Shown one piece after another: positions 1 through 64,000 of a stretch of 64,000 nucleotides of DNA. The notes under the pieces were generated by a model. That model made no database searches and had not been told where the DNA came from. It saw nothing but the letters and a program-made list of their open reading frames with translations. The stretch comes from Cryptosporangium aurantiacum (GTDB lineage Bacteria > Actinomycetota > Actinomycetes > Mycobacteriales > Cryptosporangiaceae): positions 62,001-126,000 of the forward strand of contig NZ_FRCS01000018.1 in assembly GCF_900143005.1 (NCBI RefSeq), written 5' to 3'. The translations under genes were made by a program, and so were the position numbers. How positions within the stretch are numbered: position 1 is the stretch's first letter; every line of letters starts with the position of its first letter.

Positions 1-110
1 GTAGTGCGGTGGTGGTCCGTGCGCTTCCGGCCGCGGCCGGTCAGTCCTCCGAGACCCTGGCCCGCGACCTGGACGGCGCGTTCCGACGCATCTTGAAGGC
101 CCGACGATGA
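1..110 (+). CDS. rnpA: Ribonuclease P protein component, C-terminal end (5' truncated)
   Basis: Only about the last 35 codons are in the window, read in the frame that starts at base 3. They end in a basic tail (RRILKARR) and a TGA at 108-110. RnpA is the protein cofactor of RNase P, which matures tRNA 5' ends. The assignment rests mainly on position: in actinobacteria rnpA directly precedes yidD and yidC. The stop overlaps the yidD start in an ATGA, so the two are probably translationally coupled. The visible tail alone is too short for a strong family call. Confidence 0.7.
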
Positions 111-505
111 GCATGGCACCGCACCGACCCGGGGACGTCTCCGACGAGACGGCCCCTGGCTCCGCTGCGACCGAGCTCACCGAGCCGACCGAACGGCCGG
201 CAGGCCGGATGTCTCGGCTGTTGCTCGCGGTACTGATCGCGCCGATCCAGTTCTATCGCCGGTGGATCAGCCCGGCATTGCCTCCGCGCTGTCGTTTCCA
301 CCCCAGCTGTAGCGCCTACGCGCTCGAGGCGCTGCGGACTCACGGCCCGGTGGCGGGGATCCTGCTGGCAGGCTGGCGCGTAATGCGCTGCCACCCGTTC
401 CACCCCGGCGGGTACGACCCGGTCCCCTCGGCGCGGCCCCGCTCCCGGTGGGTGACCCGCCTCCGTCGTGCTCGCAACCGCCGTCTGTCTGGAGCTACTC
501 GGTGA
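107..505 (+). CDS. yidD: Membrane protein insertion efficiency factor YidD
   Basis: A 132-residue protein of the YidD family, a small membrane-associated factor that assists YidC-dependent insertion. The family core starts near residue 35 (MSRLLLAV) and shows FYRRWISP, the Cys-rich [11 protein letters not shown] and [12 protein letters not shown]. The 34 residues before the core are acidic and Pro-rich. They are an actinobacterial-type extension or an artefact of choosing the ATG at 107; an in-frame ATG at 209 is the alternative. I keep 107 because it overlaps the rnpA stop. The 3' end overlaps the GTG of yidC by four bases. Confidence 0.9.
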
Positions 506-1605
506 ATCTGAACTGGATCTACACGGGAATCTCGTGGATCCTGCTGCGCTGGCACGACCTGTGGGGCGGCCTCCTCAACCTGCCGTCCGGCCTCGCCTGG
601 GTGCTCTCGATCGTCTTCCTCGTGCTGACCGTCCGGGTCGTGCTGTTCCCGGTCTTCGTCAAGCAGATCAAGTCGCAGCGAGCCATGCAGGCGCTCCAGC
701 CGCAGATGAAGGAACTGCGCGACAAGTACAAGAACGACCAGCAGAAGCTCCAGCAGGAAATGATGGAGCTGTACCGGCGGGAGAAGGCCAACCCGCTGAT
801 GGGCTGCCTCCCGATCTTCCTGCAGATCCCGGTCTTCCTCGGTCTGTTCCACGTGCTGCGGCTGATCAACCCGGCGTCGGAATCCGCGTTCAAGGCGATG
901 ACCACCGAGTACGGGTGGACCGAGGAGCAGTTCCACAGCGCCTCCGAAGCGACGATCTTCGGTGCCCCGATCGCGGCCGCGTTCCGGAACACCACCGAGC
1001 AGCTGGAGCAGCTCGACGCGAGCCGGCTGTCGGTCACGCTGGTCTCCGGGATCTTGATCATCACGATGGTCGCGACGACCTACATCACGCAGCGCCAGAT
1101 GATCGCGCGCAACGGTGCGGCGGCTGACCCGACGCAAGCGATGGTGCAGAAGCTGATGCTCTACGGCATCCCTGCCTCGCTGCTCATCTCGGGTGCGATC
1201 TTCCCGATCGGTGTTGTCATCTACTGGGTGACGCAGAACTTCTTCTCGATGGGTCAGCAGTTCTGGGTGCTCAGCAAGATGCCGATCCCGAAGCCCGGTG
1301 ACCCGAAGGTCGACCCGGAGAAGGCCGCCGCGATGGCGCCGAAGCCAGGCGTCAAGCCGGTCAACCCGAAGAAGGGCGGCCGCTCCGCGACCGCGCGGCA
1401 GTCCACCGGCGGCTCGGTCAAGTTCGACACCGCTCAGGCTCGGGCCGACCGTGCAGCGGCCGATAAGTCGAAGTCCGATGCCTCGGCCGACGACAACTCC
1501 GAGAAACCGGCGCCCGCGCGTCGACCGACTCCACCCCGCGGTAGCGGCGGCGGACGACGTCCGCAGGACAACCGGAACCGCAAGCGCAAGGGCGGCCGGC
1601 GTTAG
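502..1605 (+). CDS. yidC: Membrane protein insertase YidC (Oxa1 family)
   Basis: A 367-residue polytopic insertase that places Sec-dependent and Sec-independent proteins into the cytoplasmic membrane. The N-terminus ([19 protein letters not shown]) and the next hydrophobic helix, [14 protein letters not shown], carry the conserved Arg of the hydrophilic groove. A charged coiled coil ([20 protein letters not shown]) and [16 protein letters not shown] follow, as in the family. The last 80 residues are basic and disordered, as in Gram-positive homologues. The start is GTG 502 in a GTGA overlap with yidD; an upstream in-frame start at 448 would add non-conserved residues. Confidence 0.96.
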
Positions 1606-1665
1606 CCGGTCCTCCACGGATCATCGGTGCCCCGTCGCGGTGGCGCCGCAAGCCAGGGAGTATTG

Positions 1666-2169
1666 ATGACGGAGACGCGTCCCGAGACCGCGGACGAGAC
1701 GGGCACAGACCTGTTGGTTCGCGAGGGCGACATCGCCGGTGACTACATCGAGCGGCTGCTCGACATCCTCGACTTCGACGGGGACATCGACATGGACGTC
1801 GAGGGCGACCGGGCGGTCGTCGCGGTGATCGGTGATGAGCTCGACGCGCTGATCGGCCCGCGCGGCTCGACGCTCGACGCGCTGCAGGAGCTGACTCGTC
1901 TGGCGGTCGTCCAGCAGACCGGCGTGCGTAGTCGGCTGATGCTGGACGTCGGCGGTTACCGCGCCAAGCGTCGTCAGGAGCTCGTCGCGATCGCCAAGAA
2001 CGCGGTCGAGCAGGCGCGGTCGCTGGGTGAGCCGGTGAAGCTCAGCCCGATGAACCCGTTCGAGCGCAAGGTCGTGCACGACGCGATCAGCGCGATCGAC
2101 GACGTCCGGAGCGAGTCCGAGGGTGAAGAGCCGGAGCGTCGGGTGGTCGTCCACTTGCAGAGCGCATGA
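1666..2169 (+). CDS. jag: Jag/KhpB RNA-binding protein (KH + R3H)
   Basis: A 167-residue protein with an acidic N-terminus, a KH-II domain whose GxxG loop reads [14 protein letters not shown], and a C-terminal R3H domain with the Arg-x3-His signature in [11 protein letters not shown]. Homologues (Jag/EloR/KhpB) bind RNA and affect cell elongation and division. The ATG at 1666 has a well-placed GGGAG upstream. The gene lies 60 bp after yidC and its stop overlaps the rsmG ATG, so yidD-yidC-jag-rsmG looks like one transcription unit. Confidence 0.93.
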
Positions 2170-2930
2170 GCAGCACACTTCCTGCGAGCCCCGCCGGTCC
2201 GCCGGCGGGGCTCGCTGCTGTTGCGGCCCAGGTGTTCGGCGAGCGGCTACCGCTGGCGATCGACTACGCCTCCCTGCTGGCGACGGCGGGCGTCGAGCGC
2301 GGGTTGATCGGTCCGCGGGAGGCCCCGCGGCTGTGGGATCGTCACCTCCTCAACTGCGCCGTCGTGGCTGAGCTCTTTCCGGCGGACGCCACGGTGGTCG
2401 ACGTCGGGAGCGGCGCTGGGTTGCCCGGCCTCGTTCTGGCGATCGCGCGACCGGATCTGCGGGTGACGCTTCTGGAGCCGCTCGCCCGCCGGGTCGCGTT
2501 CTTGAACGAGGCGGTCTCCGCGCTGGAACTGTCGTCGGTGACCGTGCGCCGTGGGCGGGCGGAGGAGGTCGTGGGTCAGGTCTCCGCGGCCATCGTGACC
2601 GCGCGGGCGGTCGCGCCGCTGGACCGCCTCGCGGGGTGGTGCCTGCCGCTGTGTGAGCCTTCCGGGAAGATGCTCGCGCTGAAGGGGTCGTCGGCGGCCG
2701 AGGAGATCACCGAACACGCCGCCGCGGTAGCACGGGTTGGGGGCGTCTCCCCTCGTATCGTCGAGTGCGGAGGCGGTGTCGTCGACCCCCCGACGACCGT
2801 GGTCGAGATTCTCCGTGGTGGCTCGGTGGGCCCTGGCCCGGCGGCCGCGAGCCGTCGGGATTCGTCGCGGCGGCGGCCGGGTTCGGCTGCTCCGAGCCGC
2901 CGGCGACGGAGAGGACAACACGGCCCATGA
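2166..2930 (+). CDS. rsmG: 16S rRNA (guanine527-N7)-methyltransferase RsmG
   Basis: A SAM-dependent methyltransferase for the conserved 530 loop of 16S rRNA; loss of RsmG gives low-level streptomycin resistance in other bacteria. Visible motifs are WDRHLLNC near residue 58, the SAM-binding [13 protein letters not shown] near residue 82, and [15 protein letters not shown]. The body resembles GidB of about 220 residues. The last 35 residues are an Arg/Ser-rich tail ([10 protein letters not shown]) beyond the usual end. The start is an ATGA overlap with jag. The stop in turn overlaps an ATG (2927) that opens the long frame leading into parA. Confidence 0.95.
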
Positions 2931-3460
2931 CCGACGACGCATCTCGGAAGCCCACTGCCGTGGGATGGCCGGACTCGAAACCGGCCGGATCGGCGGTGGT
3001 CCACCTTCCGGGATGCGGGAGCTCGGACCTCGGCTGGCCCTCGCTCGACGAAAACCTCGGCTGGCTATCGCTCGACGGAAGCTTCGACGGAAGCTTCGAC
3101 GAAGGCGGTGACGATGGTGGGGCGCGCGGCCTCGTCCGGCGTCGTGGTCGACGCCACGCGCCGCGCCCGACCGAGCTGTCCCGGCGTCCGAGACGGCCGG
3201 GGAGTTCGGCCTCACCGCTGCGGCTGATCCGCGCGGTTTCGGTTCCTCCGGACGCCGCGGGGGCGGGCGGGCCCGTCGCTGGCGGCACTCTTGCGGAGAG
3301 CGGCGGAGTCTCGTTGAGTGCGGGCCACGAAGGTGATGAGGGCTTCGGGGGTGATCCGGGGGTCGAGCCTGCCGAGACGTCCACGCACCCGAGTCCGACG
3401 GCCGACGGTGATCCAGGCGGCGAGTCCGGGGGCGAGGTGGCGGCGGCGGCGCGCCAGCGC

Positions 3461-3663
3461 TCGGCAGTCGGCGGTGACTCGCGCGAGCGCCTGGCCGGTG
3501 GCGGCGATTGGGGCAGCGAGCCGGCGGTCGCGGCGGGCCGGCGCTCGGCAGTCGGCGGTGACTCGCGCGAGCGCCCGGCCGGTGGCGGCGATTGGGGCAG
3601 CGAGCCGGCGATCGCGGCGGGCCGGCGCTCGGCAGTCGGCGGTGACTGGCGCGAGCGCCCGGC
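3461..3663 (+). repeat. 84-bp tandem repeat, about 2.4 copies
   Basis: The motif TCGGCAGTCGGCGGTGACT recurs at 3461, 3545 and 3629, exactly 84 bp apart, with near-identical sequence between. In the parA frame each unit encodes 28 residues containing RSAVGGDSRERPAGGGDWGSE. The copies differ by a few substitutions only, so the duplication looks recent or is being homogenised. Confidence 0.9.
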
Positions 3664-3666
3664 CGG

Positions 3667-3765
3667 GGGCGGCGAGTCCGGTGGCGGCGAGTCCCGTGGC
3701 GGCGAGTCCGGGGGCGGCGAGTCCGGGGGCGGGGAGTCCGGAGGCGGAGAGTCCGGAGGCGGGGC
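3667..3765 (+). repeat. 15-bp GGCGAGTCCGGGGGC-type tandem repeat
   Basis: About six imperfect copies of GGCGAGTCCGGGGGC directly follow the 84-bp array. In the parA frame they encode a GGGES pentapeptide repeat. Variation falls mainly at third positions (GGC/GGG/GGA, GAG constant), as expected if the frame is translated. Slippage of short GC-rich units could give the same picture. Confidence 0.85.
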
Positions 3766-4492
3766 GCCCGGCGCTGGTGAGTCGGTGGACGAGGTCGCGG
3801 TCGGGGTCGACTCGGATGAGCTTTCGATCGGCGACGGTGCCCGCGTCGCTGGGCACGGTTCGTCGGTTCGGGCCGGCTTGGGCGAGCGCCCGGTCGGCGG
3901 GAGCGGTGTGGCGGTCGCGGGCGAACAGGCGGGTGGCGACGGCGGCTCTGTCGTGCGTCCCAGCGAGGGTGGGTTCCCGGGGGGCGCAAGGGATGGGCGT
4001 GGCCCGGGCGGCGGGTTGGATGCCGAGCAACCCGACGACTTCGCCGGTGTCGGTGGTGAGGCTCGGGAATGTACTGGGGCTGGGGATGGCAGTGACGTGG
4101 CTGGGCCTACTACTGCGGCTGGTTCCGGCGAGGAGGCGCGTCCCCGGCTCCGGGCGGTCGGACCGGACGAGGGGCTGAGCGTCGAGGACGGACGACTGGA
4201 GATCGTCGTATCGCCGACGCTCGACGATCTGCTCGGAACAACCCCCAGCGAGCGCCGCGTCGGCGAGTTGAGCGAAGGAATCAGTGACTCCTTGCGCGAT
4301 CTCATCCACAGAGTTGTCGGTCGGGCAGAGGTTAGTGACGTCGGGGCGGTACCGTCGGGAAGTGCCGGCGCAATCCTCGCCGAGGTCCCTCCCTTCGAGC
4401 GCGGCGCAGCGACTGCAGCGTCGGCGGACACCGCTGAACCCTTGGGGTCAGCTTCCCCCGAGTCCGGTACTGAACAGGTCCAGGAGATCGAC

Positions 4493-5560
4493 GTGAGCGA
4501 CCCCGCTCAGTCCGCCCCGCACGCGCTCACCAACGAAGCGGACGAGAGCCAGCGACGTATCCGTGCCGTGCTGGACGACGCCACCGCCGTTCCACGTGAA
4601 ACGGCTCCCGATCCGTACGAGGTTTCACGTGAAACGGATCCGCTGACGATGGATCCCCGGGTCCTCCCCGGCGATGTTTCACGTGAAACAGAGGACGACG
4701 ACCTGCCGATAGCGATCGAGGCTCGTCGCGCCGTCCAGGTGTTGAACCCCGGCCACAACACGCTGCCTCGCCCCGCCACCCGTCGCGTCATGTGCGTCGC
4801 GAACCAGAAGGGTGGCGTCGGCAAGACCACGACGACGGTCAACATCGCCGTGGCGCTCGCCCTTCACGGAAACCGGGTCATGGTGATCGACCTCGACCCC
4901 CAGGGCAACGCGTCCACGGGACTGAACGTCGACCACCGGGCCGGAGTCCCGAGCACCTACGACGTCCTCGTCGACGGCATCCCGCTCGCGGACGCGACCG
5001 TGGCCGTCGAGGGCGTGCCGAACCTCTACTGCGTGCCGGCGACGATCGACCTCGCCGGCGCGGAGATCGAGCTGGTCTCGGTGGTCGCCCGCGAGAACCG
5101 TCTCCGCCGGGCGATCGACGCCTTCCCGGCCGACATCGACTACATCTTCATCGACTGCCCGCCGTCTCTCGGTCTGCTGACCGTCAACGCGCTCGTCGCG
5201 GCACGAGAGGTACTCATCCCGATCCAGTGCGAGTACTACGCGCTGGAAGGGCTGGGGCAGCTCCTCCGGAACGTCGAACTCGTCAAGGCGCACCTCAACA
5301 ACGACGTCCAGATCACCACGATCCTGTTGACGATGTACGACGGTCGCACCAAGCTCGCCGATCAAGTCGCCGCAGAGGTGCGGGGACACTTCGGCGAGAC
5401 CGTGCTGGAGGCGGTCATCCCCCGGAGCGTCCGTGTCTCGGAGGCGCCCGGGTTCGGGCAATCGGTGATCACTTACGATCCTGGTTCGCGCGGATCCACG
5501 AGTTATCTTCAGGCTGCTCGGGAGATCGCGGAGCGCGGCGCTAGGGGAGGACACCAGTGA
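4493..5560 (+). CDS. parA: Chromosome partitioning ATPase ParA (Soj)
   Basis: A Walker-type ATPase of the ParA/Soj family that, with ParB and parS, segregates origins. From GTG 4493 it is 355 residues, a normal length for actinobacterial ParA. The deviant Walker A box [12 protein letters not shown] is near residue 105, followed by [11 protein letters not shown] and the Walker B stretch [11 protein letters not shown]. The start is chosen because AGGAG lies six bases upstream. The frame is also open back to ATG 2927, which would give 877 residues. The first 65 residues contain VPRET/VSRET motifs because three parS sites are embedded in the coding sequence. The stop overlaps the parB GTG. Confidence 0.93.
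4589..4602 (+). promoter_or_regulatory. parS site 1 (one mismatch)
   Basis: GTTCCACGTGAAAC differs from the parS core GTTTCACGTGAAAC by one base in the left half. It lies within the parA coding region and encodes VPRET. It is a likely ParB-binding centromere element. Confidence 0.85.
4622..4635 (+). promoter_or_regulatory. parS site 2 (perfect core)
   Basis: GTTTCACGTGAAAC is the exact palindromic parS core recognised by ParB in actinobacteria. It encodes VSRET in parA and lies 33 bp after site 1. Confidence 0.95.
4675..4690 (+). promoter_or_regulatory. parS site 3 (perfect 16-bp)
   Basis: TGTTTCACGTGAAACA is a perfect 16-bp parS palindrome, 54 bp after site 2 and again encoding VSRET. Three sites inside 102 bp make a strong ParB nucleation centre close to the expected origin. 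Confidence 0.96.
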
Positions 5561-6543
5561 AGAATCGACGCGGACTGGGGCGGGGCCTCGGTGCGCTGAT
5601 TCCGGCGGCACCGCTGCCGGGTGAAGAGGACGGCGGCGCTCCGGTCGTCGTCCAGCGGACGCCGTTCGCCACGGGCGCGTCGACCAATGGCGGCGGCCAG
5701 TCGGACCTGGCGCCGGTCCCCGGTGCCCAGTTCCGTGAAGTGCCGGTCGACGCGATCACGCCCAACCCCAAGCAGCCCCGTAAGGGAGAGTTCGACGAAG
5801 ACGCGATGGAGGAGCTCAAGACCTCCATCCGCGAGGTCGGTGTTCTCCAGCCGGTCGTGGTGCGGGAGAAGGGTGCCGGCAGCTACGAGCTGATCATGGG
5901 GGAGCGTCGCTGGCGCGCCTCGAAAGCGATCGGCCGCGAGACGATCCCCGCGATCATCCGCGACACCAGCGACGACAATCTCCTCCGGGACGCGCTGCTC
6001 GAGAACATCCATCGCTCCGACCTGAACCCGCTCGAAGAGGCGGCGGCTTACCAGCAGTTGCTCGCCGAGTTCGGCGTCACCCAGGAGGAGCTCAGCAAGC
6101 GCATCGGACGGAGCCGTCCGCAGATTTCCAACACGATCCGGCTGCTGAATCTCCCGTCGGCAGTGCAGCGCCGCGTCGCCGCCGGCGTGCTCAGCGCGGG
6201 TCATGCCCGGGCGCTGCTCTCGCTGGACGACAGCGACGCACAGGAGCGGCTGGCAACACGAATCGTCGCCGAAGGGCTCTCCGTGCGGGCCACCGAGGAG
6301 ATCGTCGCGCTCGGCGGCGACCCGGAGCCGCCGACGCGCGAGGCGCCGGCACGGCGTACCCGGATGCGGTCTCCCGGTCTGGAGGACTTGGCCGGGCGGC
6401 TGTCCGACCGGTTCGACACCCGGGTGAAGGTGGACCTGGGGAAGCGCAAGGGGCGCATCACGATCGAGTTCGCGACGATCGACGACCTGGAGCGCATCGC
6501 TGACGCGATGGGAGTCACCGGCCAGGTCGACGACCAGTCCTGA
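5557..6543 (+). CDS. parB: Chromosome partitioning protein ParB
   Basis: A 328-residue ParB/Spo0J CTPase-type DNA clamp that loads at parS and spreads. It begins [13 protein letters not shown], the short N-terminal motif that stimulates ParA. The ParB/Srx domain shows [17 protein letters not shown] and [14 protein letters not shown], followed by a helix-turn-helix ([20 protein letters not shown]). The C-terminal dimerisation region ends in a predicted helix (ERIADAMGV). The GTG start overlaps the parA stop in GTGA with GGGAGG upstream, so parA and parB are coupled. Confidence 0.97.
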
Positions 6544-6655
6544 CGCGCGGGTCGGTCACCGTCATCAGCCGGACGCGTAGCGAGGCGCCGCTGCTCCCTC
6601 GGCGGAACCGCGCATAGACGGTTGCCTGGCTCGCCGATTAACAGCGGCGGCCGAG

Positions 6656-6701
6656 GCGCTGAACATTTTGTGCCCCTCCAGGGGCACAAAATGTTCAGCG
6701 C
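6656..6701. repeat. 46-bp perfect palindrome (22-bp arms, 2-nt centre)
   Basis: The left arm 6656-6677 (GCGCTGAACATTTTGTGCCC and two more bases) and the right arm 6680-6701 are perfect reverse complements around CC. It starts 113 bp after the parB stop. As RNA it would form a very stable hairpin and could end parB transcription, but it has no U-tract. As DNA it could be a cruciform or a protein-binding site. No second copy was noticed in the window. Confidence 0.95.
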
Positions 6702-7187
6702 TATCGGGCGGAGCGGCGGAGGCCGCCCAGAGTGAGGCGTGGGCGTGGCCCAGGCGGAGCCCGGCGAGTCGTCAGGTTCATCAACGACGCGGCGAGCCAT
6801 CCCATCGCGATGGATCCTGGGCTACCGGTCAGGATCGAGCGCCGTACGCCGGTGACCTCTCCGATAGGACGCGGCGGTTGGCGGGTCAGAGGCTGCGGAC
6901 CGAAGAAGCTCGGCCGGTTGCCGAACTCGGCGACGCGCAGCCGCCGCCAGCGGCCTCCGCCGTGTTCGGCGCAGACCGCAGTAGCGCATTGGCTGGGGGC
7001 GGGCCGCTATGGCCGCGAGAGCCACGGGCGGCGCGAGGGGTTGGGTGGTGTGCGTGGGCCGCGGAGTCCCGGAGTGGGCGTGGAGCGCGAGGGCGGGCAC
7101 AGGGAAGCCGCGGGTGGCGTGCGGCGGAGCGGAGAGCCGCGCCGGGGCAGCAGCGGAGGCTGGGCGGCACGTGAGGGGTTGCGTGAC

Positions 7188-7314
7188 GCGAGGGCGGGGG
7201 CGCCACGAGGGCGGATGGTGCGCGCGGGCTGGGGTGGCGCGCGGGAGGTGGCGCGCGCGGGTGGGGCGGCGCGCGGGCTGGGGTGGCGCGAGGGCGGGGG
7301 CGCCACGAGGGCGG
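7188..7314 (+). repeat. Two copies of a 27-bp G-rich block, 100 bp apart
   Basis: The block starting GCGAGGGCGGGGGCGCCACG occurs at 7188-7214 and 7288-7314. A second block, CGCGCGGGCTGGGGTGGCGC, occurs at 7221 and 7270. Runs of three to five G on the plus strand from about 7000 to 7400 could form G-quadruplexes. The spacing is not a multiple of three, which argues against a coding repeat. Confidence 0.75.
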
Positions 7315-8081
7315 TGGTGCCACGAGGGCGGCGAGCGCGTGGGCCTGGGTAGCGCGGGGTGGGGCGGCGGGAGTGAGATGGGAGCTGCGGGGCAGGGGTC
7401 TGGCGGGATCGGCGGGGCGAAAATTCGGTGGGCCTTGGGAGGGGGCGTGGGGCAGGATCAGGCGCATGGGTGTGCCTCTCCCCCGCGTCCGTCGGCTCGG
7501 TGTGCGTTTGCTGCACGCTGCCCGACGACGTCGGTGAGCCGACGCTGAGGCCCGACGGGCCCGAAGAACCCACCCCGGCGGCGTGAGCCCGGATATGGAC
7601 CTGGTTATCTGATCCGAGCGGAGTCGCGCCGAGCGGACCGCCCGCCGGCTCCAGGTTGCCGGTGGGCGACCGGCAGAGAGGTGAGCGGAGATGCCCGACG
7701 AGCGGGCTGCGGCGTGGATCGAGAGACGGTGTCCGTTGGCGCTCCGCCTGCCCGGTGACCGCAGTCGTTCGGATTGCCTCCGACGACGACGATAGGTCCG
7801 TCCGGAATCGCTGAGCGCGGGCACGGCCGGGCACCCACCCGATGGGTCGCCGGGCGTCCACGTTTTGGGGCAGCGAAGCCCCGACCGTTCCAGAACAGCA
7901 CGGGCATCCGCAGCGTCAGCGTGGCGACCGGATACCCCCGGGCGGCGGCCGGGCGCGCGGAAGGCAGGAACTGGCGAGTCCCGCCCAAGACTGGGCGTGG
8001 CGAGCGGACCGCGTCGTCGTTGGATCGAACGGCACGACGCCCGATCAAGCACCACGTTAGAGAACCAAGCCTGGAGAGATC

Positions 8082-8774
8082 GTGCACCACGAAGAAGGTC
8101 AGCCGGATACTGGAACCGAGCCGAGGGTGGTGGTGAACCCACCGTTGACCGAGGAGCTCCGTGCGCACCTCGTCGACATGTGGGTCCGTGTCACCAACGA
8201 AGGCGGCTCGGTCGGATTCGTGCCACCGGTGACGGGCGACGACATCCGACCGACTGCGGATCGTTCGTTCGACCGCGTCCGGCAGGGCTCCGACGTGTTG
8301 ATCTGTCTCGTCGCACCGGATCGTGAAAAAAATCGCGAATCAGTCCGAAACGGGGCAGGCTTCCCTTCCACGGAGAGCGCCCAGAATGACATCCCTGTAG
8401 TCCCCGGTACCGATTCGGACAATCGTCTGTCTACGGGCCTCTCAGGGCCGCTAACGGGCGAGCGCGTTGTAGCGTGGTTGCTGCTCGCCGAAAGTGAGAG
8501 TCTTCTGCGTCGCCACTGGCGAACCGTGTACCGGGTGCAGGTCGATCCGGAGTGGCAGGGGCTCGGACTCGGCACCTCGTTGATGGCGGCGGCGGCGGCC
8601 TATGCCAAGGAGGCTCTGGGACTCGAGGCGCTGACGCTCATGACGCGCAGCGGCACCGGGGCCGAGCGGTTCTACAAGCGGTGCGGCTATCGAGAGGTCG
8701 GTCGGATCCCCGGCGCGATCCGCGTCGGCCCGAACGACGACCGAGACGAACTCCACTTCTGGCTAGACCTCTAA
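8082..8774 (+). CDS. GNAT-family N-acetyltransferase with an internal insertion
   Basis: A 230-residue GCN5-related acetyltransferase that should move an acetyl group from acetyl-CoA to an amine; the substrate is unknown. The acetyl-CoA-binding motif A is clear (VDPEWQGLGLGTSLMAAAAAYA, split here as VDPEWQGLGLG and SLMAAAAAYA), followed by GAERFYKRCGYREVGRIPG. Residues about 80-128 form a polar, relatively AT-rich stretch between the expected beta strands that looks like an insertion. The GTG start has GGAGAG four bases upstream. It stands alone and converges on ddl. Confidence 0.85.
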   Translation: MHHEEGQPDTGTEPRVVVNPPLTEELRAHLVDMWVRVTNEGGSVGFVPPVTGDDIRPTADRSFDRVRQGSDVLICLVAPDREKNRESVRNGAGFPSTESAQNDIPVVPGTDSDNRLSTGLSGPLTGERVVAWLLLAESESLLRRHWRTVYRVQVDPEWQGLGLGTSLMAAAAAYAKEALGLEALTLMTRSGTGAERFYKRCGYREVGRIPGAIRVGPNDDRDELHFWLDL

Positions 8775-8803
8775 GTGCTCAGCGGGCTCCAGGCCAGAAC
8801 AAG

Positions 8804-8817
8804 AGCCCCGCGCGGGG
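8804..8817. terminator. Short GC hairpin between convergent genes
   Basis: GCCCCGCGCGGGGG can form a 6-7 bp stem between the GNAT stop (8774) and the ddl stop (8826). It is small and has no T-run, so a role as a bidirectional terminator is tentative. Confidence 0.35.
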
Positions 8818-8825
8818 GCCTTCGA

Positions 8826-9773
8826 CTAACTCGAGCGTTTGATGGCCTGCTCTACGAGATCGGCAAGGACCGTGCCGAAGTCGAGGCCGGCCGCCTGCAC
8901 GGCGATCGGCAGCAGGCTGGTCTCGGTCAGCCCTGGCGACACGTTGACTTCCAGCACCTGGATGTCCCCCGCCTCGTCGACGAGCAGGTCGACCCGCGAC
9001 AGGTCACGCAGCTCCAGGGCATCGTGTGCCGCGACCGCGGTCTCGGCGACCCGCTCTGCGATCTCCGGGTCGAGTCGGGCCGGTGCGTGCCACGTCGTCG
9101 TGCCTGCCGTGTACCGGGCCGTGTAGTCGTAGACGCCGTCCGCCGGAACGATCTCCACCGCGGGCAGCGCCGCCGGCCCCAGCGCAGACTCCACGACGCT
9201 CACCGCGATGTCCGCACCGCTGGCGAACCGCTCGATCAATGCGGTGTCGCAGTAGCCGAAGCACCCCACCATCGCGCTGGGCAGCTCCTCGACCGTGCGC
9301 ACGGCCTGCGCCCCCAGCCCGGAGCCACCTTCGGCCGGCTTCACCATCAGCGGCATGCCCAGCCGCTCGACGATCCGGTCGAGCAGTGCCTGCGCACCCA
9401 ACTCGCGGAACGTCTCGTGGGGCAGCGCGATCCAGTCCGGCGTCGGCAGCCCGACGGCGCGCAGCTGAGCCTTCGCCGCAGCCTTGTCCCAGGCGACCCG
9501 AGCCGGATCCGCGCCGGCGCCGACGTACGGGATGCCGAGGAGGTCCAGCACGCCCCGGAGTGACCCGTCCTCGCCGCTGGCGCCGTGCAGCGCGATGAAC
9601 ACCGCGTCCGGCCGCTCGGTCTCCAGCGCGGTCAGCAGGCCGGCGTCGACGTCGCGAACGGTGGCGTCGACGCCGCTGCGCCGCAGCGCATCGACGACGC
9701 GGCGGCCCGAGCGCAGCGAGACCTCGCGCTCGTAGGACAGGCCACCGGCCAGGACGAGGACGTGCCTACTCAT
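8826..9773 (-). CDS. ddl: D-alanine--D-alanine ligase (ATP-grasp)
   Basis: A 315-residue ATP-grasp ligase that makes the D-Ala-D-Ala dipeptide of peptidoglycan precursors. The N-terminal ligase domain has VLAGGLSYEREVSLRSG and the substrate-contacting ALHGASGEDGSLRG. The ATP-grasp part has PLMVKPAEGGSGLG, and metal ligands lie in QVLEVNVSPGLTETS near the C-terminus. The ATG at 9773 overlaps the aminotransferase stop (ATGA), implying co-transcription. Sequence outside the motifs is diverged from DdlA/DdlB, so a related dipeptide ligase role is possible. Confidence 0.88.
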   Translation of the reverse strand: MSRHVLVLAGGLSYEREVSLRSGRRVVDALRRSGVDATVRDVDAGLLTALETERPDAVFIALHGASGEDGSLRGVLDLLGIPYVGAGADPARVAWDKAAAKAQLRAVGLPTPDWIALPHETFRELGAQALLDRIVERLGMPLMVKPAEGGSGLGAQAVRTVEELPSAMVGCFGYCDTALIERFASGADIAVSVVESALGPAALPAVEIVPADGVYDYTARYTAGTTTWHAPARLDPEIAERVAETAVAAHDALELRDLSRVDLLVDEAGDIQVLEVNVSPGLTETSLLPIAVQAAGLDFGTVLADLVEQAIKRSS

Positions 9774-11083
9774 GCCAACTCCGGTCCGGGTGTGAACGAG
9801 GTGCGGGACACCGGGCCACCGTGCGGGCCACGGCGTACGGCGGACGGCGTGTTGAAGACGTGACGCAGCTCGGTCTCCTCCTCGATGACGCTCGCCAGGC
9901 GCCGGATCCCTTCTCGGATCCGGTCCGGCGATGCCGACGAGAAGCACAGCCGCATGTTCTGGCGGCCGGCGCCGTCCGCGTAGAAGCCGATCCCGGGCAC
10001 GTAGGCAACCTTGTGCGCGAGCGCACGCGGCTGCATCGCCTTGGTGTCGAGGTCGTCGCCGACGGTCGCCCAGACGAAGAACCCGCCGCGCGGGTGCGTC
10101 CAGGTGACGCCGCTCGGCATCATCGTGGAGAGCGCGTCGAGCATGGTGTCGCGGCGCTCGCGGTAGATCTCACGGAACACCTTGAGCTGCTCGCGCCAGG
10201 GGTACTTGCCGAGGTACTCGGACGCGATCATCTGCGTCAGCATCGCCGGGCTGAGCACCTGCGACTCGTTGACCAGGACGAGTTTCTCGCGGACCGCGGG
10301 CGGGGCGAGGACCCAGCCGGTGCGCAGCCCGGCGCCGAACATCTTCGAGCACGACCCCAGGTAGATGACCCGGTCGGACGAGCGGGCCCGCAGTGCCTGG
10401 CCCGGCCCCTCCTCGAAGCCCAGCAAGCCGTACGGGTTGTCCTCGATGATCAGCAGGTCGTAGCGCTCGGCGAGTTCCACGATCGCGTCTCGCCGCGGCT
10501 CGGTGAGCGTCACGCCGGTCGGGTTCTGGAAGTTCGGCACCGTGTAGAGGAACTTCACCGTGCGGCCTTCAGCCGTGAGGCGCCGCAGCGTGACGTCCAA
10601 CTCCGAAGGGATCAGGCCTTCCGCGTCCATCGGGACGTGGACGACCTCGGCCTCGGCCGCGGCGAACGTCCCCAGGGCCCCGACGTACGACGGGCCTTCG
10701 GCCAGCACGACGTCGCCCGGGTCGAGGAACAGGTGCGCGATCAGGTCGAGCCCCTGCTGCGAGCCGACCGTGATGACGACGTCCTCCGCGGAACCGATGA
10801 CGCCTTCGACGGCCATCACGTCGCATACGAGCTCACGGAGGCGCACGTCACCCTGGCCGGTGCCGTACTGCAGGGCCTCGGCGCCGCGGTCGCGGATCAA
10901 CGCGGCGGTCATCTCGGCGATCTCGTCGAGCGGGAGTGCGGACACGAACGGCGACCCACCTGCCAGCGAGACGATCTCGGCCCGGCTTGCCATGGCGAAA
11001 AGTGCGCGGACCTCAGAAACGGTCATGCCGCGCATCCGCCGGGCATAACGATCGGTGTAGTCGTCCAGTGTCGTGCCGCTCAT
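9770..11083 (-). CDS. PLP-dependent class I aminotransferase
   Basis: A 437-residue fold-type I aminotransferase of the MocR/LysN-like subgroup without an attached GntR domain. Motifs: YGTGQGDVRLRELV, VGSQQGLDLIAHLF, the substrate/PLP stretch YTVPNFQNPTGV, IIEDNPYGLL, and the Schiff-base Lys in YLGSCSKMFGAGLRTGW. The amino donor cannot be told from sequence; aromatic or 2-aminoadipate-type substrates are usual in this group. The chosen ATG at 11083 gives a conserved N-terminus and has GAGAGG upstream. It sits directly before ddl with a four-base overlap, so an amino-acid supply role for the wall is conceivable. Confidence 0.9.
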   Translation of the reverse strand: MSGTTLDDYTDRYARRMRGMTVSEVRALFAMASRAEIVSLAGGSPFVSALPLDEIAEMTAALIRDRGAEALQYGTGQGDVRLRELVCDVMAVEGVIGSAEDVVITVGSQQGLDLIAHLFLDPGDVVLAEGPSYVGALGTFAAAEAEVVHVPMDAEGLIPSELDVTLRRLTAEGRTVKFLYTVPNFQNPTGVTLTEPRRDAIVELAERYDLLIIEDNPYGLLGFEEGPGQALRARSSDRVIYLGSCSKMFGAGLRTGWVLAPPAVREKLVLVNESQVLSPAMLTQMIASEYLGKYPWREQLKVFREIYRERRDTMLDALSTMMPSGVTWTHPRGGFFVWATVGDDLDTKAMQPRALAHKVAYVPGIGFYADGAGRQNMRLCFSSASPDRIREGIRRLASVIEEETELRHVFNTPSAVRRGPHGGPVSRTSFTPGPELA

Positions 11084-11511
11084 ACGCTCGCCTCTCGCGG
11101 TGGGCGTTGCCACGCAACGCAGCCGCCAATCGGGTTCAGCGGTCATCGGTGTCCGCGCCGCCGCACTGCATTGTCCGGCCGGAACAGCCGTTCTGACCAA
11201 GCCAATTCCCGCCTCACTGGCGGGTATGAGGGCCGGTTGCCGTGCGATCGCCTACGACTACAGGATACTGACCGGCGCGTCGAACCCTTTCGCGCTCCCG
11301 AGCGCGCCCTTACCATGGTCATTCGGGTGGATATCAGCAGCCCCTTGCTTTGAGCTGGGTCGGCCGAAGAGCCGAGTCAGCCGGGGCCGCGAGTGGAATG
11401 CCGGAAGCGGCAGGCCGGTGGAGCACCAACGTCGGTGCCGCCCCCGGCGTGGTCGGTGCACAGCGAGGGAGGCCGGGTGTCGGTCAATTCGCGTCGGGGG
11501 TCGATCCGCTG
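11084..11511. other. Divergent intergenic region
   Basis: This region lies between the minus-strand aminotransferase-ddl pair and the plus-strand GNAT gene at 11512. It must hold both promoters, but I see no clear operator palindrome. Plus-strand frames through it are open but not conserved-looking. Confidence 0.5.
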
Positions 11512-12150
11512 ATGTCGCGTCGGCTGGTCAGCCTCACGCTCGACACCCTGGAAGATCTTCCGACTCGGTGCCGGTCCTGCGTGTTCTGGGAACTCGACCC
11601 GGTGAGTCAGGACCGCGCGATCGAGTGCGGCGACCCCGCGCTGGAAAAGGAAGCGTGGATCTCGTCGACGCTGCTCGAGTGGGGCTCCTGCGGCAAGTTG
11701 GCCTACGTCGACGGGGTGCCCGCCGGCTACGTGCTCTTCGCACCGCCCGCGTACGTCCCGCGCTCGGTGGCGTTCCCCACCAGCCCGGTCAGCCCCGACG
11801 CGGCGTTGCTGATGACCGCGTACATCGTGCCTCAGTTCGTCGGAGGCGGCCTGGGACGCATGCTCGTCCAGGGTGTGGCCAAGGACCTCACCAAACGCGG
11901 TGTGAAGGCCATTGAGGCGTTCGCGGATGCCCGCTGGGACCAGCCCCAGTGCCTCGTCCCGGCCGACTACCTGCTCGCCGTCGGCTTCAAGACCGTCCGG
12001 CCGCACCCGCGCTGGCCCCGCCTGCGCCTGGACCTGCGGACGGCGCTGTCCTGGAAGTCCGACGTCGAGTACGCGCTGGAGAAGCTGCTCGGTTCGATGA
12101 GCCCCTCACTGGCCCTCGGACCGGCCCATCGATCCAGCCCGGTCAGCTGA
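11512..12150 (+). CDS. GNAT-family acetyltransferase of the CwlM-neighbour type
   Basis: A 212-residue protein with a GNAT core: YVDGVPAGYVLFAPP, a central strand MTAYIVPQFVGGGLGRMLVQGVAKDL matching motif A, and AVGFKTVRPHPRWPRLRLDL. The N-terminus carries the distinctive TRCRSCVFWELDP, which recurs in the actinobacterial family usually encoded beside the CwlM amidase. I chose ATG 11512 because conservation starts there; the frame is open further upstream. The 3' end overlaps the convergent amidase gene by eight bases. The substrate is unknown. Confidence 0.85.
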   Translation: MSRRLVSLTLDTLEDLPTRCRSCVFWELDPVSQDRAIECGDPALEKEAWISSTLLEWGSCGKLAYVDGVPAGYVLFAPPAYVPRSVAFPTSPVSPDAALLMTAYIVPQFVGGGLGRMLVQGVAKDLTKRGVKAIEAFADARWDQPQCLVPADYLLAVGFKTVRPHPRWPRLRLDLRTALSWKSDVEYALEKLLGSMSPSLALGPAHRSSPVS

Positions 12151-13297
12151 ACTGCATTGCCTGCAGCGCCGACAGGTCCAGCGAACCGGTCTTCACGTCC
12201 GCCTCGGTGGGCAGGAACACGCGCTGCACAGCGATCAGGATGGCCTCCGCGACCGTGTCGCGGAACGCGGGATCGATCAGACGCGGCCGGTCGATCGGCG
12301 AGCTGAGGTAACCGAGCTCGACCTGGACGGCCGGCATCCGGGTGAGCCGCAGCATCTCCCACGTCTTCGCGTGGGTGTGGCAGTCGAGCATCCCGGTGCG
12401 GGCGACGATCTCCCGCTGCACCAGCCCGGCCAGCCGCTCTCCGACCGTCGAGCTGACACCGGATCCGGTGCCGAAGTGATAGGTCGCGACGCCGTTCGCC
12501 AGCGGGTTCGGGTTGCTGTCGATGTGCAGGCTGATCAGCAGGTCGGCGCCGACGGTGTTGGCCAGCGCGGCCCGCTCCGCACCGGTGCGCTCGTGGTCGC
12601 GGCCGCGGGTCAGGTCGGCGCGGACACCGATCGCCGAGAACCGGCCCTCGAGCCGGCTCGCCAGGTCGTAGACGAGGTGCGACTCGGTCCAGGTGAGCAG
12701 CCCGTCCTCGGCGACGACGCCGACGTCGGAGCCGCCGTGGCCCGGATCGATCACCACTCGCTTGCCGGACAGCGCTGGGCCCGCGTGGTAGAGCATCGCG
12801 GACTCGCGCAGCAGCTGCGGTCGCCCCCCGACGACCTTGCGCCCGAGCTGACGCAACGCACGCATGGTCAGCGGTCCCACCGTGCCGTCGGCGGCCAGGC
12901 CCACCTCGCGCTGGAAGGCCCGCAGCGCGGTCTCGGTGCGCTGACCGAAGATCCCGTCCGCCCGGCCGACGTCGTAGCCCATCTCGAGCAGCCGCTCCTG
13001 CAGCTCGCGGACGTCGTCGCCGAGCATCGGCTCGCTCACCGATCGGTGCAGGACACGGTCGCCGAGGCGCCACCGGGCCGCCACCAGCGAGCGCCACGTC
13101 TCCGGGCCGACGATGCCGTCGACGACCAGGCCGCGGGCCTGCTGGAACTCACGCAGGGCGAGTTCGCACATAGCGTCGAAAAGGACGTCCTCCGCCGGCT
13201 CCGCGGCGGCGGTATCAGCGATCAACCCCAGTGTCACCAGCGTCGACTTGACCTCGGCGGCTGCCGGTCCGGTGGTGCCACGCTTGATGAACTGCAT
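12143..13297 (-). CDS. cwlM: CwlM-like N-acetylmuramoyl-L-alanine amidase-fold protein
   Basis: A 384-residue cytoplasmic-looking protein (no signal peptide) with two peptidoglycan-binding-1 domains (about residues 8-75 and 90-155) and an Amidase_3 domain (about 175-370). Zinc-site motifs remain: VIDPGHGGSD, TWTESHLVYDL and LLISLHIDSN, with the catalytic-type Glu in VQVELGYLSS. In mycobacteria CwlM is a PknB-phosphorylated regulator of MurA and MurJ rather than a lytic enzyme. The missing signal peptide fits such a regulatory role here. That function is inferred from the family. Confidence 0.9.
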   Translation of the reverse strand: MQFIKRGTTGPAAAEVKSTLVTLGLIADTAAAEPAEDVLFDAMCELALREFQQARGLVVDGIVGPETWRSLVAARWRLGDRVLHRSVSEPMLGDDVRELQERLLEMGYDVGRADGIFGQRTETALRAFQREVGLAADGTVGPLTMRALRQLGRKVVGGRPQLLRESAMLYHAGPALSGKRVVIDPGHGGSDVGVVAEDGLLTWTESHLVYDLASRLEGRFSAIGVRADLTRGRDHERTGAERAALANTVGADLLISLHIDSNPNPLANGVATYHFGTGSGVSSTVGERLAGLVQREIVARTGMLDCHTHAKTWEMLRLTRMPAVQVELGYLSSPIDRPRLIDPAFRDTVAEAILIAVQRVFLPTEADVKTGSLDLSALQAMQFS

Positions 13298-13543
13298 GGG
13301 GTCAGCTCGCTCCTTCCATCCGCGACCTTCGGTCGGGGGAACCGAAGGGGAACCGGCCGGAGAGCCTCCGGTCCGGCATTGAGGCCGCGATCATCGACCG
13401 TAACGCGTCCCGGCCACGACAGCGCACCGTAGCGTGCCCGGGCGCGTCGCGTGTCGGGTATGTGCCTCTTGATCGAGGCTCGACCTCCGAAGCGCAAACG
13501 GTCTCATAGACCAAGCCCGACGGGCGAATCGGCTAAACATCGA

Positions 13544-13576
13544 AGGGGCTCCGAGCCACAACGGCTCGGAGCCCCT
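13544..13576 (-). terminator. Strong hairpin downstream of trxA
   Basis: The 14-bp perfect arms AGGGGCTCCGAGCC (13544-13557) and GGCTCGGAGCCCCT (13563-13576) flank a 5-nt loop, 15 bp after the trxA stop. This is a likely intrinsic-type terminator, though the following T-run is weak, as usual in GC-rich genomes. Confidence 0.85.
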
Positions 13577-13590
13577 CGTACAGCATTCGC

Positions 13591-13917
13591 TTACAGCGCG
13601 CTCTCGATCATCTTGACGATCTGGCCCTTCGGCTGCGCGCCGAGGATCGAGTTGACCGGCTCGCCGCCCTTGAAGACCGTGATCGTCGGGATCGACATCA
13701 CGCCGTAGTCACGAGCGGTGTTCGGGTTCTCGTCGATGTTGAGCTTGACGACCTGGATCTTGTCGCCGAGCTCCGCGGCGATCTCGTCGAGCACGGGCGC
13801 GACCTTGCGGCACGGACCGCACCACTCCGCCCAGAAGTCGACGACCACTGGCTTGTCGCTCTGCAGCACGTCGTTGGTCCAGCTGGCGTCGGTGACGGCC
13901 TTGGTGTTGGCGCCCAT
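13591..13917 (-). CDS. trxA: Thioredoxin
   Basis: A 108-residue thioredoxin with the active site FWAEWCGPCRK near residue 33, the conserved cis-Pro in SIPTITVFKGG, and VKLNIDENPNTA. It reduces protein disulfides in the cytoplasm and is recharged by the adjacent TrxB. The ATG at 13917 has GAAGGAGAAAC just upstream, an excellent ribosome binding site. It is 61 bp downstream of trxB on the same strand. Confidence 0.98.
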   Translation of the reverse strand: MGANTKAVTDASWTNDVLQSDKPVVVDFWAEWCGPCRKVAPVLDEIAAELGDKIQVVKLNIDENPNTARDYGVMSIPTITVFKGGEPVNSILGAQPKGQIVKMIESAL

Positions 13918-13978
13918 GGTTTCTCCTTCTTCAGGGGGCCGGTTTGGTGCGAGAGGGATGCTATGGGTTCAAACCGGA

Positions 13979-14917
13979 TTATTCGGTTAGCGCGGCGACG
14001 TAACGCTCGGCGTCGAGCGCGGCGACACAGCCCGTTCCGGCGGCGGTGATCGCCTGTCGGTAGGTGTGGTCGACGAGGTCACCACAGGCGAACACACCGG
14101 GAACGTTCGTGCGGCTGCTCGGGGCGGCGACCTTCACGTATCCCTCGGCGTCGATCTCGACCTGGTCCTTGAACAGCGCGCTGCGCGGGTCGTGACCGAT
14201 CGCGATGAAGACGCCTTCGGCGTCCAGCACCGACTCTTCGCCGGTGACGGTGTTCTTCAGTCGGACGCCGGCCACCTTGCCGTCCTTGCCGAGGATCTCG
14301 ACCGGAACGTTGTTGAGCCGGAAATCGATCTTCTCGTTCGCCTTCGCCCGGTCGACCATGATCTGCGAGGCGCGGAACTCGTCGCGTCGGTGCACGATCG
14401 TCACGGTGTCACCGAAGCGGGTCAGGAACGTGGCCTCCTCCATCGCGGAGTCGCCACCACCGATGACCGCGATCTTCTTGTTCCGGAAGAAGAACCCGTC
14501 ACAGGTCGCACAGGACGAGACGCCGTGGCCCAGCAGTTCCTGCTCACCCGGGATGCCGAGCGGACGCCAGGCCGATCCGGTCGCGAGGATGACCGCGCGG
14601 GCCTTGTACTCCTTCTGCCCGACCTTGACGATCTTGACCGGGCCGGACAGGTCGACCTCGGTCACGTCGTCGGTGAGCAGCTCGGCGCCGAACGCCTCGG
14701 CCTGCTTACGCATGTTGTCCATGAGGTCCGGGCCGTCGATGCCGCCGGGGAAGCCGGGGAAGTTCTCCACCTCGGTCGTCGTCATCAGCGCGCCACCGGA
14801 CTGCACGCCCTCGAAAACCAGCGGCTTGAGCGAGGCCCGGGCGGTGTAGACGGCAGCGGTGTAGCCGGCCGGACCGGACCCGATGATGATCACGTTCCGG
14901 ATGTCTTCGCTAGCCAC
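13979..14917 (-). CDS. trxB: Thioredoxin reductase
   Basis: A 312-residue low-molecular-weight NADPH:thioredoxin oxidoreductase. The FAD-binding [16 protein letters not shown] is at residue 12, the redox pair is in [11 protein letters not shown], the NADPH site is in [14 protein letters not shown], and a second FAD motif is in [16 protein letters not shown]. The length is normal. It forms a trxB-trxA unit downstream of the sigM-anti-sigma pair, the usual actinobacterial arrangement linked to thiol stress control. Confidence 0.98.
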
Positions 14918-15045
14918 GTCTTCCTCCAGGTTCGCCCTGCACAGTGGTCGTGACCCACCGGTGAAGGCTTTCTCACGGGACAGTCACGCAAACGCCATGG
15001 TAGGTGCCGACATTCCCGTGTGCGCCCGCGTGCCGGACGTCACGC

Positions 15046-15915
15046 TCAGCGGGGGATCGAGGTGCGCGCGAGCTCGTCGCTGGACCGGCCGATGCCGCAC
15101 TCCGGCCCGGCTGCGGCCACGTCGAGCACGGCGGGATCGGCGTGCGGGGCGACGATGATGACCGCCGGGGCGCCGTCCAGCGTTGCGTAGTCGACGGCCA
15201 GTGGCTGCGCGGCGATGCTGAGCGCGGTCAGACAGGCCCGGAGATCGGCCGGGCCGAGCAACCGCCGGAGCTCGGGCGGGACCGTGCCCGGCTTCGCTTC
15301 GGCTGCTTTCGGCGTCGCCGGGTCGGGTTCTGTCGGCGAGGCCGGTCGCGTCCCGGCGTCGTCCTGCGCGTTCAACAGGGACTGGGCCTGCGTACCGAGC
15401 TGGCTGGACGAGTAGGCGGTTCCCGAGACGTGGATGCTTTGCGGCGCAGCGGGCGCGCTCAGCACGTTCGATTCGGTGCCGCCGGCGCTCGAGTCCGCCA
15501 GGTCGTCGCTCGACCCCAGGTCCAGCGACTGGAACACCCCGAAGCAGGCGACCGCGACGACCGCCGCGGCCCCGGCTGCCACCACCCAACCACCTGCCTT
15601 CGCCTTACGGGCAGCCCGCTTGGTGCGGAGCTGGTCGAGTTCGTCGGCGGGGCGGGGAGTGGAATGGGGAGCTGTTAGCGGTGGTTGCTCGGCCAGCGCG
15701 CGGTCGAGTGCGGCGGCGACCTCGGCGGGGATCGGGATCTCGGGCAGCGCACCGAGGTCCGCGGCGATCCGCGGGGATACCTCGGTGAGCTGGCGGAACG
15801 CGTCCGCCCACTCCTGCTCGTTCGCGATCCGGGCGGCGATCGCCTCGCCGTCCGGAGTGCCGTCGAGGAGGCCCTCGGCGTAGTCCGCGAGCTGGTCCAG
15901 TTCAGACGGTGTCAC
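15046..15915 (-). CDS. Membrane anti-sigma factor for SigM
   Basis: A 289-residue single-pass protein: a cytoplasmic N-terminal domain (residues 1-105, LDQLADYAEGLLDG), one transmembrane helix at about 108-128 (GGWVVAAGAAAVVAVACFGV), and an extracytoplasmic region with a disordered linker and a C-terminal globular part (LRRLLGPADLRACLTAL, ending GPECGIG). The ATG overlaps the sigM stop in ATGA, the classic layout of an ECF sigma factor and its anti-sigma. In mycobacteria the equivalent is RsmA. No zinc HxxxCxxC motif is visible. Confidence 0.85.
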   Translation of the reverse strand: MTPSELDQLADYAEGLLDGTPDGEAIAARIANEQEWADAFRQLTEVSPRIAADLGALPEIPIPAEVAAALDRALAEQPPLTAPHSTPRPADELDQLRTKRAARKAKAGGWVVAAGAAAVVAVACFGVFQSLDLGSSDDLADSSAGGTESNVLSAPAAPQSIHVSGTAYSSSQLGTQAQSLLNAQDDAGTRPASPTEPDPATPKAAEAKPGTVPPELRRLLGPADLRACLTALSIAAQPLAVDYATLDGAPAVIIVAPHADPAVLDVAAAGPECGIGRSSDELARTSIPR

Positions 15916-16511
15916 CGGGCACCTCCTTCCGTGGCTTCGACGTCCGGCTCCGCGTCGGGGTTCCGGAGATGGCCGAGCTTCACGGCCAACCTGGCCCTAC
16001 CCCGTGCGCAGCGGCTCTTCACCGTGCCCACCGCGACGCCGAGTATTTCCGCGGCGTCGGCCACCGGATGACCCTGGACGTCGACCAGGACCAGGGCGGC
16101 GCGCTGTTCCGCCGGCAGCTCGGCCAGCGCGGCCCGGACGTCGAGCGCGGTCTCCCTGGCCGCGATCACGTCGGTCGGTGCGGCCGGTGCCCGCCCGTCG
16201 TCGTCGGGGAGCGGGACCGTCGGCCGGGCCTGCCGACGACGCATCCGATCGACGCACGCATTCACCACGATCCGGTGCAGCCACGTGGTGACCGCTGCCT
16301 CGCCCCGGTAGGAACCCGCCGAGCGGTACGCCGAGAGCAACGCGTCCTGGAGGGCGTCGGCCGCATCCTCGGTGTTGCCGATCGTCCGGAGCGCGACCGC
16401 CCACAGCCGGTCGCGGTGCCTGCGAACCAGCTCGGCGAACGCGTCCGGCTCGCCCGAGACGTGCGCGCGCAGGAGGCCACGGTCATCGAGGTGGCCGAGC
16501 GACGGTCGCAT
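15912..16511 (-). CDS. sigM: ECF RNA polymerase sigma factor SigM
   Basis: A 199-residue extracytoplasmic-function sigma factor. Region 2 is visible as FAELVRRHRDRLWAVALRTI, DAADALQDALLSAYR and TTWLHRIVVNACVDRMRRR. Region 4 is ALAELPAEQRAALVLVDVQG, with the recognition helix AAEILGVAVGTVKSRCARGR. The link to sigM comes from the trxAB, anti-sigma and murJ neighbours. Family members respond to envelope or thiol stress. The overlapping anti-sigma gene presumably keeps it inactive. Confidence 0.93.
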   Translation of the reverse strand: MRPSLGHLDDRGLLRAHVSGEPDAFAELVRRHRDRLWAVALRTIGNTEDAADALQDALLSAYRSAGSYRGEAAVTTWLHRIVVNACVDRMRRRQARPTVPLPDDDGRAPAAPTDVIAARETALDVRAALAELPAEQRAALVLVDVQGHPVADAAEILGVAVGTVKSRCARGRARLAVKLGHLRNPDAEPDVEATEGGAR

Positions 16512-16556
16512 GGACCGAGAGGGTAGAGGCTCAGCGCCACCCGAGCGTGACCAGGC

Positions 16557-17966
16557 TTACCCCTTGACGCTGATCTCCGAGATCGCGACCTGGTACTTGC
16601 CGCTCGAGTTCGTCCCGGTGTCGGTGAGCCAGACGACCAGGAACGGCGTGTTCACCGCCTTGTCGAACGTCACCGTGGTGGTCGCGTTCGATGCGGTCTG
16701 CGACTTGCCGACGACGTTGTACGGATCGATGTCCCGCGGCTGCGAGCTGGGCTGCTCGGTGCCGGCCCGCACCTCGAACGTCGCACCCGGGTGGTCGAAC
16801 CCGATCGTGACGCTGGAGACGTTCTGGGCGCCACCCAGGTCGAGGACGAGGCCCAGACCCGGCTTGAGCTTCGCGAACTGCGTCCCGTTGTACTGGTCGG
16901 TCTTCCAGACCGTGCTCGCGTTACCGTCGATCGCGTTGTCGACGTTCTTGTCCTCGGCGAAGTCGCCGTCCGGGGGATCGAGCAGCGTCGCGCGGACGAT
17001 CTTCACCGGCCCGGCCTGCACGGCGGGTGCGGCCGAGGACGGACCGGCCGTCGGGCCGCCGTCACCGCCGCCACCGAAGTTCGGCAGACCGAGTGCCGCG
17101 ACGCTGATGACCACACCCAGAACGACAAGAATGCCGACGACGAGCACGCCGACGCGCGTCCATCGCGGACCGCTGGTGGCCGGCTCGGGCGCGAGCACGG
17201 CGAGGGCGCTCAGTGCCGGGTCGGCGACGTCGTAGCGGCGCAGCTCGCTCGCCAGGTCGGCCGCGGTCGGCGGCGGAACGGCGGGGTCGAGCAGGTCCAT
17301 CGTCAGCGCGTCGAGGTACCCAGGTATCCCGGCCCTGATCTGCCGTGGTGAGCACATCCGGCCGTCGACGCGGGTGGCGTCCGGCAGACCGGTGCGGTGC
17401 GGTGGCAGGGCATCCGGCCACTGGCCGGTCAGTCCGGCGTAGAGCAGGCCACCCAGCGCGCGGATGTCGGACGGCTGTTGCCCCGGACCGCCCAGGTGCA
17501 GATCGACGAGCGTCACCTCGTCGTCGTTGCCGATCAGGACCGTCGACGGCGTGAGGTTGCCGTGGGCGTGCCCGGTGGCGTGGATGCCGGCGAGTGCGTC
17601 AGCGGTGTTTCGGACCAGCGACGCGGCGCGCGCCGGATGCAGCGGCCCGTTGGCCAGCGTGTCGTAGAGCGTCTGCCCGTTGACCCATTCGCGGACGACG
17701 TAGGCGCGCGGCCCCTCGTCGACGGCGTCGTAGACCCCTATCACCGACGGGTGCACGATGCGACCAGCAGCGACTGCCTCGGCGATCATCTGCTCGGCAG
17801 CTTCGCCGCCGGGTACCCGCAGCTCGATCGAGACCGTGCGGTTCAGCAGATTGTCGGTCCCACGCCAGAGCGCATGGCCGGACGCCGCATCGGCGTACAG
17901 CGCTTCTTCCAGCCGGTACCGGCCCGCCAGTACTTCACCCTGCACGGGCGCGCCGACCTGTGTCAC
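16557..17966 (-). CDS. Pseudokinase with transmembrane helix and extracellular discoidin-like domain (MviN C-half equivalent)
   Basis: A 469-residue membrane protein with an N-terminal Ser/Thr kinase fold (AGRYRLEEALY near the start) that lacks catalytic residues. The HRD loop reads HAHGNLTPSTVLI, DFG is replaced by VDLHLG, and no proper glycine loop or VAIK lysine is visible. A helix follows near residue 290 (GVLVVGILVVLGVVISVAALGL), then an extracytoplasmic beta-sandwich (DGNASTVWKTDQYNG). It corresponds to the pseudokinase and binding half that in M. tuberculosis is fused to MurJ and recruits FhaA. Start GTG 17966 is preferred for its GGGAGG; ATG 18041 is possible. Confidence 0.85.
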   Translation of the reverse strand: MTQVGAPVQGEVLAGRYRLEEALYADAASGHALWRGTDNLLNRTVSIELRVPGGEAAEQMIAEAVAAGRIVHPSVIGVYDAVDEGPRAYVVREWVNGQTLYDTLANGPLHPARAASLVRNTADALAGIHATGHAHGNLTPSTVLIGNDDEVTLVDLHLGGPGQQPSDIRALGGLLYAGLTGQWPDALPPHRTGLPDATRVDGRMCSPRQIRAGIPGYLDALTMDLLDPAVPPPTAADLASELRRYDVADPALSALAVLAPEPATSGPRWTRVGVLVVGILVVLGVVISVAALGLPNFGGGGDGGPTAGPSSAAPAVQAGPVKIVRATLLDPPDGDFAEDKNVDNAIDGNASTVWKTDQYNGTQFAKLKPGLGLVLDLGGAQNVSSVTIGFDHPGATFEVRAGTEQPSSQPRDIDPYNVVGKSQTASNATTTVTFDKAVNTPFLVVWLTDTGTNSSGKYQVAISEISVKG

Positions 17967-18151
17967 AACCCGCCCTCCCGCAGTATCGACCGCTCCGCCC
18001 CTCAGGGTAGGCCGTGCGGCGGCTACTGGGGACAGGTCCATCCTGCCTGTTGCGGCGCGTCGGACGCCACTGGATGAACAGCTCTCATAGGGAGTTGATG
18101 GTCTCAGCCTCGGTCAAGTGGGTGTTGCGGCTGTTCACACCCACTTCGACG

Positions 18152-18197
18152 ACGAGAGGGACGGCCGAGTGCGACGCACCCGACCGTCCCTCCTCGT
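18152..18197 (-). terminator. Hairpin downstream of the NlpC/P60 gene
   Basis: ACGAGAGGGACGG (from 18152) pairs with CCGTCCCTCCTCGT (18184-18197) with one bulge, across a GC-rich loop, immediately after the stop of the minus-strand endopeptidase gene. Confidence 0.65.
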
Positions 18198-18207
18198 GTC
18201 GTCATCG

Positions 18208-19092
18208 TCAGACGAGACGACGCACGACGTACGTGTTGCTCCAGATCTTCCGCTTCGCCACCGGCTGACCGGCGGTCGACGCGTCCCACATGTAGTTCCC
18301 GCCGGCGTAGATCGCGGCATGTGAGTAGTAGCTGCCGCTACCGAACAGGATCAGGTCGCCGGGCTGCTTCGCCGACTTGCTGACCGACCGGCCGTACCGC
18401 GCCTGCTTGGTAGCGCTGTGCGGTAGCGACTTGCCGAACTGCTTGAAGACGTACTGGGTGAGGCCCGAGCAGTCGAACGAGTTCGGACCGGCCGCACCGA
18501 AGCGGTACGGCTTGCCTGCCTGCCGGGAAGCAGCCTTGACGACCGCGGACCCGCTGGACTTGGCCTTGACGTGGTGGTTCGGGGAGAGCGTCTTCTGCGT
18601 GCCGTTCACGAACAGCACCACACGCCAGTTGGAGGTACCGCCGATGGTCACGGTCCACTCGAGCTGACCGGACGGCCGGGCCTTCTTCGTGCTGACCGTC
18701 CGCCAGCCCTTGCTGGACTGGTACTGCAGCGAGAACGACTTGTAGGCAGCGGGTTTGCCGTCAACCGTGCCGATCGCGTGCAGCGTCGCGCGCGATCCGG
18801 TGGTGACAGAAGTGGCGCCCGACAGCTTTGCGGCGGCCGGGACTGCGGCGGCGGCCGGCGAGGCGGTGACGCCGACCAGGCCTGCGCCGAGTGAGCCGGC
18901 CAGAACGCCGACCAATGCGGTGGTCCGCAGCGGGGTGCGCCGGGTGACGGCGCGGTGCTTGGGACCGGAGACTGCGCGGTGGCGGGCACCGCCGGTGTTC
19001 TTGCCCGTGTACGGCCTGTTTTGCGAAGAAGTCTCAGTACGTTCGTACTGATTCGCGGGCAGGGCACACCGATGGGAATGCACCGTATGCAA
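18208..19092 (-). CDS. Secreted NlpC/P60 (C40) peptidoglycan endopeptidase
   Basis: A putative wall hydrolase that cleaves within stem peptides. After a long basic N-region comes a signal peptide (LRTTALVGVLAGSLGAGLVG, ending ASPAAAA), then a beta-rich domain (about residues 85-175) and an NlpC/P60 domain with catalytic Cys in NSFDCSGLTQYVF, His in YYSHAAIYAGG and a polar third residue further on. The start is uncertain. The first ATG (19107) lies inside the conserved riboswitch 3' end. TTG 19092, six bases after GGAAGGA, fits better; GTG 19083 is another option. A c-di-AMP riboswitch precedes it. Confidence 0.88.
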   Translation of the reverse strand: MHTVHSHRCALPANQYERTETSSQNRPYTGKNTGGARHRAVSGPKHRAVTRRTPLRTTALVGVLAGSLGAGLVGVTASPAAAAVPAAAKLSGATSVTTGSRATLHAIGTVDGKPAAYKSFSLQYQSSKGWRTVSTKKARPSGQLEWTVTIGGTSNWRVVLFVNGTQKTLSPNHHVKAKSSGSAVVKAASRQAGKPYRFGAAGPNSFDCSGLTQYVFKQFGKSLPHSATKQARYGRSVSKSAKQPGDLILFGSGSYYSHAAIYAGGNYMWDASTAGQPVAKRKIWSNTYVVRRLV

Positions 19093-19099
19093 GGAGAGT

Positions 19100-19248
19100 C
19101 CTTCCATGCACGCCTGCGAGGTGAGCTGTCGGGTTCGGGCGGGAAGGTGTAGTGCCCGGCCGCGCGCTGCGCGGCTTCACCCCAAGGGATCGCGCCGGAT
19201 CTGATCTCCGGCGACCCCACGTACCTGTGGGTCCCCCGCCCCTGTCCA
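19100..19248 (-). promoter_or_regulatory. c-di-AMP riboswitch (ydaO-yuaA class)
   Basis: On the minus strand the leader shows the hallmark blocks in order: GCGGGGGACCCAC, CTTGGGGTGAA, CCCGAACCCGACAGCTCACC and CTCGCAGGCGTGCATGGAAG. These match the ydaO/yuaA consensus as I know it from Bacillus and Streptomyces, including the GGGGTGAA and CCGAACCCG(A/T)CAGCT cores. Such riboswitches are usually OFF switches for wall hydrolases in actinobacteria. It ends directly at the ribosome binding site of the NlpC/P60 gene, so control of translation or transcription is expected. Confidence 0.92.
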
Positions 19249-19650
19249 ATTGGTTGGCTACTTGGAGGGACACCGCGGATGTCGTGGACAGGGCTCGGCG
19301 TGGCGAATCCTGCGGTGTGCGCGGCGTGGCTGCCGCGTCAGTTGCCGCGAAGAACTGAACCCGCGCCTCGTGGGAGTTGCCAGTCCTTTGCGACGTGCGT
19401 CACAGTCAAAGTGAGAAGTTTTTACCACTCCGAACCGATTTCACGCGTGTCTTAATTAGTTCTTCGGCGCGTCGTGGGTCGGTCACATCCTGATGTTCAC
19501 CGTGTTGCGGGTTGGGAAATTGAACTGGACGAATGGCCGTCAACCTCACGTGGCGTAGTCGGGTTCTCCGCGACGGATCGACCGTACCTGCGGCGTGGCG
19601 TTTATCACGTAGACCGCAGCAGGTTGTGGATAACCCTGTGTGATTGGCCG
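19249..19650. other. Intergenic region between the riboswitch and murJ
   Basis: About 400 bp with lower GC than its surroundings, especially 19380-19470. It should carry the promoter of the riboswitch transcript on the minus strand. It also holds a TTATCCACA-type DnaA box (19625-19633). Open frames crossing it translate to low-complexity sequence and are not supported. Confidence 0.5.
19625..19633 (-). promoter_or_regulatory. Isolated DnaA box (TTATCCACA)
   Basis: TGTGGATAA on the plus strand is the exact reverse complement of the E. coli-type DnaA box TTATCCACA. It lies 18 bp past the murJ stop. A single box is not an origin but may titrate DnaA or regulate a promoter. Confidence 0.5.
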
Positions 19651-21480
19651 TCAGCGGCCAGGCAGGCGACGCTTCACGGTGTTCGCCACTTCGACGACCT
19701 CCGGAACCCGCAACCGCAGCGCCACGACTGCGTAGACGCCGACCAGCACCAGGCCGCCGACGACCAGCGAGACGAACGCGCCTGGCTTGCCGATGCCCAG
19801 CCACGCCTGGATCCCGTACGCCACCGCCCAGCTGAGCAGTCCGGCCACCACCGCCGCGAGCCCCAGGCGGGTCGTCGTCCGGGTTATCCGGGCGGTGTCC
19901 AAGCCGCCCAGACGCCGCGAGAGCAGACGTCCGGAGATCAGGACGGCCACGATGTACGAGACCGTGTTGCCGCACTGCAGGCCGACCACGACGTACTCGG
20001 TCGGGAACCAGAAGAAGACGCACAGGTCGAACAGGATCTTCGCCGCGACGACCGGAATGTTCAGCAGCGCAGGCGTCTTCGTGTCGCGAAGCGCGTAGAA
20101 CGCGAAGATCTGCATCTGGCTGATCGCGAACGGCACCAGCCCGATCGCAGCAGCCATCGTCGCGTAGCCGGTGGAGATCGCCTGGTCCTGGGTGAAGTTG
20201 CCCCACTGGAACGCGGTCACCGCCAGCGGGATGCCGAGCACCAGGTACGCCGCCGTGGCCGGCACCAGCACCACCGACGAGAGCCGGGCGCCGAGCGAGA
20301 GGTTGCGGCTCACCTCGGGAAAGTTGCGCTCCGCCGCCGCGGCGCTCATCCGGGGCAGCAGCGCGGTCAGGATGCTCACCGCGACGATCCCGTGCACCAT
20401 CATGAACAGCAGGAACGCGTTGTTGTGGATCTGCGGACCGGGCCCGCCGCGGTTACCGGCGTAGTTCGCGATCTTGATTACCGGCAGCAGCCCGAGCTGG
20501 CTGACGCCGACGTAGAGGAACATCCAGGCGCCGAGCCGACCCGCCTCGCCGAGCCCGGAACCCCTCAGATCGAACCGCCACTTCCAGCGGAATCCCACCT
20601 TGCGCAGAGAAGGCCAGAGCACGAAGGCCTGCAGGACGATGCCGAGCGTGGTGCCGATGCCGAGCACCGCCACCTGGGCACCGGTGATTGTTTCCGGGGT
20701 GAGCGTCGCCGGACCGGGCAGCAACAGGAACACCACGGCGGTGACGATCACCGTGATGTTGTTGAGGATCGGCGCCCACGCCGGGGCCGCGAACTCGTTG
20801 CGCGTGTTGAGCACGGCACCCAACAGCGCGGACAGCCCGTAGAAGAAGATTTCCGGGAGAAGAAGGTAGGCCAGCGTCGTCGTGAGCTGGCGACTGGCGG
20901 ACGTCGTCTCGCCGTCGGCGAAGAACGCGGTCAGCAGCGGGGCCGCGAGCAGCGCCAGCACCGTCGCCGCGCCCAGCAACAGCGTCGCCATCGTCAGCAG
21001 GCGGTGGGTGAACGCCTCGCCGCCGTCGGCGTCCCGCTTCTTCGCGGCGACGAGCAGCGGCACGACGACGCTCGTCAGGATGCCGCCGAGCAGGAGCTCG
21101 TACAGCATGTTCGGCAGCGTGTTCGCGACCTGATAGGCGTTGCCGACCAGGCCACCGCCGATCGCGGCGCCGATCGCCGCGGTGCGGATGAAGCCGGTCG
21201 CGCGCGAGACGAGGCTGAACAGCGCGATGACGCCGCTCGAGCGGGCGACGCTGCTGCTGCCGTCCTTCTCCGGCACCCGCTGCGGGGGAACCTCGCTGAC
21301 CACCGGGATCGGAACCGTGTCGTCGAAGGGCTCCGGCCCGGCGACCGGCAGGATCACGGTGGCGTCCGGGTCGTAGCGGTCGGAGCGCGGGTGCCGCAGG
21401 TCGAAGTCAGCCGGCTCGCCTCCCAGCGGGTGGGAGCGGGGGCGCCCAGGATCGCGATCGGCCGGGTCGGACCGCCTCAC
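19651..21480 (-). CDS. murJ: Lipid II flippase MurJ (MviN)
   Basis: A 609-residue MOP-superfamily flippase that moves lipid II across the membrane. The first 75 residues are a polar cytoplasmic tail with Pro and acidic residues. The hydrophobic core shows [37 protein letters not shown] and [18 protein letters not shown], typical of MurJ, and about 14 transmembrane segments. Unlike M. tuberculosis MviN it has no C-terminal pseudokinase; that module is the separate gene at 16557-17966. The GTG start overlaps the NUDIX stop by four bases. Confidence 0.95.
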
Positions 21481-21956
21481 GCCGGGCGCTCGAGCAGGTC
21501 GGGCACCCGGGCGATGAGCTTCCGCTCGTCCGGATAGGCCAGCCGGTCGGGGATCTCGCTGAGCGGGACCCAGGCCACCTCAGTCACCTCCACGTCGGCG
21601 TCGGAGAGCACTCCCGCCACCGCATCCAGGAGGAAATGATGCACGGTCTTGTGAATGCGACGGCCCTCGAACACGAACCAGTAGTCGACCGTACCGAGAG
21701 CCGCCAGCACGTCGCCGACGATGCCGGTCTCCTCGGCGACCTCGCGAGCAGCGGTCTGCTCGAGCGTTTCGCCGGCTTCGACGTGTCCCTTGGGCAGTGA
21801 CCAGAGCAGACGGCCGCGGCGGTCGAGCTTCCCGATCAGCGCACCTTCGAGGTGGCCGGCGTCGCCCTGGACGACGAGACCGCCTGCCGAGACTTCCTCG
21901 ACCCGTCGCAGCCGCCCGGGACCCCCGGGCCGACGCGGGGAACTTCGGCGGGCCAT
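21477..21956 (-). CDS. NUDIX hydrolase
   Basis: A 159-residue NUDIX enzyme. The complete box is visible as [20 protein letters not shown] followed by TGI. The N-terminus is basic ([16 protein letters not shown]), and the domain has [19 protein letters not shown] and [19 protein letters not shown]. Family members hydrolyse nucleoside diphosphates linked to other groups, but the substrate is not evident. This gene sits between murJ and the divergent CCA-adding enzyme in many actinobacteria and probably forms an operon with murJ. Confidence 0.92.
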
Positions 21957-22123
21957 GAAACTGACGATAGCGCCCGCCTCGGGTAAACGCCGTGAGGCCG
22001 TCCAGGGACCGGTTTGTTGCTCGTAGTGCCGGTGCAGCAGGCTTCGGTCAGATGTGGTATTGGGGGCTTCGGTGCCGAAACGGGCGCGCCGCTGGGCATC
22101 GGCAGTGGATAAGGTTCAGCTCC

Positions 22124-23656
22124 GTGGCTGACCCATCCGTTGCCGATCCGTCGGGAGACGAGCAGGTGGCCGCTGACTCCCCAACCGTCGCCTCCGATAC
22201 TGGTCTTACTGTGTCACCTACTGCGCCTTCGCCCCTGACCGCTGCTCAGCAGAGCGCGGTCGCCGAACTGCTCCGTGTCTCGCCCGTCGCCGACGACCTC
22301 GGGCGTCGGTTCCACGCTGCCGGTCACGAGCTCTACCTGGTTGGTGGATCGGTACGGGACGCCCTGCTCGGGCGGCTCGGCGACGATCTCGACTTCTGCA
22401 CCGACGCCCGGCCGCAGCGTGTGTTGGAGCTGCTCAGCGGGTGGGCAGAGGCGACGTGGACGACCGGCATCGAGTTCGGCACGGTCGGCGCGGCCCGGCG
22501 CGGCCTCCGGCTGGAGATCACCACCTATCGGGCCGAGGCCTACGACCGGCAGAGCCGCAACCCGGTGGTCCGGTACGGCGACTCGCTCGCCGACGACCTG
22601 GTGCGGCGGGACTTCGCGGTCAACGCGATGGCGGTCGGGCTGCCCGATCACCGGTTCGTCGACCTGCACGGCGGCCTCGAGGACCTGACGTCCCGGACGC
22701 TGCGGACGCCCGGCACGCCGGAGGACTCGTTCGCCGACGACCCGCTGCGGATGCTGCGCGCGGCACGGTTCGCGTCGCAGCTGCAGTTCGAGGTGGCGCC
22801 CGAGGTGGTCGCCGCGATGACCGCGATGGCCGACCAGATCACGCGGATCACCGCGGAGCGGGTCCGGGACGAGCTGACCAAGCTGATCTGCGGTGCGGAC
22901 CCGGTCACCGGGCTCCGGCTGCTGGTCGACACCGGGCTGGCCGCGCACGTGCTGCCCGAGCTGCCGAACATGCGGATGGAGATCGACGAGCACGCCCAGC
23001 ACAAGGACGTCTACGAGCACACGCTCACCGTGCTCCGCCAGGCGATCGACCTGGAGACCGACGGCCCGGACTTCGTGCTGCGGATGGCTGCGCTCCTGCA
23101 CGACATCGGCAAGCCCGCGACCAGGGAGATCCAGTCGGGCGGCGGGGTCAGCTTCCACCACCACGAGGTGGTGGGCGCGAAGATGACCCGGCGCCGGATG
23201 AAGGCGCTGCGGTACCCGAAGGACGTCACCGAGCAGGTGGCGACGCTGGTCTTCCTGCACCTGCGGTTCCACGGGTATGGGCGCGGCGAGTGGACGGACT
23301 CTGCCGTGCGGCGGTACGTCACGGACGCCGGTGACCTGCTTCCCCGGCTGCACCGTCTGGTCCGGTCGGACTGCACGACCCGGAACAAGCGGCGCGCGGC
23401 CGCGCTGGCCCGCTCCTACGACACGCTGGAGGAGCGGATCGCCCGGCTGCAAGCCGAGGAGGACCTGGCGCGGATCCGTCCCGACCTGGACGGCAACGCG
23501 ATCATGGAGCTGCTCGGCGTCCCGCCGGGTCCGGTCGTCGGCAAGGCCTGGAAGCACCTCAAGGAGGTGCGTCTCGACCGCGGCCAGCTCAGCCGCGAGG
23601 AGGCCGAGGCCGAACTCTTCCGCTGGGCCCGCGAGAACGGAATCGTCGCGGACTGA
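22124..23656 (+). CDS. cca: CCA tRNA nucleotidyltransferase
   Basis: A 510-residue class II nucleotidyltransferase that adds CCA to tRNA 3' ends (called pcnA in mycobacteria). The catalytic domain has YLVGGSVRDALLGR and the metal carboxylates in DDLDFCTDARP; RRDFAVNAMAVGLP and EDPLR-type DDPLRMLRAARFASQL follow. An HD domain (MAALLHDIGKPATRE) with a His-rich FHHHEVVGAKMTRRR is present at residues 320-360. GTG 22124 is chosen; the first 45 residues are a non-conserved Asp/Pro/Ser linker. It is divergent from the NUDIX-murJ unit. Confidence 0.94.
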   Translation: MADPSVADPSGDEQVAADSPTVASDTGLTVSPTAPSPLTAAQQSAVAELLRVSPVADDLGRRFHAAGHELYLVGGSVRDALLGRLGDDLDFCTDARPQRVLELLSGWAEATWTTGIEFGTVGAARRGLRLEITTYRAEAYDRQSRNPVVRYGDSLADDLVRRDFAVNAMAVGLPDHRFVDLHGGLEDLTSRTLRTPGTPEDSFADDPLRMLRAARFASQLQFEVAPEVVAAMTAMADQITRITAERVRDELTKLICGADPVTGLRLLVDTGLAAHVLPELPNMRMEIDEHAQHKDVYEHTLTVLRQAIDLETDGPDFVLRMAALLHDIGKPATREIQSGGGVSFHHHEVVGAKMTRRRMKALRYPKDVTEQVATLVFLHLRFHGYGRGEWTDSAVRRYVTDAGDLLPRLHRLVRSDCTTRNKRRAAALARSYDTLEERIARLQAEEDLARIRPDLDGNAIMELLGVPPGPVVGKAWKHLKEVRLDRGQLSREEAEAELFRWARENGIVAD

Positions 23657-23660
23657 CTCC

Positions 23661-25013
23661 CTATCCCGTGCGATCGGTTTCGAGGACGGCGGCGTCGTGC
23701 GGGGTGGCGACGCTGACCGTCGCCCAGCCGTAGCGCCTCGTCCACAGCGCGACCCACCCGGCGAGGGCCAGGTGGCCGATCGCCAGGCCGACGAAGACCG
23801 GCCACGAGCGCCCGGAGTCCGGTAGCCCGAACGCGCCGATCAGCAGCCCGCTGACCACGCAGACGTTGAACAACATGTCGTAGAGCGCGAAGACCCGTCC
23901 GCGGAACACGTCGTCGACCTCGGACTGCACGCCGGCGTCGACGATGATCTTGATCCCCTGGCTGGCGCACCCCGCGACCAGCGCGACCGCGACGACGGCT
24001 GCGGTCTCCGGTACCGCCACGACGATCGGCCAGACGACTGCGGTGACGACCAGCAGGCCGGTCATCCACGTCCGTCGGGACAGGCGGCGGACGACGCCGG
24101 GCGTGACGAGCGCCGCCAGGAACGCACCGAATCCGGTGGCGAGCACGACCTGCCCCAGCCCGGTCTCCCCGCCCGGGAAGAGGCCGGAGCCGGACAGCGT
24201 GTTCCGGTACAGCAGCAGGAGCGCCATCGTCGTGACGCCGAAACCGATGCGGCCGAGTCCCACGGTCAGCAGCGCATAGGCGGCGGTCCGCCGGTCGGAC
24301 AGGTGGTGGATGCCGGCCACCATGCCGCGCACCACCGAGCCGATCGTCTCCAGGCTCGCCGTCGGGTCGTTGTGGTCCGGGCCGAGCGCGAGCACGGAGA
24401 AGCCGCCTGCGAGCACCCCGGAGAGAAGGTAGGCGGCAGCGGCGAGCAGCAGGATGCCCGCGTAACCGAAGTCGCCGCCGTCGACCAGGCTGCGTAGCCC
24501 GACCGCGGCGCCGACGCCGAGCGTCAGGACGACCGTGCCTGCCGTCGGGGACAGCGCGTTCGCGGTCACCAGCTCCCGGTCGCGCGCGACGTGCGGCAGG
24601 CCGGCCGAGAGCCCACCGAGGATGAACCGGTTGACCGCAACCGCGACCAACGCGAGGACGAGGAAAGGCCCGGTGCGGCCGCCCGCCCAGAGCACGGCGG
24701 CGACACCGACCAACACTCCGGCCCGGGTGATGTTGGCCCAGAGCAGCACGTTCCGCCGGGGGTAGCGGTCGAGCAGGATGCCGGTGAACGGGCCGAGCAG
24801 CGAGTACGGCAGCAGCAGCACCGCGAAGCCGAGGGCGATCGCGACCGGCTCGGTCTGGCGGTCGGGGTTGAACAGCACCGAACCGGCGAGCGCGGCCTGA
24901 AACACGCCGTCGCCGAACTGGCCGGTGAGCCGGGTGGCGAACAACCGCCGGAAGTCCCGACGTCGAAGCAGCCCTCCGAGCTCCCGCCACGCGCCTACGG
25001 AGGGTCCACTCAC
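23661..25013 (-). CDS. Major facilitator superfamily transporter
   Basis: A 450-residue permease with about 12 hydrophobic helices. The N-terminal half starts FRRLFATRLTGQFGDGVFQAAL and has the loop 2-3 motif GILLDRYPRRNVLL. The second half contains RGRVFALYDMLFNVCVVSG. It resembles the MFS group of actinobacterial exporters near pcnA, with unknown substrate. It converges on the cca gene, four bases from its stop, and its start faces the NUDIX gene at 25077. Confidence 0.88.
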   Translation of the reverse strand: MSGPSVGAWRELGGLLRRRDFRRLFATRLTGQFGDGVFQAALAGSVLFNPDRQTEPVAIALGFAVLLLPYSLLGPFTGILLDRYPRRNVLLWANITRAGVLVGVAAVLWAGGRTGPFLVLALVAVAVNRFILGGLSAGLPHVARDRELVTANALSPTAGTVVLTLGVGAAVGLRSLVDGGDFGYAGILLLAAAAYLLSGVLAGGFSVLALGPDHNDPTASLETIGSVVRGMVAGIHHLSDRRTAAYALLTVGLGRIGFGVTTMALLLLYRNTLSGSGLFPGGETGLGQVVLATGFGAFLAALVTPGVVRRLSRRTWMTGLLVVTAVVWPIVVAVPETAAVVAVALVAGCASQGIKIIVDAGVQSEVDDVFRGRVFALYDMLFNVCVVSGLLIGAFGLPDSGRSWPVFVGLAIGHLALAGWVALWTRRYGWATVSVATPHDAAVLETDRTG

Positions 25014-25076
25014 GCCGCCCAGGGTAAGGGCCCTGCCGTGGCCGTAACATTTGGAGGACAGCTTCAGGGAGGCTAT

Positions 25077-25571
25077 GTGGCCGGTGTGTCACCCATCGCC
25101 CCGACCCGCACCACTGCTGGTGCCGCGGTCCTTGTTCTCCACCACGATCGACTACTGATGATCCGGCAGGAGCGCCGAACCGGGGTTCGTTGGGAGGTGC
25201 CCGGCGGCGGTCAGGAAGCCGGCGAGACGTTGGAGGCGGCGGCCGTTCGCGAAGCGCGCGAAGAGGCCGGTCTAGAAGTGTCCGTCAACCGGCTGATCTG
25301 TACCTATGCCTCGTACCGGCTGCACACCGGAACCGTCGTCCTCGGCGCGTTCTACCTCGGTGCGGCCGTCGATCCGGCCGCCGAGCCGGTTCCGCAGCTC
25401 GACGAGGGCATCGTCGAGGTCCGGTGGGTCGATCCGTCGTCCCTGCGGGAAGGCGAAACCGGCCCGCTCACCCAGCGCGTGCTGGAGCGGTGGTGGCCGG
25501 TTCGGGACCAACCGGCGGCACCGTTCCACGTGGAACTATGGCGAAACCGCAGCGGCTACCTTCCCCACTGA
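25077..25571 (+). CDS. NUDIX hydrolase
   Basis: A 164-residue NUDIX enzyme with box GGGQEAGETLEAAAVREARE followed by EAGLEV. The fold context is AAVLVLHHDRLLMIRQERR and GIVEVRWVDPSSLREGE. The GTG at 25077 follows AGGGAGG closely; GTG 25086 is an alternative. The coding frame is open upstream into the divergent MFS gene, but that part does not look conserved. It is followed with overlap or an 8-bp gap by a GNAT gene, suggesting coupled expression. Confidence 0.87.
   Translation: MAGVSPIAPTRTTAGAAVLVLHHDRLLMIRQERRTGVRWEVPGGGQEAGETLEAAAVREAREEAGLEVSVNRLICTYASYRLHTGTVVLGAFYLGAAVDPAAEPVPQLDEGIVEVRWVDPSSLREGETGPLTQRVLERWWPVRDQPAAPFHVELWRNRSGYLPH
25523..25536. promoter_or_regulatory. parS-like palindrome
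   Basis: GTTCCACGTGGAAC is a perfect 14-bp palindrome. It differs from the parS core at two symmetric positions and equals the left half of parS site 1 made symmetric. It lies within the end of the NUDIX gene, just before a possible GNAT start. ParB binding here is unproven. Confidence 0.4.
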
Positions 25572-26098
25572 CCCCGTCCATGACGACGTTCGCGCAGGTC
25601 ACCGGTCGACTCGATGACCGGACGGCCGGGAACCTGTACAGCGTCGTGGTAGCGGTCGTGATCGGTGGGGGTGCGATCGGCTGGGTGGGGCCGCCCAGCC
25701 GAGCCGAGTTCGACGAGTGGCTGGACGACGTCGTGGCCGCGGCCCAGGCCGGGGACGCCGTCGCGGTGCTGGCCGGTGCGGCGGGCGGAGCGATCGCCGG
25801 GTTCGGGTACTGGCGGCGGTACGCGCGGCCGACGCTCCGGGTCAACGCCGACCTGGAGAAGGTGTTCGTGGCGCCGGCCGACCGTGGGACCGGTATCGGC
25901 GGAAGACTGGTCAGCTTACTGGCGGAGTCCGCGCGGCAGGCCGGGATCGAAACGCTGACGCTGGACGTCCGCGGGGACAACATCGGCGCGTTACGCCTCT
26001 ACGAGCGCCTCGGTTTCACTGAGTACGGGCGCCGCACGGGCTTCGTCGCGGTCGGTCCCTACCGCTACGACCAGGTGCTGCTCTCGCTGAAGCTCTGA
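25538..26098 (+). CDS. GNAT-family N-acetyltransferase
   Basis: A 186-residue acetyltransferase with motif A in KVFVAPADRGTGIGGRLVSL and motif B in LDVRGDNIGALRLYERLGF. The N-terminal region (GNLYSVVVAVVIGGGAIGWVG) holds the first strands. ATG 25538 overlaps the NUDIX end by 34 bp and has only a weak GGA. ATG 25580, eight bases past the NUDIX stop, is equally plausible and lacks a ribosome binding site. The substrate is unknown. Confidence 0.85.
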   Translation: MAKPQRLPSPLTPSMTTFAQVTGRLDDRTAGNLYSVVVAVVIGGGAIGWVGPPSRAEFDEWLDDVVAAAQAGDAVAVLAGAAGGAIAGFGYWRRYARPTLRVNADLEKVFVAPADRGTGIGGRLVSLLAESARQAGIETLTLDVRGDNIGALRLYERLGFTEYGRRTGFVAVGPYRYDQVLLSLKL

Positions 26099-26181
26099 CG
26101 TGCGCCCTGCACACCCCCAGCGGCCGGAGGGTGGGTCAGTAACCACCTACGGAGCGGCGGGACGTCGGGGCCGAAGCCGAC

Positions 26182-26211
26182 GAAGGCCGGTCGCGGAAGC
26201 GACCGGCCTTC
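26182..26211. terminator. Bidirectional hairpin terminator
   Basis: Perfect 13-bp arms GAAGGCCGGTCGC and GCGACCGGCCTTC flank a GGAA tetraloop, between the GNAT stop (26098, plus) and the ino1 stop (26239, minus). It can serve both genes. Confidence 0.85.
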
Positions 26212-26238
26212 GCCATGCAGGCGTCGATATAAAAGACG

Positions 26239-27318
26239 TCAGCGCTCGAGTTCGCCGGCGATGAAGGCCTCGACGGCGGCGTGCGCCTCGTCGTCGGAGT
26301 ACTGCTCCGGCGGCGACTTCATCAGGTACGAGGAGACCGAGTTGATCGGGCCACCGATGCCGCGGTCCTTGGCGATCTTCGCCGCGCGGACCGCGTCGAT
26401 GATGACGCCGGCCGAGTTCGGGGAGTCCCAGACCTCGAGCTTGTACTCCAGGTTCAGCGGGACGTCGCCGAACGCCTTGCCCTCGAGGCGGACGTAGGCC
26501 CACTTGCGGTCGTCGAGCCACGGCACGTAGTCGGACGGACCGATGTGAACGTCGGCCTTCTCCATCTCGTGCGGGATCTGCGAGGTGACCGACTGGGTCT
26601 TGGAGATCTTCTTCGACTGGAGGCGCTTGCGCTCCAGCATGTTCATGAAGTCCATGTTGCCGCCGAAGTTGAGCTGGTACGTGCGCAGCAGCTCGACACC
26701 GCGGTCCTCGAACAGCTTGGCCATCACGCGGTGGGTGATGGTGGCGCCCACCTGCGACTTGATGTCGTCACCGACGATCGGGACGCCGGCGTCGGTGAAC
26801 TTCTGCGCCCACTCCGGGTCGGAAGCGATGAACACCGGCAGCGCGTTGACGAACGCGACCTTGGCGTCGATCGCGGCCTGCGCGTAGAAGCGGTCCGCGT
26901 CCTCGGAACCCACCGGCAGGTACGAGACCAGGACGTCGACCTTCGCGTCCTTCAGCGCCTGGACGACGTCGACCGGCTCGTCGTCGGACTCGGTGACCAT
27001 CTCCTGGTAGTACTCGCCCAGGCCGTCGAAGGTGTGGCCACGCTGCACGGTGACGCCGGTCGGCGGCACCTCGCAGATCTGGATGGTGTTGTTCTCGCTG
27101 GCCACGATGGCCTCCGAGAGGTCACGCCCGACCTTCTTGGCGTCGACGTCGAACGCGGCGACAAACTCCACGTCACGCACGTGGTAGTCACCGAACTGGA
27201 CGTGCATGAGCCCGGGCACCCGCGTCGTGGGGTCAGCGTCACGGTAGTAGTGCACGCCCTGCACGAGCGACGCGGCGCAGTTGCCGACGCCGACAATGGC
27301 GACACGTACGGAGCCCAT
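26239..27318 (-). CDS. ino1: Inositol-3-phosphate synthase
   Basis: A 359-residue NAD-dependent myo-inositol-1-phosphate synthase that converts glucose-6-phosphate to inositol-3-phosphate for phosphatidylinositol and mycothiol. The NAD-binding start is [19 protein letters not shown]. Conserved active-site stretches are [31 protein letters not shown] and [14 protein letters not shown]. The short actinobacterial or archaeal form is evident from length. It is followed upstream by a PadR regulator gene on the same strand, the same pairing as in mycobacteria. Confidence 0.97.
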
Positions 27319-27437
27319 AGGGGCCTCCCTCTCTGTGTTTCAACTCACGGTTCAAAAGGTGTGCGATCGCAGATCGGCTCCGGGAGGCGACCGGTGACCA
27401 AACGAGGTCCCGGGGGCCGATCGCGCGGGCCACCTGG

Positions 27438-28097
27438 CTATCCGGCTGCCGTCGGGCTGCCGGGGGTCTCCTCGTCCGGCCGGTCACCCGGCGGCGGGGA
27501 GTCAACTGAACTGTTCGACGTCGCGGGGCGCCCGACACGTGGTGACGGTGGGCGGCCCGCTTGCTCCTTGGCGATCAGTTCGTTGATCCAGCGGACCTCC
27601 CGGTCGGCTGATTCCAATCCATGGCGCTGTAGCTCGAGCGTGTAGGCGTCCAGCCGCTCACCGGCCCTGGTGAGCATCTGGGACAACCCGTCCCGGCGTT
27701 CTTCCACCCGTCGCCGGCGTCCCTCCAGGATCCGGAGCCGGGTGGCCGCGTCAGTGCGGCTGAAGAACGCGAAGTGGACGCCGAAGCCCTCGTCGTCGTA
27801 GGTCTCCGGCCCTGAGCCGGCGAGCAGAGCGGCGAACCGCTCCTTGCCGTCGGCGGTCAGTTTGTAGACCACTCGACCGCGTCGCCCGGTCAGCGGCGGT
27901 GCGGTGACCACGTCGTCGGGGTCAGGCTCGACCTCGGTGATCCAGCCCCCGGCCTGGAGCCGCCGGAGGGTCGGATAGAGCGATCCATAGGAGATCGCCG
28001 CACGAAAAGCCCCGAGCAGGGTCGTCAGCCGCTTGCGCAGCTCGTAACCGTGCATCGGGCCCTCGTGCAGGAGCCCCAGGATCGCGAACTCGAGCAC
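27438..28097 (-). CDS. PadR-family transcriptional regulator
   Basis: A 219-residue regulator. The winged-helix domain begins LEFAILGLLHEGPMHGYELRKRL and includes ISYGSLYPTLRRLQAGGWI and VYKLTADGKERFAALL. The C-terminal helical part (RLRILEGRRRRVEERRDGL) is the PadR dimerisation region, and a Pro-rich tail follows. GTG 28097 has GAGGAGG seven bases upstream. A 10-bp inverted repeat 40 bp before the start is a likely operator. Its position upstream of ino1 suggests control of ino1, itself, or both. Confidence 0.92.
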   Translation of the reverse strand: MLEFAILGLLHEGPMHGYELRKRLTTLLGAFRAAISYGSLYPTLRRLQAGGWITEVEPDPDDVVTAPPLTGRRGRVVYKLTADGKERFAALLAGSGPETYDDEGFGVHFAFFSRTDAATRLRILEGRRRRVEERRDGLSQMLTRAGERLDAYTLELQRHGLESADREVRWINELIAKEQAGRPPSPRVGRPATSNSSVDSPPPGDRPDEETPGSPTAAG

Positions 28098-28136
28098 CGC
28101 CGGGCCTCCTCTCGTCCACCTGGCGTTGGCTCGCGC

Positions 28137-28159
28137 CGATGTATCGAGACGATACATCG
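28137..28159. promoter_or_regulatory. Palindromic operator candidate for PadR
   Basis: CGATGTATCG and CGATACATCG are perfect 10-bp arms around AGA. They lie between the divergent PadR and DUF5318 genes. The ATGT-N-ACAT layout is typical of PadR operators, so autoregulation is likely. Confidence 0.8.
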
Positions 28160-28255
28160 ATCCGACGCCTCGGTGCAGAGGGACACGGGGTAATCCCCGT
28201 CATGCCCGTTGTTTTGCCTCCGCCGGCGCCCCCGTGCCCGCGTACCCTTCGCCCT

Positions 28256-28663
28256 GTGCGGACCCAACGGCAGGTCGTTGACTACACGCTGAAGCGCCGT
28301 GCGCTTCTGCGTGAGGTCTACGCGGGCCGGGTCGGCGCGCTGGAGGTGTGTGACGCGTCTCCGTACCTGGTCAGAGCGTCGAAGTTCTTCGGCGAGGCCA
28401 CCGAGACGCGATGCCCGATCTGCCGCCGTGAGCCGGTGTGGCTGGTGCACTACATCTACGGCGACGAGCTGCGAACGTCGGCAGGGCAGGCGCGGCCGCG
28501 TGCCGAACTGGCGATGCTCGCGATGGACTACCGGGCCTTCGACGTTTATGTCGTCGAGGTCTGCCGCGGCTGCGGGTGGAATCACCTGGTGGAGAAGTAC
28601 ACGTTGGGTCGCGACGGCCTGACCAGCGATGACAAGGACGGTCGACGGCGCGCGGCCGACTGA
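28256..28663 (+). CDS. DUF5318 family protein
   Basis: A 135-residue actinobacterial protein of unknown function (M. tuberculosis Rv0049-like). It starts RTQRQVVDYTLKRRALL and has VCDASPYLVRASKFFG, then two Cys pairs, CPICRREP and CRGCGWNHL, which probably bind a metal. The GTG at 28256 is chosen because family members begin with this Arg/Gln-rich segment. It sits between padR and the class A PBP gene, as in other actinobacteria. Confidence 0.9.
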   Translation: MRTQRQVVDYTLKRRALLREVYAGRVGALEVCDASPYLVRASKFFGEATETRCPICRREPVWLVHYIYGDELRTSAGQARPRAELAMLAMDYRAFDVYVVEVCRGCGWNHLVEKYTLGRDGLTSDDKDGRRRAAD

Positions 28664-29032
28664 TCATCCGTACGGCTCGAATTCAGTCCCAGCCGCTCGC
28701 TCCTTGCGGAGGCACGGTCTACTGATAGGTGTGAGGCGCGCGTACGTTAAGTCCGGTTAAGGACGAGGTACCCGTTTTGGGTAAGCGCTGTCACTCACGA
28801 TTGGATTAAAGCTGGTTAAGGAAGTGACCGGGTTGGCCCCTGGTACGGATGCCATAGGAGAGGATCGCGGACGGTGAGCTGTCATGCGGCTGGCCGACCG
28901 GTTCCAGCGGGTTCGTGACCGACGAACCCGATCACAGCAAGGCGTGGGAAATGGTGATTGCTCTGTGAGCGGCCTGTCACAGGAGCGGGTGGCTGTTTTG
29001 ATCGCTTGGTGCTTCCGGGGCATGGTGGACGC
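28664..29032. other. Long leader region upstream of the PBP gene
   Basis: 369 bp with no credible gene. It contains two direct GGTTAAGG motifs (28755-28762 and 28814-28821) and several GTCAC/TGTCAC half sites between 28790 and 28985. These may be regulator sites for the penicillin-binding protein, but no regulator can be named from sequence. Confidence 0.5.
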
Positions 29033-31591
29033 ATGAGTTACGGCCACACTCCGGGCGGCGGTGACGGTACTCCCGACGTCGGACCGCGTCCCTCAAGCGG
29101 CGGAACGGTGTACGGCGGCTCGGCATCTCGCGGAGCGTCGGGCAGCGGCGAGGGCGGCACCGTCTACGGCAGCCGGGCCTCGGGCTCCTCCGGCACTACC
29201 TACGGGTCGAGCGCCGCATCGTCCGGCACCACATATGGATCTTCGGCAAGCGGCACCACCTATGGGTCGAGCGCTGCGTCGTCCGGCACCACCTACGGTT
29301 CGTCGGCGAGCAAGGGCACGACATACGGCTCCGGCAGCGGCACCACGTACGGGGCGTCGAGCGGCACCACCTACGGCAGCACCGCTGTCGGCGACCGGCC
29401 GACCGGTCTGGGCCCGCGCAGCCGAGCGGCTGCGCTCGAGGACGACCAGCTCCACCCCGAGTTCGGTGGCATGCCGCCGAACGGCCCGAAGGTGAAGAAG
29501 GCGGGACGCGGCAAGAAGATCCTGATCGGGATCGGTATCGCGACCGCGGTCTGCATGCTGCTCGGCCTGACCGGCGGGGGGGTCGCGTACGCCAGCGTCG
29601 ACCTGCCGGAGTTCCCCAAGTCCAGTGGCACCACGTCGATCAAGTACGCCGACGGTGGCACGTTCGCGACGTTCGCGCTCGAGAACCGGGTCGAGGTGAC
29701 GCTCGACAAGGTGCCGAAGCACGTCCAAGAGGCCGTGATCGCGGTCGAAGACCCGGACTTCAACGAGAACAGCGGTGTCTCCTTCCGGGGTACCGCCCGT
29801 GCCGTCTGGGGTCTGGTCTCCGGGAACGACGATGCCGGTGGTGGTTCGACGATCACCCAGCAGTACATCCGGAACGCGCTGCAGCTGACGAAGGAGCGCA
29901 GCTACTCCCGGAAGGTGAAGGAGATCATCCTCGCCAGGAAGCTCTCCAGCAGCTGGTCGAAGGAGCAGATCCTCAGGGGCTACCTGAACACGATCTACTT
30001 CGGTCGTGGGGCGTGGGGCATCCAGTCGGCGTCGAAGGCGTACTTCAACAAGGACGTCGAGAAGCTGACCGCGGCCGAGGGCGCGGTCCTGGCAGCGGTG
30101 ATCAAGGACCCGACGAACTTCGATCCGGCGAACAAGCTGGAGAGCGCTCAGGGCCGCTGGGGGTACGTCCTCGACCAGATGGTGAAAAAGGGGTTCATCG
30201 GCCAGGCCGAGCGGGCGGCGATGACCTACCCCAAGGCGACGGACAAAGGCAGCCGGACCGGCGCTTGGCGGGCCGGATCCACCGGCATCCTCGGCCAGAA
30301 GATCGAGGCCGAGCTGAAGCGGATCGGGTTCGAAGAGCAGGTGATCAACACCGGCGGCCTGACCGTTTACACGACGATCAGCAGTAAGGCCCAGCAGGCA
30401 GCGAAGAAAGCGTCCGAGAAGTACGTCAACGACGAGACGCAGAGCAAGGAGATGGCGACCGCCATGGTCTCCGTCGACCCGAAGACCGGCGCCGTCAAGG
30501 CGTACTACGGGGGCGACCGCGGATACGGCAACTATGACCTTGCCGCCGCCCCGCACCCTGCCGGCTCGTCGTACAAGCCGTACGTGCTGGCCAAGGGCAT
30601 CGAGGACGGCTACAGCATCGACTCGCTGTGGGATGGCACGTCTGGGCAGAAGTTCAGGGACCGCGACACTCCGCTGAAGAACTCCGGAGACGACAACAGT
30701 TGCGGGAAGCAATGCTCGTTGACCCGTGCGACGGTCAAGTCGCTCAACACCGTCTACTGGGCGCTCACGCTCGAGGTCGGCGCTAGCGAGGTCGCCAAGC
30801 TCGCGGCGCGGGCCGGCGTGAAGACGCTGAACGGCAAGCCGGTCGAGCAGATCGCCGACGAACTCAACTCGGGTCTCGGTATCGGGCAGTACTCGGTGTC
30901 GGTGCTCGAGCAAGCCGCTGGCTACGGGACGTTCGCGAACTACGGCACGTACCACGAGCCGTACTTCATCGAGAAGGTCGAAGACGCCGACGGCACCGTG
31001 ATGTGGGAGCACGCGGCGCACACCGCCGAGCCGGTCCGGGCGTTCTCCGAGGACGTCGGCAAGGACGTCTCGTACGTCATGCAGCAGGTTTACGACGCGA
31101 CCAACAAAAAGATCACGGACGGTCGGGAAGCTGCGATCAAGACCGGAACCCAGCAGTACCGGGAGACCAACGACAACGCCCACGCCTGGATGTGCGGATA
31201 CACGCCCCAGTTGGCGACTGCGGTGTGGGTCGGTGGCAGTGGCGACGACATCAGGCTGATCGACAAGACCACGGGCGAACGGGTTTACGGTTCCGGTATC
31301 CCCGGCAAAATTTGGCGCGACTACATGAGCACGGCGCTAAAGAAACAGCCCAAGGAGAAGTTCGAGTCGGCACCGCACCTCGGTGACAAGGCCGGCAACG
31401 CGCCGACCGAGGAACCCTCTCCCACACCTACGGAGACGCCGAACCCGGACAACCCGGACGGCGACAACGGTGACGGCGACTGGTGGGGCACGCCGAGCAC
31501 CGATGCGACTCCGGACAACGGCAACGGTGACCAGGGTGAAACCGACGGTTCTGATAACGGAGACGGCGGGATCTTCAACCAGCCCGGTTAG
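29033..31591 (+). CDS. Bifunctional class A penicillin-binding protein (glycosyltransferase 51 + transpeptidase)
   Basis: An 852-residue wall synthase. The cytoplasmic tail carries about eight GTTYGSS-type repeats (residues 50-118). A helix (ILIGIGIATAVCMLLGLTGG) follows near residue 160. The GT51 domain has AVIAVEDPDFNENSGVSF, GGSTITQQYIRN, and YLNTIYFGRGAWGIQ. The transpeptidase has SxxK in AGSSYKPYVLAKG, SxN in VKSLNTVYW, and KTG in IKTGTQQY. An acidic Pro/Asp-rich extracellular tail ends the protein. It corresponds to PonA1 of mycobacteria and makes septal or apical peptidoglycan. Confidence 0.95.
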   Translation: MSYGHTPGGGDGTPDVGPRPSSGGTVYGGSASRGASGSGEGGTVYGSRASGSSGTTYGSSAASSGTTYGSSASGTTYGSSAASSGTTYGSSASKGTTYGSGSGTTYGASSGTTYGSTAVGDRPTGLGPRSRAAALEDDQLHPEFGGMPPNGPKVKKAGRGKKILIGIGIATAVCMLLGLTGGGVAYASVDLPEFPKSSGTTSIKYADGGTFATFALENRVEVTLDKVPKHVQEAVIAVEDPDFNENSGVSFRGTARAVWGLVSGNDDAGGGSTITQQYIRNALQLTKERSYSRKVKEIILARKLSSSWSKEQILRGYLNTIYFGRGAWGIQSASKAYFNKDVEKLTAAEGAVLAAVIKDPTNFDPANKLESAQGRWGYVLDQMVKKGFIGQAERAAMTYPKATDKGSRTGAWRAGSTGILGQKIEAELKRIGFEEQVINTGGLTVYTTISSKAQQAAKKASEKYVNDETQSKEMATAMVSVDPKTGAVKAYYGGDRGYGNYDLAAAPHPAGSSYKPYVLAKGIEDGYSIDSLWDGTSGQKFRDRDTPLKNSGDDNSCGKQCSLTRATVKSLNTVYWALTLEVGASEVAKLAARAGVKTLNGKPVEQIADELNSGLGIGQYSVSVLEQAAGYGTFANYGTYHEPYFIEKVEDADGTVMWEHAAHTAEPVRAFSEDVGKDVSYVMQQVYDATNKKITDGREAAIKTGTQQYRETNDNAHAWMCGYTPQLATAVWVGGSGDDIRLIDKTTGERVYGSGIPGKIWRDYMSTALKKQPKEKFESAPHLGDKAGNAPTEEPSPTPTETPNPDNPDGDNGDGDWWGTPSTDATPDNGNGDQGETDGSDNGDGGIFNQPG
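29187..29385 (+). repeat. Tyr/Gly/Ser-rich coding repeat in the PBP tail
   Basis: About eight in-frame copies of ACCACCTATGGGTCGAGC-like units encode GTTYGSS with spacing of 7-14 codons. Copies differ at third positions. The repeat is confined to the cytoplasmic N-terminal tail. Confidence 0.85.
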
Positions 31592-31613
31592 CGGACCCGG
31601 CTCTCGACTCCCT

Positions 31614-31654
31614 GCCGAACGGCACCGTGCGGATCTCGCATGGTGCCGTTCGGC
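31614..31654 (+). terminator. Hairpin terminator after the PBP gene
   Basis: GCCGAACGGCACC (31614-31626) pairs with GGTGCCGTTCGGC (31642-31654). The inner bases also pair, giving an almost continuous 18-bp stem, 23 bp after the PBP stop and followed by GTTTCG. Confidence 0.85.
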
Positions 31655-31804
31655 GTTTCGCGTCCGTTGTAGACGGTCAGTGACGGAGCCGGTTAAGGGG
31701 CATTTTCGAGCGATTGTTGGCCATCTCACAGACTGTGCTGATCCGGTTACGCGATCCGTAGGCTGCGGGACGTTTCGCATCGGTTGTTCCAGAGGAGGCA
31801 CGGT

Positions 31805-32182
31805 ATGCGGCTTCGTCGATGGATCGTTGCTTTGGTCAGCACTCTCCTGATCACCGGGGTGTTTCTCGCCGCGTCGGGGACTGCGGCGCAGGCCGGCGTT
31901 TACTACGGCCAGGACTACGGATCTGTCGTGCACAAGGCGTCCTCGGGCGGCCACTACAACCTGAACATCTGCAACTGGTCGAACGACGGTCTGTCCGCCT
32001 ACCTCCGCGTCGATCCGAACGACGGACGACTGCTCGACTACTACGACACCTCTTACAGCGCGCCTGTCCCGGGCGACTTCTGGGCCGGCTGCGTGAGTAT
32101 GACGAAGGGCTTCTACATCCGGAAATATCGCGTGTGCGACCCGAACGGTTGCGGACCCTGGGCGCTTCCGGACGTCGACTGA
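31805..32182 (+). CDS. Small secreted protein of unknown function
   Basis: A 125-residue protein with a clear signal peptide (MRLRRWIVALVSTLLITGVF, cleavage near TAAQA-GV). The mature part of about 92 residues has four Cys (ICNWS, GCVSM, VCDPNGCGPW) that could form two disulfides, and many Tyr, Gly and Asp residues. AGGAGG precedes the ATG well. I recognise no family. Terminators flank it on both sides, so it is probably monocistronic. Confidence 0.75.
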   Translation: MRLRRWIVALVSTLLITGVFLAASGTAAQAGVYYGQDYGSVVHKASSGGHYNLNICNWSNDGLSAYLRVDPNDGRLLDYYDTSYSAPVPGDFWAGCVSMTKGFYIRKYRVCDPNGCGPWALPDVD

Positions 32183-32197
32183 CGCCTCACTGACGAC

Positions 32198-32233
32198 CGA
32201 TGCCCCGTCCGGCGTTTGTCGGACGGGGCATCG
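32198..32233 (+). terminator. Hairpin terminator after the small secreted protein
   Basis: CGATGCCCCGTCCG (32198-32211) and CGGACGGGGCATCG (32220-32233) form a perfect 14-bp stem with an 8-nt loop, followed by TCTTT, 15 bp past the stop. Confidence 0.9.
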
Positions 32234-32283
32234 TCTTTGGTGTCGAGCCCGAGTGATTTCCCCTCGTGCGGCAGGATCGTGGC

Positions 32284-33786
32284 GTGACCCAGCGAACGAC
32301 CGAGCGCACCGACGTCGACATCGTGATCCCGAGCCACAGTGATCGGGTCGTGGCCGGCCTGTCCCAGGCGGTCGGCGGACCACTGGGCCGACATGCCAGC
32401 CTGCGCAAACGGTTCTGGACGCCGCTCCAGGTGGCACTGCTGCTGACCACGCTGGTCTTCGCGTTCAACTGGGTCCAGAAGTCCCCGTGCCGTGACGGCG
32501 CCTGGGACAACTACGACCAGTACCGCAATGCCTGCTACACCGATGTCCTCGCGCTCTACTACGCGGAGGAGCTCAACAAGGGGTACATCCCCTACATCGA
32601 GCACGAGGTCGAGTACCCGGTGCTGACCGGGATCATGATGGGCGTGATCGGCCTGCCCGTTCACGCGCTGGTCTCCAGCGGTGCGGTGGACTTCCTGACG
32701 CCGGGGGACCCGAACGAAGGCACGATCTTCTACGACCTGACCGCGCTCGCGCTGGCCGGATTCGGTCTGATCACGACGTGGGCGGTGGTTCGCTCGCGGG
32801 CGCGGCGACCGTGGGACGGCGTCATCGTGGCGCTGGCGCCCGCGGTCTTCGTCACCGCCACCGTCAACTGGGACTACCTGGCGATCGCTCTGACCGCGCT
32901 GGCGATCCTCGCCTGGTCGCGAATGCGGCCCGGATGGGCAGGTGTGTTCTTCGGGCTGGCGACCGCGGCGAAGTTCTATCCGTTGCTGATCCTGGGTCCA
33001 CTGGTACTGCTCTGTTTCCGACGGCGGACTACCGAGGCGCGGCTCTCCGCACTGACGACCGTGAGTAGCGCCGTCTTCACCTGGCTCGTGATCAACGTGC
33101 CGTTCGCGATCATGGCGCCGGACGGCTGGTCGAGGTTCTTCCGCCTCTCGTCGGAGCGTCCGATCGATTGGGGCACGTTCTGGTACATCGGCACGCACAT
33201 TCCGGTCGGCCGGACCGCGGAGGGCAAACCCGATCTGGGTCTACCGCCATTCGTCTGGCTCGGTGACCACATTCCGGCGCTGAACGCGACCGCGTGGGTG
33301 CTCTATGCCCTCTGCTGCATCGGGATCGCGGCGCTGATCATGTTCGCCCCCCGTCGGCCGCGGCTGGGCGCGATGGCGTTCCTCGTCGTCGCCGCGTTCC
33401 TGCTGACGAACAAGGTGTGGTCGCAGCAGTTCGTGCTGTGGCTGGTTCCGCTGGCGGTGCTGGCCCGGCCGAAGTGGCGCGCGATCCTGATCTGGCAGGC
33501 CTGCGAACTGGCTTACTTCTTCTGCTTCTACCAGATCCTGATCCGTGTCTCCGGCGGCAAGAACGCGGTGCTGCCGGAAGCGGCGTTCACGCTGGCCAGC
33601 ATCGCCCGCTGGCTCAGCGTCGCGGTTCTGTGCGGGCTGGTAGTGCGGGAGGCGCTGCGGCCGGAGCTGGACGTCGTCCGACGGGACGGCGTCGACGATC
33701 CGGAGGGCGGAGTGCTCGACGAGAGCACCCCGCCACCCCGATCACCGCAGCTCGAAAAGCACCCCGTCGCCGCGGTCGATACGTGA
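32284..33786 (+). CDS. Multipass GT87-like glycosyltransferase
   Basis: A 500-residue membrane protein with about ten hydrophobic helices. It has the features of the DUF2029/GT87 polyprenyl-phosphate-sugar-dependent transferases: an Asp/Glu-rich first loop (YYAEELNKGYIPYIEHEVEYP), LAPAVFVTATVNWDYLAIAL, and LATAAKFYPLLILGP. It follows the PBP region, matching the position of Rv0051 in mycobacteria. It may add mannose or another sugar to an envelope glycan. The GTG at 32284 has GGAT upstream. Its last 45 bp overlap the convergent gene. Confidence 0.82.
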   Translation: MTQRTTERTDVDIVIPSHSDRVVAGLSQAVGGPLGRHASLRKRFWTPLQVALLLTTLVFAFNWVQKSPCRDGAWDNYDQYRNACYTDVLALYYAEELNKGYIPYIEHEVEYPVLTGIMMGVIGLPVHALVSSGAVDFLTPGDPNEGTIFYDLTALALAGFGLITTWAVVRSRARRPWDGVIVALAPAVFVTATVNWDYLAIALTALAILAWSRMRPGWAGVFFGLATAAKFYPLLILGPLVLLCFRRRTTEARLSALTTVSSAVFTWLVINVPFAIMAPDGWSRFFRLSSERPIDWGTFWYIGTHIPVGRTAEGKPDLGLPPFVWLGDHIPALNATAWVLYALCCIGIAALIMFAPRRPRLGAMAFLVVAAFLLTNKVWSQQFVLWLVPLAVLARPKWRAILIWQACELAYFFCFYQILIRVSGGKNAVLPEAAFTLASIARWLSVAVLCGLVVREALRPELDVVRRDGVDDPEGGVLDESTPPPRSPQLEKHPVAAVDT

Positions 33787-35718
33787 CAGCGGCAGTCCGT
33801 CCACACTGGCCGTGAGTATCCGCTCGTAGTCCGTTCCGACGGCGCTGTAGTCGCCCTCGCGGAGGACGAGCACGGTCTTGATTCCCAGGTCGCGGAAGTA
33901 CTGGATGCTCTCCGCGGACGGGAAGACCGTCGCCGCCGCTCGGATCTGCTCTTGCGAGTTCGGCGTGAACCCGGAGACGCCGTTGACGATCTTCGGGAAC
34001 CCGTCCGTGGACCAGAGCATCGGCCATTGGTCGCGGGCGTCGCTGGGCAGCACCAGCACCGGTCCGGTGATGCCACGGAACGACTGCGGCACGGCGGGCG
34101 CAGTCGGGTGCGGTGTGGTGTTGAGGCCTTCGACGCCTACGAGGAGCGCCGGAACCAGTGCGGCGGCGACGACCAGCCTTGCTGTTTTTCGGGGGTGCGT
34201 TCGCGGCGCCAGGCGGTTGCCGAACGCGGTGACCGCGCCCGCCGCGAGCAACGCGAGCACCAGCGTGGTCCAGATGACCAGCCGACCGGGCGTGCGGATC
34301 GCGTCCCAACCCGGCAGGTACCGGTAGAGCAGCAGGTAACCGGGTTCGCCGCCGAAGAACGTGGTGCCCATCCCGAGAACGACGCTGACCACGGTGGCGA
34401 CCGCCAGCCAGAGGCGCTGCCGCACGGTCCAGACGCTGAAGAACAGGCCGACCGCCGCACAGGCCAGGAGGAAGACGCCGGGCAGCATCGTCATCTCCGG
34501 TGCCCAGAGCAGCGTGCTGCGGGACTGGGCGGAGCTCTCACCCCAGAGCCACGAGGTCTCCGGTGCGGTGAGGAAGCCCCGCAGCGGTGGGGAGAACAGC
34601 GTCAGGTCGCTCTCGGTGCGCCGGGCGTGCGGGTGTGCCTCGACCACACGCAGGTACGGCCGGGCCATCAGCGCCGTGATCGTGAGGAACGCGAGTGCGC
34701 CTCCGGCGTCCGCGATCAGGAGGCCCTTGCGTAGGCGCGGGCGCCCGGTGACGAGCCAGCCGATCGCGGACGCGACGCAGACCCCGCCGAGGACGTAACC
34801 GAACGGCAGCCCGATGCCGAACCCGATCGTGATCTGCCAGCACGCCAGGCCCCAGCCCACGGCGGCCCAGCCGGGGCGAACCTCTTCGGGCCGGTAGCCA
34901 CGCGTCAGGGACCACCCGTGGCCCTTCGCCAACGCGGCGAGCGCCAGCGCGATCCCGCCGGTCGAGAGCACGTGCAGGTGGCCCGCCTGGCCGAGCCGCC
35001 AGGGCGCGTAGCCGATCGCGAGACCGGCCAGCACCGCACCGGGCCACGCCGAGCCCAGCCGCTTCGCCAGCGCGTATCCGCCGACCGAGGCCAAATAGAA
35101 CGCCAACACGTAGGCGACGTTGTACCGGACCAGCGCGGCGGCCGGCCCCTCGCCGACAAAGCCGAGCGGCGCGTAACCGAGCAGGCTGTCGGTGAACGCG
35201 AACGAGTCGGCCTCGGGGTAGAGCGCGTTGGACTGCCAGAGCGCGTCCGGCTGGGTCAGCAGCGCGTGCCCGCCCCAGGCCAGCTCCCAGGCGATCAGCA
35301 GCGGGTCGAACACGTCCTGCGGGACCGTGGTGGACGGGTTCTTCAGCGTCGGCCAGGTCATGACCACGGCGACGAGTGCGAAGCCGAGACCGACCAGGGT
35401 GAACTCACTGGTCGTGAATCGGTGCAGGAGGTAACGCCACCGCGGTGTCGCCTGCCGAACGTCTGCGTTCGGCTGCGCCTTCACTGCTTTGTGGACGTCA
35501 GGCCGACGGCGTTTCTCGGGGTGCTCGCCGTCCGGGCCTGTGCTGTCCGGGCCTGTGTCGTCCGGGCGCGTGCCGTCCGGGCGCGTGCCGTCCGGGCGCG
35601 TGCCGTCCGGGCGCGTGCCGTCCGGGCTGGGGGCGTCGTCGGGGTGGTCGTCGTTCGGATGGGTGTCGTCGGTCGGGGCGTCGCCGGGTGGGGCGCTGCC
35701 TTCGTGCGAACCGCTCAC
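33742..35718 (-). CDS. Large multipass membrane protein, GT-C glycosyltransferase-like
   Basis: A 658-residue protein. The first 95 residues are hydrophilic with a DGTRP pentapeptide array. The rest has about 11-12 helices ([19 protein letters not shown] first) and a C-terminal soluble domain ([17 protein letters not shown]...[13 protein letters not shown]) resembling the periplasmic part of YfhO/DUF6044-type GT-C proteins. The Asp near [14 protein letters not shown] could be catalytic. The GTG start overlaps the endonuclease IV stop. The 3' end overlaps the convergent GT87-like gene by 45 bp. Substrate unknown. Confidence 0.75.
35536..35632 (-). repeat. 15-bp tandem repeat encoding DGTRP
   Basis: On the plus strand GTCCGGGCGCGTGCC recurs at 15-bp steps about six times, with diverged edge copies (GTCCGGGCCTGTGCT). 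In the minus-strand gene it encodes (D)GTRP repeats in the cytoplasmic N-terminal tail. Confidence 0.9.
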
Positions 35719-36491
35719 TTGGCCAGCCGTTCCCGGAGAAAAGCGATGTCCGCGGACTGGCCGTCGTCCCCGCCGGGCGTCTCGCAGATCGCCGGCGCCC
35801 CGGCCGCAGCGACGGTGGCCACCAGCAAGTCGGCGTCGATCTGGCCGCTGCCGAGGTTCTCGTGCCGGTCGCGGCCGGAGTCGAACGGGTCCTTCGAGTC
35901 GTTGACGTGCACCAGGTCGATGCGGCCGGTGATCGCCTTGACCCGATCGACGACGCCGAGCAGATCCTCGCCGCCGGCGTGGGCGTGACACGTGTCCAGG
36001 CAGAAGCCGGGCTCGTACTCGCCGATCGCGTCCCACAGGCGGGCCAGCCGGTCGAACCGGCGGGCCATCGCGTTGTCACCGCCCGCGGTGTTCTCGATCA
36101 GGATCGGCAGCGGGAATCCACCGGACTCGGCGACCTGGGCGAACGCCTTGCGCCAGTTGTCGAACCCGACCTCGGCGTCGTCACCCTTGCCGACGTGACC
36201 GCCGTGCACGATCAGCCCCTTGGCGCCCACCGCTGCGGCCGCCTCGGCGTGCTGGCCGAGCAACTTCCGGGACGGGATCCGGATCCGGTTGTTCGTGCTG
36301 GCCAGGTTGATGACGTACGGCGAGTGGATGTAGACGTCGACCGGGCTGGCGATCAACGCGGCAGCGTCTTCGCGCGGCACCGGTTTCTTCCATCCCTGCG
36401 GGTCACCGAGGAAGAACTGGACCACGTCGGCGCCGCGAACGGAGGCGGCGGCCAGCGGGTCGGCGGGGTCGACATGGGCACCGATACGCAT
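35715..36491 (-). CDS. nfo: Endonuclease IV (AP endonuclease family 2)
   Basis: A 258-residue zinc-dependent apurinic/apyrimidinic endonuclease of base-excision repair. Metal-ligand motifs are complete: [70 protein letters not shown] and ICETPGGD. The length is slightly below that of E. coli Nfo. It is transcribed with the downstream membrane protein (GTGA overlap) and divergent from the secreted protein gene at 36612. Confidence 0.96.
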
Positions 36492-36611
36492 GGCGCGAGC
36501 TTAGGGCAGGGCTACGACGTTACGGAGAGTTCGGCCACACTGCCCGCGGCTCCCGGGCGTCACCGGTGCGGTGGGGCGTCGTTGTGCGTACCGAACGTCT
36601 GGGGAGGGCCG

Positions 36612-37508
36612 GTGTCGAGACGGCAGCAGCGCACGATCACCCTGCTCCTGGCCGCGCTGTCAGCGCTGACGTCGTTAGGTCCGGCGCCCGTGCGGGCAGC
36701 CGACGCGACGATGACGTTCAACAGCGTGTTGAACGTCGTCGGGGTGCTCAGCGCGATCACGGTCGGGCCGACCGCGGTGACGGTTCCGGCCGGCGGCGAG
36801 GTTCTCTTCGTGAACGCCACCGCGGTCGTGCTCAGGGTCACGGTGGGCGGGGAGTCCACCCGCGTAGAGCCGGGCGGCTCGGCGTCGATGCTGTTCACCG
36901 GCACCACCAGGGCCGAGACGTTCACCGCCGTCGCGAGCGCGGCGAACGTCCCGCTGGTGGGGGCACTGACGTCCTCGGCCGGGCGGGTCACCGTGCTCGC
37001 GGCCTCGCCCGACGAGGCGGAACCGAGGTCGACGTCCGGGCCGGACAGCGCCGACCAGCGTCGGTCGGAGTCGCCGGGCCCCGACGACGGGTCGGCACCG
37101 AGCGGGCCCGCCGGCGCGACCCCCAGCACCCGGAGCGGCGCGGTGATCCCTCTCGCGCCGAGCAGCTCGGCCTCCGTGCACCCGAGTTCCTCGCCGTCGC
37201 CCACCGGCCCTTCCGAAGACCGGGGACGGGACGACGCCGACGACGCGGTGACTCCGGAGGGTGAGCGGCCAGGCTCACCCGATCTGGACCCGGCGGACGC
37301 CGAGGTCTCCCCGGTACTGCCCCCGTTCCCCGGGTTCTCCAGCACCCATGACCAGCTGGGGCTCGTCGTCCTGCTCACCGCCGTGGTGATCGCCGGCCTG
37401 GGCGCGGCCGCGTTCCGCACGGTGCTCGCGTATCGACCGGTGGTCGAGGTCGGCGCCCACTCGCAGGCCGCCAGGAAGGCGCGGACGCTACGCCGGAAGC
37501 GCGGGTGA
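36612..37508 (+). CDS. Secreted, C-terminally membrane-anchored protein of unknown function
   Basis: A 298-residue protein with a signal peptide (ITLLLAALSALTSLGPAPVRA), a beta-rich domain of about 100 residues (VTVPAGGEVLFVNATAVVLRV, a pattern reminiscent of cupredoxin-like sandwiches but without copper ligands), a 110-residue Ser/Pro/Asp linker, and a C-terminal transmembrane helix (GLVVLLTAVVIAGLGAAAF) followed by a basic tail. GTG 36612 has GGGGAGGG upstream. It lies just before rpsF. I recognise no named family. Confidence 0.7.
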   Translation: MSRRQQRTITLLLAALSALTSLGPAPVRAADATMTFNSVLNVVGVLSAITVGPTAVTVPAGGEVLFVNATAVVLRVTVGGESTRVEPGGSASMLFTGTTRAETFTAVASAANVPLVGALTSSAGRVTVLAASPDEAEPRSTSGPDSADQRRSESPGPDDGSAPSGPAGATPSTRSGAVIPLAPSSSASVHPSSSPSPTGPSEDRGRDDADDAVTPEGERPGSPDLDPADAEVSPVLPPFPGFSSTHDQLGLVVLLTAVVIAGLGAAAFRTVLAYRPVVEVGAHSQAARKARTLRRKRG

Positions 37509-37595
37509 CGATCCACAGGCGGCGCGGCGGCGGTCGGTAGCACTCCGTCTGCGCTGGTAGGGTGGTCGGGATTGCATGACGCGATCGACCCTCCT

Positions 37596-37614
37596 GTCAC
37601 GGACCGACCGTGAC
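37596..37614 (+). promoter_or_regulatory. Hairpin in the rpsF leader
   Basis: GTCACGG-ACCGA-CCGTGAC forms a 7-bp stem 30 bp before the rpsF start. The CCG-containing loop and position are reminiscent of S6:S18-binding leaders that autoregulate this operon. The match is not strong enough to be sure. Confidence 0.35.
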
Positions 37615-37644
37615 CGCCTGAGTCCAAAGGAGGTGGGTTCCACC

Positions 37645-37935
37645 TTGCGTCATTACGAAGTCATGGTGATCCTCGACCCTGATCTCGAGGAACGCACCGT
37701 CGCTCCCTCGCTCGACACGTTCCTCAACGTGATCCGTACGTCCGGTGGCAGCGTCGAGAAGGTCGACGTCTGGGGCCGGCGTCGGCTCGCGTACGAGATC
37801 AACAAGAAGGTCGAAGGCATCTACGCCATCGTCGACCTGAACTCGGAGCCTCCGGCTGTCGCGGAGCTCGACCGTCAGCTGAACCTCAACGAGTCCGTTC
37901 TGCGGACCAAGGTCATCCGACCCGACCAGCGCTGA
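37645..37935 (+). CDS. rpsF: 30S ribosomal protein S6
   Basis: A 96-residue S6 protein starting with [22 protein letters not shown]. Typical stretches [19 protein letters not shown] and [15 protein letters not shown] are present. A perfect AAAGGAGGT lies about ten bases upstream. GTG 37633 is an in-frame alternative. S6 binds S18 on the platform of the small subunit. It heads the rpsF-ssb-rpsR-rplI operon. Confidence 0.97.
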
Positions 37936-38039
37936 GGCGCTGAGAGCAACCGATTTCGTCGTACCCCTCGGGCAGGCTGAGCGACCAAGCAGCAGTTCGA
38001 GAACTCAGTGACGAGATCGGTTGAGGAGGATCGCACCCC

Positions 38040-38549
38040 ATGGCAGGCGAAACCGTCATCACCCTGGTCGGCAACCTGGTTGACGACCCCGAGTTGCGCT
38101 TCACCCCCAGTGGCGCAGCTGTGGCTAAATTCCGGCTCGCTTCGACGCCGCGTACCTACGACCGGCAGAGCGGGGAGTGGAAGGACGGCGAGAGCCTCTT
38201 CCTCACCTGCAACGTCTGGCGGCAGGCGGCCGAGAACGTAGCCGAGTCGCTGCAGCGCGGCATGCGGGTCATCGTGCAGGGCCGGCTCCGGCAGCGGTCC
38301 TACGAGACCCGCGAGGGTGAGAAGCGCACCGTATTCGAGGTCGAGGTCGACGAGGTCGGCCCGTCGCTCCGCAGCGCGACCGCGCGGGTCAACAAGACCA
38401 CCCGCGGCGGTGGTGGCAGCAGCAGCGGCGGTTACGGCTCGTCCGGCGGCGGCAACACCGGCGGTGGGGCGCCAGCAGACGACCCGTGGGCCGTGGCGAC
38501 GCCAGCAGGCAGCGGGGGCGGCTCGTTCAGCGACGAGCCCCCGTTCTAA
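38040..38549 (+). CDS. ssb: Single-stranded DNA-binding protein
   Basis: A 169-residue SSB. The OB fold spans residues 1-110 ([38 protein letters not shown]). A Gly/Ser-rich linker follows, and the C-terminal tip FSDEPPF recruits replication and repair partners. GAGGAT lies upstream of the ATG. It sits between rpsF and rpsR, as in nearly all actinobacteria. Confidence 0.98.
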
Positions 38550-38633
38550 CGGCAGCGTCGGCCACAGCCGCGTAGAGCCACCGATCGCACTCACTCGTGT
38601 TCGACGCCGAGTGAAGCAGAGTAAGGAAGACCC

Positions 38634-38870
38634 ATGGCCAAGCCGCCCGTGCGGAAGCCCAAGAAGAAGATCAACCCGCTCGACAAAGACAAGATCACTT
38701 ACATCGACTACAAGGACACGGCGCTGCTGCGGAAGTTCATTTCCGACCGCGGCAAGATCCGTGCCCGTCGAGTGACCGGTGTGTCGAGCCAGCAGCAGCG
38801 GCAGATCGCCCGCGCGATCAAGAACGCCCGCGAGATGGCGCTGCTGCCCTACACCAGCACCGCGCGCTGA
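38634..38870 (+). CDS. rpsR: 30S ribosomal protein S18
   Basis: A 78-residue S18: basic N-terminus ([18 protein letters not shown]), [20 protein letters not shown], and [20 protein letters not shown]. No zinc-binding Cys are present, so it is the C-minus form. TAAGGAAG lies upstream of the start. The stop is 13 bp before rplI. Confidence 0.98.
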
Positions 38871-38883
38871 GGAGGGCGAGGAA

Positions 38884-39333
38884 ATGAAGATCATCCTCAC
38901 CTCTGAGGTCAGTGGCCTCGGTTCGCCCGGCGACATCGTCGAGGTGAAGGACGGCTACGGCCGTAACTTCCTGCTGCCGCAGGGCAAGGCCATCCTGGCC
39001 ACCCGCGGTCAGGAGAAGCAGGTCGCTCAGATCCGGCGGGCGCGCGACGCCCGTCAGGTGCGCGACCTCGACCACGCCCAGGAGATCAAGGGCCAGGTCG
39101 AGAAGCTGAAGGTTCAGCTGGCTACTCGCGCAGGCGAGGGCGGCCGGCTGTTCGGTTCGGTCACCGCTGCCGACGTCGTCGCGGCCGTGGTCCGCGCCGG
39201 CGGTCCGGAGCTCGACCGGCGTCGGCTGGAGCTGCCCGGTCACATCAAGACGACCGGGTCGCACAAGGTCGCGGTGCGGCTGCACCCCGACGTCTCCGCG
39301 CAGATCTCGCTCGACGTCGTCGCGGACAAGTAA
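38884..39333 (+). CDS. rplI: 50S ribosomal protein L9
   Basis: A 149-residue L9. The N-terminal rRNA-binding domain reads [20 protein letters not shown] and [14 protein letters not shown] long connecting helix (residues 42-75) leads to the C-terminal domain, ending [22 protein letters not shown] 38884 follows GAGGAGGGCGAGGAA. The last gene of the rpsF operon; a hairpin follows. Confidence 0.98.
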
Positions 39334-39348
39334 GTCTCGCTCGTCGTT

Positions 39349-39380
39349 GATGGCCGGCCCGGGTCTCCGGGCCGGCCATC
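39349..39380 (+). terminator. Hairpin terminator of the rpsF-rplI operon
   Basis: GATGGCCGGCCCG (39349-39361) and CGGGCCGGCCATC (39368-39380) form a perfect 13-bp stem with a 6-nt loop, 15 bp after the rplI stop. Confidence 0.9.
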
Positions 39381-39404
39381 GCCGTCTCCGTGGCCCGGTC
39401 CGTG

Positions 39405-39557
39405 TCGTGCCGTGCGGTGCGTGGCGCGGCGCGGGTGCCGTGCGTGGCGCGGCCCTGTGCCGTGCGTGGCCCGTGCCCTGCGTGGCGCGGTGCCGTGCGT
39501 GGCGCGGTGCCGTGCGTGGCGCGGTGCCGTGCCGTGCCGTGCGTGGCGCGGTGCAGG
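39405..39557. repeat. Degenerate 17-bp tandem repeat
   Basis: Units of CGTGCGTGGCGCGGTGC recur at about 17-bp spacing, best preserved at 39478-39530, with shorter CGTGC and truncated copies around. The period is not a multiple of three and no gene covers it. It fills most of the gap between the rplI terminator and the CPBP gene. Confidence 0.85.
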
Positions 39558-39589
39558 CAGGGCACGGGCAGGCTGAGTAACCTGCTCCG

Positions 39590-40396
39590 GTGAGCGTGCG
39601 GACGATCCTGGCGCCCGCTCGGCCGGCGGAGCCGACTGTGGTGACCGACCCCGCCGAGCGGCGTGCCCTCGCGATCGAGGTCTTTCTGGTCTTCGCCCTG
39701 ACGCTCGGGCTCTCCGGCGTCCGGAGCCTGTTGTCGCTGCTGGACTCGCTGCTGCAGCCCGAACCGCTGTCGGACCAGACCGTGGCGCTCAACGTGTCGC
39801 GTGCGGCGGCGAACCTGATCGACCTGGCCTATCAGCTGTTGTCGGCCGGTCAGCTCGGCGTCTGGGGCGGCCTCGGGCTGTACCTGCTCTGGCGTTCGGG
39901 TATCGCCCCGCGGGCGATCGGGCTCGGTCGGGACCGGATCCGCGGGGACCTCGCGGGCGGCGCGGGGCTGGCGGCCCTGATCGGGCTACCCGGCCTGGCC
40001 TTCTACCTGGTCACCCGGGCGATCGGGATCAACCTGACCGTGGTGCCCGCGGCGTTGAACGACGTCTGGTGGCGTGCGCCGGTGCTGATCATCGCGGCGA
40101 TCGCGAACGCGTGGGCCGAAGAGGTGCTGGTCGTCGGGTACTTCATCACCCGGCTGCGGCAACTCGGGTGGGGCGAGAACAAGTCGCTGCTCGCCGCGGC
40201 GGTTCTGCGCGGCTCGTACCACCTCTACCAGGGCTTCGGCGGCTTCCTCGGCAACCTGCTCATGGGGCTGGTCTACGGCCGGTTCTGGCAGCGCACCAAC
40301 CGGCTGTGGCCGCTCGTGATCGGGCACGCCCTGATCGACATCGTCGCGTTTGTCGGTTACACGCTGCTTCATGAACACGTGTCCTGGCTACCGTAG
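39590..40396 (+). CDS. CPBP-family intramembrane metalloprotease
   Basis: A 268-residue polytopic protein of the CPBP/Abi (type II CAAX protease-like) family. Signature motifs are AWAEEVLVVGYFITRL (EE pair, metal and catalysis), RGSYHLYQGFGGFLGN (His), and LVIGHALIDIVAF (HxxxD/N). About seven hydrophobic helices are seen. Motif 1 has Y/F where Arg is common. The GTG start lies beside the 17-bp repeat and has only a weak ribosome binding site. Substrate unknown. Confidence 0.88.
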   Translation: MSVRTILAPARPAEPTVVTDPAERRALAIEVFLVFALTLGLSGVRSLLSLLDSLLQPEPLSDQTVALNVSRAAANLIDLAYQLLSAGQLGVWGGLGLYLLWRSGIAPRAIGLGRDRIRGDLAGGAGLAALIGLPGLAFYLVTRAIGINLTVVPAALNDVWWRAPVLIIAAIANAWAEEVLVVGYFITRLRQLGWGENKSLLAAAVLRGSYHLYQGFGGFLGNLLMGLVYGRFWQRTNRLWPLVIGHALIDIVAFVGYTLLHEHVSWLP

Positions 40397-40495
40397 AGAG
40401 ACGGAACGTGTGCGCTTGGTCACGACTGACGCCTGAAGTGTCCGTGTGGTGACTGGACACAGCCGAATCTTGCGCGGGCGTGTGCACACTGAAGC

Positions 40496-41224
40496 ATGAG
40501 AGTCGGGACAGCCGTTCTTTCATCCGCCTTGTTCTTCGCCCCTCCTACCCCCAGCACCGATCAGGCCGGTCCACCGGAGCCGGTGCCGGCCGCGACCCGC
40601 GCCCCACGCGGCGGGGCGTCTCGGCGCGGTGGCCCCGCGCGCCTCGGCCCGACCGAGCCCGATCCCGGTGAGGCGCCCCGGCTTCCGCTGCCGCGCCGCG
40701 CGTTCGTGGTCGTCGGTGGCGTCCCCGGCGCAGGGAAGAGCACGCTGCTGCACCGGCTGCGCGTCACGTCGCCGCGGGGCGTGTTCAGCGTGCGGGACCC
40801 CGAGGACATCCGGACGCGCTGGGAGCGCCTGCTCGGCGGCCGGCGCGGATACCGGATCTGGCGTCCGCTGGTCTACGCCGAGCACTACCTCCGGCTGCTG
40901 CTCGCGTTACCCGGCCGGAAGACGATCGTGCTCCACGACACGGCCACCCGTGGCTGGGCCAGGCGCCTGCTCAGCATCGTCGCGCGGTTGTCTCGTCGTC
41001 CGGCGATCCTGCTGTGGCTCAACGTCTCGTTGGCCGAGTCGCTGGACGGTCAACGGATCCGTGGCCGGAAGGTCCCGGCGCGGACGGTGCAGCGCCACTG
41101 GCGGCGCTGGACACGCTTACGCCCGCTGACCGAGGAAGGCGAGCCGGGTTACGCGTCCGTCCACACGATCACCCGCGACACTGCCCGCCGCATCGTTCTG
41201 GAGCCGGCTCCCCGTCGGCGGTGA
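40496..41224 (+). CDS. P-loop ATPase/kinase-like protein
   Basis: A 242-residue protein. The first 65 residues are Pro/Arg-rich and disordered. The Walker A motif FVVVGGVPGAGKSTLLHRL is near residue 75, followed by TIVLHDTATRGWARRLL (possible Walker B region) and ILLWLNVSLAESLDGQ, as in zeta-toxin or gluconate kinase-like AAA proteins. The C-terminus is basic. Its true start may be later. No toxin-antitoxin partner is visible next to it. Confidence 0.8.
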   Translation: MRVGTAVLSSALFFAPPTPSTDQAGPPEPVPAATRAPRGGASRRGGPARLGPTEPDPGEAPRLPLPRRAFVVVGGVPGAGKSTLLHRLRVTSPRGVFSVRDPEDIRTRWERLLGGRRGYRIWRPLVYAEHYLRLLLALPGRKTIVLHDTATRGWARRLLSIVARLSRRPAILLWLNVSLAESLDGQRIRGRKVPARTVQRHWRRWTRLRPLTEEGEPGYASVHTITRDTARRIVLEPAPRRR

Positions 41225-41241
41225 GCGGGTGTCCACTCGGC

Positions 41242-41250
41242 TGTGGACAG
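41242..41250 (-). promoter_or_regulatory. DnaA box-like site (CTGTCCACA)
   Basis: TGTGGACAG on the plus strand is one mismatch from the reverse complement of the actinobacterial DnaA box TTGTCCACA. Confidence 0.5.
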
Positions 41251-41442
41251 CGCATGTACACAGCGATGCGGCGCGTTACCCACCGTCACCAACGTCGACG
41301 GTGTCGGGCTGACTAATTCCCGTCCACACCCGGTGGACGCACGTTTCCGCAGTTCAGAGGCCTAATTCGGCCCGAAAATACTTCCTCGTTCACACCTTCC
41401 TGCACAGATCCCACACAGAGTTACCCCCCGTCTTCCACAACG

Positions 41443-41451
41443 TTGTCCACA
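41443..41451 (+). promoter_or_regulatory. Perfect actinobacterial DnaA box (TTGTCCACA)
   Basis: TTGTCCACA is the consensus box for DnaA in Streptomyces and mycobacteria. TCTTCCACAA, 12 bp before, is a weaker second site. It lies 150 bp upstream of dnaB. Confidence 0.7.
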
Positions 41452-41601
41452 GGCCTGTGCACAGGCCGGTTTGTCCGCAGCCGCCCCGGCTTTCTATCGT
41501 CGACTCACCCGGCTCAGCGGGAACTGTCGGACCCATCCGGTACGACAGTGGTGACGTGCTCCGGGTTGACGGGGGCGCTGGAGTGCCGGGGAGGGACGCG
41601 G

Positions 41602-42978
41602 GTGGCCGTCAGCGACGAGGTCGAGTCCTACGCCCCACCGAGCGACTTCGACCGCACGCCTCCCCAAGACCTCGCCGCGGAGCAGAGCGTTCTCGGCGGC
41701 ATGCTGCTCTCCAAGGACGCGATCGCCGACGTCGTGGAGATCGTCCGTTCCAACGACTTCTACAAGCCCGCGCACGCGCTCGTCTTCGACACGATCCTCG
41801 ACCTCTACGGCCGCGGTGAACCCGCCGACCCGGTCACGGTCGTCGCCGCTCTGGCCGACCGTGCCGAGCTCGCCCGCGTCGGCGGTGCTCCGTACGTCCA
41901 CACGCTGATCCAGCAGGTGCCGACCGCCGCCAACGCCGCTTACTACGCGCGGATCGTCGCCGAACGTGCGATCCTCCGCCGCCTGGTCGAGGCAGGCACC
42001 CGGATCGTCCAGCTCGGGTACGGCTCGGCCGCCGGCGCCGGACGCGAGGTGGACGACGTCGTCGACATGGCGCAGCAGGCGGTCTACGAGATCACCGAGA
42101 AGCGCACCAGCGACGACTACACGGTCCTCGAAGAGCTGCTCCAGCCGACGATGGACGAGATCGAGGCGATCGGCGCCACCGGTGGCGTGATGAGCGGCGT
42201 CCCGACCGGGTTCGCCGACCTCGACCGGTTGACGAACGGCCTGCACCCCGGCCAGCTGATCATCGTCGCGGCCCGTCCCGGTCTCGGTAAGAGCACGTTC
42301 GGCCTCGACGTCGCCCGCTCGGCGTCGATCCGCAACCGGCTCACCTCGGCGGTGTTCAGCCTGGAGATGTCGAAGATCGAGATCACCATGCGGTTGCTCT
42401 CCGCCGAGGCTCGCGTGCCGCTCCACCACCTGCGTTCCGGGCAGCTCTCCGAGGACGACTGGACCAAGCTGGCCCGGCGCATCGGCGAGGTCAGCGAAGC
42501 GCCGCTGTTCATCGACGACTCGCCGAACATGACGATGATGGAGATCCGGGCGAAGGCGCGGCGGCTCAAGCAGCGCCACGACCTGCGTCTTGTCGTCATC
42601 GACTATCTGCAGCTGATGACCGGCAACAAGCGGGTCGAGTCCCGCCAGCAGGAGGTCGCGGAACTCTCGCGTGGCCTCAAGCTGCTGGCGAAGGAGCTCG
42701 AGGTGCCGGTGATCGCGGCCTCGCAGCTCAACCGTGGCCCGGAGCAGCGCACCGACAAGCGTCCACAGCTGTCGGACCTGCGTGAATCGGGGTCGATCGA
42801 GCAGGATGCCGACATGGTGCTACTGCTGCACCGCGAGGACTACTACGAGAAGGAGTCCCCGCGCGCAGGTGAAGCCGACTTCATCCTGGCCAAGCACCGT
42901 AACGGCCCGACCGACACGGTGACCGTGGCCTTCCAGGGGCACTTCAGTCGATTTGTCGACATGAGCACGGGTGTCTGA
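41602..42978 (+). CDS. dnaB: Replicative DNA helicase DnaB
   Basis: A 458-residue hexameric 5'-3' helicase. The N-terminal DnaB domain begins PPQDLAAEQSVLGGMLLSKD. The RecA-like domain has Walker A ARPGLGKSTFGLDVARSA, RLVVIDYLQLMTG, ASQLNRGPEQRTDKRPQLSD and DADMVLLLHREDYY. It has the normal length and carries no intein, unlike some mycobacterial DnaB. GTG 41602 has GGGGAGGGA upstream; an earlier TTG at 41443 would add non-conserved residues. Confidence 0.97.
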   Translation: MAVSDEVESYAPPSDFDRTPPQDLAAEQSVLGGMLLSKDAIADVVEIVRSNDFYKPAHALVFDTILDLYGRGEPADPVTVVAALADRAELARVGGAPYVHTLIQQVPTAANAAYYARIVAERAILRRLVEAGTRIVQLGYGSAAGAGREVDDVVDMAQQAVYEITEKRTSDDYTVLEELLQPTMDEIEAIGATGGVMSGVPTGFADLDRLTNGLHPGQLIIVAARPGLGKSTFGLDVARSASIRNRLTSAVFSLEMSKIEITMRLLSAEARVPLHHLRSGQLSEDDWTKLARRIGEVSEAPLFIDDSPNMTMMEIRAKARRLKQRHDLRLVVIDYLQLMTGNKRVESRQQEVAELSRGLKLLAKELEVPVIAASQLNRGPEQRTDKRPQLSDLRESGSIEQDADMVLLLHREDYYEKESPRAGEADFILAKHRNGPTDTVTVAFQGHFSRFVDMSTGV

Positions 42979-42992
42979 CCACAAGAACCTGG

Positions 42993-43634
42993 TTACGCGG
43001 GCTCTGTCGGCCTCCAACGGCCGCTCAGCTCGTCCGGGGTCGGCGCCTCGCCGGGCAGCGGCGTCCTGGCCGACTCCGGCCGCAGGGCGTCGAGCAGGAG
43101 CGTGAGATACCGGCGGCGCAGCGCCGCCGTGCGTTCGTTGTCGCCGAAACGAATGGCGGCGAGCTGTTCGAACAGCATCGGCACGTCGGCGGGGTGAAGG
43201 TCCGGACGCAGGGCGCCGGCCTCCTGCGCCCGGCGAAACAGCGCGTTGCCGAGTTCGGCGGCCCGCCCGGCGAGGGTGCTCAGTTCGGGGGTCGTCGTGA
43301 ACGTCCCGGCGAGGTGGACAGTGAGCGAATGCACGTCGGAATCAACCACGGCGCTGACGTACCCGGCGAACGCTTCCCAGGCGTCCTCAACCGTGGCCCC
43401 GTGCTCGGCGATCTCGACGAATCGCTGTAGCCCGGCCGCGCACAGGGTCCGGAGCAGTTGCTCCTTGCTCGCGTAACGGCGGTAGAGCGCCCCGATACCG
43501 ACGTGGGCCGCCTCGGCGACCGCGGACATCGGTGCGGTCGGGTCGTGCAGGAACACTTCGCGGGCCGCCGCGAGGATCGTCTGATCGTTGCGGGCAGCTT
43601 GGGCCTTGCGCCCACTCAAACCGGTGCTCGGCAT
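42993..43634 (-). CDS. TetR-family transcriptional regulator
   Basis: A 213-residue repressor. The N-terminal HTH is NDQTILAAAREVFLHDP, MSAVAEAAHVGIGALYRRYA, SKEQLLRTL. The C-terminal ligand domain (EDAWEAFAGYVSAVVDSDVH) is that of the common TetR_C subfamily. It is divergent from the DinB-like gene at 43729. Two inverted repeats in the 95-bp gap are likely operators, so it probably represses itself and its neighbour in response to a small molecule. Confidence 0.93.
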   Translation of the reverse strand: MPSTGLSGRKAQAARNDQTILAAAREVFLHDPTAPMSAVAEAAHVGIGALYRRYASKEQLLRTLCAAGLQRFVEIAEHGATVEDAWEAFAGYVSAVVDSDVHSLTVHLAGTFTTTPELSTLAGRAAELGNALFRRAQEAGALRPDLHPADVPMLFEQLAAIRFGDNERTAALRRRYLTLLLDALRPESARTPLPGEAPTPDELSGRWRPTEPA

Positions 43635-43656
43635 GCGGTCAGCATAGCCCCTTGAA

Positions 43657-43673
43657 CGGAACGATCCATTCCG
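43657..43673. promoter_or_regulatory. TetR operator candidate 1
   Basis: CGGAACGATCCATTCCG has 5-bp arms CGGAA/TTCCG. It shares the GGAAC/TTCC half sites with the second repeat 17 bp away. Confidence 0.6.
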
Positions 43674-43689
43674 ATAGGCTCGGTCCCAG

Positions 43690-43710
43690 AACGGAACAGC
43701 ACGTTCCGTT
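43690..43710. promoter_or_regulatory. TetR operator candidate 2
   Basis: AACGGAAC-AGCAC-GTTCCGTT, perfect 8-bp arms, lies 18 bp before the ATG of the DinB-like gene. It would overlap its ribosome binding site or promoter. Confidence 0.75.
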
Positions 43711-43728
43711 CCGGAGATAGGAGCCCCG

Positions 43729-44316
43729 ATGTCCTCGACCACCGAGTGGGTCACGCTGGAGCAGGCACACCAGGCGCTGCGGTCCGTGGCAGCGCAGCTC
43801 GGCGACGCCGACTGGGCCCGCCACACGCCGTGCGAGCACTGGAACGTCGCGCAGGTGCTCCGCCACGCGGCCGGTGACCAGCGCGGATATGCGGCGGCGA
43901 TCACGGGGAGCGGCGGGCCGACCGAAGACCCGTTCGCACCGTCCGAGAACGCGCCGGAGTCGGCGCAGGGTTATCTCGAGTCGGCGCTCTCCGTCACGAC
44001 CGCAGCGTTCGCCACCGTCGCTCCCGCGACACCCGAGGTGCCGTGCCCGCTGCCGATCGGGCCGCTGTCAGCCGAACAGGTGGTCGACGCCGCAGCTCTC
44101 GACGCCGCGGTGCACGCCTGGGACATCGCGGTCGCGATCGGCGTGCCGTCGCCGCTCTCCGACGAGCTCGCGGAACAGTTGACGCCGATTGCGGAGACGA
44201 TCGCCGGACCGCTGCGTGCGTTCGCGTTCGGGCCCGCGCAGGACTCCGAGTCCGGCGACGGCGCGGCGGCCCGACTCCTGCGTTTCCTCGGCCGCACCCC
44301 GGACTGGAAGCCGTGA
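43729..44316 (+). CDS. TIGR03086-type DinB/mycothiol-dependent family protein
   Basis: A 195-residue protein of the DinB-2/MDMPI superfamily. Metal-ligand histidines are seen in TPCEHWNVAQVLRHAAGDQ and in LDAAVHAWDIAVA, the signature of TIGR03086 proteins. Members bind a divalent metal and some use mycothiol as cofactor. TAGGAG precedes the ATG. It is probably regulated by the divergent TetR protein. The reaction is not known. Confidence 0.88.
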   Translation: MSSTTEWVTLEQAHQALRSVAAQLGDADWARHTPCEHWNVAQVLRHAAGDQRGYAAAITGSGGPTEDPFAPSENAPESAQGYLESALSVTTAAFATVAPATPEVPCPLPIGPLSAEQVVDAAALDAAVHAWDIAVAIGVPSPLSDELAEQLTPIAETIAGPLRAFAFGPAQDSESGDGAAARLLRFLGRTPDWKP

Positions 44317-44317
44317 G

Positions 44318-44758
44318 TCAGGCCTGGGGCGGAGCGAACGTGATCGTGCCGTCGGGCGCGAACGACAGACCCGGGTTGTGGACGACCTCCCAGCGGTAAC
44401 CGTCGGGGTCGGTGAAGTACCCGGAGACGCCGCCCCAGTCCCGGCGCTCGGCCGGACCGGTGACCGTTCCTCCCGCTGCGGTGGCACGATCGAGTACGGC
44501 GGTCACCTCGTCCTCGGAGGACACGTTGTGGCCGAGGGTGATCGGCGCTGCGGCGTCACCCCGATGGAATTCGCCGGCTTCGGCCGCCATCGCCTCGCGA
44601 TCCCAGAGCGAGAGGAGCAGTCCATGACCGACCTGGAAGAAGATGACCTCTCCGGGGACGTCGAGGTGCGGCTTCCAACCCAGGCCGTCGACGAAGAACC
44701 GGCGAGTGGCGTCCAGATTGCGGACGCCCAGCGTGATGACGTTGAGTCTCTGATCCAT
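44318..44758 (-). CDS. VOC-family (glyoxalase-like) protein
   Basis: A 146-residue vicinal-oxygen-chelate protein with two beta-alpha-beta-beta-beta modules: NVITLGVRNLDATRRFFVDGLGW, VIFFQVGHGLLLSLWDRE, and SGYFTDPDGYRWEVVHNPG carrying the C-terminal metal Glu. Members include glyoxalases and bleomycin-binding proteins; the role is unassigned. It converges on the DinB-like gene with a one-base gap. Its 5' end lies antisense to the AraC start region. Confidence 0.9.
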   Translation of the reverse strand: MDQRLNVITLGVRNLDATRRFFVDGLGWKPHLDVPGEVIFFQVGHGLLLSLWDREAMAAEAGEFHRGDAAAPITLGHNVSSEDEVTAVLDRATAAGGTVTGPAERRDWGGVSGYFTDPDGYRWEVVHNPGLSFAPDGTITFAPPQA

Positions 44759-45535
44759 GCCGATCACTCTGGCGGGCCGGCGGCGGACGGTCTTGAACGA
44801 ATCGGCCACGTCGGGCGGAACGAGTATCGGGAGTACCCGCCGCTGGGCCTCGGCCATGTCGCGCGCTGCGGGTGGGAGCAGCGGATCACCGGTGGGCTGC
44901 TGATCCACCGCGTCATTCCGGACAACTGCGCGGACATCCTGGTCGGTGACGATGGCGCAGCCCAGCTCGTCGGCCCGGCGACCCGGGTCGACCTGCCCAG
45001 GCTGTCCGACGGGTCGCACGTCCGTGGCCTGCGGCTGGAGCCGTATGCGATCCGCGCGGTTTTCGGCGTCGACGCCGATGAGCTGACCGACCGTTCGTTC
45101 CCGCTCGACGCGGTTCTCGACGGACGTTCCGCCCGCCTGGTAGCCGAGGCGGTCTGGGCGCCCGGGGCCGCGGCGGGCGCCTGGCTTCGCGAGCGGTGGC
45201 GGGACGTCCGGCCGGACCGTGCCACGGTGGCGATCGTCCGCACGCTGACCGCGCCCGACGCCCCGGCGGTGGACACGGTCGCCGACCGCACCGGCTTCTC
45301 GTCCCGACACCTCCGCCGCCTGGTGCGAGCAGAGACCGGCCTGACACCGAAGACGCTGCACCGGGTGGCGCGTGTGCACGAATTCCTGCGGCGCGCCGAG
45401 GAGGACCGTTACGCGGTCGGCGCCGCGGCTGCGGCGGCGGGCTACGCCGATCAGCCGCACGCCTCCCGTGAGATCCGCGCGCTGACCGGCTTGACGCCCG
45501 CCCGACTCCTCGCCGCCCGCCGGGCTCCCCACTGA
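44624..45535 (+). CDS. AraC-family transcriptional regulator
   Basis: A regulator of up to 303 residues. The conserved part starts about residue 63 (YREYPPLGLGHVARCGWEQ), an N-terminal domain found in AraC proteins of the DUF6597 type. The C-terminal HTH has TVADRTGFSSRHLRRLVRAE, LTPKTLHRVARVHEFLR and AAAAGYADQPHASREIRALTG. The start is doubtful. ATG 44624 has AGGAG six bases upstream but overlaps the VOC coding start by 135 bp on the opposite strand. No ATG/GTG/TTG exists between 44759 and the conserved part; GTG 44666 is the other option. It may regulate the VOC gene. Confidence 0.82.
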   Translation: MTDLEEDDLSGDVEVRLPTQAVDEEPASGVQIADAQRDDVESLIHADHSGGPAADGLERIGHVGRNEYREYPPLGLGHVARCGWEQRITGGLLIHRVIPDNCADILVGDDGAAQLVGPATRVDLPRLSDGSHVRGLRLEPYAIRAVFGVDADELTDRSFPLDAVLDGRSARLVAEAVWAPGAAAGAWLRERWRDVRPDRATVAIVRTLTAPDAPAVDTVADRTGFSSRHLRRLVRAETGLTPKTLHRVARVHEFLRRAEEDRYAVGAAAAAAGYADQPHASREIRALTGLTPARLLAARRAPH

Positions 45536-45571
45536 CCGCCCACCCTCACGCCGCCCGCCGAGCGGCCGCCA

Positions 45572-45600
45572 CAGATGGTGGTCCGGGACGCCACCATCTG
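45572..45600. terminator. Hairpin 1 between convergent genes
   Basis: CAGATGGTGG and CCACCATCTG (10-bp arms, 9-nt loop) lie 37 bp after the AraC stop and 50 bp before the DUF4383-like gene stop. Together with hairpin 2 it forms a structured terminator or a small palindromic element. Confidence 0.7.
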
Positions 45601-45602
45601 GT

Positions 45603-45635
45603 GCGGGCCCTGCCTCCCAGGGAGACAGGGCCCGC
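45603..45635. terminator. Hairpin 2 between convergent genes
   Basis: GCGGGCCCTG and CAGGGCCCGC are perfect 10-bp arms. The inner bases (CTCCC/GGGAG) can also pair. It starts two bases after hairpin 1 and ends before CTACAAATCG. Confidence 0.75.
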
Positions 45636-45650
45636 TACAAATCGTCCGCG

Positions 45651-46298
45651 TCAGCGCGGCTTGTGTACCGGCTGGGCCGGAGCTCCGGAGAGGATCGGTC
45701 CGCCGGACAGCACCGGAATCGGTGCGCCGGTCGACGTGTGACGCGGCACGCCGGCCATGTTGTGTGGGTCGGAACCCCGGTCGCCGTCGGTCGCGGCACC
45801 GAGCATCGACTCCAGCCGCAGGTCCTCGCCCTCCTGCACCTCCGGCGGCAGGCCGTGCCGCTCCCGCCAGTACGGGTTGTCCGGCGGCAGCGTTCCGCTC
45901 ACCCGCCCGTACATCCCGAACGTGATCAGCGCGACGCCCACCACGAACGAGAAGATGACGTTGCTCATCCGGAACGCGAGGAAGTTCAACTCGGTCCGCA
46001 TGATCGTCATGTTGACCAGGCCGCTGAGGATGAACGCCCAGCCGAAGGCGCTGTTCGCCCACGACGCGGTATTACCACCGACGGCGGCGCAGCCGAGCAG
46101 GCAAAGACCTACTACGACGGAGATCAGCGCCAGCGCACCGTTTGACGAGAGTCCGGCAACCTCTTTGCCCTCGGTGGAGAAGAACTCGAGCTGGTTGGCG
46201 AAGCCCAGGATTCCGAATGTCAGCAGTACCAGGCCCATGAAGCCGCCGCCGTACCGGTAGACCTTCCCCAACTTATGGTTCTTCGGTAGTCCGGACAT
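45651..46298 (-). CDS. Membrane protein, DUF4383-like
   Basis: A 215-residue protein with four predicted helices (YGGGFMGLVLLTFGILGFA; ALALISVVVGLCLLGCAAVG; FGWAFILSGLVNMTIM; NVIFSFVVGVALITFGMY) and a hydrophilic C-terminal tail of 80 residues containing PPDNPYWRERHGLPPEVQEG. Helix pattern and the NxxxFxxFRxSNVIFS stretch resemble DUF4383 proteins. Function unknown. It is preceded by an intergenic region of 536 bp that separates it from the divergent zinc-cluster gene. Confidence 0.75.
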   Translation of the reverse strand: MSGLPKNHKLGKVYRYGGGFMGLVLLTFGILGFANQLEFFSTEGKEVAGLSSNGALALISVVVGLCLLGCAAVGGNTASWANSAFGWAFILSGLVNMTIMRTELNFLAFRMSNVIFSFVVGVALITFGMYGRVSGTLPPDNPYWRERHGLPPEVQEGEDLRLESMLGAATDGDRGSDPHNMAGVPRHTSTGAPIPVLSGGPILSGAPAQPVHKPR

Positions 46299-46834
46299 CT
46301 TTCCCGCCCCTCCGACCGCGCGAGTCTGGTTCGCGCGCCTTTAGACCTGTTAAGGATACGTATGCCACGTCCTGACCAGGCCAAACGCAGGGCTGAATTT
46401 CGGTGGGGGCAGATCCGGGATTCCCGCGCCTCACGCGGCGTCCACGCTCGTTGAGGCCTGATTACGCCACTGTCTGATGGTGTTGACACAACCCTGTCAC
46501 AGTCTGGTGCAGAGGTCCGCGATGATGGGGCCCTCGCCGCGCCTCCGGCGGGATCCGGGATGACCTGCGTGAAGGCAGCGGTGCCCGACAAGCGCTCTCG
46601 CGGGGCGATAAAACCTTAATGGCGCCTAAAACTGAGAAATGTTCAAAGCAGGACTTAATGGAGCATTATTCGGACGGTTGCCAAACGTACGGCAATGTTT
46701 AACAGATACCCCTCCCGCAACGCCGGTACAAACGCTACCGTGAAGCGCTCGTCCAACACGCTCTGTCTACCTTCGGTAGGGAAAGCGTTACGGACGTATG
46801 CGACATCAGGGTCGAGGCAACCCGAAGAGGTTCC
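46299..46834. other. Divergent intergenic region, AT-rich in its right half
   Basis: 536 bp between two divergent genes. It includes TTGACA (46483 region) and GTCACAG words, and an AT-rich stretch (46600-46700) with repeated TTAATGG and ATGTTTAA. Promoters for both genes are expected. No coding frame is credible. Confidence 0.5.
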
Positions 46835-48880
46835 ATGGCAGACACCGCTCCGGTCGAGCCCGCGCTCATCGCCTGTCCGGCGTGCGACGGTCTCGGGTTC
46901 AGGATCGCTCCGTGCGCCTGTCGGCACAACGGCACTGAGTTCCTGGTGAGCGGCCGCCTCCTCCTCTCCGACTCCGACCCGTACCCGGACTGTGAGATCT
47001 GCCGGGGCTCCGGCGAGACCACCGTCATGTGTTTCCCGTGCCGGCAGGGCGGCTCGCTGCGTGCCCAGGGTGTCGTCACCGTTGTCAACGCGGTGACCGG
47101 GCAGACCGGTTCCGTCCAGGTCGTCCCCGGCGCTTTCGAGCCGGTGCCGTGGGAGGCTCGTCCCGGCCGCTGGATGATCGATCTGTCAGCGATCGTCCGC
47201 GAACTCGCCGCGCGGGTCGGCGTCGACACGCTCTACGACATGCTCGACCGGCCGCTGGCCAGCGCTGACCTCGCCACGCCGATCTACCTGCCCGACACCT
47301 GGACGCTGGCGGCGCCCAACGCGGAGAAGTCCGCCGCCGAGCAGGCCGCGATCGCCGAGTGGGCCGGGCGTCGTCGCTGGCACCTGTACGTCGGTTACCC
47401 GGCAGGCGTCCGGGCGCACGTGGACCCGGAACAGCGGCTGGTGGAGCTCCGCCGCGCCGCCGACGCCGGTCGGCTCGACCTCGTCGTCCGCTTCCTGGAC
47501 GGGTTCTGGTCGGTGGCCTACGAGGTGCCCGGTGCGCAGCCGCGCCAGGGCCAGGCCTGGTACCCGGGCACCGCGACGCTCACCGAGTCCTTACTCGCCC
47601 ACACCCCGTCAGACCTCGTCGAGCAGGCCAAGGGCGCGACGACCGCCGCCGGTCACTGGGTGGTCGCCTCCCCGCCGCCGGCCGGTGACGGCACCTCGGC
47701 GTGGACCGTCGAGGACCTGGTCGCGGCCGTCACGATCACCGCGAGTGGAGCGGACGGTGGCAGTGCGACCTGGCGGGACGGCCGCTGGCAGCTGTCCGCG
47801 CTCACCGTCGTCGAGGAGCGGGAGTTGCTCGCGGCGCAGCAAACCGGTCAGGTCCGGTCCACTGTCGAGCGCGTCGTCGGCCGGGTGGACGAACTGCGGA
47901 CGCCGCCGTGGCTGGGTCCGTCCATCCCCACCCAGCGGTGCGCCCGCTGCGTCTCGGGCGTCGCCTGGCGCGAGTGCTCGTGCACCTACCTGGACGACGT
48001 CGCCACGCCGGACTGCCCGCGCTGCGCGGGTGTCGGCCGGGCGCCGGATCCGTACTGCTCCGGCTGCGACGACACCCGCCTGGTTCACTTGGGTGCGGTG
48101 GTCACGCTGATCGGTCCGGACGGCCGTGGCCAGACCACGAACCTCCGGATCGGTAAGACGCCGAACGTCGAGTTCTTCGTCAACGATCAGGGCGTCCGGT
48201 GTGCCCGGGTGCCGCGCGAGCTGACCGCGGTGGCCTGGGCCGAGGCGTTCGGCACCGATGTGGACTGGCTGTGCAGCCACGGCATCCGCTCGATCGGCGC
48301 GCTGGCGCGCGAGGGTGTGCTCGCCACCGACCTGAGCGACCCGCGCGAGGTCGTGGCCGAGTACCTGGCGCGGCTCACCGCCGGTCGGCCGGGCGGGCGC
48401 CTCGTCTACTTCGTCCGCCCACCGGGTGACGTGCCAGTGGAATCGTTGCTGAGGCCAGTGCTCGGGGTCGACGCCCGGGCAGAGATCGCGATCGCCGTCG
48501 ATCCACGCGGACGCCTGCGGTGGGGCCTCGCGGTGACCCACCGGGGAGCGAAGAGCCGGTACGCCCCGCCGGAAATCGACCTGACGCTCGGCGACGCCGT
48601 CGGGCGCGTGCTCGCCGCGCTCCCCCAGCGCCTCGGCGGGATCGAGCACGACGTGGCTCGCACCGAGCCGCTGAGCCCGGCGCAGCACGGCCGCGCGGTC
48701 GACGTCGAGACCGGAATCCCGACGCTGCTGCAGGAGGTCGCGCAGCGCTACGGGCGGGTGCTCGCGGCGGTCACCCGCGAGGGCTGGACGCTGCACGCCT
48801 GGACGCAACGCCGCTGGCAGCGCATCGGCGCCGGCACATCGTTACGTGAAGTGGTCACCCACACCCGAACGACGGGCTAG
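46835..48880 (+). CDS. Large protein with two DnaJ-type zinc clusters, unknown function
   Basis: A 681-residue cytoplasmic protein. The N-terminal cluster has CPACDGLGF, CACRHNG, CEICRGSGE and CFPCRQGG (residues 14-72). A second cluster near 369-412 has CARCVSG, CSCTYLDD, CPRCAGVG and CSGCDDTR. Both are CxxCxGxG-like, as in DnaJ and tryptophan RNA-binding attenuator-inhibitors. Between and after lie long alpha/beta regions with no recognised domain. AGAGG lies upstream of the ATG. It overlaps the convergent PTS-like gene by four bases. It may bind nucleic acid or unfolded protein, but this is only inference. Confidence 0.75.
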   Translation: MADTAPVEPALIACPACDGLGFRIAPCACRHNGTEFLVSGRLLLSDSDPYPDCEICRGSGETTVMCFPCRQGGSLRAQGVVTVVNAVTGQTGSVQVVPGAFEPVPWEARPGRWMIDLSAIVRELAARVGVDTLYDMLDRPLASADLATPIYLPDTWTLAAPNAEKSAAEQAAIAEWAGRRRWHLYVGYPAGVRAHVDPEQRLVELRRAADAGRLDLVVRFLDGFWSVAYEVPGAQPRQGQAWYPGTATLTESLLAHTPSDLVEQAKGATTAAGHWVVASPPPAGDGTSAWTVEDLVAAVTITASGADGGSATWRDGRWQLSALTVVEERELLAAQQTGQVRSTVERVVGRVDELRTPPWLGPSIPTQRCARCVSGVAWRECSCTYLDDVATPDCPRCAGVGRAPDPYCSGCDDTRLVHLGAVVTLIGPDGRGQTTNLRIGKTPNVEFFVNDQGVRCARVPRELTAVAWAEAFGTDVDWLCSHGIRSIGALAREGVLATDLSDPREVVAEYLARLTAGRPGGRLVYFVRPPGDVPVESLLRPVLGVDARAEIAIAVDPRGRLRWGLAVTHRGAKSRYAPPEIDLTLGDAVGRVLAALPQRLGGIEHDVARTEPLSPAQHGRAVDVETGIPTLLQEVAQRYGRVLAAVTREGWTLHAWTQRRWQRIGAGTSLREVVTHTRTTG

Positions 48881-49770
48881 CGATCGATCGCCGCGTGGAC
48901 GCGGCGGCGGGCGTCTTCAGCGGACGCTGCGCGGGTGGCCAGCTCGGCGTACCGCAGGCAGTCGCTGAACGCGTGCCGGGCCAACTCGGCGCGGACCGGC
49001 TCGAAGCGGTCGGGCGGGAGCACCAGGCTGGTGACGCCCAGACCGATCAGGACACACGCGAGCAGCGGGTCGGCCGCACCGGCGCCCCGAGCGCTGATCT
49101 CCTTACCCGCCAACGACCCGGACGCCCCCACGAGCTCGGCCAGCCGTAGCGTCGCCGGCTGCCACGGGTCGTACCAGCGTCCGGTGCCCGCCGCCCGGTC
49201 GGCTGCGACCGCGTACCGCGTCAACCCGTCGGTGTCGATCGTGGCGAACGACGCCGCTCGCAGGATCGTGCCGGCGAGCACCGCAGCGGCGGGCAGATCA
49301 ACGAGCACACCGGCGGTCGCGACCCCGCCGAAGCGCGCCTCCTCGAGGAACCACGCCACCTCTTCCGGCTCGGTCACCATCGCCGTGACGATCCCGACGT
49401 CCACCTGCTCGGCGCCGGTCTCGCGGGCGGCGCCCGACACAGCGTCCAACTGAATGGACAGGACGTCGGGACGGGCCTGCAGCGCGCGCACGCCGCGGAT
49501 GCCGAACGCGCCCTGGCGCTCGCCGGGGTCGAGCGCCTCGACCGCCACCCGGGCACCGGGGAACGCCCGCAGCACACGTCGGTAGCCGGCCTGCTGTTCG
49601 GCGACCGGCAGCGGAGCACCGTCCGGGCGCACGGCGAACCAGCTGCGGAGCAGTCCGACGCCCTCCGCGCCCGCAGCCGCGGCGGACTCGGCCTCGGACG
49701 GGTCGACCAGCTCGGCGAGCAGGGAGACCGGTTGGCCGTCCGCCAGCCGTCCGCGAAGGGGTGCGTTCAC
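48877..49770 (-). CDS. Degenerate PTS enzyme I C-domain-like (PEP-barrel) protein
   Basis: A 297-residue protein that resembles only the PEP-binding TIM barrel of enzyme I. AAAAGAEGVGLLRSWF matches GAEGIGLxRTEF, FGIRGVRALQARPD matches the RGIR loop, and FATIDTDGLTRYAVAADR matches FFSIGTNDLTQY. The last barrel stretch is ADPLLACVLIGLGVTSLVL. The phosphoacceptor His domain is absent, and the catalytic CG(E)MA motif reads ARGAGAAD, so it is probably inactive as a phosphotransferase. Possibly a regulator or a PEP/pyruvate-binding relic. Confidence 0.7.
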   Translation of the reverse strand: MNAPLRGRLADGQPVSLLAELVDPSEAESAAAAGAEGVGLLRSWFAVRPDGAPLPVAEQQAGYRRVLRAFPGARVAVEALDPGERQGAFGIRGVRALQARPDVLSIQLDAVSGAARETGAEQVDVGIVTAMVTEPEEVAWFLEEARFGGVATAGVLVDLPAAAVLAGTILRAASFATIDTDGLTRYAVAADRAAGTGRWYDPWQPATLRLAELVGASGSLAGKEISARGAGAADPLLACVLIGLGVTSLVLPPDRFEPVRAELARHAFSDCLRYAELATRAASAEDARRRVHAAIDR

Positions 49771-49840
49771 GACCGGACATTATCGAACTGAGATGACCGC
49801 TGCCCGATCAGCACCGGGACGGACAGTAAGCTCTGGTGCC

Positions 49841-50320
49841 ATGCCGGAGCTCAGTCACGTCGACGCGGCCGGGGCGGCTCGGATGGTGGACGTCTCCGCG
49901 AAGTCGGCGACCGTCCGCACCGCTGTCGCGACCGGTCTCCTACGGACGACTGCCGAGGTCATCGGCCTACTCCGCCGAGACGGCCTGCCGAAGGGCGACG
50001 CGATCTCGGTGGCCAGGATCGCCGGGATCATGGGCGCCAAACGGACGCCCGACCTGGTGCCGCTGTGTCATCCGATCGCGTTGCACGGCGTTACGGTCGA
50101 CTTCGAAATTCGCGACGAAGAGATCGCGATCACCGCGACCACCCGTACCGCCGACCGCACCGGCGTCGAGATGGAGGCGCTCACCGCGGTCGCCGCCGCC
50201 GGGCTGGCGCTGATCGACATGGTGAAGGCCGTCGACCCGGCCGCCTCGCTGGACGCGGTGCGCTGCGAGGCGAAGGACGGCGGCAAGACCGGCTCCTGGC
50301 GCAGGCCGGCCGACCGGTGA
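49841..50320 (+). CDS. moaC: Cyclic pyranopterin monophosphate synthase MoaC
   Basis: A 159-residue enzyme that with MoaA converts GTP to cyclic pyranopterin monophosphate in molybdenum cofactor synthesis. Motifs: LSHVDAAGAARMVDVSAKS, ARIAGIMGAKRTPDLVPLCH, PIALHGVTVDFEI, and the active-site EMEALTAVAAAGLALIDMVK with C-terminal AKDGGKTG. ATG 49841 is preferred to an upstream in-frame ATG at 49793. The stop overlaps the mogA GTG in GTGA. Confidence 0.97.
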   Translation: MPELSHVDAAGAARMVDVSAKSATVRTAVATGLLRTTAEVIGLLRRDGLPKGDAISVARIAGIMGAKRTPDLVPLCHPIALHGVTVDFEIRDEEIAITATTRTADRTGVEMEALTAVAAAGLALIDMVKAVDPAASLDAVRCEAKDGGKTGSWRRPADR

Positions 50321-50814
50321 GGACCGCTCGGGTGATCGTGGCCTCGAATCGGGCCGCGGCAGGCGTGTACTCCGACGAGAGTGGACCGTTGCTGGCCGAG
50401 GGCCTGCGCGCGCTCGGGTTCGAGGTGGGTGAGCCGGTCGTGGTGCCGGACGGCGAGCCGGTGGGTGAGGCGCTCCGGGGCGCCGTCGCCGACGGCGTCG
50501 ACGTCGTGTTCACCAGCGGCGGCACCGGCATCAATCCGACCGACCGCACACCGGACGTCACGGCGGCGGTCCTCGACTACCAGGTGCCGGGCATCGCCGA
50601 GGCCCTCCGGGCCTACGCGGTTCCGCGCATTCCGACCGCCATGCTGTCCCGCGGACTCGCCGGGGTGGCCGGGCGGACGTTGATCGTCAACCTGCCCGGT
50701 TCCCGTGGCGGCGCCAAGGACGGGCTGGCGGTGCTCGGCCCGATCCTCGGGCACGCGGTCGACCAGCTCCGTGGCGGAGACCACCCGCGTAGTGACCCCG
50801 GAGGCCACGCGTGA
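50317..50814 (+). CDS. mogA: Molybdopterin adenylyltransferase MogA/MoaB
   Basis: A 165-residue MogA/MoaB-fold protein that adenylates molybdopterin. The signature TSGGTGINPTDRTPDVT and VNLPGSRGGAKDGLAVLGP are complete, with the GxYSDESG stretch near the N-terminus. GTG start in GTGA with moaC; the stop overlaps the moeA GTG in the same way, so moaC-mogA-moeA are tightly coupled. Confidence 0.95.
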   Translation: MRTARVIVASNRAAAGVYSDESGPLLAEGLRALGFEVGEPVVVPDGEPVGEALRGAVADGVDVVFTSGGTGINPTDRTPDVTAAVLDYQVPGIAEALRAYAVPRIPTAMLSRGLAGVAGRTLIVNLPGSRGGAKDGLAVLGPILGHAVDQLRGGDHPRSDPGGHA

Positions 50815-51980
50815 AGCACCCAATCAGTTGGGACGACGCCCGAGCGGCCGTGCACACGGCAGCCACCCCGCTACCCGGCCGGCCGGTACCGCTGCCGGAG
50901 GCCGACGGCGCCGTACTGGCCACTCCGCTGGTGACGCTCACCGCGCTACCCGCATTCGACACGTCCAGCGTGGACGGGTACGCGGTGGCCGGCCCGGCGC
51001 CGTGGCGGCTGGTCGGTCAGGTCCTGGCCGGTGACGCCAGCGAGATCACGGTGACGTCCGGCACGGCGGTGGAGATCGCCACCGGCGCGATGGTGCCGGT
51101 CGGCACCGAGCACGTGATCCGGCTGGAGAGCACCGAGGTGGACGGCTCCTGGGTCACCGCGTCGCTGCCGGAGAAGCAGGAGTGGCGTCCGACCGGCGAG
51201 GAAGCGGCCGCCGGCGAGATCCTGTTGCCGCCGGGCGTCCGGGTGACGCCGGGCGTGCTGGCGCTGGCCGCCGCGTGCGGGCACGACGTGCTGGCCGTCC
51301 GCAGGCGTCCGCGGGTCGCGCTGGTCGTGTTCGGCGACGAGTTGCTCGACAGCGGGCCGCCCGGGGCCGGCCGGGTGCGGGACGCGCTCGGACCCTCGCT
51401 TCCCGGCTGGCTGCGGCGGCTGGGTGCGGACGTGGTCTCGGTGACCCGCGCCGCCGACACGCTGGAGGCGCACGAGACCGCGGTCCGCGAGGCTGCCGCG
51501 CAGTCGGACGTCGTCCTCACCACCGGCGGGACCATGCACGGGCCGGTGGACCACCTGCACCCCACGCTCGCCACGCTGGGCGCCTCGTACGTCGTCGACA
51601 CGGTCGCGGTACGGCCGGGCTTCCCGATGCTCACCGCGACGCTGCCGGGGCCGGGCGCCGGCTGGCTGGTCGGGTTGCCGGGCAACCCGCAGTCGGCGGT
51701 GATCGGCCTGGTGACGCTCGCGGCGCCGCTGCTGGCCGGTCTCGCCGGTGCGCCGCTGCCGCCGCTGGCCTCGGTGGTGCTCGCGAACGACGTCCCGGGC
51801 CGGGGCACGTTCACGCACCTCGCGCTGGCCCGGCTCACGCCGGACGGCGCGGTGACGCTGCCGCACGCCGGGTCGGCGATGCTCCGGGGCGTGGCCGGCG
51901 CCGACGGGTTCGTCATCGTGCGCCCGGACACGACGGCACCGACCGGCGCCAAGGCCGACTTCGTCCCGATGCCCGGCTGA
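50811..51980 (+). CDS. moeA: Molybdopterin molybdenumtransferase MoeA
   Basis: A 389-residue protein that inserts molybdenum into adenylated molybdopterin. Domains: N-terminal lid with PAFDTSSVDGYAV, EIATGAMVPVGTEHVI; MoeA core with VFGDELLDSGPPG, VVLTTGGTMHGPVD and WLVGLPGNPQSAVIG; C-terminal beta domain ending ADGFVIVRPDTT. It is slightly shorter than E. coli MoeA, and the usual GGxSVG is GGTMHG, which may weaken metal transfer. GTGA overlap with mogA. Confidence 0.92.
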   Translation: MKHPISWDDARAAVHTAATPLPGRPVPLPEADGAVLATPLVTLTALPAFDTSSVDGYAVAGPAPWRLVGQVLAGDASEITVTSGTAVEIATGAMVPVGTEHVIRLESTEVDGSWVTASLPEKQEWRPTGEEAAAGEILLPPGVRVTPGVLALAAACGHDVLAVRRRPRVALVVFGDELLDSGPPGAGRVRDALGPSLPGWLRRLGADVVSVTRAADTLEAHETAVREAAAQSDVVLTTGGTMHGPVDHLHPTLATLGASYVVDTVAVRPGFPMLTATLPGPGAGWLVGLPGNPQSAVIGLVTLAAPLLAGLAGAPLPPLASVVLANDVPGRGTFTHLALARLTPDGAVTLPHAGSAMLRGVAGADGFVIVRPDTTAPTGAKADFVPMPG

Positions 51981-52017
51981 GCTGCCGGTCCGGGAATCCG
52001 GTGGTTGGATGGGGGCC

Positions 52018-52467
52018 ATGAGCAGCGAGACGATCCGGCAGGCCGGCCACCGGGTGGTGGTGGCCCAGGTCACCGAGGAGCCGATCTCGACCGCCGAGCA
52101 CGAGCAGGCGGTATCCGTGCTGGCCGCCGGTGCGGTGGTGGGCTTCTCCGGTGTGGTGCGCGACCACGACCACGGGCGGATCGTGACCGAGCTGGAGTAC
52201 ACCGGTCACCCGTCGGCGGGTGAGGTGCTGGCCGAGATCGCCGCCGAGTTCGCTGCGCGCGACGGCGTCGAGGCGGTCGCGGTGAGCCACCGGATCGGCC
52301 CGCTGAAGCTCGGTGACACCGCGCTCGCCTGCGCGGTGAGCACCGCGCACCGGGCCGAGGCGTTCGTGCTCTGCGCGGAGCTGGTCGACGCGGTGAAGGC
52401 CCGGATCCCGATCTGGAAGCGCCAGGTGTTCGACGACGGTACTGACGAGTGGGTGGCCTGCCCCTGA
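52018..52467 (+). CDS. moaE: Molybdopterin synthase catalytic subunit MoaE
   Basis: A 149-residue large subunit of molybdopterin synthase, which uses MoaD thiocarboxylate to add the dithiolene. Motifs: GAVVGFSGVVRDHDHGR, ELEYTGHPSAGEVLAEI, AVSHRIGPLKLGDTALACAVS, HRAEAFVLCAELVDAVKARIPIWK (split here). An in-frame ATG at 52009 is also possible. It completes the moaC-mogA-moeA-moaE block; the MoaD partner is 5 kb away. Confidence 0.96.
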   Translation: MSSETIRQAGHRVVVAQVTEEPISTAEHEQAVSVLAAGAVVGFSGVVRDHDHGRIVTELEYTGHPSAGEVLAEIAAEFAARDGVEAVAVSHRIGPLKLGDTALACAVSTAHRAEAFVLCAELVDAVKARIPIWKRQVFDDGTDEWVACP

Positions 52468-52549
52468 GGGGGCACACTCCGTCTCGGTCCGGAAGCGTCG
52501 TTGACGGCCGTTACGATCGGGTCTGTCACACGGCGGAAGGAACTCGAGT

Positions 52550-53548
52550 GTGAAGGTCTTGATCACCGGCGGTGCCGGCTTCATCGGGAGCACGATCGGC
52601 TCGGCCTGCCTGGACGGCGGGATCCAGCCGGTCATCCTCGACAGCCTGGTCACCGGCAGGCGAGAGTTCACCGAAGGGCGGGCGTTCTACCACGGTGACA
52701 TCGCCGACGGTGCGCTCGTCGACCGGATCTTCGCCGAGCACCCCGAGATCGCCGCGGTCATCCACTGCGCCGCGCTGATCGTCGTCCCGGACTCGATGGC
52801 GGACCCCCTCCGGTACTACCGGGAGAACGTCGCCAAGTCGATCGAGCTGATCGGGCATCTCCAGCGCAACGGGTGCGAGCGGCTGATCTTCAGCTCGTCG
52901 GCGTCGATGTACGGGGCGGACCCGGACTTCTCGGTCGACGAGAACTCCGCGATCGACCCGCAGAGCCCGTACGCGACCACCAAGGTGATGGTGGAGAACG
53001 TGCTGCGGGACGTCGCGCAGGCCAGCTCGCTGCGGGTGCTGTCGCTCCGCTACTTCAACCCGATCGGGGCCGACCCGCAGCTGCGGACCGGCCTCCAGGT
53101 GGCCAGGCCCTCGCACGCGCTCGGCAAGCTCGTCCAGGCGTACGAGGACCACGTCACGTTCAGCATCACCGGCATCGACTGGCCGACCCGCGACGGCACC
53201 GGCATCCGGGACTACGTCCACGTCTGGGACCTGGCGGGCGCACACGTCGAGGGCCTTCGCCGGTTCGACGACGTCGTGCCCGCTGACGACGGGTACCGGG
53301 TGATCTGTCTGGGCAGCGGCACCGGAACGACCGTGCGTGAGCTCGTCGCGGCGTTCGAGGCCGTGATCGGTGGACCGCTGCCGCACCGGGACGCCCCGGC
53401 CCGCCCCGGTGACGTCGTGGGCGCGTACGCCCGCAACGGGCTGGCGAGGGACCTGCTCGGCTGGGAGCCGAAGTACGGGGTGGAAGAGGGCATCCGCCAC
53501 TCGCTGGAGTGGGCGGCGATCAGGCCTCAGCGCCTCCGCGACGCGTAG
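52550..53548 (+). CDS. galE: UDP-glucose 4-epimerase
   Basis: A 332-residue extended short-chain dehydrogenase. The Rossmann motif is VLITGGAGFIGSTIG, the Asp that binds NAD ribose is in VILDSLVTG, and the catalytic Ser and Tyr-x3-Lys are in FSSSASMYGA and PYATTKVMVENVL. Further family stretches are LRYFNPIGADP, GTGIRDYVHVWDLAGAHV and GWEPKYGVEEGIRHSLEWA. It interconverts UDP-glucose and UDP-galactose for the envelope. GTG start with GGAAGGA upstream. It is probably monocistronic. Confidence 0.94.
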   Translation: MKVLITGGAGFIGSTIGSACLDGGIQPVILDSLVTGRREFTEGRAFYHGDIADGALVDRIFAEHPEIAAVIHCAALIVVPDSMADPLRYYRENVAKSIELIGHLQRNGCERLIFSSSASMYGADPDFSVDENSAIDPQSPYATTKVMVENVLRDVAQASSLRVLSLRYFNPIGADPQLRTGLQVARPSHALGKLVQAYEDHVTFSITGIDWPTRDGTGIRDYVHVWDLAGAHVEGLRRFDDVVPADDGYRVICLGSGTGTTVRELVAAFEAVIGGPLPHRDAPARPGDVVGAYARNGLARDLLGWEPKYGVEEGIRHSLEWAAIRPQRLRDA

Positions 53549-53552
53549 GGCC

Positions 53553-54119
53553 TCAGGTCAGGGGCAGGCCCACCACGATGTCGCCGGTGGGCTGCCCGAC
53601 TCCGCCCTCGGGCTCGACGGTGAACGCCACCGCGTCCCCCTCTTCGAGGTCGAGCACCAGCGCTGAGCCCTTCCGCGCGCCGGGAGCCAGGATCCGCATC
53701 GACTTGGTCTTGTCGTTCCGGACCCGCCAGAGCTGGTAGGTCTGCCGCTCCGGGATGTCCGGCAGATCGGTGTACGTGACCACCGCGGCGTGGTGCTCGG
53801 AGGAGAACACCGTCGAGAGCCGGAGCCCGCTCTCGGTCGTCGTGTTCCGGCTGACTGCGTCCGGGGCGGTGAGCACGCTCTCGATCCGATCCAGCCGCTC
53901 CTGCTCGGCGACGATCAGGCTCCGCTGGTCGCGGTCGCGCTGCTCCTCGACCTCCAGCGTGAGCGCGGCGGCTCCGATCACCAGGCCGCACGCCATCGCG
54001 AACGTCGTCAGCCGCCTGCTCCACCGGCGTTTGCCGGACCCGATGGGCGCCTCGGTGCGGTCATCGGTGAGCAGCGGGCCGTCGCCCTCGTCCGAGCGCG
54101 GTTTCTGCTCGTCGGTCAT
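53553..54119 (-). CDS. Anti-sigma-K (RskA) C-domain-like membrane protein, orphan
   Basis: A 188-residue single-pass protein. A short cytoplasmic tail (residues 1-35) is followed by a helix (RLTTFAMACGLVIGAAALTL), a coiled coil (EEQRDRDQRSLIVAEQERLDR) and an extracytoplasmic domain with AVVTYTDLPDIPERQTYQLW and RILAPGARKGSALVLDL, as in the RskA C-terminal domain. The zinc-binding anti-sigma domain is missing and no sigma factor gene is adjacent. It may be a partial or specialised sensor. Confidence 0.78.
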   Translation of the reverse strand: MTDEQKPRSDEGDGPLLTDDRTEAPIGSGKRRWSRRLTTFAMACGLVIGAAALTLEVEEQRDRDQRSLIVAEQERLDRIESVLTAPDAVSRNTTTESGLRLSTVFSSEHHAAVVTYTDLPDIPERQTYQLWRVRNDKTKSMRILAPGARKGSALVLDLEEGDAVAFTVEPEGGVGQPTGDIVVGLPLT

Positions 54120-54186
54120 CGTGCCACTCCCAGGCGGTCAGGTTTTCACCGCTCACTCTGCCCGGTCGCCGCCACTTTCTCTAAGT

Positions 54187-55383
54187 TCAGGTCGGCTGCG
54201 TCCGGAGGTATCGGGCAAAATGCGGCACGGTGAACGCTACCGTCCCACGTTCTGCGGAGTAGATCAGACCCTTCTTGATCAAGCTGTCCCGGGCGGGCGA
54301 AAGGCTCGACGGTTTGCGTCCGAGCGATACCGCCACCTCGGACGTGGAGACCGCGCCGCCGTCGGACGAGTTCTCCAGCTCGGCCATCGCCCGCATGTAC
54401 TCGCGCTCGGCGGGGGTGGCCCGCTCGTAGCGTGAGCCGAAGAACCCGACCGCCAGCTCGGCTTCGGCCTCGGGAGCGGCCACCTTCACGTCCGCGGCGG
54501 TGATCGGCGAGCGTGGGGCGACGTCCCAGGTGACCTTGCCGTAGGCCTGGACGAAGTACGGGTAGCCGTCGGCGGCGTCGTACAGCGCGGCCAGCGCGTC
54601 CTCGTCGAACGTGGCGTCCTCGCGCTCGGCGGGGGCGAGCAACGCGAGATCGGCGGCGGCGCGGTCGAGCCGGTCGATGCGGACGTAGCGGAACAGCCGC
54701 TCGGAGTAGGACTTGCTGGCCGACAGCAGCGCGGGCAGGTGCGGCAGGCCGGCACCGACGACGATGAGCGGCGCACCGGTCTGGGACAGCTCGTGGCAGG
54801 CGGCGCAGAGCGCGGAGATGTCCTCGGCGCCGAGGTCCTGCATCTCGTCGATGAACAGCGCGATGCCGGTGCCGACCGCGGTGGCCAGATCGGCGGCGTC
54901 GGTGAGCAACTCGACGAGGTCGATCTCGATGTCGCCGGAGTCGGCCCGCCCGCTGGTGGCCGGGCCGTCGATGCCCGGCTGCCAGCGATCGCGGATCTTG
55001 CCGCCGGACGGGTTGGAGCGCAGGGCGAACGCCTTGAGCGTGCCGAGGAAGTCGTCGATCTGGTCGAGCGCACGATGGTGGGACGAGAGTTCGCGCACGG
55101 CCATGTGCAGGGCGTTGGTGAGCGGCCGGCGCAGTTGCTGGTCGGGCCGCGCTTCGATCTTGCCGGTGCCCCAGCGGCGTCCGATGGCCTGCGAGCGCAG
55201 CGCGTTGAGCAGGACCGTCTTACCGACCCCGCGGAGGCCGGTGAGGATCATCGAGCGTTCGGGACGCCGGCGGGAGACACGTTCGAGCACGACGTCGAAC
55301 TGGTCGAGTTCGCGGTCGCGCCCGGCCAGCTCGGGCGGGCGCTGTCCGGCACCGGGGGCGTACGGATTGCGGACCGGGTCCAT
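54187..55383 (-). CDS. AAA/STAND-type ATPase
   Basis: A 398-residue ATPase. The P-loop MILTGLRGVGKTVLLNALRS is near residue 46, Walker B is in IALFIDEMQDLGAEDISALC, and sensor 1 is in APLIVVGAGLPHLPALL. The C-terminal winged helix has VSTSEVAVSLGRKPSSLSP and DSLIKKGLIYSAERGTVAFT. The overall layout is that of the archaeal ORC/ATPase-like or orc1/cdc6-resembling regulators common in actinobacteria. The upstream 10-bp inverted repeat may be its operator. Function unknown. Confidence 0.85.
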   Translation of the reverse strand: MDPVRNPYAPGAGQRPPELAGRDRELDQFDVVLERVSRRRPERSMILTGLRGVGKTVLLNALRSQAIGRRWGTGKIEARPDQQLRRPLTNALHMAVRELSSHHRALDQIDDFLGTLKAFALRSNPSGGKIRDRWQPGIDGPATSGRADSGDIEIDLVELLTDAADLATAVGTGIALFIDEMQDLGAEDISALCAACHELSQTGAPLIVVGAGLPHLPALLSASKSYSERLFRYVRIDRLDRAAADLALLAPAEREDATFDEDALAALYDAADGYPYFVQAYGKVTWDVAPRSPITAADVKVAAPEAEAELAVGFFGSRYERATPAEREYMRAMAELENSSDGGAVSTSEVAVSLGRKPSSLSPARDSLIKKGLIYSAERGTVAFTVPHFARYLRTQPT

Positions 55384-55405
55384 GCGCGTGGACCGTATCG
55401 AGCTT

Positions 55406-55433
55406 TCTAGCGAGAGTGGTAGATCTCGCTAGA
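55406..55433. promoter_or_regulatory. Inverted repeat upstream of the ATPase gene
   Basis: TCTAGCGAGA-N8-TCTCGCTAGA, perfect 10-bp arms, lies 23 bp before the ATPase start and 21 bp after a small ORF. Adjacent GAGAATTCTC (55432-55441) is another palindrome. It may be an operator or an attenuator. Confidence 0.65.
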
Positions 55434-55453
55434 GAATTCTCGACGTGTCGCGC

Positions 55454-55741
55454 TCAGGCTTCCGGTTCGCGATTGGCGCGGAACCAGCGGTCGGAACTCG
55501 GTGGGTTGCCGTCGGCCAGCTGGGCCCGGCTGATCTGGATGATGCTGTTCCGGTGGACGTCGTCCAGCGCTTCCCCCGGCGTCCGCTTCGGTAGCGGAGG
55601 TTGCCGATCGAGGGGGACCCGATCCGGGTTCACGAGCGCGCGCCGATCCGCCGCGGTCGACGGGCGCACCGGCGTGACCGGGTGCCGCGACGTGCTCGTG
55701 CGCGCCTGGGGCTTGCGTGGACGAGGAACAGCGTGGGTCAT
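55454..55741 (-). CDS. Small hypothetical protein
   Basis: A 95-residue basic protein with no recognised domain. The N-terminal 60 residues are Pro/Arg-rich and the C-terminus (GEALDDVHRNSIIQISRAQL) is more ordered. Third-position GC is high, as in real genes here, and the ATPase gene follows on the same strand after 70 bp. The ribosome binding site is weak (GGGAAAGG at 12 bases), so existence is uncertain. Confidence 0.45.
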   Translation of the reverse strand: MTHAVPRPRKPQARTSTSRHPVTPVRPSTAADRRALVNPDRVPLDRQPPLPKRTPGEALDDVHRNSIIQISRAQLADGNPPSSDRWFRANREPEA

Positions 55742-56047
55742 GAATCAGTGCCTTTCCCGCGGTGGACACTCTTCAGTCACGCCCGCGCCGCGCCGCACGT
55801 GCCGCGGGGAGCTGCCCCGGTCACGCGGGGCAGCGCCCAACGGTTCAGTGTTCGATGGTCAAGTTTTCCTGCGAGCCTGCTGCGCTGCAGACACGCATGA
55901 GGCCCCCGATAATGCCGGATCGGGTCAAGTGCCCGCTTGGACCTTGTTATGGGGGCAAATGCTAGACCCCCGTCCGGGGGTCGCGACGAGTGGCTCTGCG
56001 CTTCTCTACCGCTCTCTTCGGTAATTCCTAGAGAGGTGAAGAGAGCA
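55742..56047. other. Intergenic region
   Basis: 306 bp with the hairpin at 55965-55982 and a CTAGAGAG box at 56028-56035. Frames on the plus strand are low-complexity. Nothing else is recognised. Confidence 0.5.
55965..55982 (-). terminator. Small hairpin downstream of the metallophosphoesterase gene
   Basis: GACCCCCG and CGGGGGTC form an 8-bp stem with a 2-nt loop, 66 bp after the minus-strand stop. Modest evidence for termination. Confidence 0.5.
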
Positions 56048-57343
56048 TCAGAGCGCGCGGAGTTCGATCAGGCTGATCTCCGGTGGCGCGCCGACACGAA
56101 CCGGCGGTCCCCAGTAGCCGACGCCGCGGCTGACGTAGATCTGGCTGTCGCCGTCCTGGGCGCGACCGGCCACCACCGGCTGCTCCAGCCGGACGCCGTA
56201 CGTGAACGGCCACATCTGGCCGCCGTGGGTGTGGCCGGAGAGCTGCAGGTCGACGCCGCGATCGACCGCCTCGGGCCACTGGACCGGCTGGTGCGCGAGC
56301 AGGACGACCGGCCGGTCGCGATCACGGCCGTCCAGGGCCGCCGCGAGGTTGGCCCCGTGGCCGGGGACACCGGACTGGGCCGCGGTGACGTCGTCCACGC
56401 CGGCCAGGTCGAGACCCGCTCCGCCGGGGATCTCGATCCGGCGGTTCCGCAGCACCTGAACGCCGATCGTCGGCAGGTACTCGACCCACTCCTCGGCGCC
56501 GGAGTAGTACTCGTGGTTCCCGGTGACGAAGAACGATCCGTGGGTCGAGCGGAGTTCGCTCAGCGCCTTGGCGTCCTCACCGAGTTCGGCCACGCTGCCG
56601 TCGACCAGGTCGCCGACGATCGCGACCGCGCCGACGTCGAGCGCGTTGACCTTGTTGACGACACGGTCGACGAACGGACGGTGCAGGGTCGCCGACAGGT
56701 GGATGTCGGTGAGCAGGGCGATCCGGAAGCCGTCCAGTGCCGGGTCGAGGCGCGGAAGCGTGATCGACACCCGCTTGACCCGGACGTTGCGCGCTTCGGT
56801 GATGCCATAGCCGACGGTTCCGAGCGCGCCGACGCCCGCGGTCAACGCCAGCGCGCGTGCCAGGAAGATGCGGCGGTTGTGGCCCCAGGTCTCGACCTCT
56901 GCCGAGGCTTCCTCCGAGCCCGCAGCCGGGGTATCCGCCGGTGCCTCGGTGGTGCCCGTCGCGGCGTCCGCCGTGGTTGTGGCCGGCACCAGCGCAGCGA
57001 CCTGCGCCCGGCGGACACGTACGCGGCGGGCCAGCAGGACGCGGCCGATCAGCCGCACCGGCTCCAGCACGAGCAGGATCATGAGCAGGTAGAACATGAC
57101 CGCGACCCAGAGCGGACCGCCCCAGCTCACGACGGTCTCGAGCGGCTCGGGCAACGAATCCGGGCGGCCGCGCAGGCCGAACATGGCGAAGCCGACGATC
57201 GCGAACAGCACTCCGGCGCCGATCCACCGGGCCCGCCGCGACCGGAACGGGCTCGCGACCAGCCGCCACCACAGGTAGGTGTGGATACCGCCGAGCACGG
57301 CGACGACGACCACGATCATCACGATGATCTGTGCGATGCCCAC
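56048..57343 (-). CDS. Membrane-anchored metallophosphoesterase
   Basis: A 431-residue protein. It has hydrophobic helices at the N-terminus (IIVMIVVVVAVLGGIHTYLW, ARWIGAGVLFAIVGFAMFGL, GPLWVAVMFYLLMILLVLEP), then a linker, a further helix near residue 170, and a calcineurin-like domain. All metal motifs are present: LLTDIHLSA, GDLVDGSVAE, VTGNHEYY, LAHQPVQWP and LSGHTHGGQMWP. It resembles YaeI/YkuE-type phosphodiesterases. CTAG-containing boxes lie upstream of its start. Substrate unknown. Confidence 0.9.
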   Translation of the reverse strand: MGIAQIIVMIVVVVAVLGGIHTYLWWRLVASPFRSRRARWIGAGVLFAIVGFAMFGLRGRPDSLPEPLETVVSWGGPLWVAVMFYLLMILLVLEPVRLIGRVLLARRVRVRRAQVAALVPATTTADAATGTTEAPADTPAAGSEEASAEVETWGHNRRIFLARALALTAGVGALGTVGYGITEARNVRVKRVSITLPRLDPALDGFRIALLTDIHLSATLHRPFVDRVVNKVNALDVGAVAIVGDLVDGSVAELGEDAKALSELRSTHGSFFVTGNHEYYSGAEEWVEYLPTIGVQVLRNRRIEIPGGAGLDLAGVDDVTAAQSGVPGHGANLAAALDGRDRDRPVVLLAHQPVQWPEAVDRGVDLQLSGHTHGGQMWPFTYGVRLEQPVVAGRAQDGDSQIYVSRGVGYWGPPVRVGAPPEISLIELRAL

Positions 57344-57460
57344 CGCGGCATTGCCCCCTCTACCACTATCTAGTGCATTTACTAGAAAAACCTAGAGAGC
57401 CTTAGCGCTCTCCGACCCGTGCGGAGCGTAGGGGGCCGCTCCTGAAAAGAGCCTGAGGAA

Positions 57461-57703
57461 TCAACCGCCGGCGAACGGCGGCAGGACGTCCACGGTGCCC
57501 CCGGCCGGGAGCGGCGCCGACAGGTCTCGCGCCGCCACCCCGTCGACCAGGAACGAACAGGCCGTCAACACCCGCTCCAGGCGCTCGCCGTGCGCCTCGG
57601 CCAGCTGCGCGCGCAGTTCGGAGAGCGTCTGCGCGCTGGCAGTCTCCTCCTCCACGCCGGCCGCGGCCCGCGCACCCGCGAAGTACCGCACGGTGATGCT
57701 CAC
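57461..57703 (-). CDS. moaD: Molybdopterin synthase sulfur carrier subunit MoaD
   Basis: An 80-residue ubiquitin-fold protein ending PPFAGG, the Gly-Gly that is thiocarboxylated. VRYFAGARAAAGVEEETA is the typical N-terminus. Its GTG start lies immediately after the moaA stop with no gap, so both are co-translated. It partners MoaE encoded in the other Moco block. Confidence 0.95.
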   Translation of the reverse strand: MSITVRYFAGARAAAGVEEETASAQTLSELRAQLAEAHGERLERVLTACSFLVDGVAARDLSAPLPAGGTVDVLPPFAGG

Positions 57704-58771
57704 TCAGCCTCCGATCGCTGACATCGGTCGATCGGGCTGGAGGAAGGACGGGTCGTCGATGCCGTGGCCCGCGAGCTTCCCCCACATCGCGATCCGCCAG
57801 ATCTCCGCGATCTCGTCGTCCGACGCACCGGAGCGCAGCGCGCCCCGCAGATCCGTCTCGCCGGTCGCGAACAGGCAGTTGCGCACCTGACCGTCGGCGG
57901 TGAGCCGAGTGCGGTCGCAGGCTCCGCAGAACGGGCGGGTCACCGAAGCAATCACACCGATCCGGGCAGGGCCCCCGTCGACCAGCCACGTCTCCGCCGG
58001 TGCCGCGCCCCGATGGGCCGGATCCGGCGTCAACGACCAGCGGGTACGCAGCGCCGCCAGGATCTCGGTGGCGGTGACCATCTCTCCGCGGTCCCAGGAG
58101 TGCTGCGCGTCCAGCGGCATCTGCTCGATGAACCGGAGCTCGTGGCCCTCGGCCAGCGCGAACTCCGCCAGCCCGACGGCCTCGTGCTCGTTGAGCCCGC
58201 GCAGCAGCACGCTGTTGATCTTCACCGGCGTGAGCCCGGCTGCGGTGGCGGCCCGCAACCCGGCGAGCGTGTCGTCCAGCCGGTCGCGGTGCGCCAGCTG
58301 GTGGAACGTCTCCCGGTCGAGTGTGTCGAGCGAGACGTTCACCCGGTCGAGGCCGGCCTCGGCCAACGTGGGTGCCAGTCGCTCCAGCCCGATGCCGTTC
58401 GTCGTCAGCATCGTCTCCGGCCGCGGGCGCAGCGCGGTCACCGCACGCAGGATGTCCACCAGCCCGCGCCGGAGTAGCGGCTCACCACCGGTGAACCGGA
58501 CCTCGGTGACACCGAGCCGCTCCACCGCGATCGTCACCAGGCGGATCACTTCGTCGTCGGTGAGGACTCGGTCCGACGGCAGCCAGGGCAGCCCTTCCGG
58601 CGGCATGCAGTAGCTGCACCGCAGGTTGCACTTGTCGGTGAGCGAGACCCGCAGGTCGGTGGCGCGCCGTCCGAAGCGGTCGACGAGCCCGGGCGCACCG
58701 ACGGGTCGGTCGACTGCCGTGCCCGGACGTTGGCCCGGCACGGCCGGCAGTCCGAGCGGAACCACAGCCAT
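57704..58771 (-). CDS. moaA: GTP 3',8-cyclase MoaA (radical SAM)
   Basis: A 355-residue radical SAM enzyme, first step of molybdenum cofactor synthesis. The N-terminal 4Fe-4S ligands are in DKCNLRCSYCMPPEG and the C-terminal cluster in TRPFCGACDRTRLTADGQV and RNCLF. VRFTGGEPLLRRGLV and the C-terminal APAET...SAIGG tail complete it. The upstream open frame is not conserved; ATG 58771 is chosen. The 35-residue N-terminus before the fold is typical of actinobacteria. It is divergent from the GT39 gene. Confidence 0.96.
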   Translation of the reverse strand: MAVVPLGLPAVPGQRPGTAVDRPVGAPGLVDRFGRRATDLRVSLTDKCNLRCSYCMPPEGLPWLPSDRVLTDDEVIRLVTIAVERLGVTEVRFTGGEPLLRRGLVDILRAVTALRPRPETMLTTNGIGLERLAPTLAEAGLDRVNVSLDTLDRETFHQLAHRDRLDDTLAGLRAATAAGLTPVKINSVLLRGLNEHEAVGLAEFALAEGHELRFIEQMPLDAQHSWDRGEMVTATEILAALRTRWSLTPDPAHRGAAPAETWLVDGGPARIGVIASVTRPFCGACDRTRLTADGQVRNCLFATGETDLRGALRSGASDDEIAEIWRIAMWGKLAGHGIDDPSFLQPDRPMSAIGG

Positions 58772-58900
58772 GAGCCGAGCGTATCCGGAGCGGACCGCTC
58801 CTGCGCCGGTCAGTTGCCTGCCGATGACTCTGTAGGCCCAAACGGTTCGCTGTCTGCGAATCCGATGTGCTCGCTGGCATCGACCCCACATCCTGAAGGT

Positions 58901-60364
58901 ATGACGCAGGTCACTACTCGGCAGATCCCGCCGCTGGACCGCTGGGTGTGGTTGATAGCGGCAACGGTGAGCGCCATCCTGCTCGCTGTTGCCGGACGCT
59001 ACGGCTACCACCGCGACGAGTTGTACTTCCTGCTGTGCGGGCAGCACCTCGACTGGGGTTACGTCGATCAGCCGCCGCTGACCCCGGCCATCGCCCGCCT
59101 CGCCGAGACGATCGCGCCGGGCAACCTGACCGTCCTCCGCACGCCGTCCGCGCTGATCGCGGGCGCCTGCGTGGTGCTGGTCGCGCTGACCGCCCGCGAG
59201 GTCGGCGGCGGCCGCGGCGCGCAGCTGCTGGCGGCGGCGCTGGTCGCGACGTCGTCGGCCGCGTTCGCATTCGGGCACCTGCTCAGCACCACCACGATCG
59301 ACGTCGTGATCTGGCTGGTGATCATCTGGCTGTTCGTGCGCGTGCTGCGAACCGGAGACACCCGCTGGGCGCTGCTGATCGGCGCGGTGACCGGCCTCGG
59401 TCTGCTCAACAAGTACCTCGTCGGGCTGCTGGTGATCGGGTTGGTGGGTGGCCTGCTGATCGCCGGGCCGCGTCGGCTGCTGCGCGACCGCTGGGTGCTG
59501 GCCGGCGGGGCGATCGCGCTGCTGCTGTTCGCACCGAACCTGGCCTGGCAGATCGCCAACGGCTTCCCGCAGCTCGACGTCGCCGGCGAGATCGCGTCCG
59601 GTGACAGCTCGTACGCCGGGCGGCCGGTGGCGCTCGCGTTACAGCTGGTGATCGTGAGTTGGGTCGCCACCGTCGTGTGGATCTCCGGGCTGGTCGCGCT
59701 GTTCCGGCGGCCGGAGTGGCGTCCGTATCGCGCGCTGGCGTGGGCATGGGTGGTCGTCGTCGTGCTGGTGCTGCTCGGCGGTGGCAAGGGTTACTACGAC
59801 GCCGCGTTGCTCCTGGCGCTGACCGGCGTCGGCGCGGTGCCGCTGGGCGGGTGGCTCTCCCGGGGTCGGGTGGTGCTGCGGCGGGTCGTGTTCGCGTCCG
59901 CGGTGGTGTTCTGTGCGGTGTCGGACGCTGTGCTGATGCTGCCGCTCTGGCCTGCTTCGTCACTTCCGGACGCCGTCGTCGCGATCAACTACGACGCCGG
60001 CGAGACGATCGGATGGCCGGCAATGGTGGCCTCGGTCGAGCGCGTCACACCGCCCGGAGCCGTCGTGTTGACGAGCAACTACGGGGAGGCCGGGGCGATC
60101 GCCCGCTACGGGACCGTGCCGGTGTACTCCGGCCACATGAGCGTCGCCGATTTCGGGACGCCGCCCGAGTCGGCGGACGTCGTCGTCGCGGTGGGTATCG
60201 AGGATCCGGCGTACCTGCGGCGGTTCTTCGGTTCGGTGGAGCGAGTGGGGTCGGTGGACGTCGGAGTGGACGTCGACAACGAGGAGAACGGCGCCCCGCT
60301 GTACCTGTGCCGCGACCCCGTCGACTCCTGGGCCTCCCTCTGGCCAGCGCTACGGAGAGTCTGA
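58901..60364 (+). CDS. GT39 (ArnT-like) glycosyltransferase membrane protein
   Basis: A 487-residue multipass protein. The periplasmic loop 1 RYGYHRDELYFLLCGQHLDW with YVDQPPLTPAIARL matches the Asp/Glu metal-binding motif of the PMT/ArnT/GT39 group. About 11 helices follow, and a C-terminal soluble part (VVLTSNYGEAGAIARYG) is usual for actinobacterial members. It likely transfers a sugar from a polyprenyl phosphate to an envelope acceptor. GAAGGT precedes the ATG. Overlaps the convergent patatin gene by 15 bp. Confidence 0.88.
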   Translation: MTQVTTRQIPPLDRWVWLIAATVSAILLAVAGRYGYHRDELYFLLCGQHLDWGYVDQPPLTPAIARLAETIAPGNLTVLRTPSALIAGACVVLVALTAREVGGGRGAQLLAAALVATSSAAFAFGHLLSTTTIDVVIWLVIIWLFVRVLRTGDTRWALLIGAVTGLGLLNKYLVGLLVIGLVGGLLIAGPRRLLRDRWVLAGGAIALLLFAPNLAWQIANGFPQLDVAGEIASGDSSYAGRPVALALQLVIVSWVATVVWISGLVALFRRPEWRPYRALAWAWVVVVVLVLLGGGKGYYDAALLLALTGVGAVPLGGWLSRGRVVLRRVVFASAVVFCAVSDAVLMLPLWPASSLPDAVVAINYDAGETIGWPAMVASVERVTPPGAVVLTSNYGEAGAIARYGTVPVYSGHMSVADFGTPPESADVVVAVGIEDPAYLRRFFGSVERVGSVDVGVDVDNEENGAPLYLCRDPVDSWASLWPALRRV

Positions 60365-61192
60365 CCACACCGAGTGCACGGCGAGCGCGGCGTCGGCGGC
60401 CTGCGCGCGCCCGGCGCGGGCGGACGGCCCGCGGCGCGCGGGGTCGAGCACGTTCCGCCCGAACGCGGCCCTGGCCTCCTGGTTCGGCGTCACAACCGCG
60501 ACGCGCGCGGAGTCACCGAGCTGGGCGACCTGCGACGAGACGCCGGGCATCGGGCCGCCGCCCCGCGGTAACGGTGCCAGCACGACGATCCGATCGGCGC
60601 CGGAGGCCAAGTCGACGTTGGCGGTGGAGCGGACGCCGCCGTCGATGTACTGACGCCCGTTGACGGTCATCGGTGGCCAGACGCCCGGCACCGCGCAACT
60701 GGCCGCGACGGCGTCCACCAGCCCGACGCCGCTGTGTCGGTCGAACGGAGCGAGCTCGCCGGTCACGGCGTCCACCGCGGTTACCACCAGGCGGCGGTCC
60801 GGCCAATTGTGGATCGGCAGCCGGGAGGCGATGACCTGGCGGCGCTCCTCCTCGGGAACCGTCCGGGTACGTCGCGCCAGCGCGCCGACCCGCGCCCGGA
60901 ACCGCTCCGGGCTGCGGCTGGTCACCGCGGCGAACCCCCAGCGGAGCAGGACGGCGGTGCCCATCCGTGCGGCCAGCTCGCTGCCGCTGGGCGCCAGTTG
61001 CCGGCGATAGAGCTCCTCGACGTCGCAGCCGGTCGCGATCATCGTCCCGACCACTGAGCCGGCGGACGTCCCGATGATCAGGTCCGCGGTCGTGAGGTCC
61101 ACACCGACGTCGAGCAGTCCGGCCAGCATCCCGATCTCCCACGCGATGCCGGTGACTCCGCCCCCGCCGAGTACCAGTGCACTCCCCGTCAT
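60350..61192 (-). CDS. Patatin-like phospholipase
   Basis: A 280-residue Ser-Asp dyad hydrolase. The oxyanion loop is LVLGGGGVTGIAWE, the nucleophile elbow is in IIGTSAGSVVGTM, and the catalytic Asp is in QYIDGGVRSTANVDL. The length and lack of a signal peptide suggest a cytoplasmic lipase; the substrate is unknown. ATG 61192 is chosen because conservation begins there; the ribosome binding site is weak. Confidence 0.9.
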   Translation of the reverse strand: MTGSALVLGGGGVTGIAWEIGMLAGLLDVGVDLTTADLIIGTSAGSVVGTMIATGCDVEELYRRQLAPSGSELAARMGTAVLLRWGFAAVTSRSPERFRARVGALARRTRTVPEEERRQVIASRLPIHNWPDRRLVVTAVDAVTGELAPFDRHSGVGLVDAVAASCAVPGVWPPMTVNGRQYIDGGVRSTANVDLASGADRIVVLAPLPRGGGPMPGVSSQVAQLGDSARVAVVTPNQEARAAFGRNVLDPARRGPSARAGRAQAADAALAVHSVWSDSP

Positions 61193-61265
61193 CCTGTGAA
61201 TTCTGACGACTTCTGCGGGGTCGTGCGCGGGGTATGGCGCTCCCGAGTTTCGCCGGGCTGCGCTG

Positions 61266-62354
61266 TTACGCGGTGACGCGGACGTCGGAGGCGCCACGGA
61301 CGGCCGCGACGACGCGGGCTTCGTCCTCGATCGCGGCCAGCACCGGTGGCGGTAGCGGGCGAAACGCCTCCGGAGTGACCGTCAGCCGCTTGCCGGACAG
61401 CCGGGCACGCCAGGCGCCGACGATCTCCCCGTCGGCGAGGATCGCGCCCGGGTTGCTGATCGGACGCCAGAGCGCCTTCTGTTCGGCCTTCTCCGGCACC
61501 AGCAGGTTCCGGTTGCGCGTCTGCAGGTAGGGGTCGCTCGGCGGGAGCAGCCGGACGAACTCCGGCGGGGCCGGGGCCCGCAGCTCCGGTTCCGCCTCGG
61601 CCGGGAGCCAGTACCCCTTCTTGCCGTCGACCACGACCTCGATCAGGTCGTCGGGCCAGGAGTCGCGGATCGCGGCCTTGTCGGCGGTGAAGTAGGCGGC
61701 GACCTCGGACTGGGTCGCCGGACCGTGCAGGCGCAGGTAGGTGCGGGCCGGCCCGGCGAGCCCGACCGGGTCGGTGGGCGGTGTCCACTCGTCCAGCGGA
61801 GCCAGCACCAGCGGGGTCGTCCCGGGTTCGATGCGGACGCCCGCCGGCAGGCCCGCAATGCGCACGAGCTGTTCGCTCACGTGGTCGACCTGGCAACCGC
61901 GGCAGTAGGTGGCCAGGTGCGGCAGCCGGGCGGTCAGCGCGGTGCTGGCCTCCCCCTTGCTGAGCGGCGCGCTGACCAACTCGTGCAAGGCCGACGCGGT
62001 GGCGAGCACAGCGTCCAGGTCGCCGCCGGGGACGCGGCCGGAGGAGCCGCCGAGCCGCGCCTTCGCGTCGGCTTCGTCGCGGGGGAGCAAGGCGGCGGCG
62101 AGGCCCGCGAGGTCCTCGCCCCGGTGGACGAACGGCGCACCCCGGGCGCCCCAGACCGTCACCAGGTCGTCGTCCGGCTCGGGCAGCGCGGGGAGCCGGG
62201 CCGCGAGCGCCTGCCTGGCCGAACCGGGCGGTGTGTCGGCCACGCCGAGGTCGAGCACCGCGAGCTGCGAGGCTTTTGCCACCGACCGGTCGAACTGGTG
62301 CGCGCCCACCCGGTAGGCCAGCACCTGCTCCCGGTCCACATCGATCGCTGCCAT
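61266..62354 (-). CDS. Winged-helix DNA-binding domain protein (HTH_42/AlkZ-like family)
   Basis: A 362-residue protein of the DUF1006 group (winged-helix domain in the central and C-terminal part). Visible stretches are QVLAYRVGAHQF, GARGAPFVHRGEDLA, and RTYLRLHGPATQSEVAAYF (HTH), followed by ALWRPISNPGAILADGEIVG. Related AlkZ/AlkX proteins are DNA glycosylases for alkylated or cross-linked bases, with a QxQ or similar motif that is not evident here. Thus a repair role is possible but unproven. It diverges from the phosphoribosyltransferase gene with a gap of 17 bp. Confidence 0.82.
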   Translation of the reverse strand: MAAIDVDREQVLAYRVGAHQFDRSVAKASQLAVLDLGVADTPPGSARQALAARLPALPEPDDDLVTVWGARGAPFVHRGEDLAGLAAALLPRDEADAKARLGGSSGRVPGGDLDAVLATASALHELVSAPLSKGEASTALTARLPHLATYCRGCQVDHVSEQLVRIAGLPAGVRIEPGTTPLVLAPLDEWTPPTDPVGLAGPARTYLRLHGPATQSEVAAYFTADKAAIRDSWPDDLIEVVVDGKKGYWLPAEAEPELRAPAPPEFVRLLPPSDPYLQTRNRNLLVPEKAEQKALWRPISNPGAILADGEIVGAWRARLSGKRLTVTPEAFRPLPPPVLAAIEDEARVVAAVRGASDVRVTA

Positions 62355-62371
62355 GCGGCACAGCCTCCCGG

Positions 62372-63004
62372 ATGCGCAGTACCGTGTCTCCCGTGTCGAG
62401 TGTCCCGCTCTCCGTCGGCCGGTCGGAGGGTTCTGTCACGCCTGCCGATCCGGACCTGCGGGAGCGGCTGCTCACCGCGTTCCGGTGGATCGATCCCGGC
62501 GAGTGGTGCGACCACCTCCTCACCGACCGCTCCGGCTGGTGGCGCGATCCGGTCATCCTCGACCGGATCGGGCCCGCGCTGGCCGCGCTCTCCCCGGCGC
62601 AACCCACCGTGGTCGTCGCGCCCGCGACCAGCGGTTTCCTGCTCGGTCCTCTGGTCGCGCGAGCGGCGGGCGTCGGCTTCGTCGAGGCGTACCGCGATCT
62701 GAGCGGCGCCGAACTCGCCGACGACCTGATCACCCGCAGCAGCGGCCCCGGCCACGACGGCCGGCCGGTCGTCCTGGGTGTCCGCTCCCGCCACCTCGGT
62801 TCGGACGACTCGGTCCTCGTCGTGGACGACTGGGTGGAGACCGGCGCGCAGCTCTCCGCGCTGGCCGAGATCATCAGTGCCGCCGGCGCGCGTTACCTCG
62901 GAGCCGCGGTGATCGTCGACGGCGCGCAACTCCCGGTCCGCGATCGGCTGGGCGTGCGTGGCCTGGTGCGCGAGGTCGAACTCGACCATCGTCGCCGCTC
63001 CTGA
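62372..63004 (+). CDS. Phosphoribosyltransferase family protein
   Basis: A 210-residue type I phosphoribosyltransferase. The PRPP motif is VLVVDDWVETGAQLSALAEI near residue 150, and the N-terminal flexible part contains VVVAPATSGFLLGPLVARAAGVGFVEA (split as VVVAPATSGFLLG, LVARAAGVGFVEA). It resembles adenine or xanthine phosphoribosyltransferases but is divergent; the base is not known. ATG 62372 begins 17 bp from the divergent winged-helix gene. Confidence 0.85.
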   Translation: MRSTVSPVSSVPLSVGRSEGSVTPADPDLRERLLTAFRWIDPGEWCDHLLTDRSGWWRDPVILDRIGPALAALSPAQPTVVVAPATSGFLLGPLVARAAGVGFVEAYRDLSGAELADDLITRSSGPGHDGRPVVLGVRSRHLGSDDSVLVVDDWVETGAQLSALAEIISAAGARYLGAAVIVDGAQLPVRDRLGVRGLVREVELDHRRRS

Positions 63005-63316
63005 CGGCACCCGGCGCCGATGACGCGGAATCCGTGGATGCTCGGCAGCAGGGCGTCGTCCGAATGCGACGAGTACGCCTCCGAACAGCGGAAACACGAG
63101 TTTGTGAATCCGCAGTCGCGATCCTCAGCTCGCGCATCGGAATCACATAGCGAAGTACCACCAAAGGGACGGTCCTCCCTCGGACGAACGGGCGAGACCG
63201 CGGGGCACATGGCTCGATCTCGCCGTGGCGGCGAGTCGAGCGTCAACCGAACGGGCATCCTATGGAAGGTCCGTGCGCAGACGCGTCACGCTGTGTTGTC
63301 AGGGGTGGACCCGTCG
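63005..63316. other. Intergenic region before the phosphatase gene
   Basis: 312 bp without a supported gene. The minus-strand frames here translate to Arg-rich sequence. It contains GAGATCG/CGATCTC words that could form a hairpin near 63190-63230. The promoter of the phosphatase gene should be here. Confidence 0.5.
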
Positions 63317-64000
63317 ATGCCAACGAACCCGCACCTAGGGGATCCGGTGGTGTCTCCACGCACCGGTGTCGTCGGTGCGTGCCTGTTGGCGTTCGCGATC
63401 GCGGCGTTCGACGTCGCGATGCCCGGTCTGCAGTTCGTCGGGCTCCTGGTGGCGCCACCATTCCTGGCGGCCGCGCTGGCGTCCTATCGGGCGACGTTCG
63501 CCGTGGGGACGCTCTGCTTCGCGCTCGGTGCGGCGCTGGGCATGCTGGACGCCGCGGCGTTCGACCCCCAGCAAGTCCTGCGGCTCGCCGCGATCCTGGT
63601 CTTCACCGCGCTGGCGGCCTGGCTGAGCATGCTCGGCGACCGGACGTCCAAACGGGTGGCGACGTTGAGCAAGCTCGCCGCGGTCGCCCAGCAGGCGGTC
63701 CTGCGGCCGCTGGGACCGCGCATCGGGACGATGTCGGTGGCGGTTCGCTACGTGTCGGCGAACGCGGAAGCCGACATCGGCGGTGACCTGTACGAGGCGC
63801 TGAGTACCCCCTACGGCACCCGGGTGCTGATCGGCGACGTGCGCGGCAAGGGCCTGGAAGCGGTCCGACTGGCCAGCAGCGTGCTGGGCTCTTACCGGCA
63901 CGTCGCGCACGAGCGGGTGGACCTGCGAGCGATCGTCGCCGACCTGGACCGAGCGGTGGCGCGGTCGGTCGGGTACGAGGACTTCGTCACCGCGTGCCTG
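63317..64000 (+). CDS. SpoIIE-type PP2C phosphatase with N-terminal membrane helices (3' truncated)
   Basis: The frame is open to the end of the window (228 codons). Residues about 12-110 form four hydrophobic helices (VGACLLAFAIAAFDVAM; FVGLLVAPPFLAAALA; AVGTLCFALGAALGML; LAAILVFTALAAWLSML). A helical linker then leads to the phosphatase domain with YVSANAEADIGGDLYEAL and LIGDVRGKGLEAVRLAS, the metal-binding signature. Such enzymes act in anti-sigma/anti-anti-sigma pathways. ATG 63317 has AGGGG upstream; GTG 63305 is possible. Confidence 0.88.
   Translation, partial: MPTNPHLGDPVVSPRTGVVGACLLAFAIAAFDVAMPGLQFVGLLVAPPFLAAALASYRATFAVGTLCFALGAALGMLDAAAFDPQQVLRLAAILVFTALAAWLSMLGDRTSKRVATLSKLAAVAQQAVLRPLGPRIGTMSVAVRYVSANAEADIGGDLYEALSTPYGTRVLIGDVRGKGLEAVRLASSVLGSYRHVAHERVDLRAIVADLDRAVARSVGYEDFVTACL

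Follow-up and report, generated by a model that had tools for sequence, protein, structure and literature searches.

A candidate 522-residue N-terminal arm with a twin GWP head on the chromosomal ParA of Cryptosporangium aurantiacum

The parA gene of Cryptosporangium aurantiacum appears to encode a long partition ATPase whose reading frame begins within the stop codon region of rsmG. With a probability of roughly 0.75, we favor an overall explanation made of four elements: a disordered arm on a long ParA, a twin head, a repeat-built spacer, and a second start. According to this explanation, the long ParA would start at the ATG that overlaps the stop of rsmG, with translational coupling to that gene as the probable route, and would run from its N-terminus through a twin [LVI]GWP head and a fast-evolving, repeat-built spacer into the ParA ATPase, with an AGGAG-GTG pair at 4493 as the second start that gives a short ParA. 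The head would be a short linear motif that docks on a protein partner of the pole, the membrane or the nucleoid, with the spacer acting as a flexible tether of variable length. Anchoring would be confined to the long ParA, and the long and short forms would have the same ATPase core. These parts differ in strength. Translation of the arm as part of ParA is very likely from sequence comparison, and the production of two isoforms, long and short, is the better bet. The chances that the head is a docking motif are about even, and a tether role for the spacer is somewhat doubtful.

The window, the whole 64,000-nucleotide stretch analyzed here, lies within a 9.58-Mb genome (G000) and has the gene order rsmG, parA, and a parB-like gene (Table 1). 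A deviant Walker A motif, QKGGVGKTT, is found at 4805, and residues 620-796 of the long form match AAA_31 (PF13614) with an E value of 5.1e-57. Judged by the Walker A motif, the AAA_31 match and the parB and parS neighbors, the product is most likely a chromosomal Soj-type ParA. We take the next gene to be parB, from its ParB-like N-terminal sequence and from its place after parA. Just past it, positions 6658-6699 form a perfect inverted repeat with 20-base arms, a 2-base loop and no T-run, which occurs once in G000 and in none of the three congeners.

Table 1. Features of the rsmG-parA-parB region (positions in the window).
Feature	Position	Strand	Basis or remark
rsmG (gidB)	2166..2930	+	ORF list; SAM-binding motif
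Proposed long-ParA start, ATG	2927..2929	+	ATGA overlap with rsmG stop
Probable long-ParA N-terminal arm, 522 codons	2927..4492	+	Open frame, composition, pLDDT
First head motif VGWP, residues 12-15	2960..2971	+	Third-position changes in congeners are synonymous
Second head motif LGWP, residues 35-38	3029..3040	+	Synonymous changes in congeners
Third copy LGWL, residues 44-47	3056..3067	+	G000 only among four genomes
84-bp tandem repeat, 2.9 copies	3432..3675	+	Tandem Repeats Finder
15-bp tandem repeat, 6.7 copies, GGGES-type	3663..3762	+	Tandem Repeats Finder
Conserved post-repeat block (..EGLSVEDGRLEIV..LDDLLG..)	4163..4288	+	Protein-level selection
Block with suppressed synonymous change, probable promoter/RBS overlapping coding frame	4289..4492	+	
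Internal Shine-Dalgarno AGGAG	4482..4486	+	In 4/4 congeners and sister-genus G004
Putative short ParA, GTG start, 355 aa; shared C-terminal part of long ParA	4493..5560	+	
parS-like site 1, one mismatch	4589..4602	+	Reads VPRET in frame
parS-like site 2	4622..4635	+	Reads VSRET in frame
parS-like site 3	4676..4689	+	Reads VSRET in frame
parB (presumed)	5557..6543	+	ORF list; directly downstream of parA

The TGA of rsmG at 2928-2930 is overlapped by the ATG at 2927, from which 877 codons run uninterrupted as far as the parA stop, whose last base is 5560; GTG 4493 lies exactly 522 codons in. The frame is already stop-free from 2657, within rsmG. A sequence-only reading of the window had described both this 522-codon open frame and its moderate third-position GC, and both descriptions held on re-reading (GC3 is 0.76 in the arm vs 0.83 in parA). 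In the ParA frame the arm is rich in Gly, Ala, Ser, Glu, Arg and Asp. The two other sense frames across 2927-4492 contain 5 and 17 stops. On the antisense strand, one frame of the same stretch is stop-free in G000 (521 codons) and two are in the congener G003, so the openness of the frame is by itself no evidence, and we dropped it as proof of translation. A search of positions 1-9000 against Rfam matched no RNA element, residues 1-522 of ParA gave no match in Pfam, and no sigma-70 consensus promoter was found across 2800-4600; actinobacterial promoters often depart from the consensus.

Structure prediction points to an intrinsically disordered arm. In the AlphaFold2 model made with relatives, almost every one of residues 1-591 has a pLDDT below 50, and values in the ATPase part are mostly 76-94, with some dips; a single short helix is placed in the arm, at 454-463. 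The head of a Nonomuraea ParA (residues 1-92) was also modeled as unstructured, and the alignments behind the two models were small, at 18 and 28 rows. The head would seem to be a short linear motif borne by a flexible arm. A folded N-terminal helix-turn-helix DNA-binding domain of the plasmid ParA type was sought and did not appear, either as a Pfam match in residues 1-522 or in the model, where the arm is unstructured. Docking of the head onto the ParA core was not seen in the monomer models.

Comparison of G000 with three congeners (G001, G002 and G003) gives evidence for translation. The ATG overlapping the rsmG stop is kept in 4/4 genomes of the genus and the arm frame is intact in three of them, being open from that ATG for 509 and 539 codons in G002 and G003, respectively. 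In G001, an 18-bp array holds 2 additional bases near codon 497, which leaves the head and the ATPase in different frames, and the first frame, read from the ATG, meets its own TGA after 646 codons; the insertion may be genuine or may be an error of sequencing. Frameshifts in close relatives, which the sequence-only reading had named as evidence against its proposal, are therefore present in one of the three congeners, with G002 and G003 intact. The first ~40 arm codons have a dN/dS of 0.28, and the first 20 have 0.18 in frame vs 1.32 and 1.14 when the frame is shifted. The conserved block behind the repeats has a dN/dS of 0.19 (G000, G001 and G002); a stretch resembling it in G003 sits earlier, ahead of the main repeats. 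Reference values are 0.04 for the ParA core and 0.16 for rsmG. The sequences flanking the repeats evolve as protein. The ortholog comparison of frame and dN/dS proposed with the original claim supports translation well, with the start kept throughout and the flanks at 0.19-0.28.

Tandem Repeats Finder gave periods of 12, 84, 15, 30 and 45 for the G000 arm, every one divisible by 3, in keeping with the earlier observation that the 84- and 15-bp units preserve the frame. Across the four genus genomes the periods are multiples of 3, a point in favor of our explanation, the sole exception being a 2.1-copy 10-bp row in G003; indels are present inside some rows, and the repeats are not alike between species. 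A preference for third-position substitutions, claimed from the sequence for the 15-bp units, is seen in that array (1, 0 and 6 mismatches at codon positions 1, 2 and 3) and is missing from the 84-bp array (3, 5 and 2). Pooled over 13 arrays from the four genomes, the counts are 28, 42 and 50, a bias too weak for us to retain it as evidence.

The AGGAG-GTG pair within the frame is present in 5/5 genomes of the family (the four congeners and the sister genus, G004). An excellent internal Shine-Dalgarno sequence had been cited against the long protein; it is there, and it is additionally conserved in the congeners and G004. The calculated products are a long ParA of 877 aa and 88.7 kDa and a short ParA of 355 aa and 38.1 kDa. 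In the 14 codons before the GTG (4451-4492), pS is 0.000 and pN 0.031 among the four congeners, and the SLRDLIH..AEP part of the 4289-4492 block has a pS of 0.213 and a dN/dS of 0.69. Within the same block, 24 bases (4295-4318) are identical across the four congeners and enclose a DnaA-box-like TCATCCACA at 4302-4310, inside the coding frame. The block is constrained as DNA and not as protein, which would fit a promoter and ribosome-binding site serving an internal start. Since the internal SD-GTG is conserved at the DNA level, two ParA products are favored.

Class-wide, strong-SD in-frame starts are not enriched (17/228 in frame vs 0/9 and 15/260 in the other frames), which makes the internal start a local feature, unsupported as a rule for the class; at Streptosporangiaceae-type loci, GTG codons after AAGGA recur. 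This lack of enrichment would suit a cell that makes only the 877-residue ParA, with the SD-GTG idle and the DNA conservation reflecting some other element close to the origin, such as one related to DnaA or ParB. The conserved head and arm, the DnaA-box-like 9-mer and the three parS-like sites downstream (4589-4689) are compatible with this idea as well. It is nonetheless unlikely, given that the constraint is centered on a well-spaced Shine-Dalgarno and start codon in four congeners and a sister genus. Moreover, should the G001 sequence be right, ParA of that genome would have to start further downstream.

The sequence-only picture of the arm overlooked the twin GWP head at its N-terminus. 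For a survey, we collected 64 loci from the order, 40 further loci from the order, 40 from the class and 80 named loci (the best 80 of a longer list), 224 in total and 219 after deduplication; the order and class loci were fetched from 104/145 matching genomes of the order and 40/141 outside it. At every locus rsmG was placed by its SAM-binding motif, and the 192 loci with rsmG 60-4500 bases upstream were eligible, leaving 27 out of the counts. We define the twin-head group as loci where [LVIA]GW[PFLV] occurs twice between rsmG and the Walker motif, in frame with ParA; G000 belongs to it through residues 12-15 and 35-38. Such a pair occurs in the ParA frame at 39/192 loci and in the other frames at 2 and 0, one of the two being the frame-shifted G001. 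Codon shuffles produced it in 10/9600 cases, that is, at ~0.2 loci expected vs the 39 seen.

Twin heads are found in 18/37 coded families, plus named genera: Nonomuraea (L271, L286), Microtetraspora (L264), Streptosporangium (L279) and Dactylosporangium (L246), as well as the MAGs L245, L248 and L280. A second Dactylosporangium locus, L243, has SGWP and VGWP and falls outside the strict count. The first motif starts at residue 4-19 in 36/39 loci (31, 41 and 98 in the rest), the motifs are 13-29 residues apart in 36/39 (47 in three), and 24/39 loci start by the 4-base rsmG overlap (-4 offset). Roughly half of the sampled families are without a head; it was not found in the sampled Streptomyces, Micromonospora and Amycolatopsis loci, in several coded families, or in G004. 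A second short hydrophobic block lies between the GWP motifs in G062, L243 and L246 (LRLTSGFLVF, LLRRVDGFLVF), and the PLRLIR that follows the head in the window and in G002 faintly resembles it. In a ParA tree of 120 rows, 34 scored as head-bearing by a slightly wider motif, at least 19 changes are needed; the tree is poorly resolved (18/113 inner branches well supported), and heads occur in both main clades. Because of the latter, the twin head looks, from these sequences, ancestral in actinobacterial ParA and repeatedly lost. The literature searched yielded no paper joining LGWP to ParA, some queries being swamped by 'para' words, and no description of the conserved head.

The survey bears on a rival view, in which the cell makes only the short ParA, from GTG 4493, and the sequence upstream of it is a leader that holds an internal promoter, goes untranslated and owes its open frame to high GC and in-phase repeats. 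The strong, conserved SD-GTG would fit, initiation at 4493 would by itself account for the DNA-level conservation of 4289-4492, one congener is frame-shifted, and the antisense frames are just as open. We regard this as improbable. It leaves unexplained the frame-specific, protein-level selection on both sides of the repeats and the occurrence of the head in the ParA frame at one-fifth of the class loci surveyed; moreover, some twin-head loci, with the head 45-150 codons from the Walker motif, gave no well-placed internal start by our SD criterion. The parS-like sites point the same way: at twin-head loci 48/48 read VSRET in the ParA frame, a reading also found at far-upstream sites of G004 (two) and G042. 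The full set of 192 loci gives VSRET 256 times, FHVK 55 times and a stop-containing reading 11 times. We use this as supporting evidence only, since FHVK is open too and many of the sites lie in certain parA coding sequence. That the head is a separate protein unfused to ParA, as the G001 sequence with its own TGA would yield, has next to no chance: the three other congeners have no stop between head and ATPase, and outside the genus, at 36 twin-head loci, the second motif shares the frame of the Walker motif and precedes it by 45-261 codons.

We also looked for other head proteins. A genus-wide twin-motif pattern gave 11 rows in the four genomes, three of them the parA head (the G003 parA head does not match the codons of the pattern); the remaining rows look like background, since the reversed control also yields 8 matches. 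On reading the frames, none of four candidates was convincing: L309 has no open frame of at least 60 residues bearing GWP, L311 has GC-rich frames with scattered GWP, and L312 and L313 carry LGWP repeats on frames of 93 and 219 residues opposite frames of 185 and 812. The 812-residue frame on the minus strand of L313 (G003:C31) encodes a P-loop ATPase (NPKGGAGKT), perhaps secretion-associated, behind a long Pro/Gln/Gly-rich stretch, which makes it the second ParA-like ATPase of the genus with a long arm of low complexity. As for a general partner of the head, bactofilin fits badly, with 1/79 genomes.

Contrary to the sequence-only reading, long arms are not limited to this genus; rsmG-overlapping starts and long N-termini recur in other lineages. 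A first contig scan with the linker as the query had found no relatives. In G004, 1155 in-frame codons, rich in Pro, Ala and Ser, separate the start from the Walker motif, and in G042 LGWP and LGWG each occur once in a stretch of 521 codons. Among the best 80 named loci, 5/5 from Actinoplanes/Paractinoplanes, genera of sporangium-forming habit, have in-frame arms of 350-767 codons. These arms (L237-L240, L242) begin with MARRGARKR or similar at an ATG right behind the rsmG stop, and the strict twin GWP head was not found at their N-termini. In L260 and other Streptomyces loci, a conserved, putatively coding MFHVKRRSLL..-type stretch lies in the ParA frame ~140 codons before the Walker motif, and the parS-like site there reads FHVK.

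A translated 877-residue ParA, the core of the original claim, thus gains from the start, the frame, the codon selection and the class-wide head; what it must now share is the locus, a short form being likely too. The G001 shift, the headless G004, the DNA-level conservation of 4289-4492 and the open antisense frames all count against our overall explanation, as do the class-wide lack of enrichment of internal starts, the many sampled families without a head and the poor fit of bactofilin as a partner. A broader scheme, to which we give a little less than an even chance, has a class-ancestral docking ParA whose twin head is translated from a start at the rsmG stop and binds a conserved partner, repeat-expanded tethers here and in Actinoplanes, and an untethered short form in this family. 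If the proposal is right, ParA here would be a length-tunable, two-isoform partition motor, its repeat-built arm would amount to a naturally occurring set of different tether lengths on a single motor, and ParA starts, hence constructs, may be set too far downstream in many genera. Among actinobacteria, the anchoring of ParA at a pole or hyphal tip is understood in a few genera, with differing partners; a head in 18/37 of the coded families sampled would point to an older common docking mechanism.

Three known systems invite comparison. In mycobacteria, according to the available text of a 2008 paper, the parA start overlaps the gidB stop and the ParA N-terminus is unusually long (PMC2346475), both shared with the locus described here. 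The available part of a second source reports that the N-terminal region is necessary to bind the polar protein DivIVA and that its 20 N-terminal residues are insufficient to transfer binding (PMC9298525). The mycobacterial N-terminus is far shorter than the 522-residue arm, and the twin GWP was not found at the sampled loci of family f8, which we infer to be Mycobacteriaceae. DivIVA mutant work is reportedly due to Pioro (2019). Streptomyces ParA is likewise actinobacterial and chromosomal and is recruited by the polar scaffold Scy; an N-terminal docking motif is not mentioned in the portion of that source at hand (PMC3718342), and the sampled Streptomyces loci are without the twin head.

The third system is IncC of plasmid RK2 (IncC1/IncC2), a ParA ATPase that has a disordered extension at its N-terminus and a short form from a second in-frame start. 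The accessible text of two papers reports that both forms are made (PMC8481139) and that the N-terminus modulates oligomerization and DNA binding (PMC2666795). Low pLDDT and composition predict an IncC-type disordered extension for the arm, and a two-start pattern may hold as well: ATG 2927 and GTG 4493 are both conserved, with DNA-level constraint at the second. In contrast, IncC is a plasmid ParA with a 105-residue extension, and a GWP head goes unmentioned in the same portions of those papers (PMC8481139, PMC2666795); here the ParA is chromosomal, the arm is repeat-built and 522 residues long, and the two products are putative. A different chromosome-segregation motor, with a lineage-specific disordered arm that binds protein and lipid, is a functional analogy only. 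A ParA with a disordered N-terminal arm is known already; this one would be extreme in length, its conserved head was not found described in the literature searched, and a length-tunable motor of two isoforms would be unlike the chromosomal ParAs reported there.
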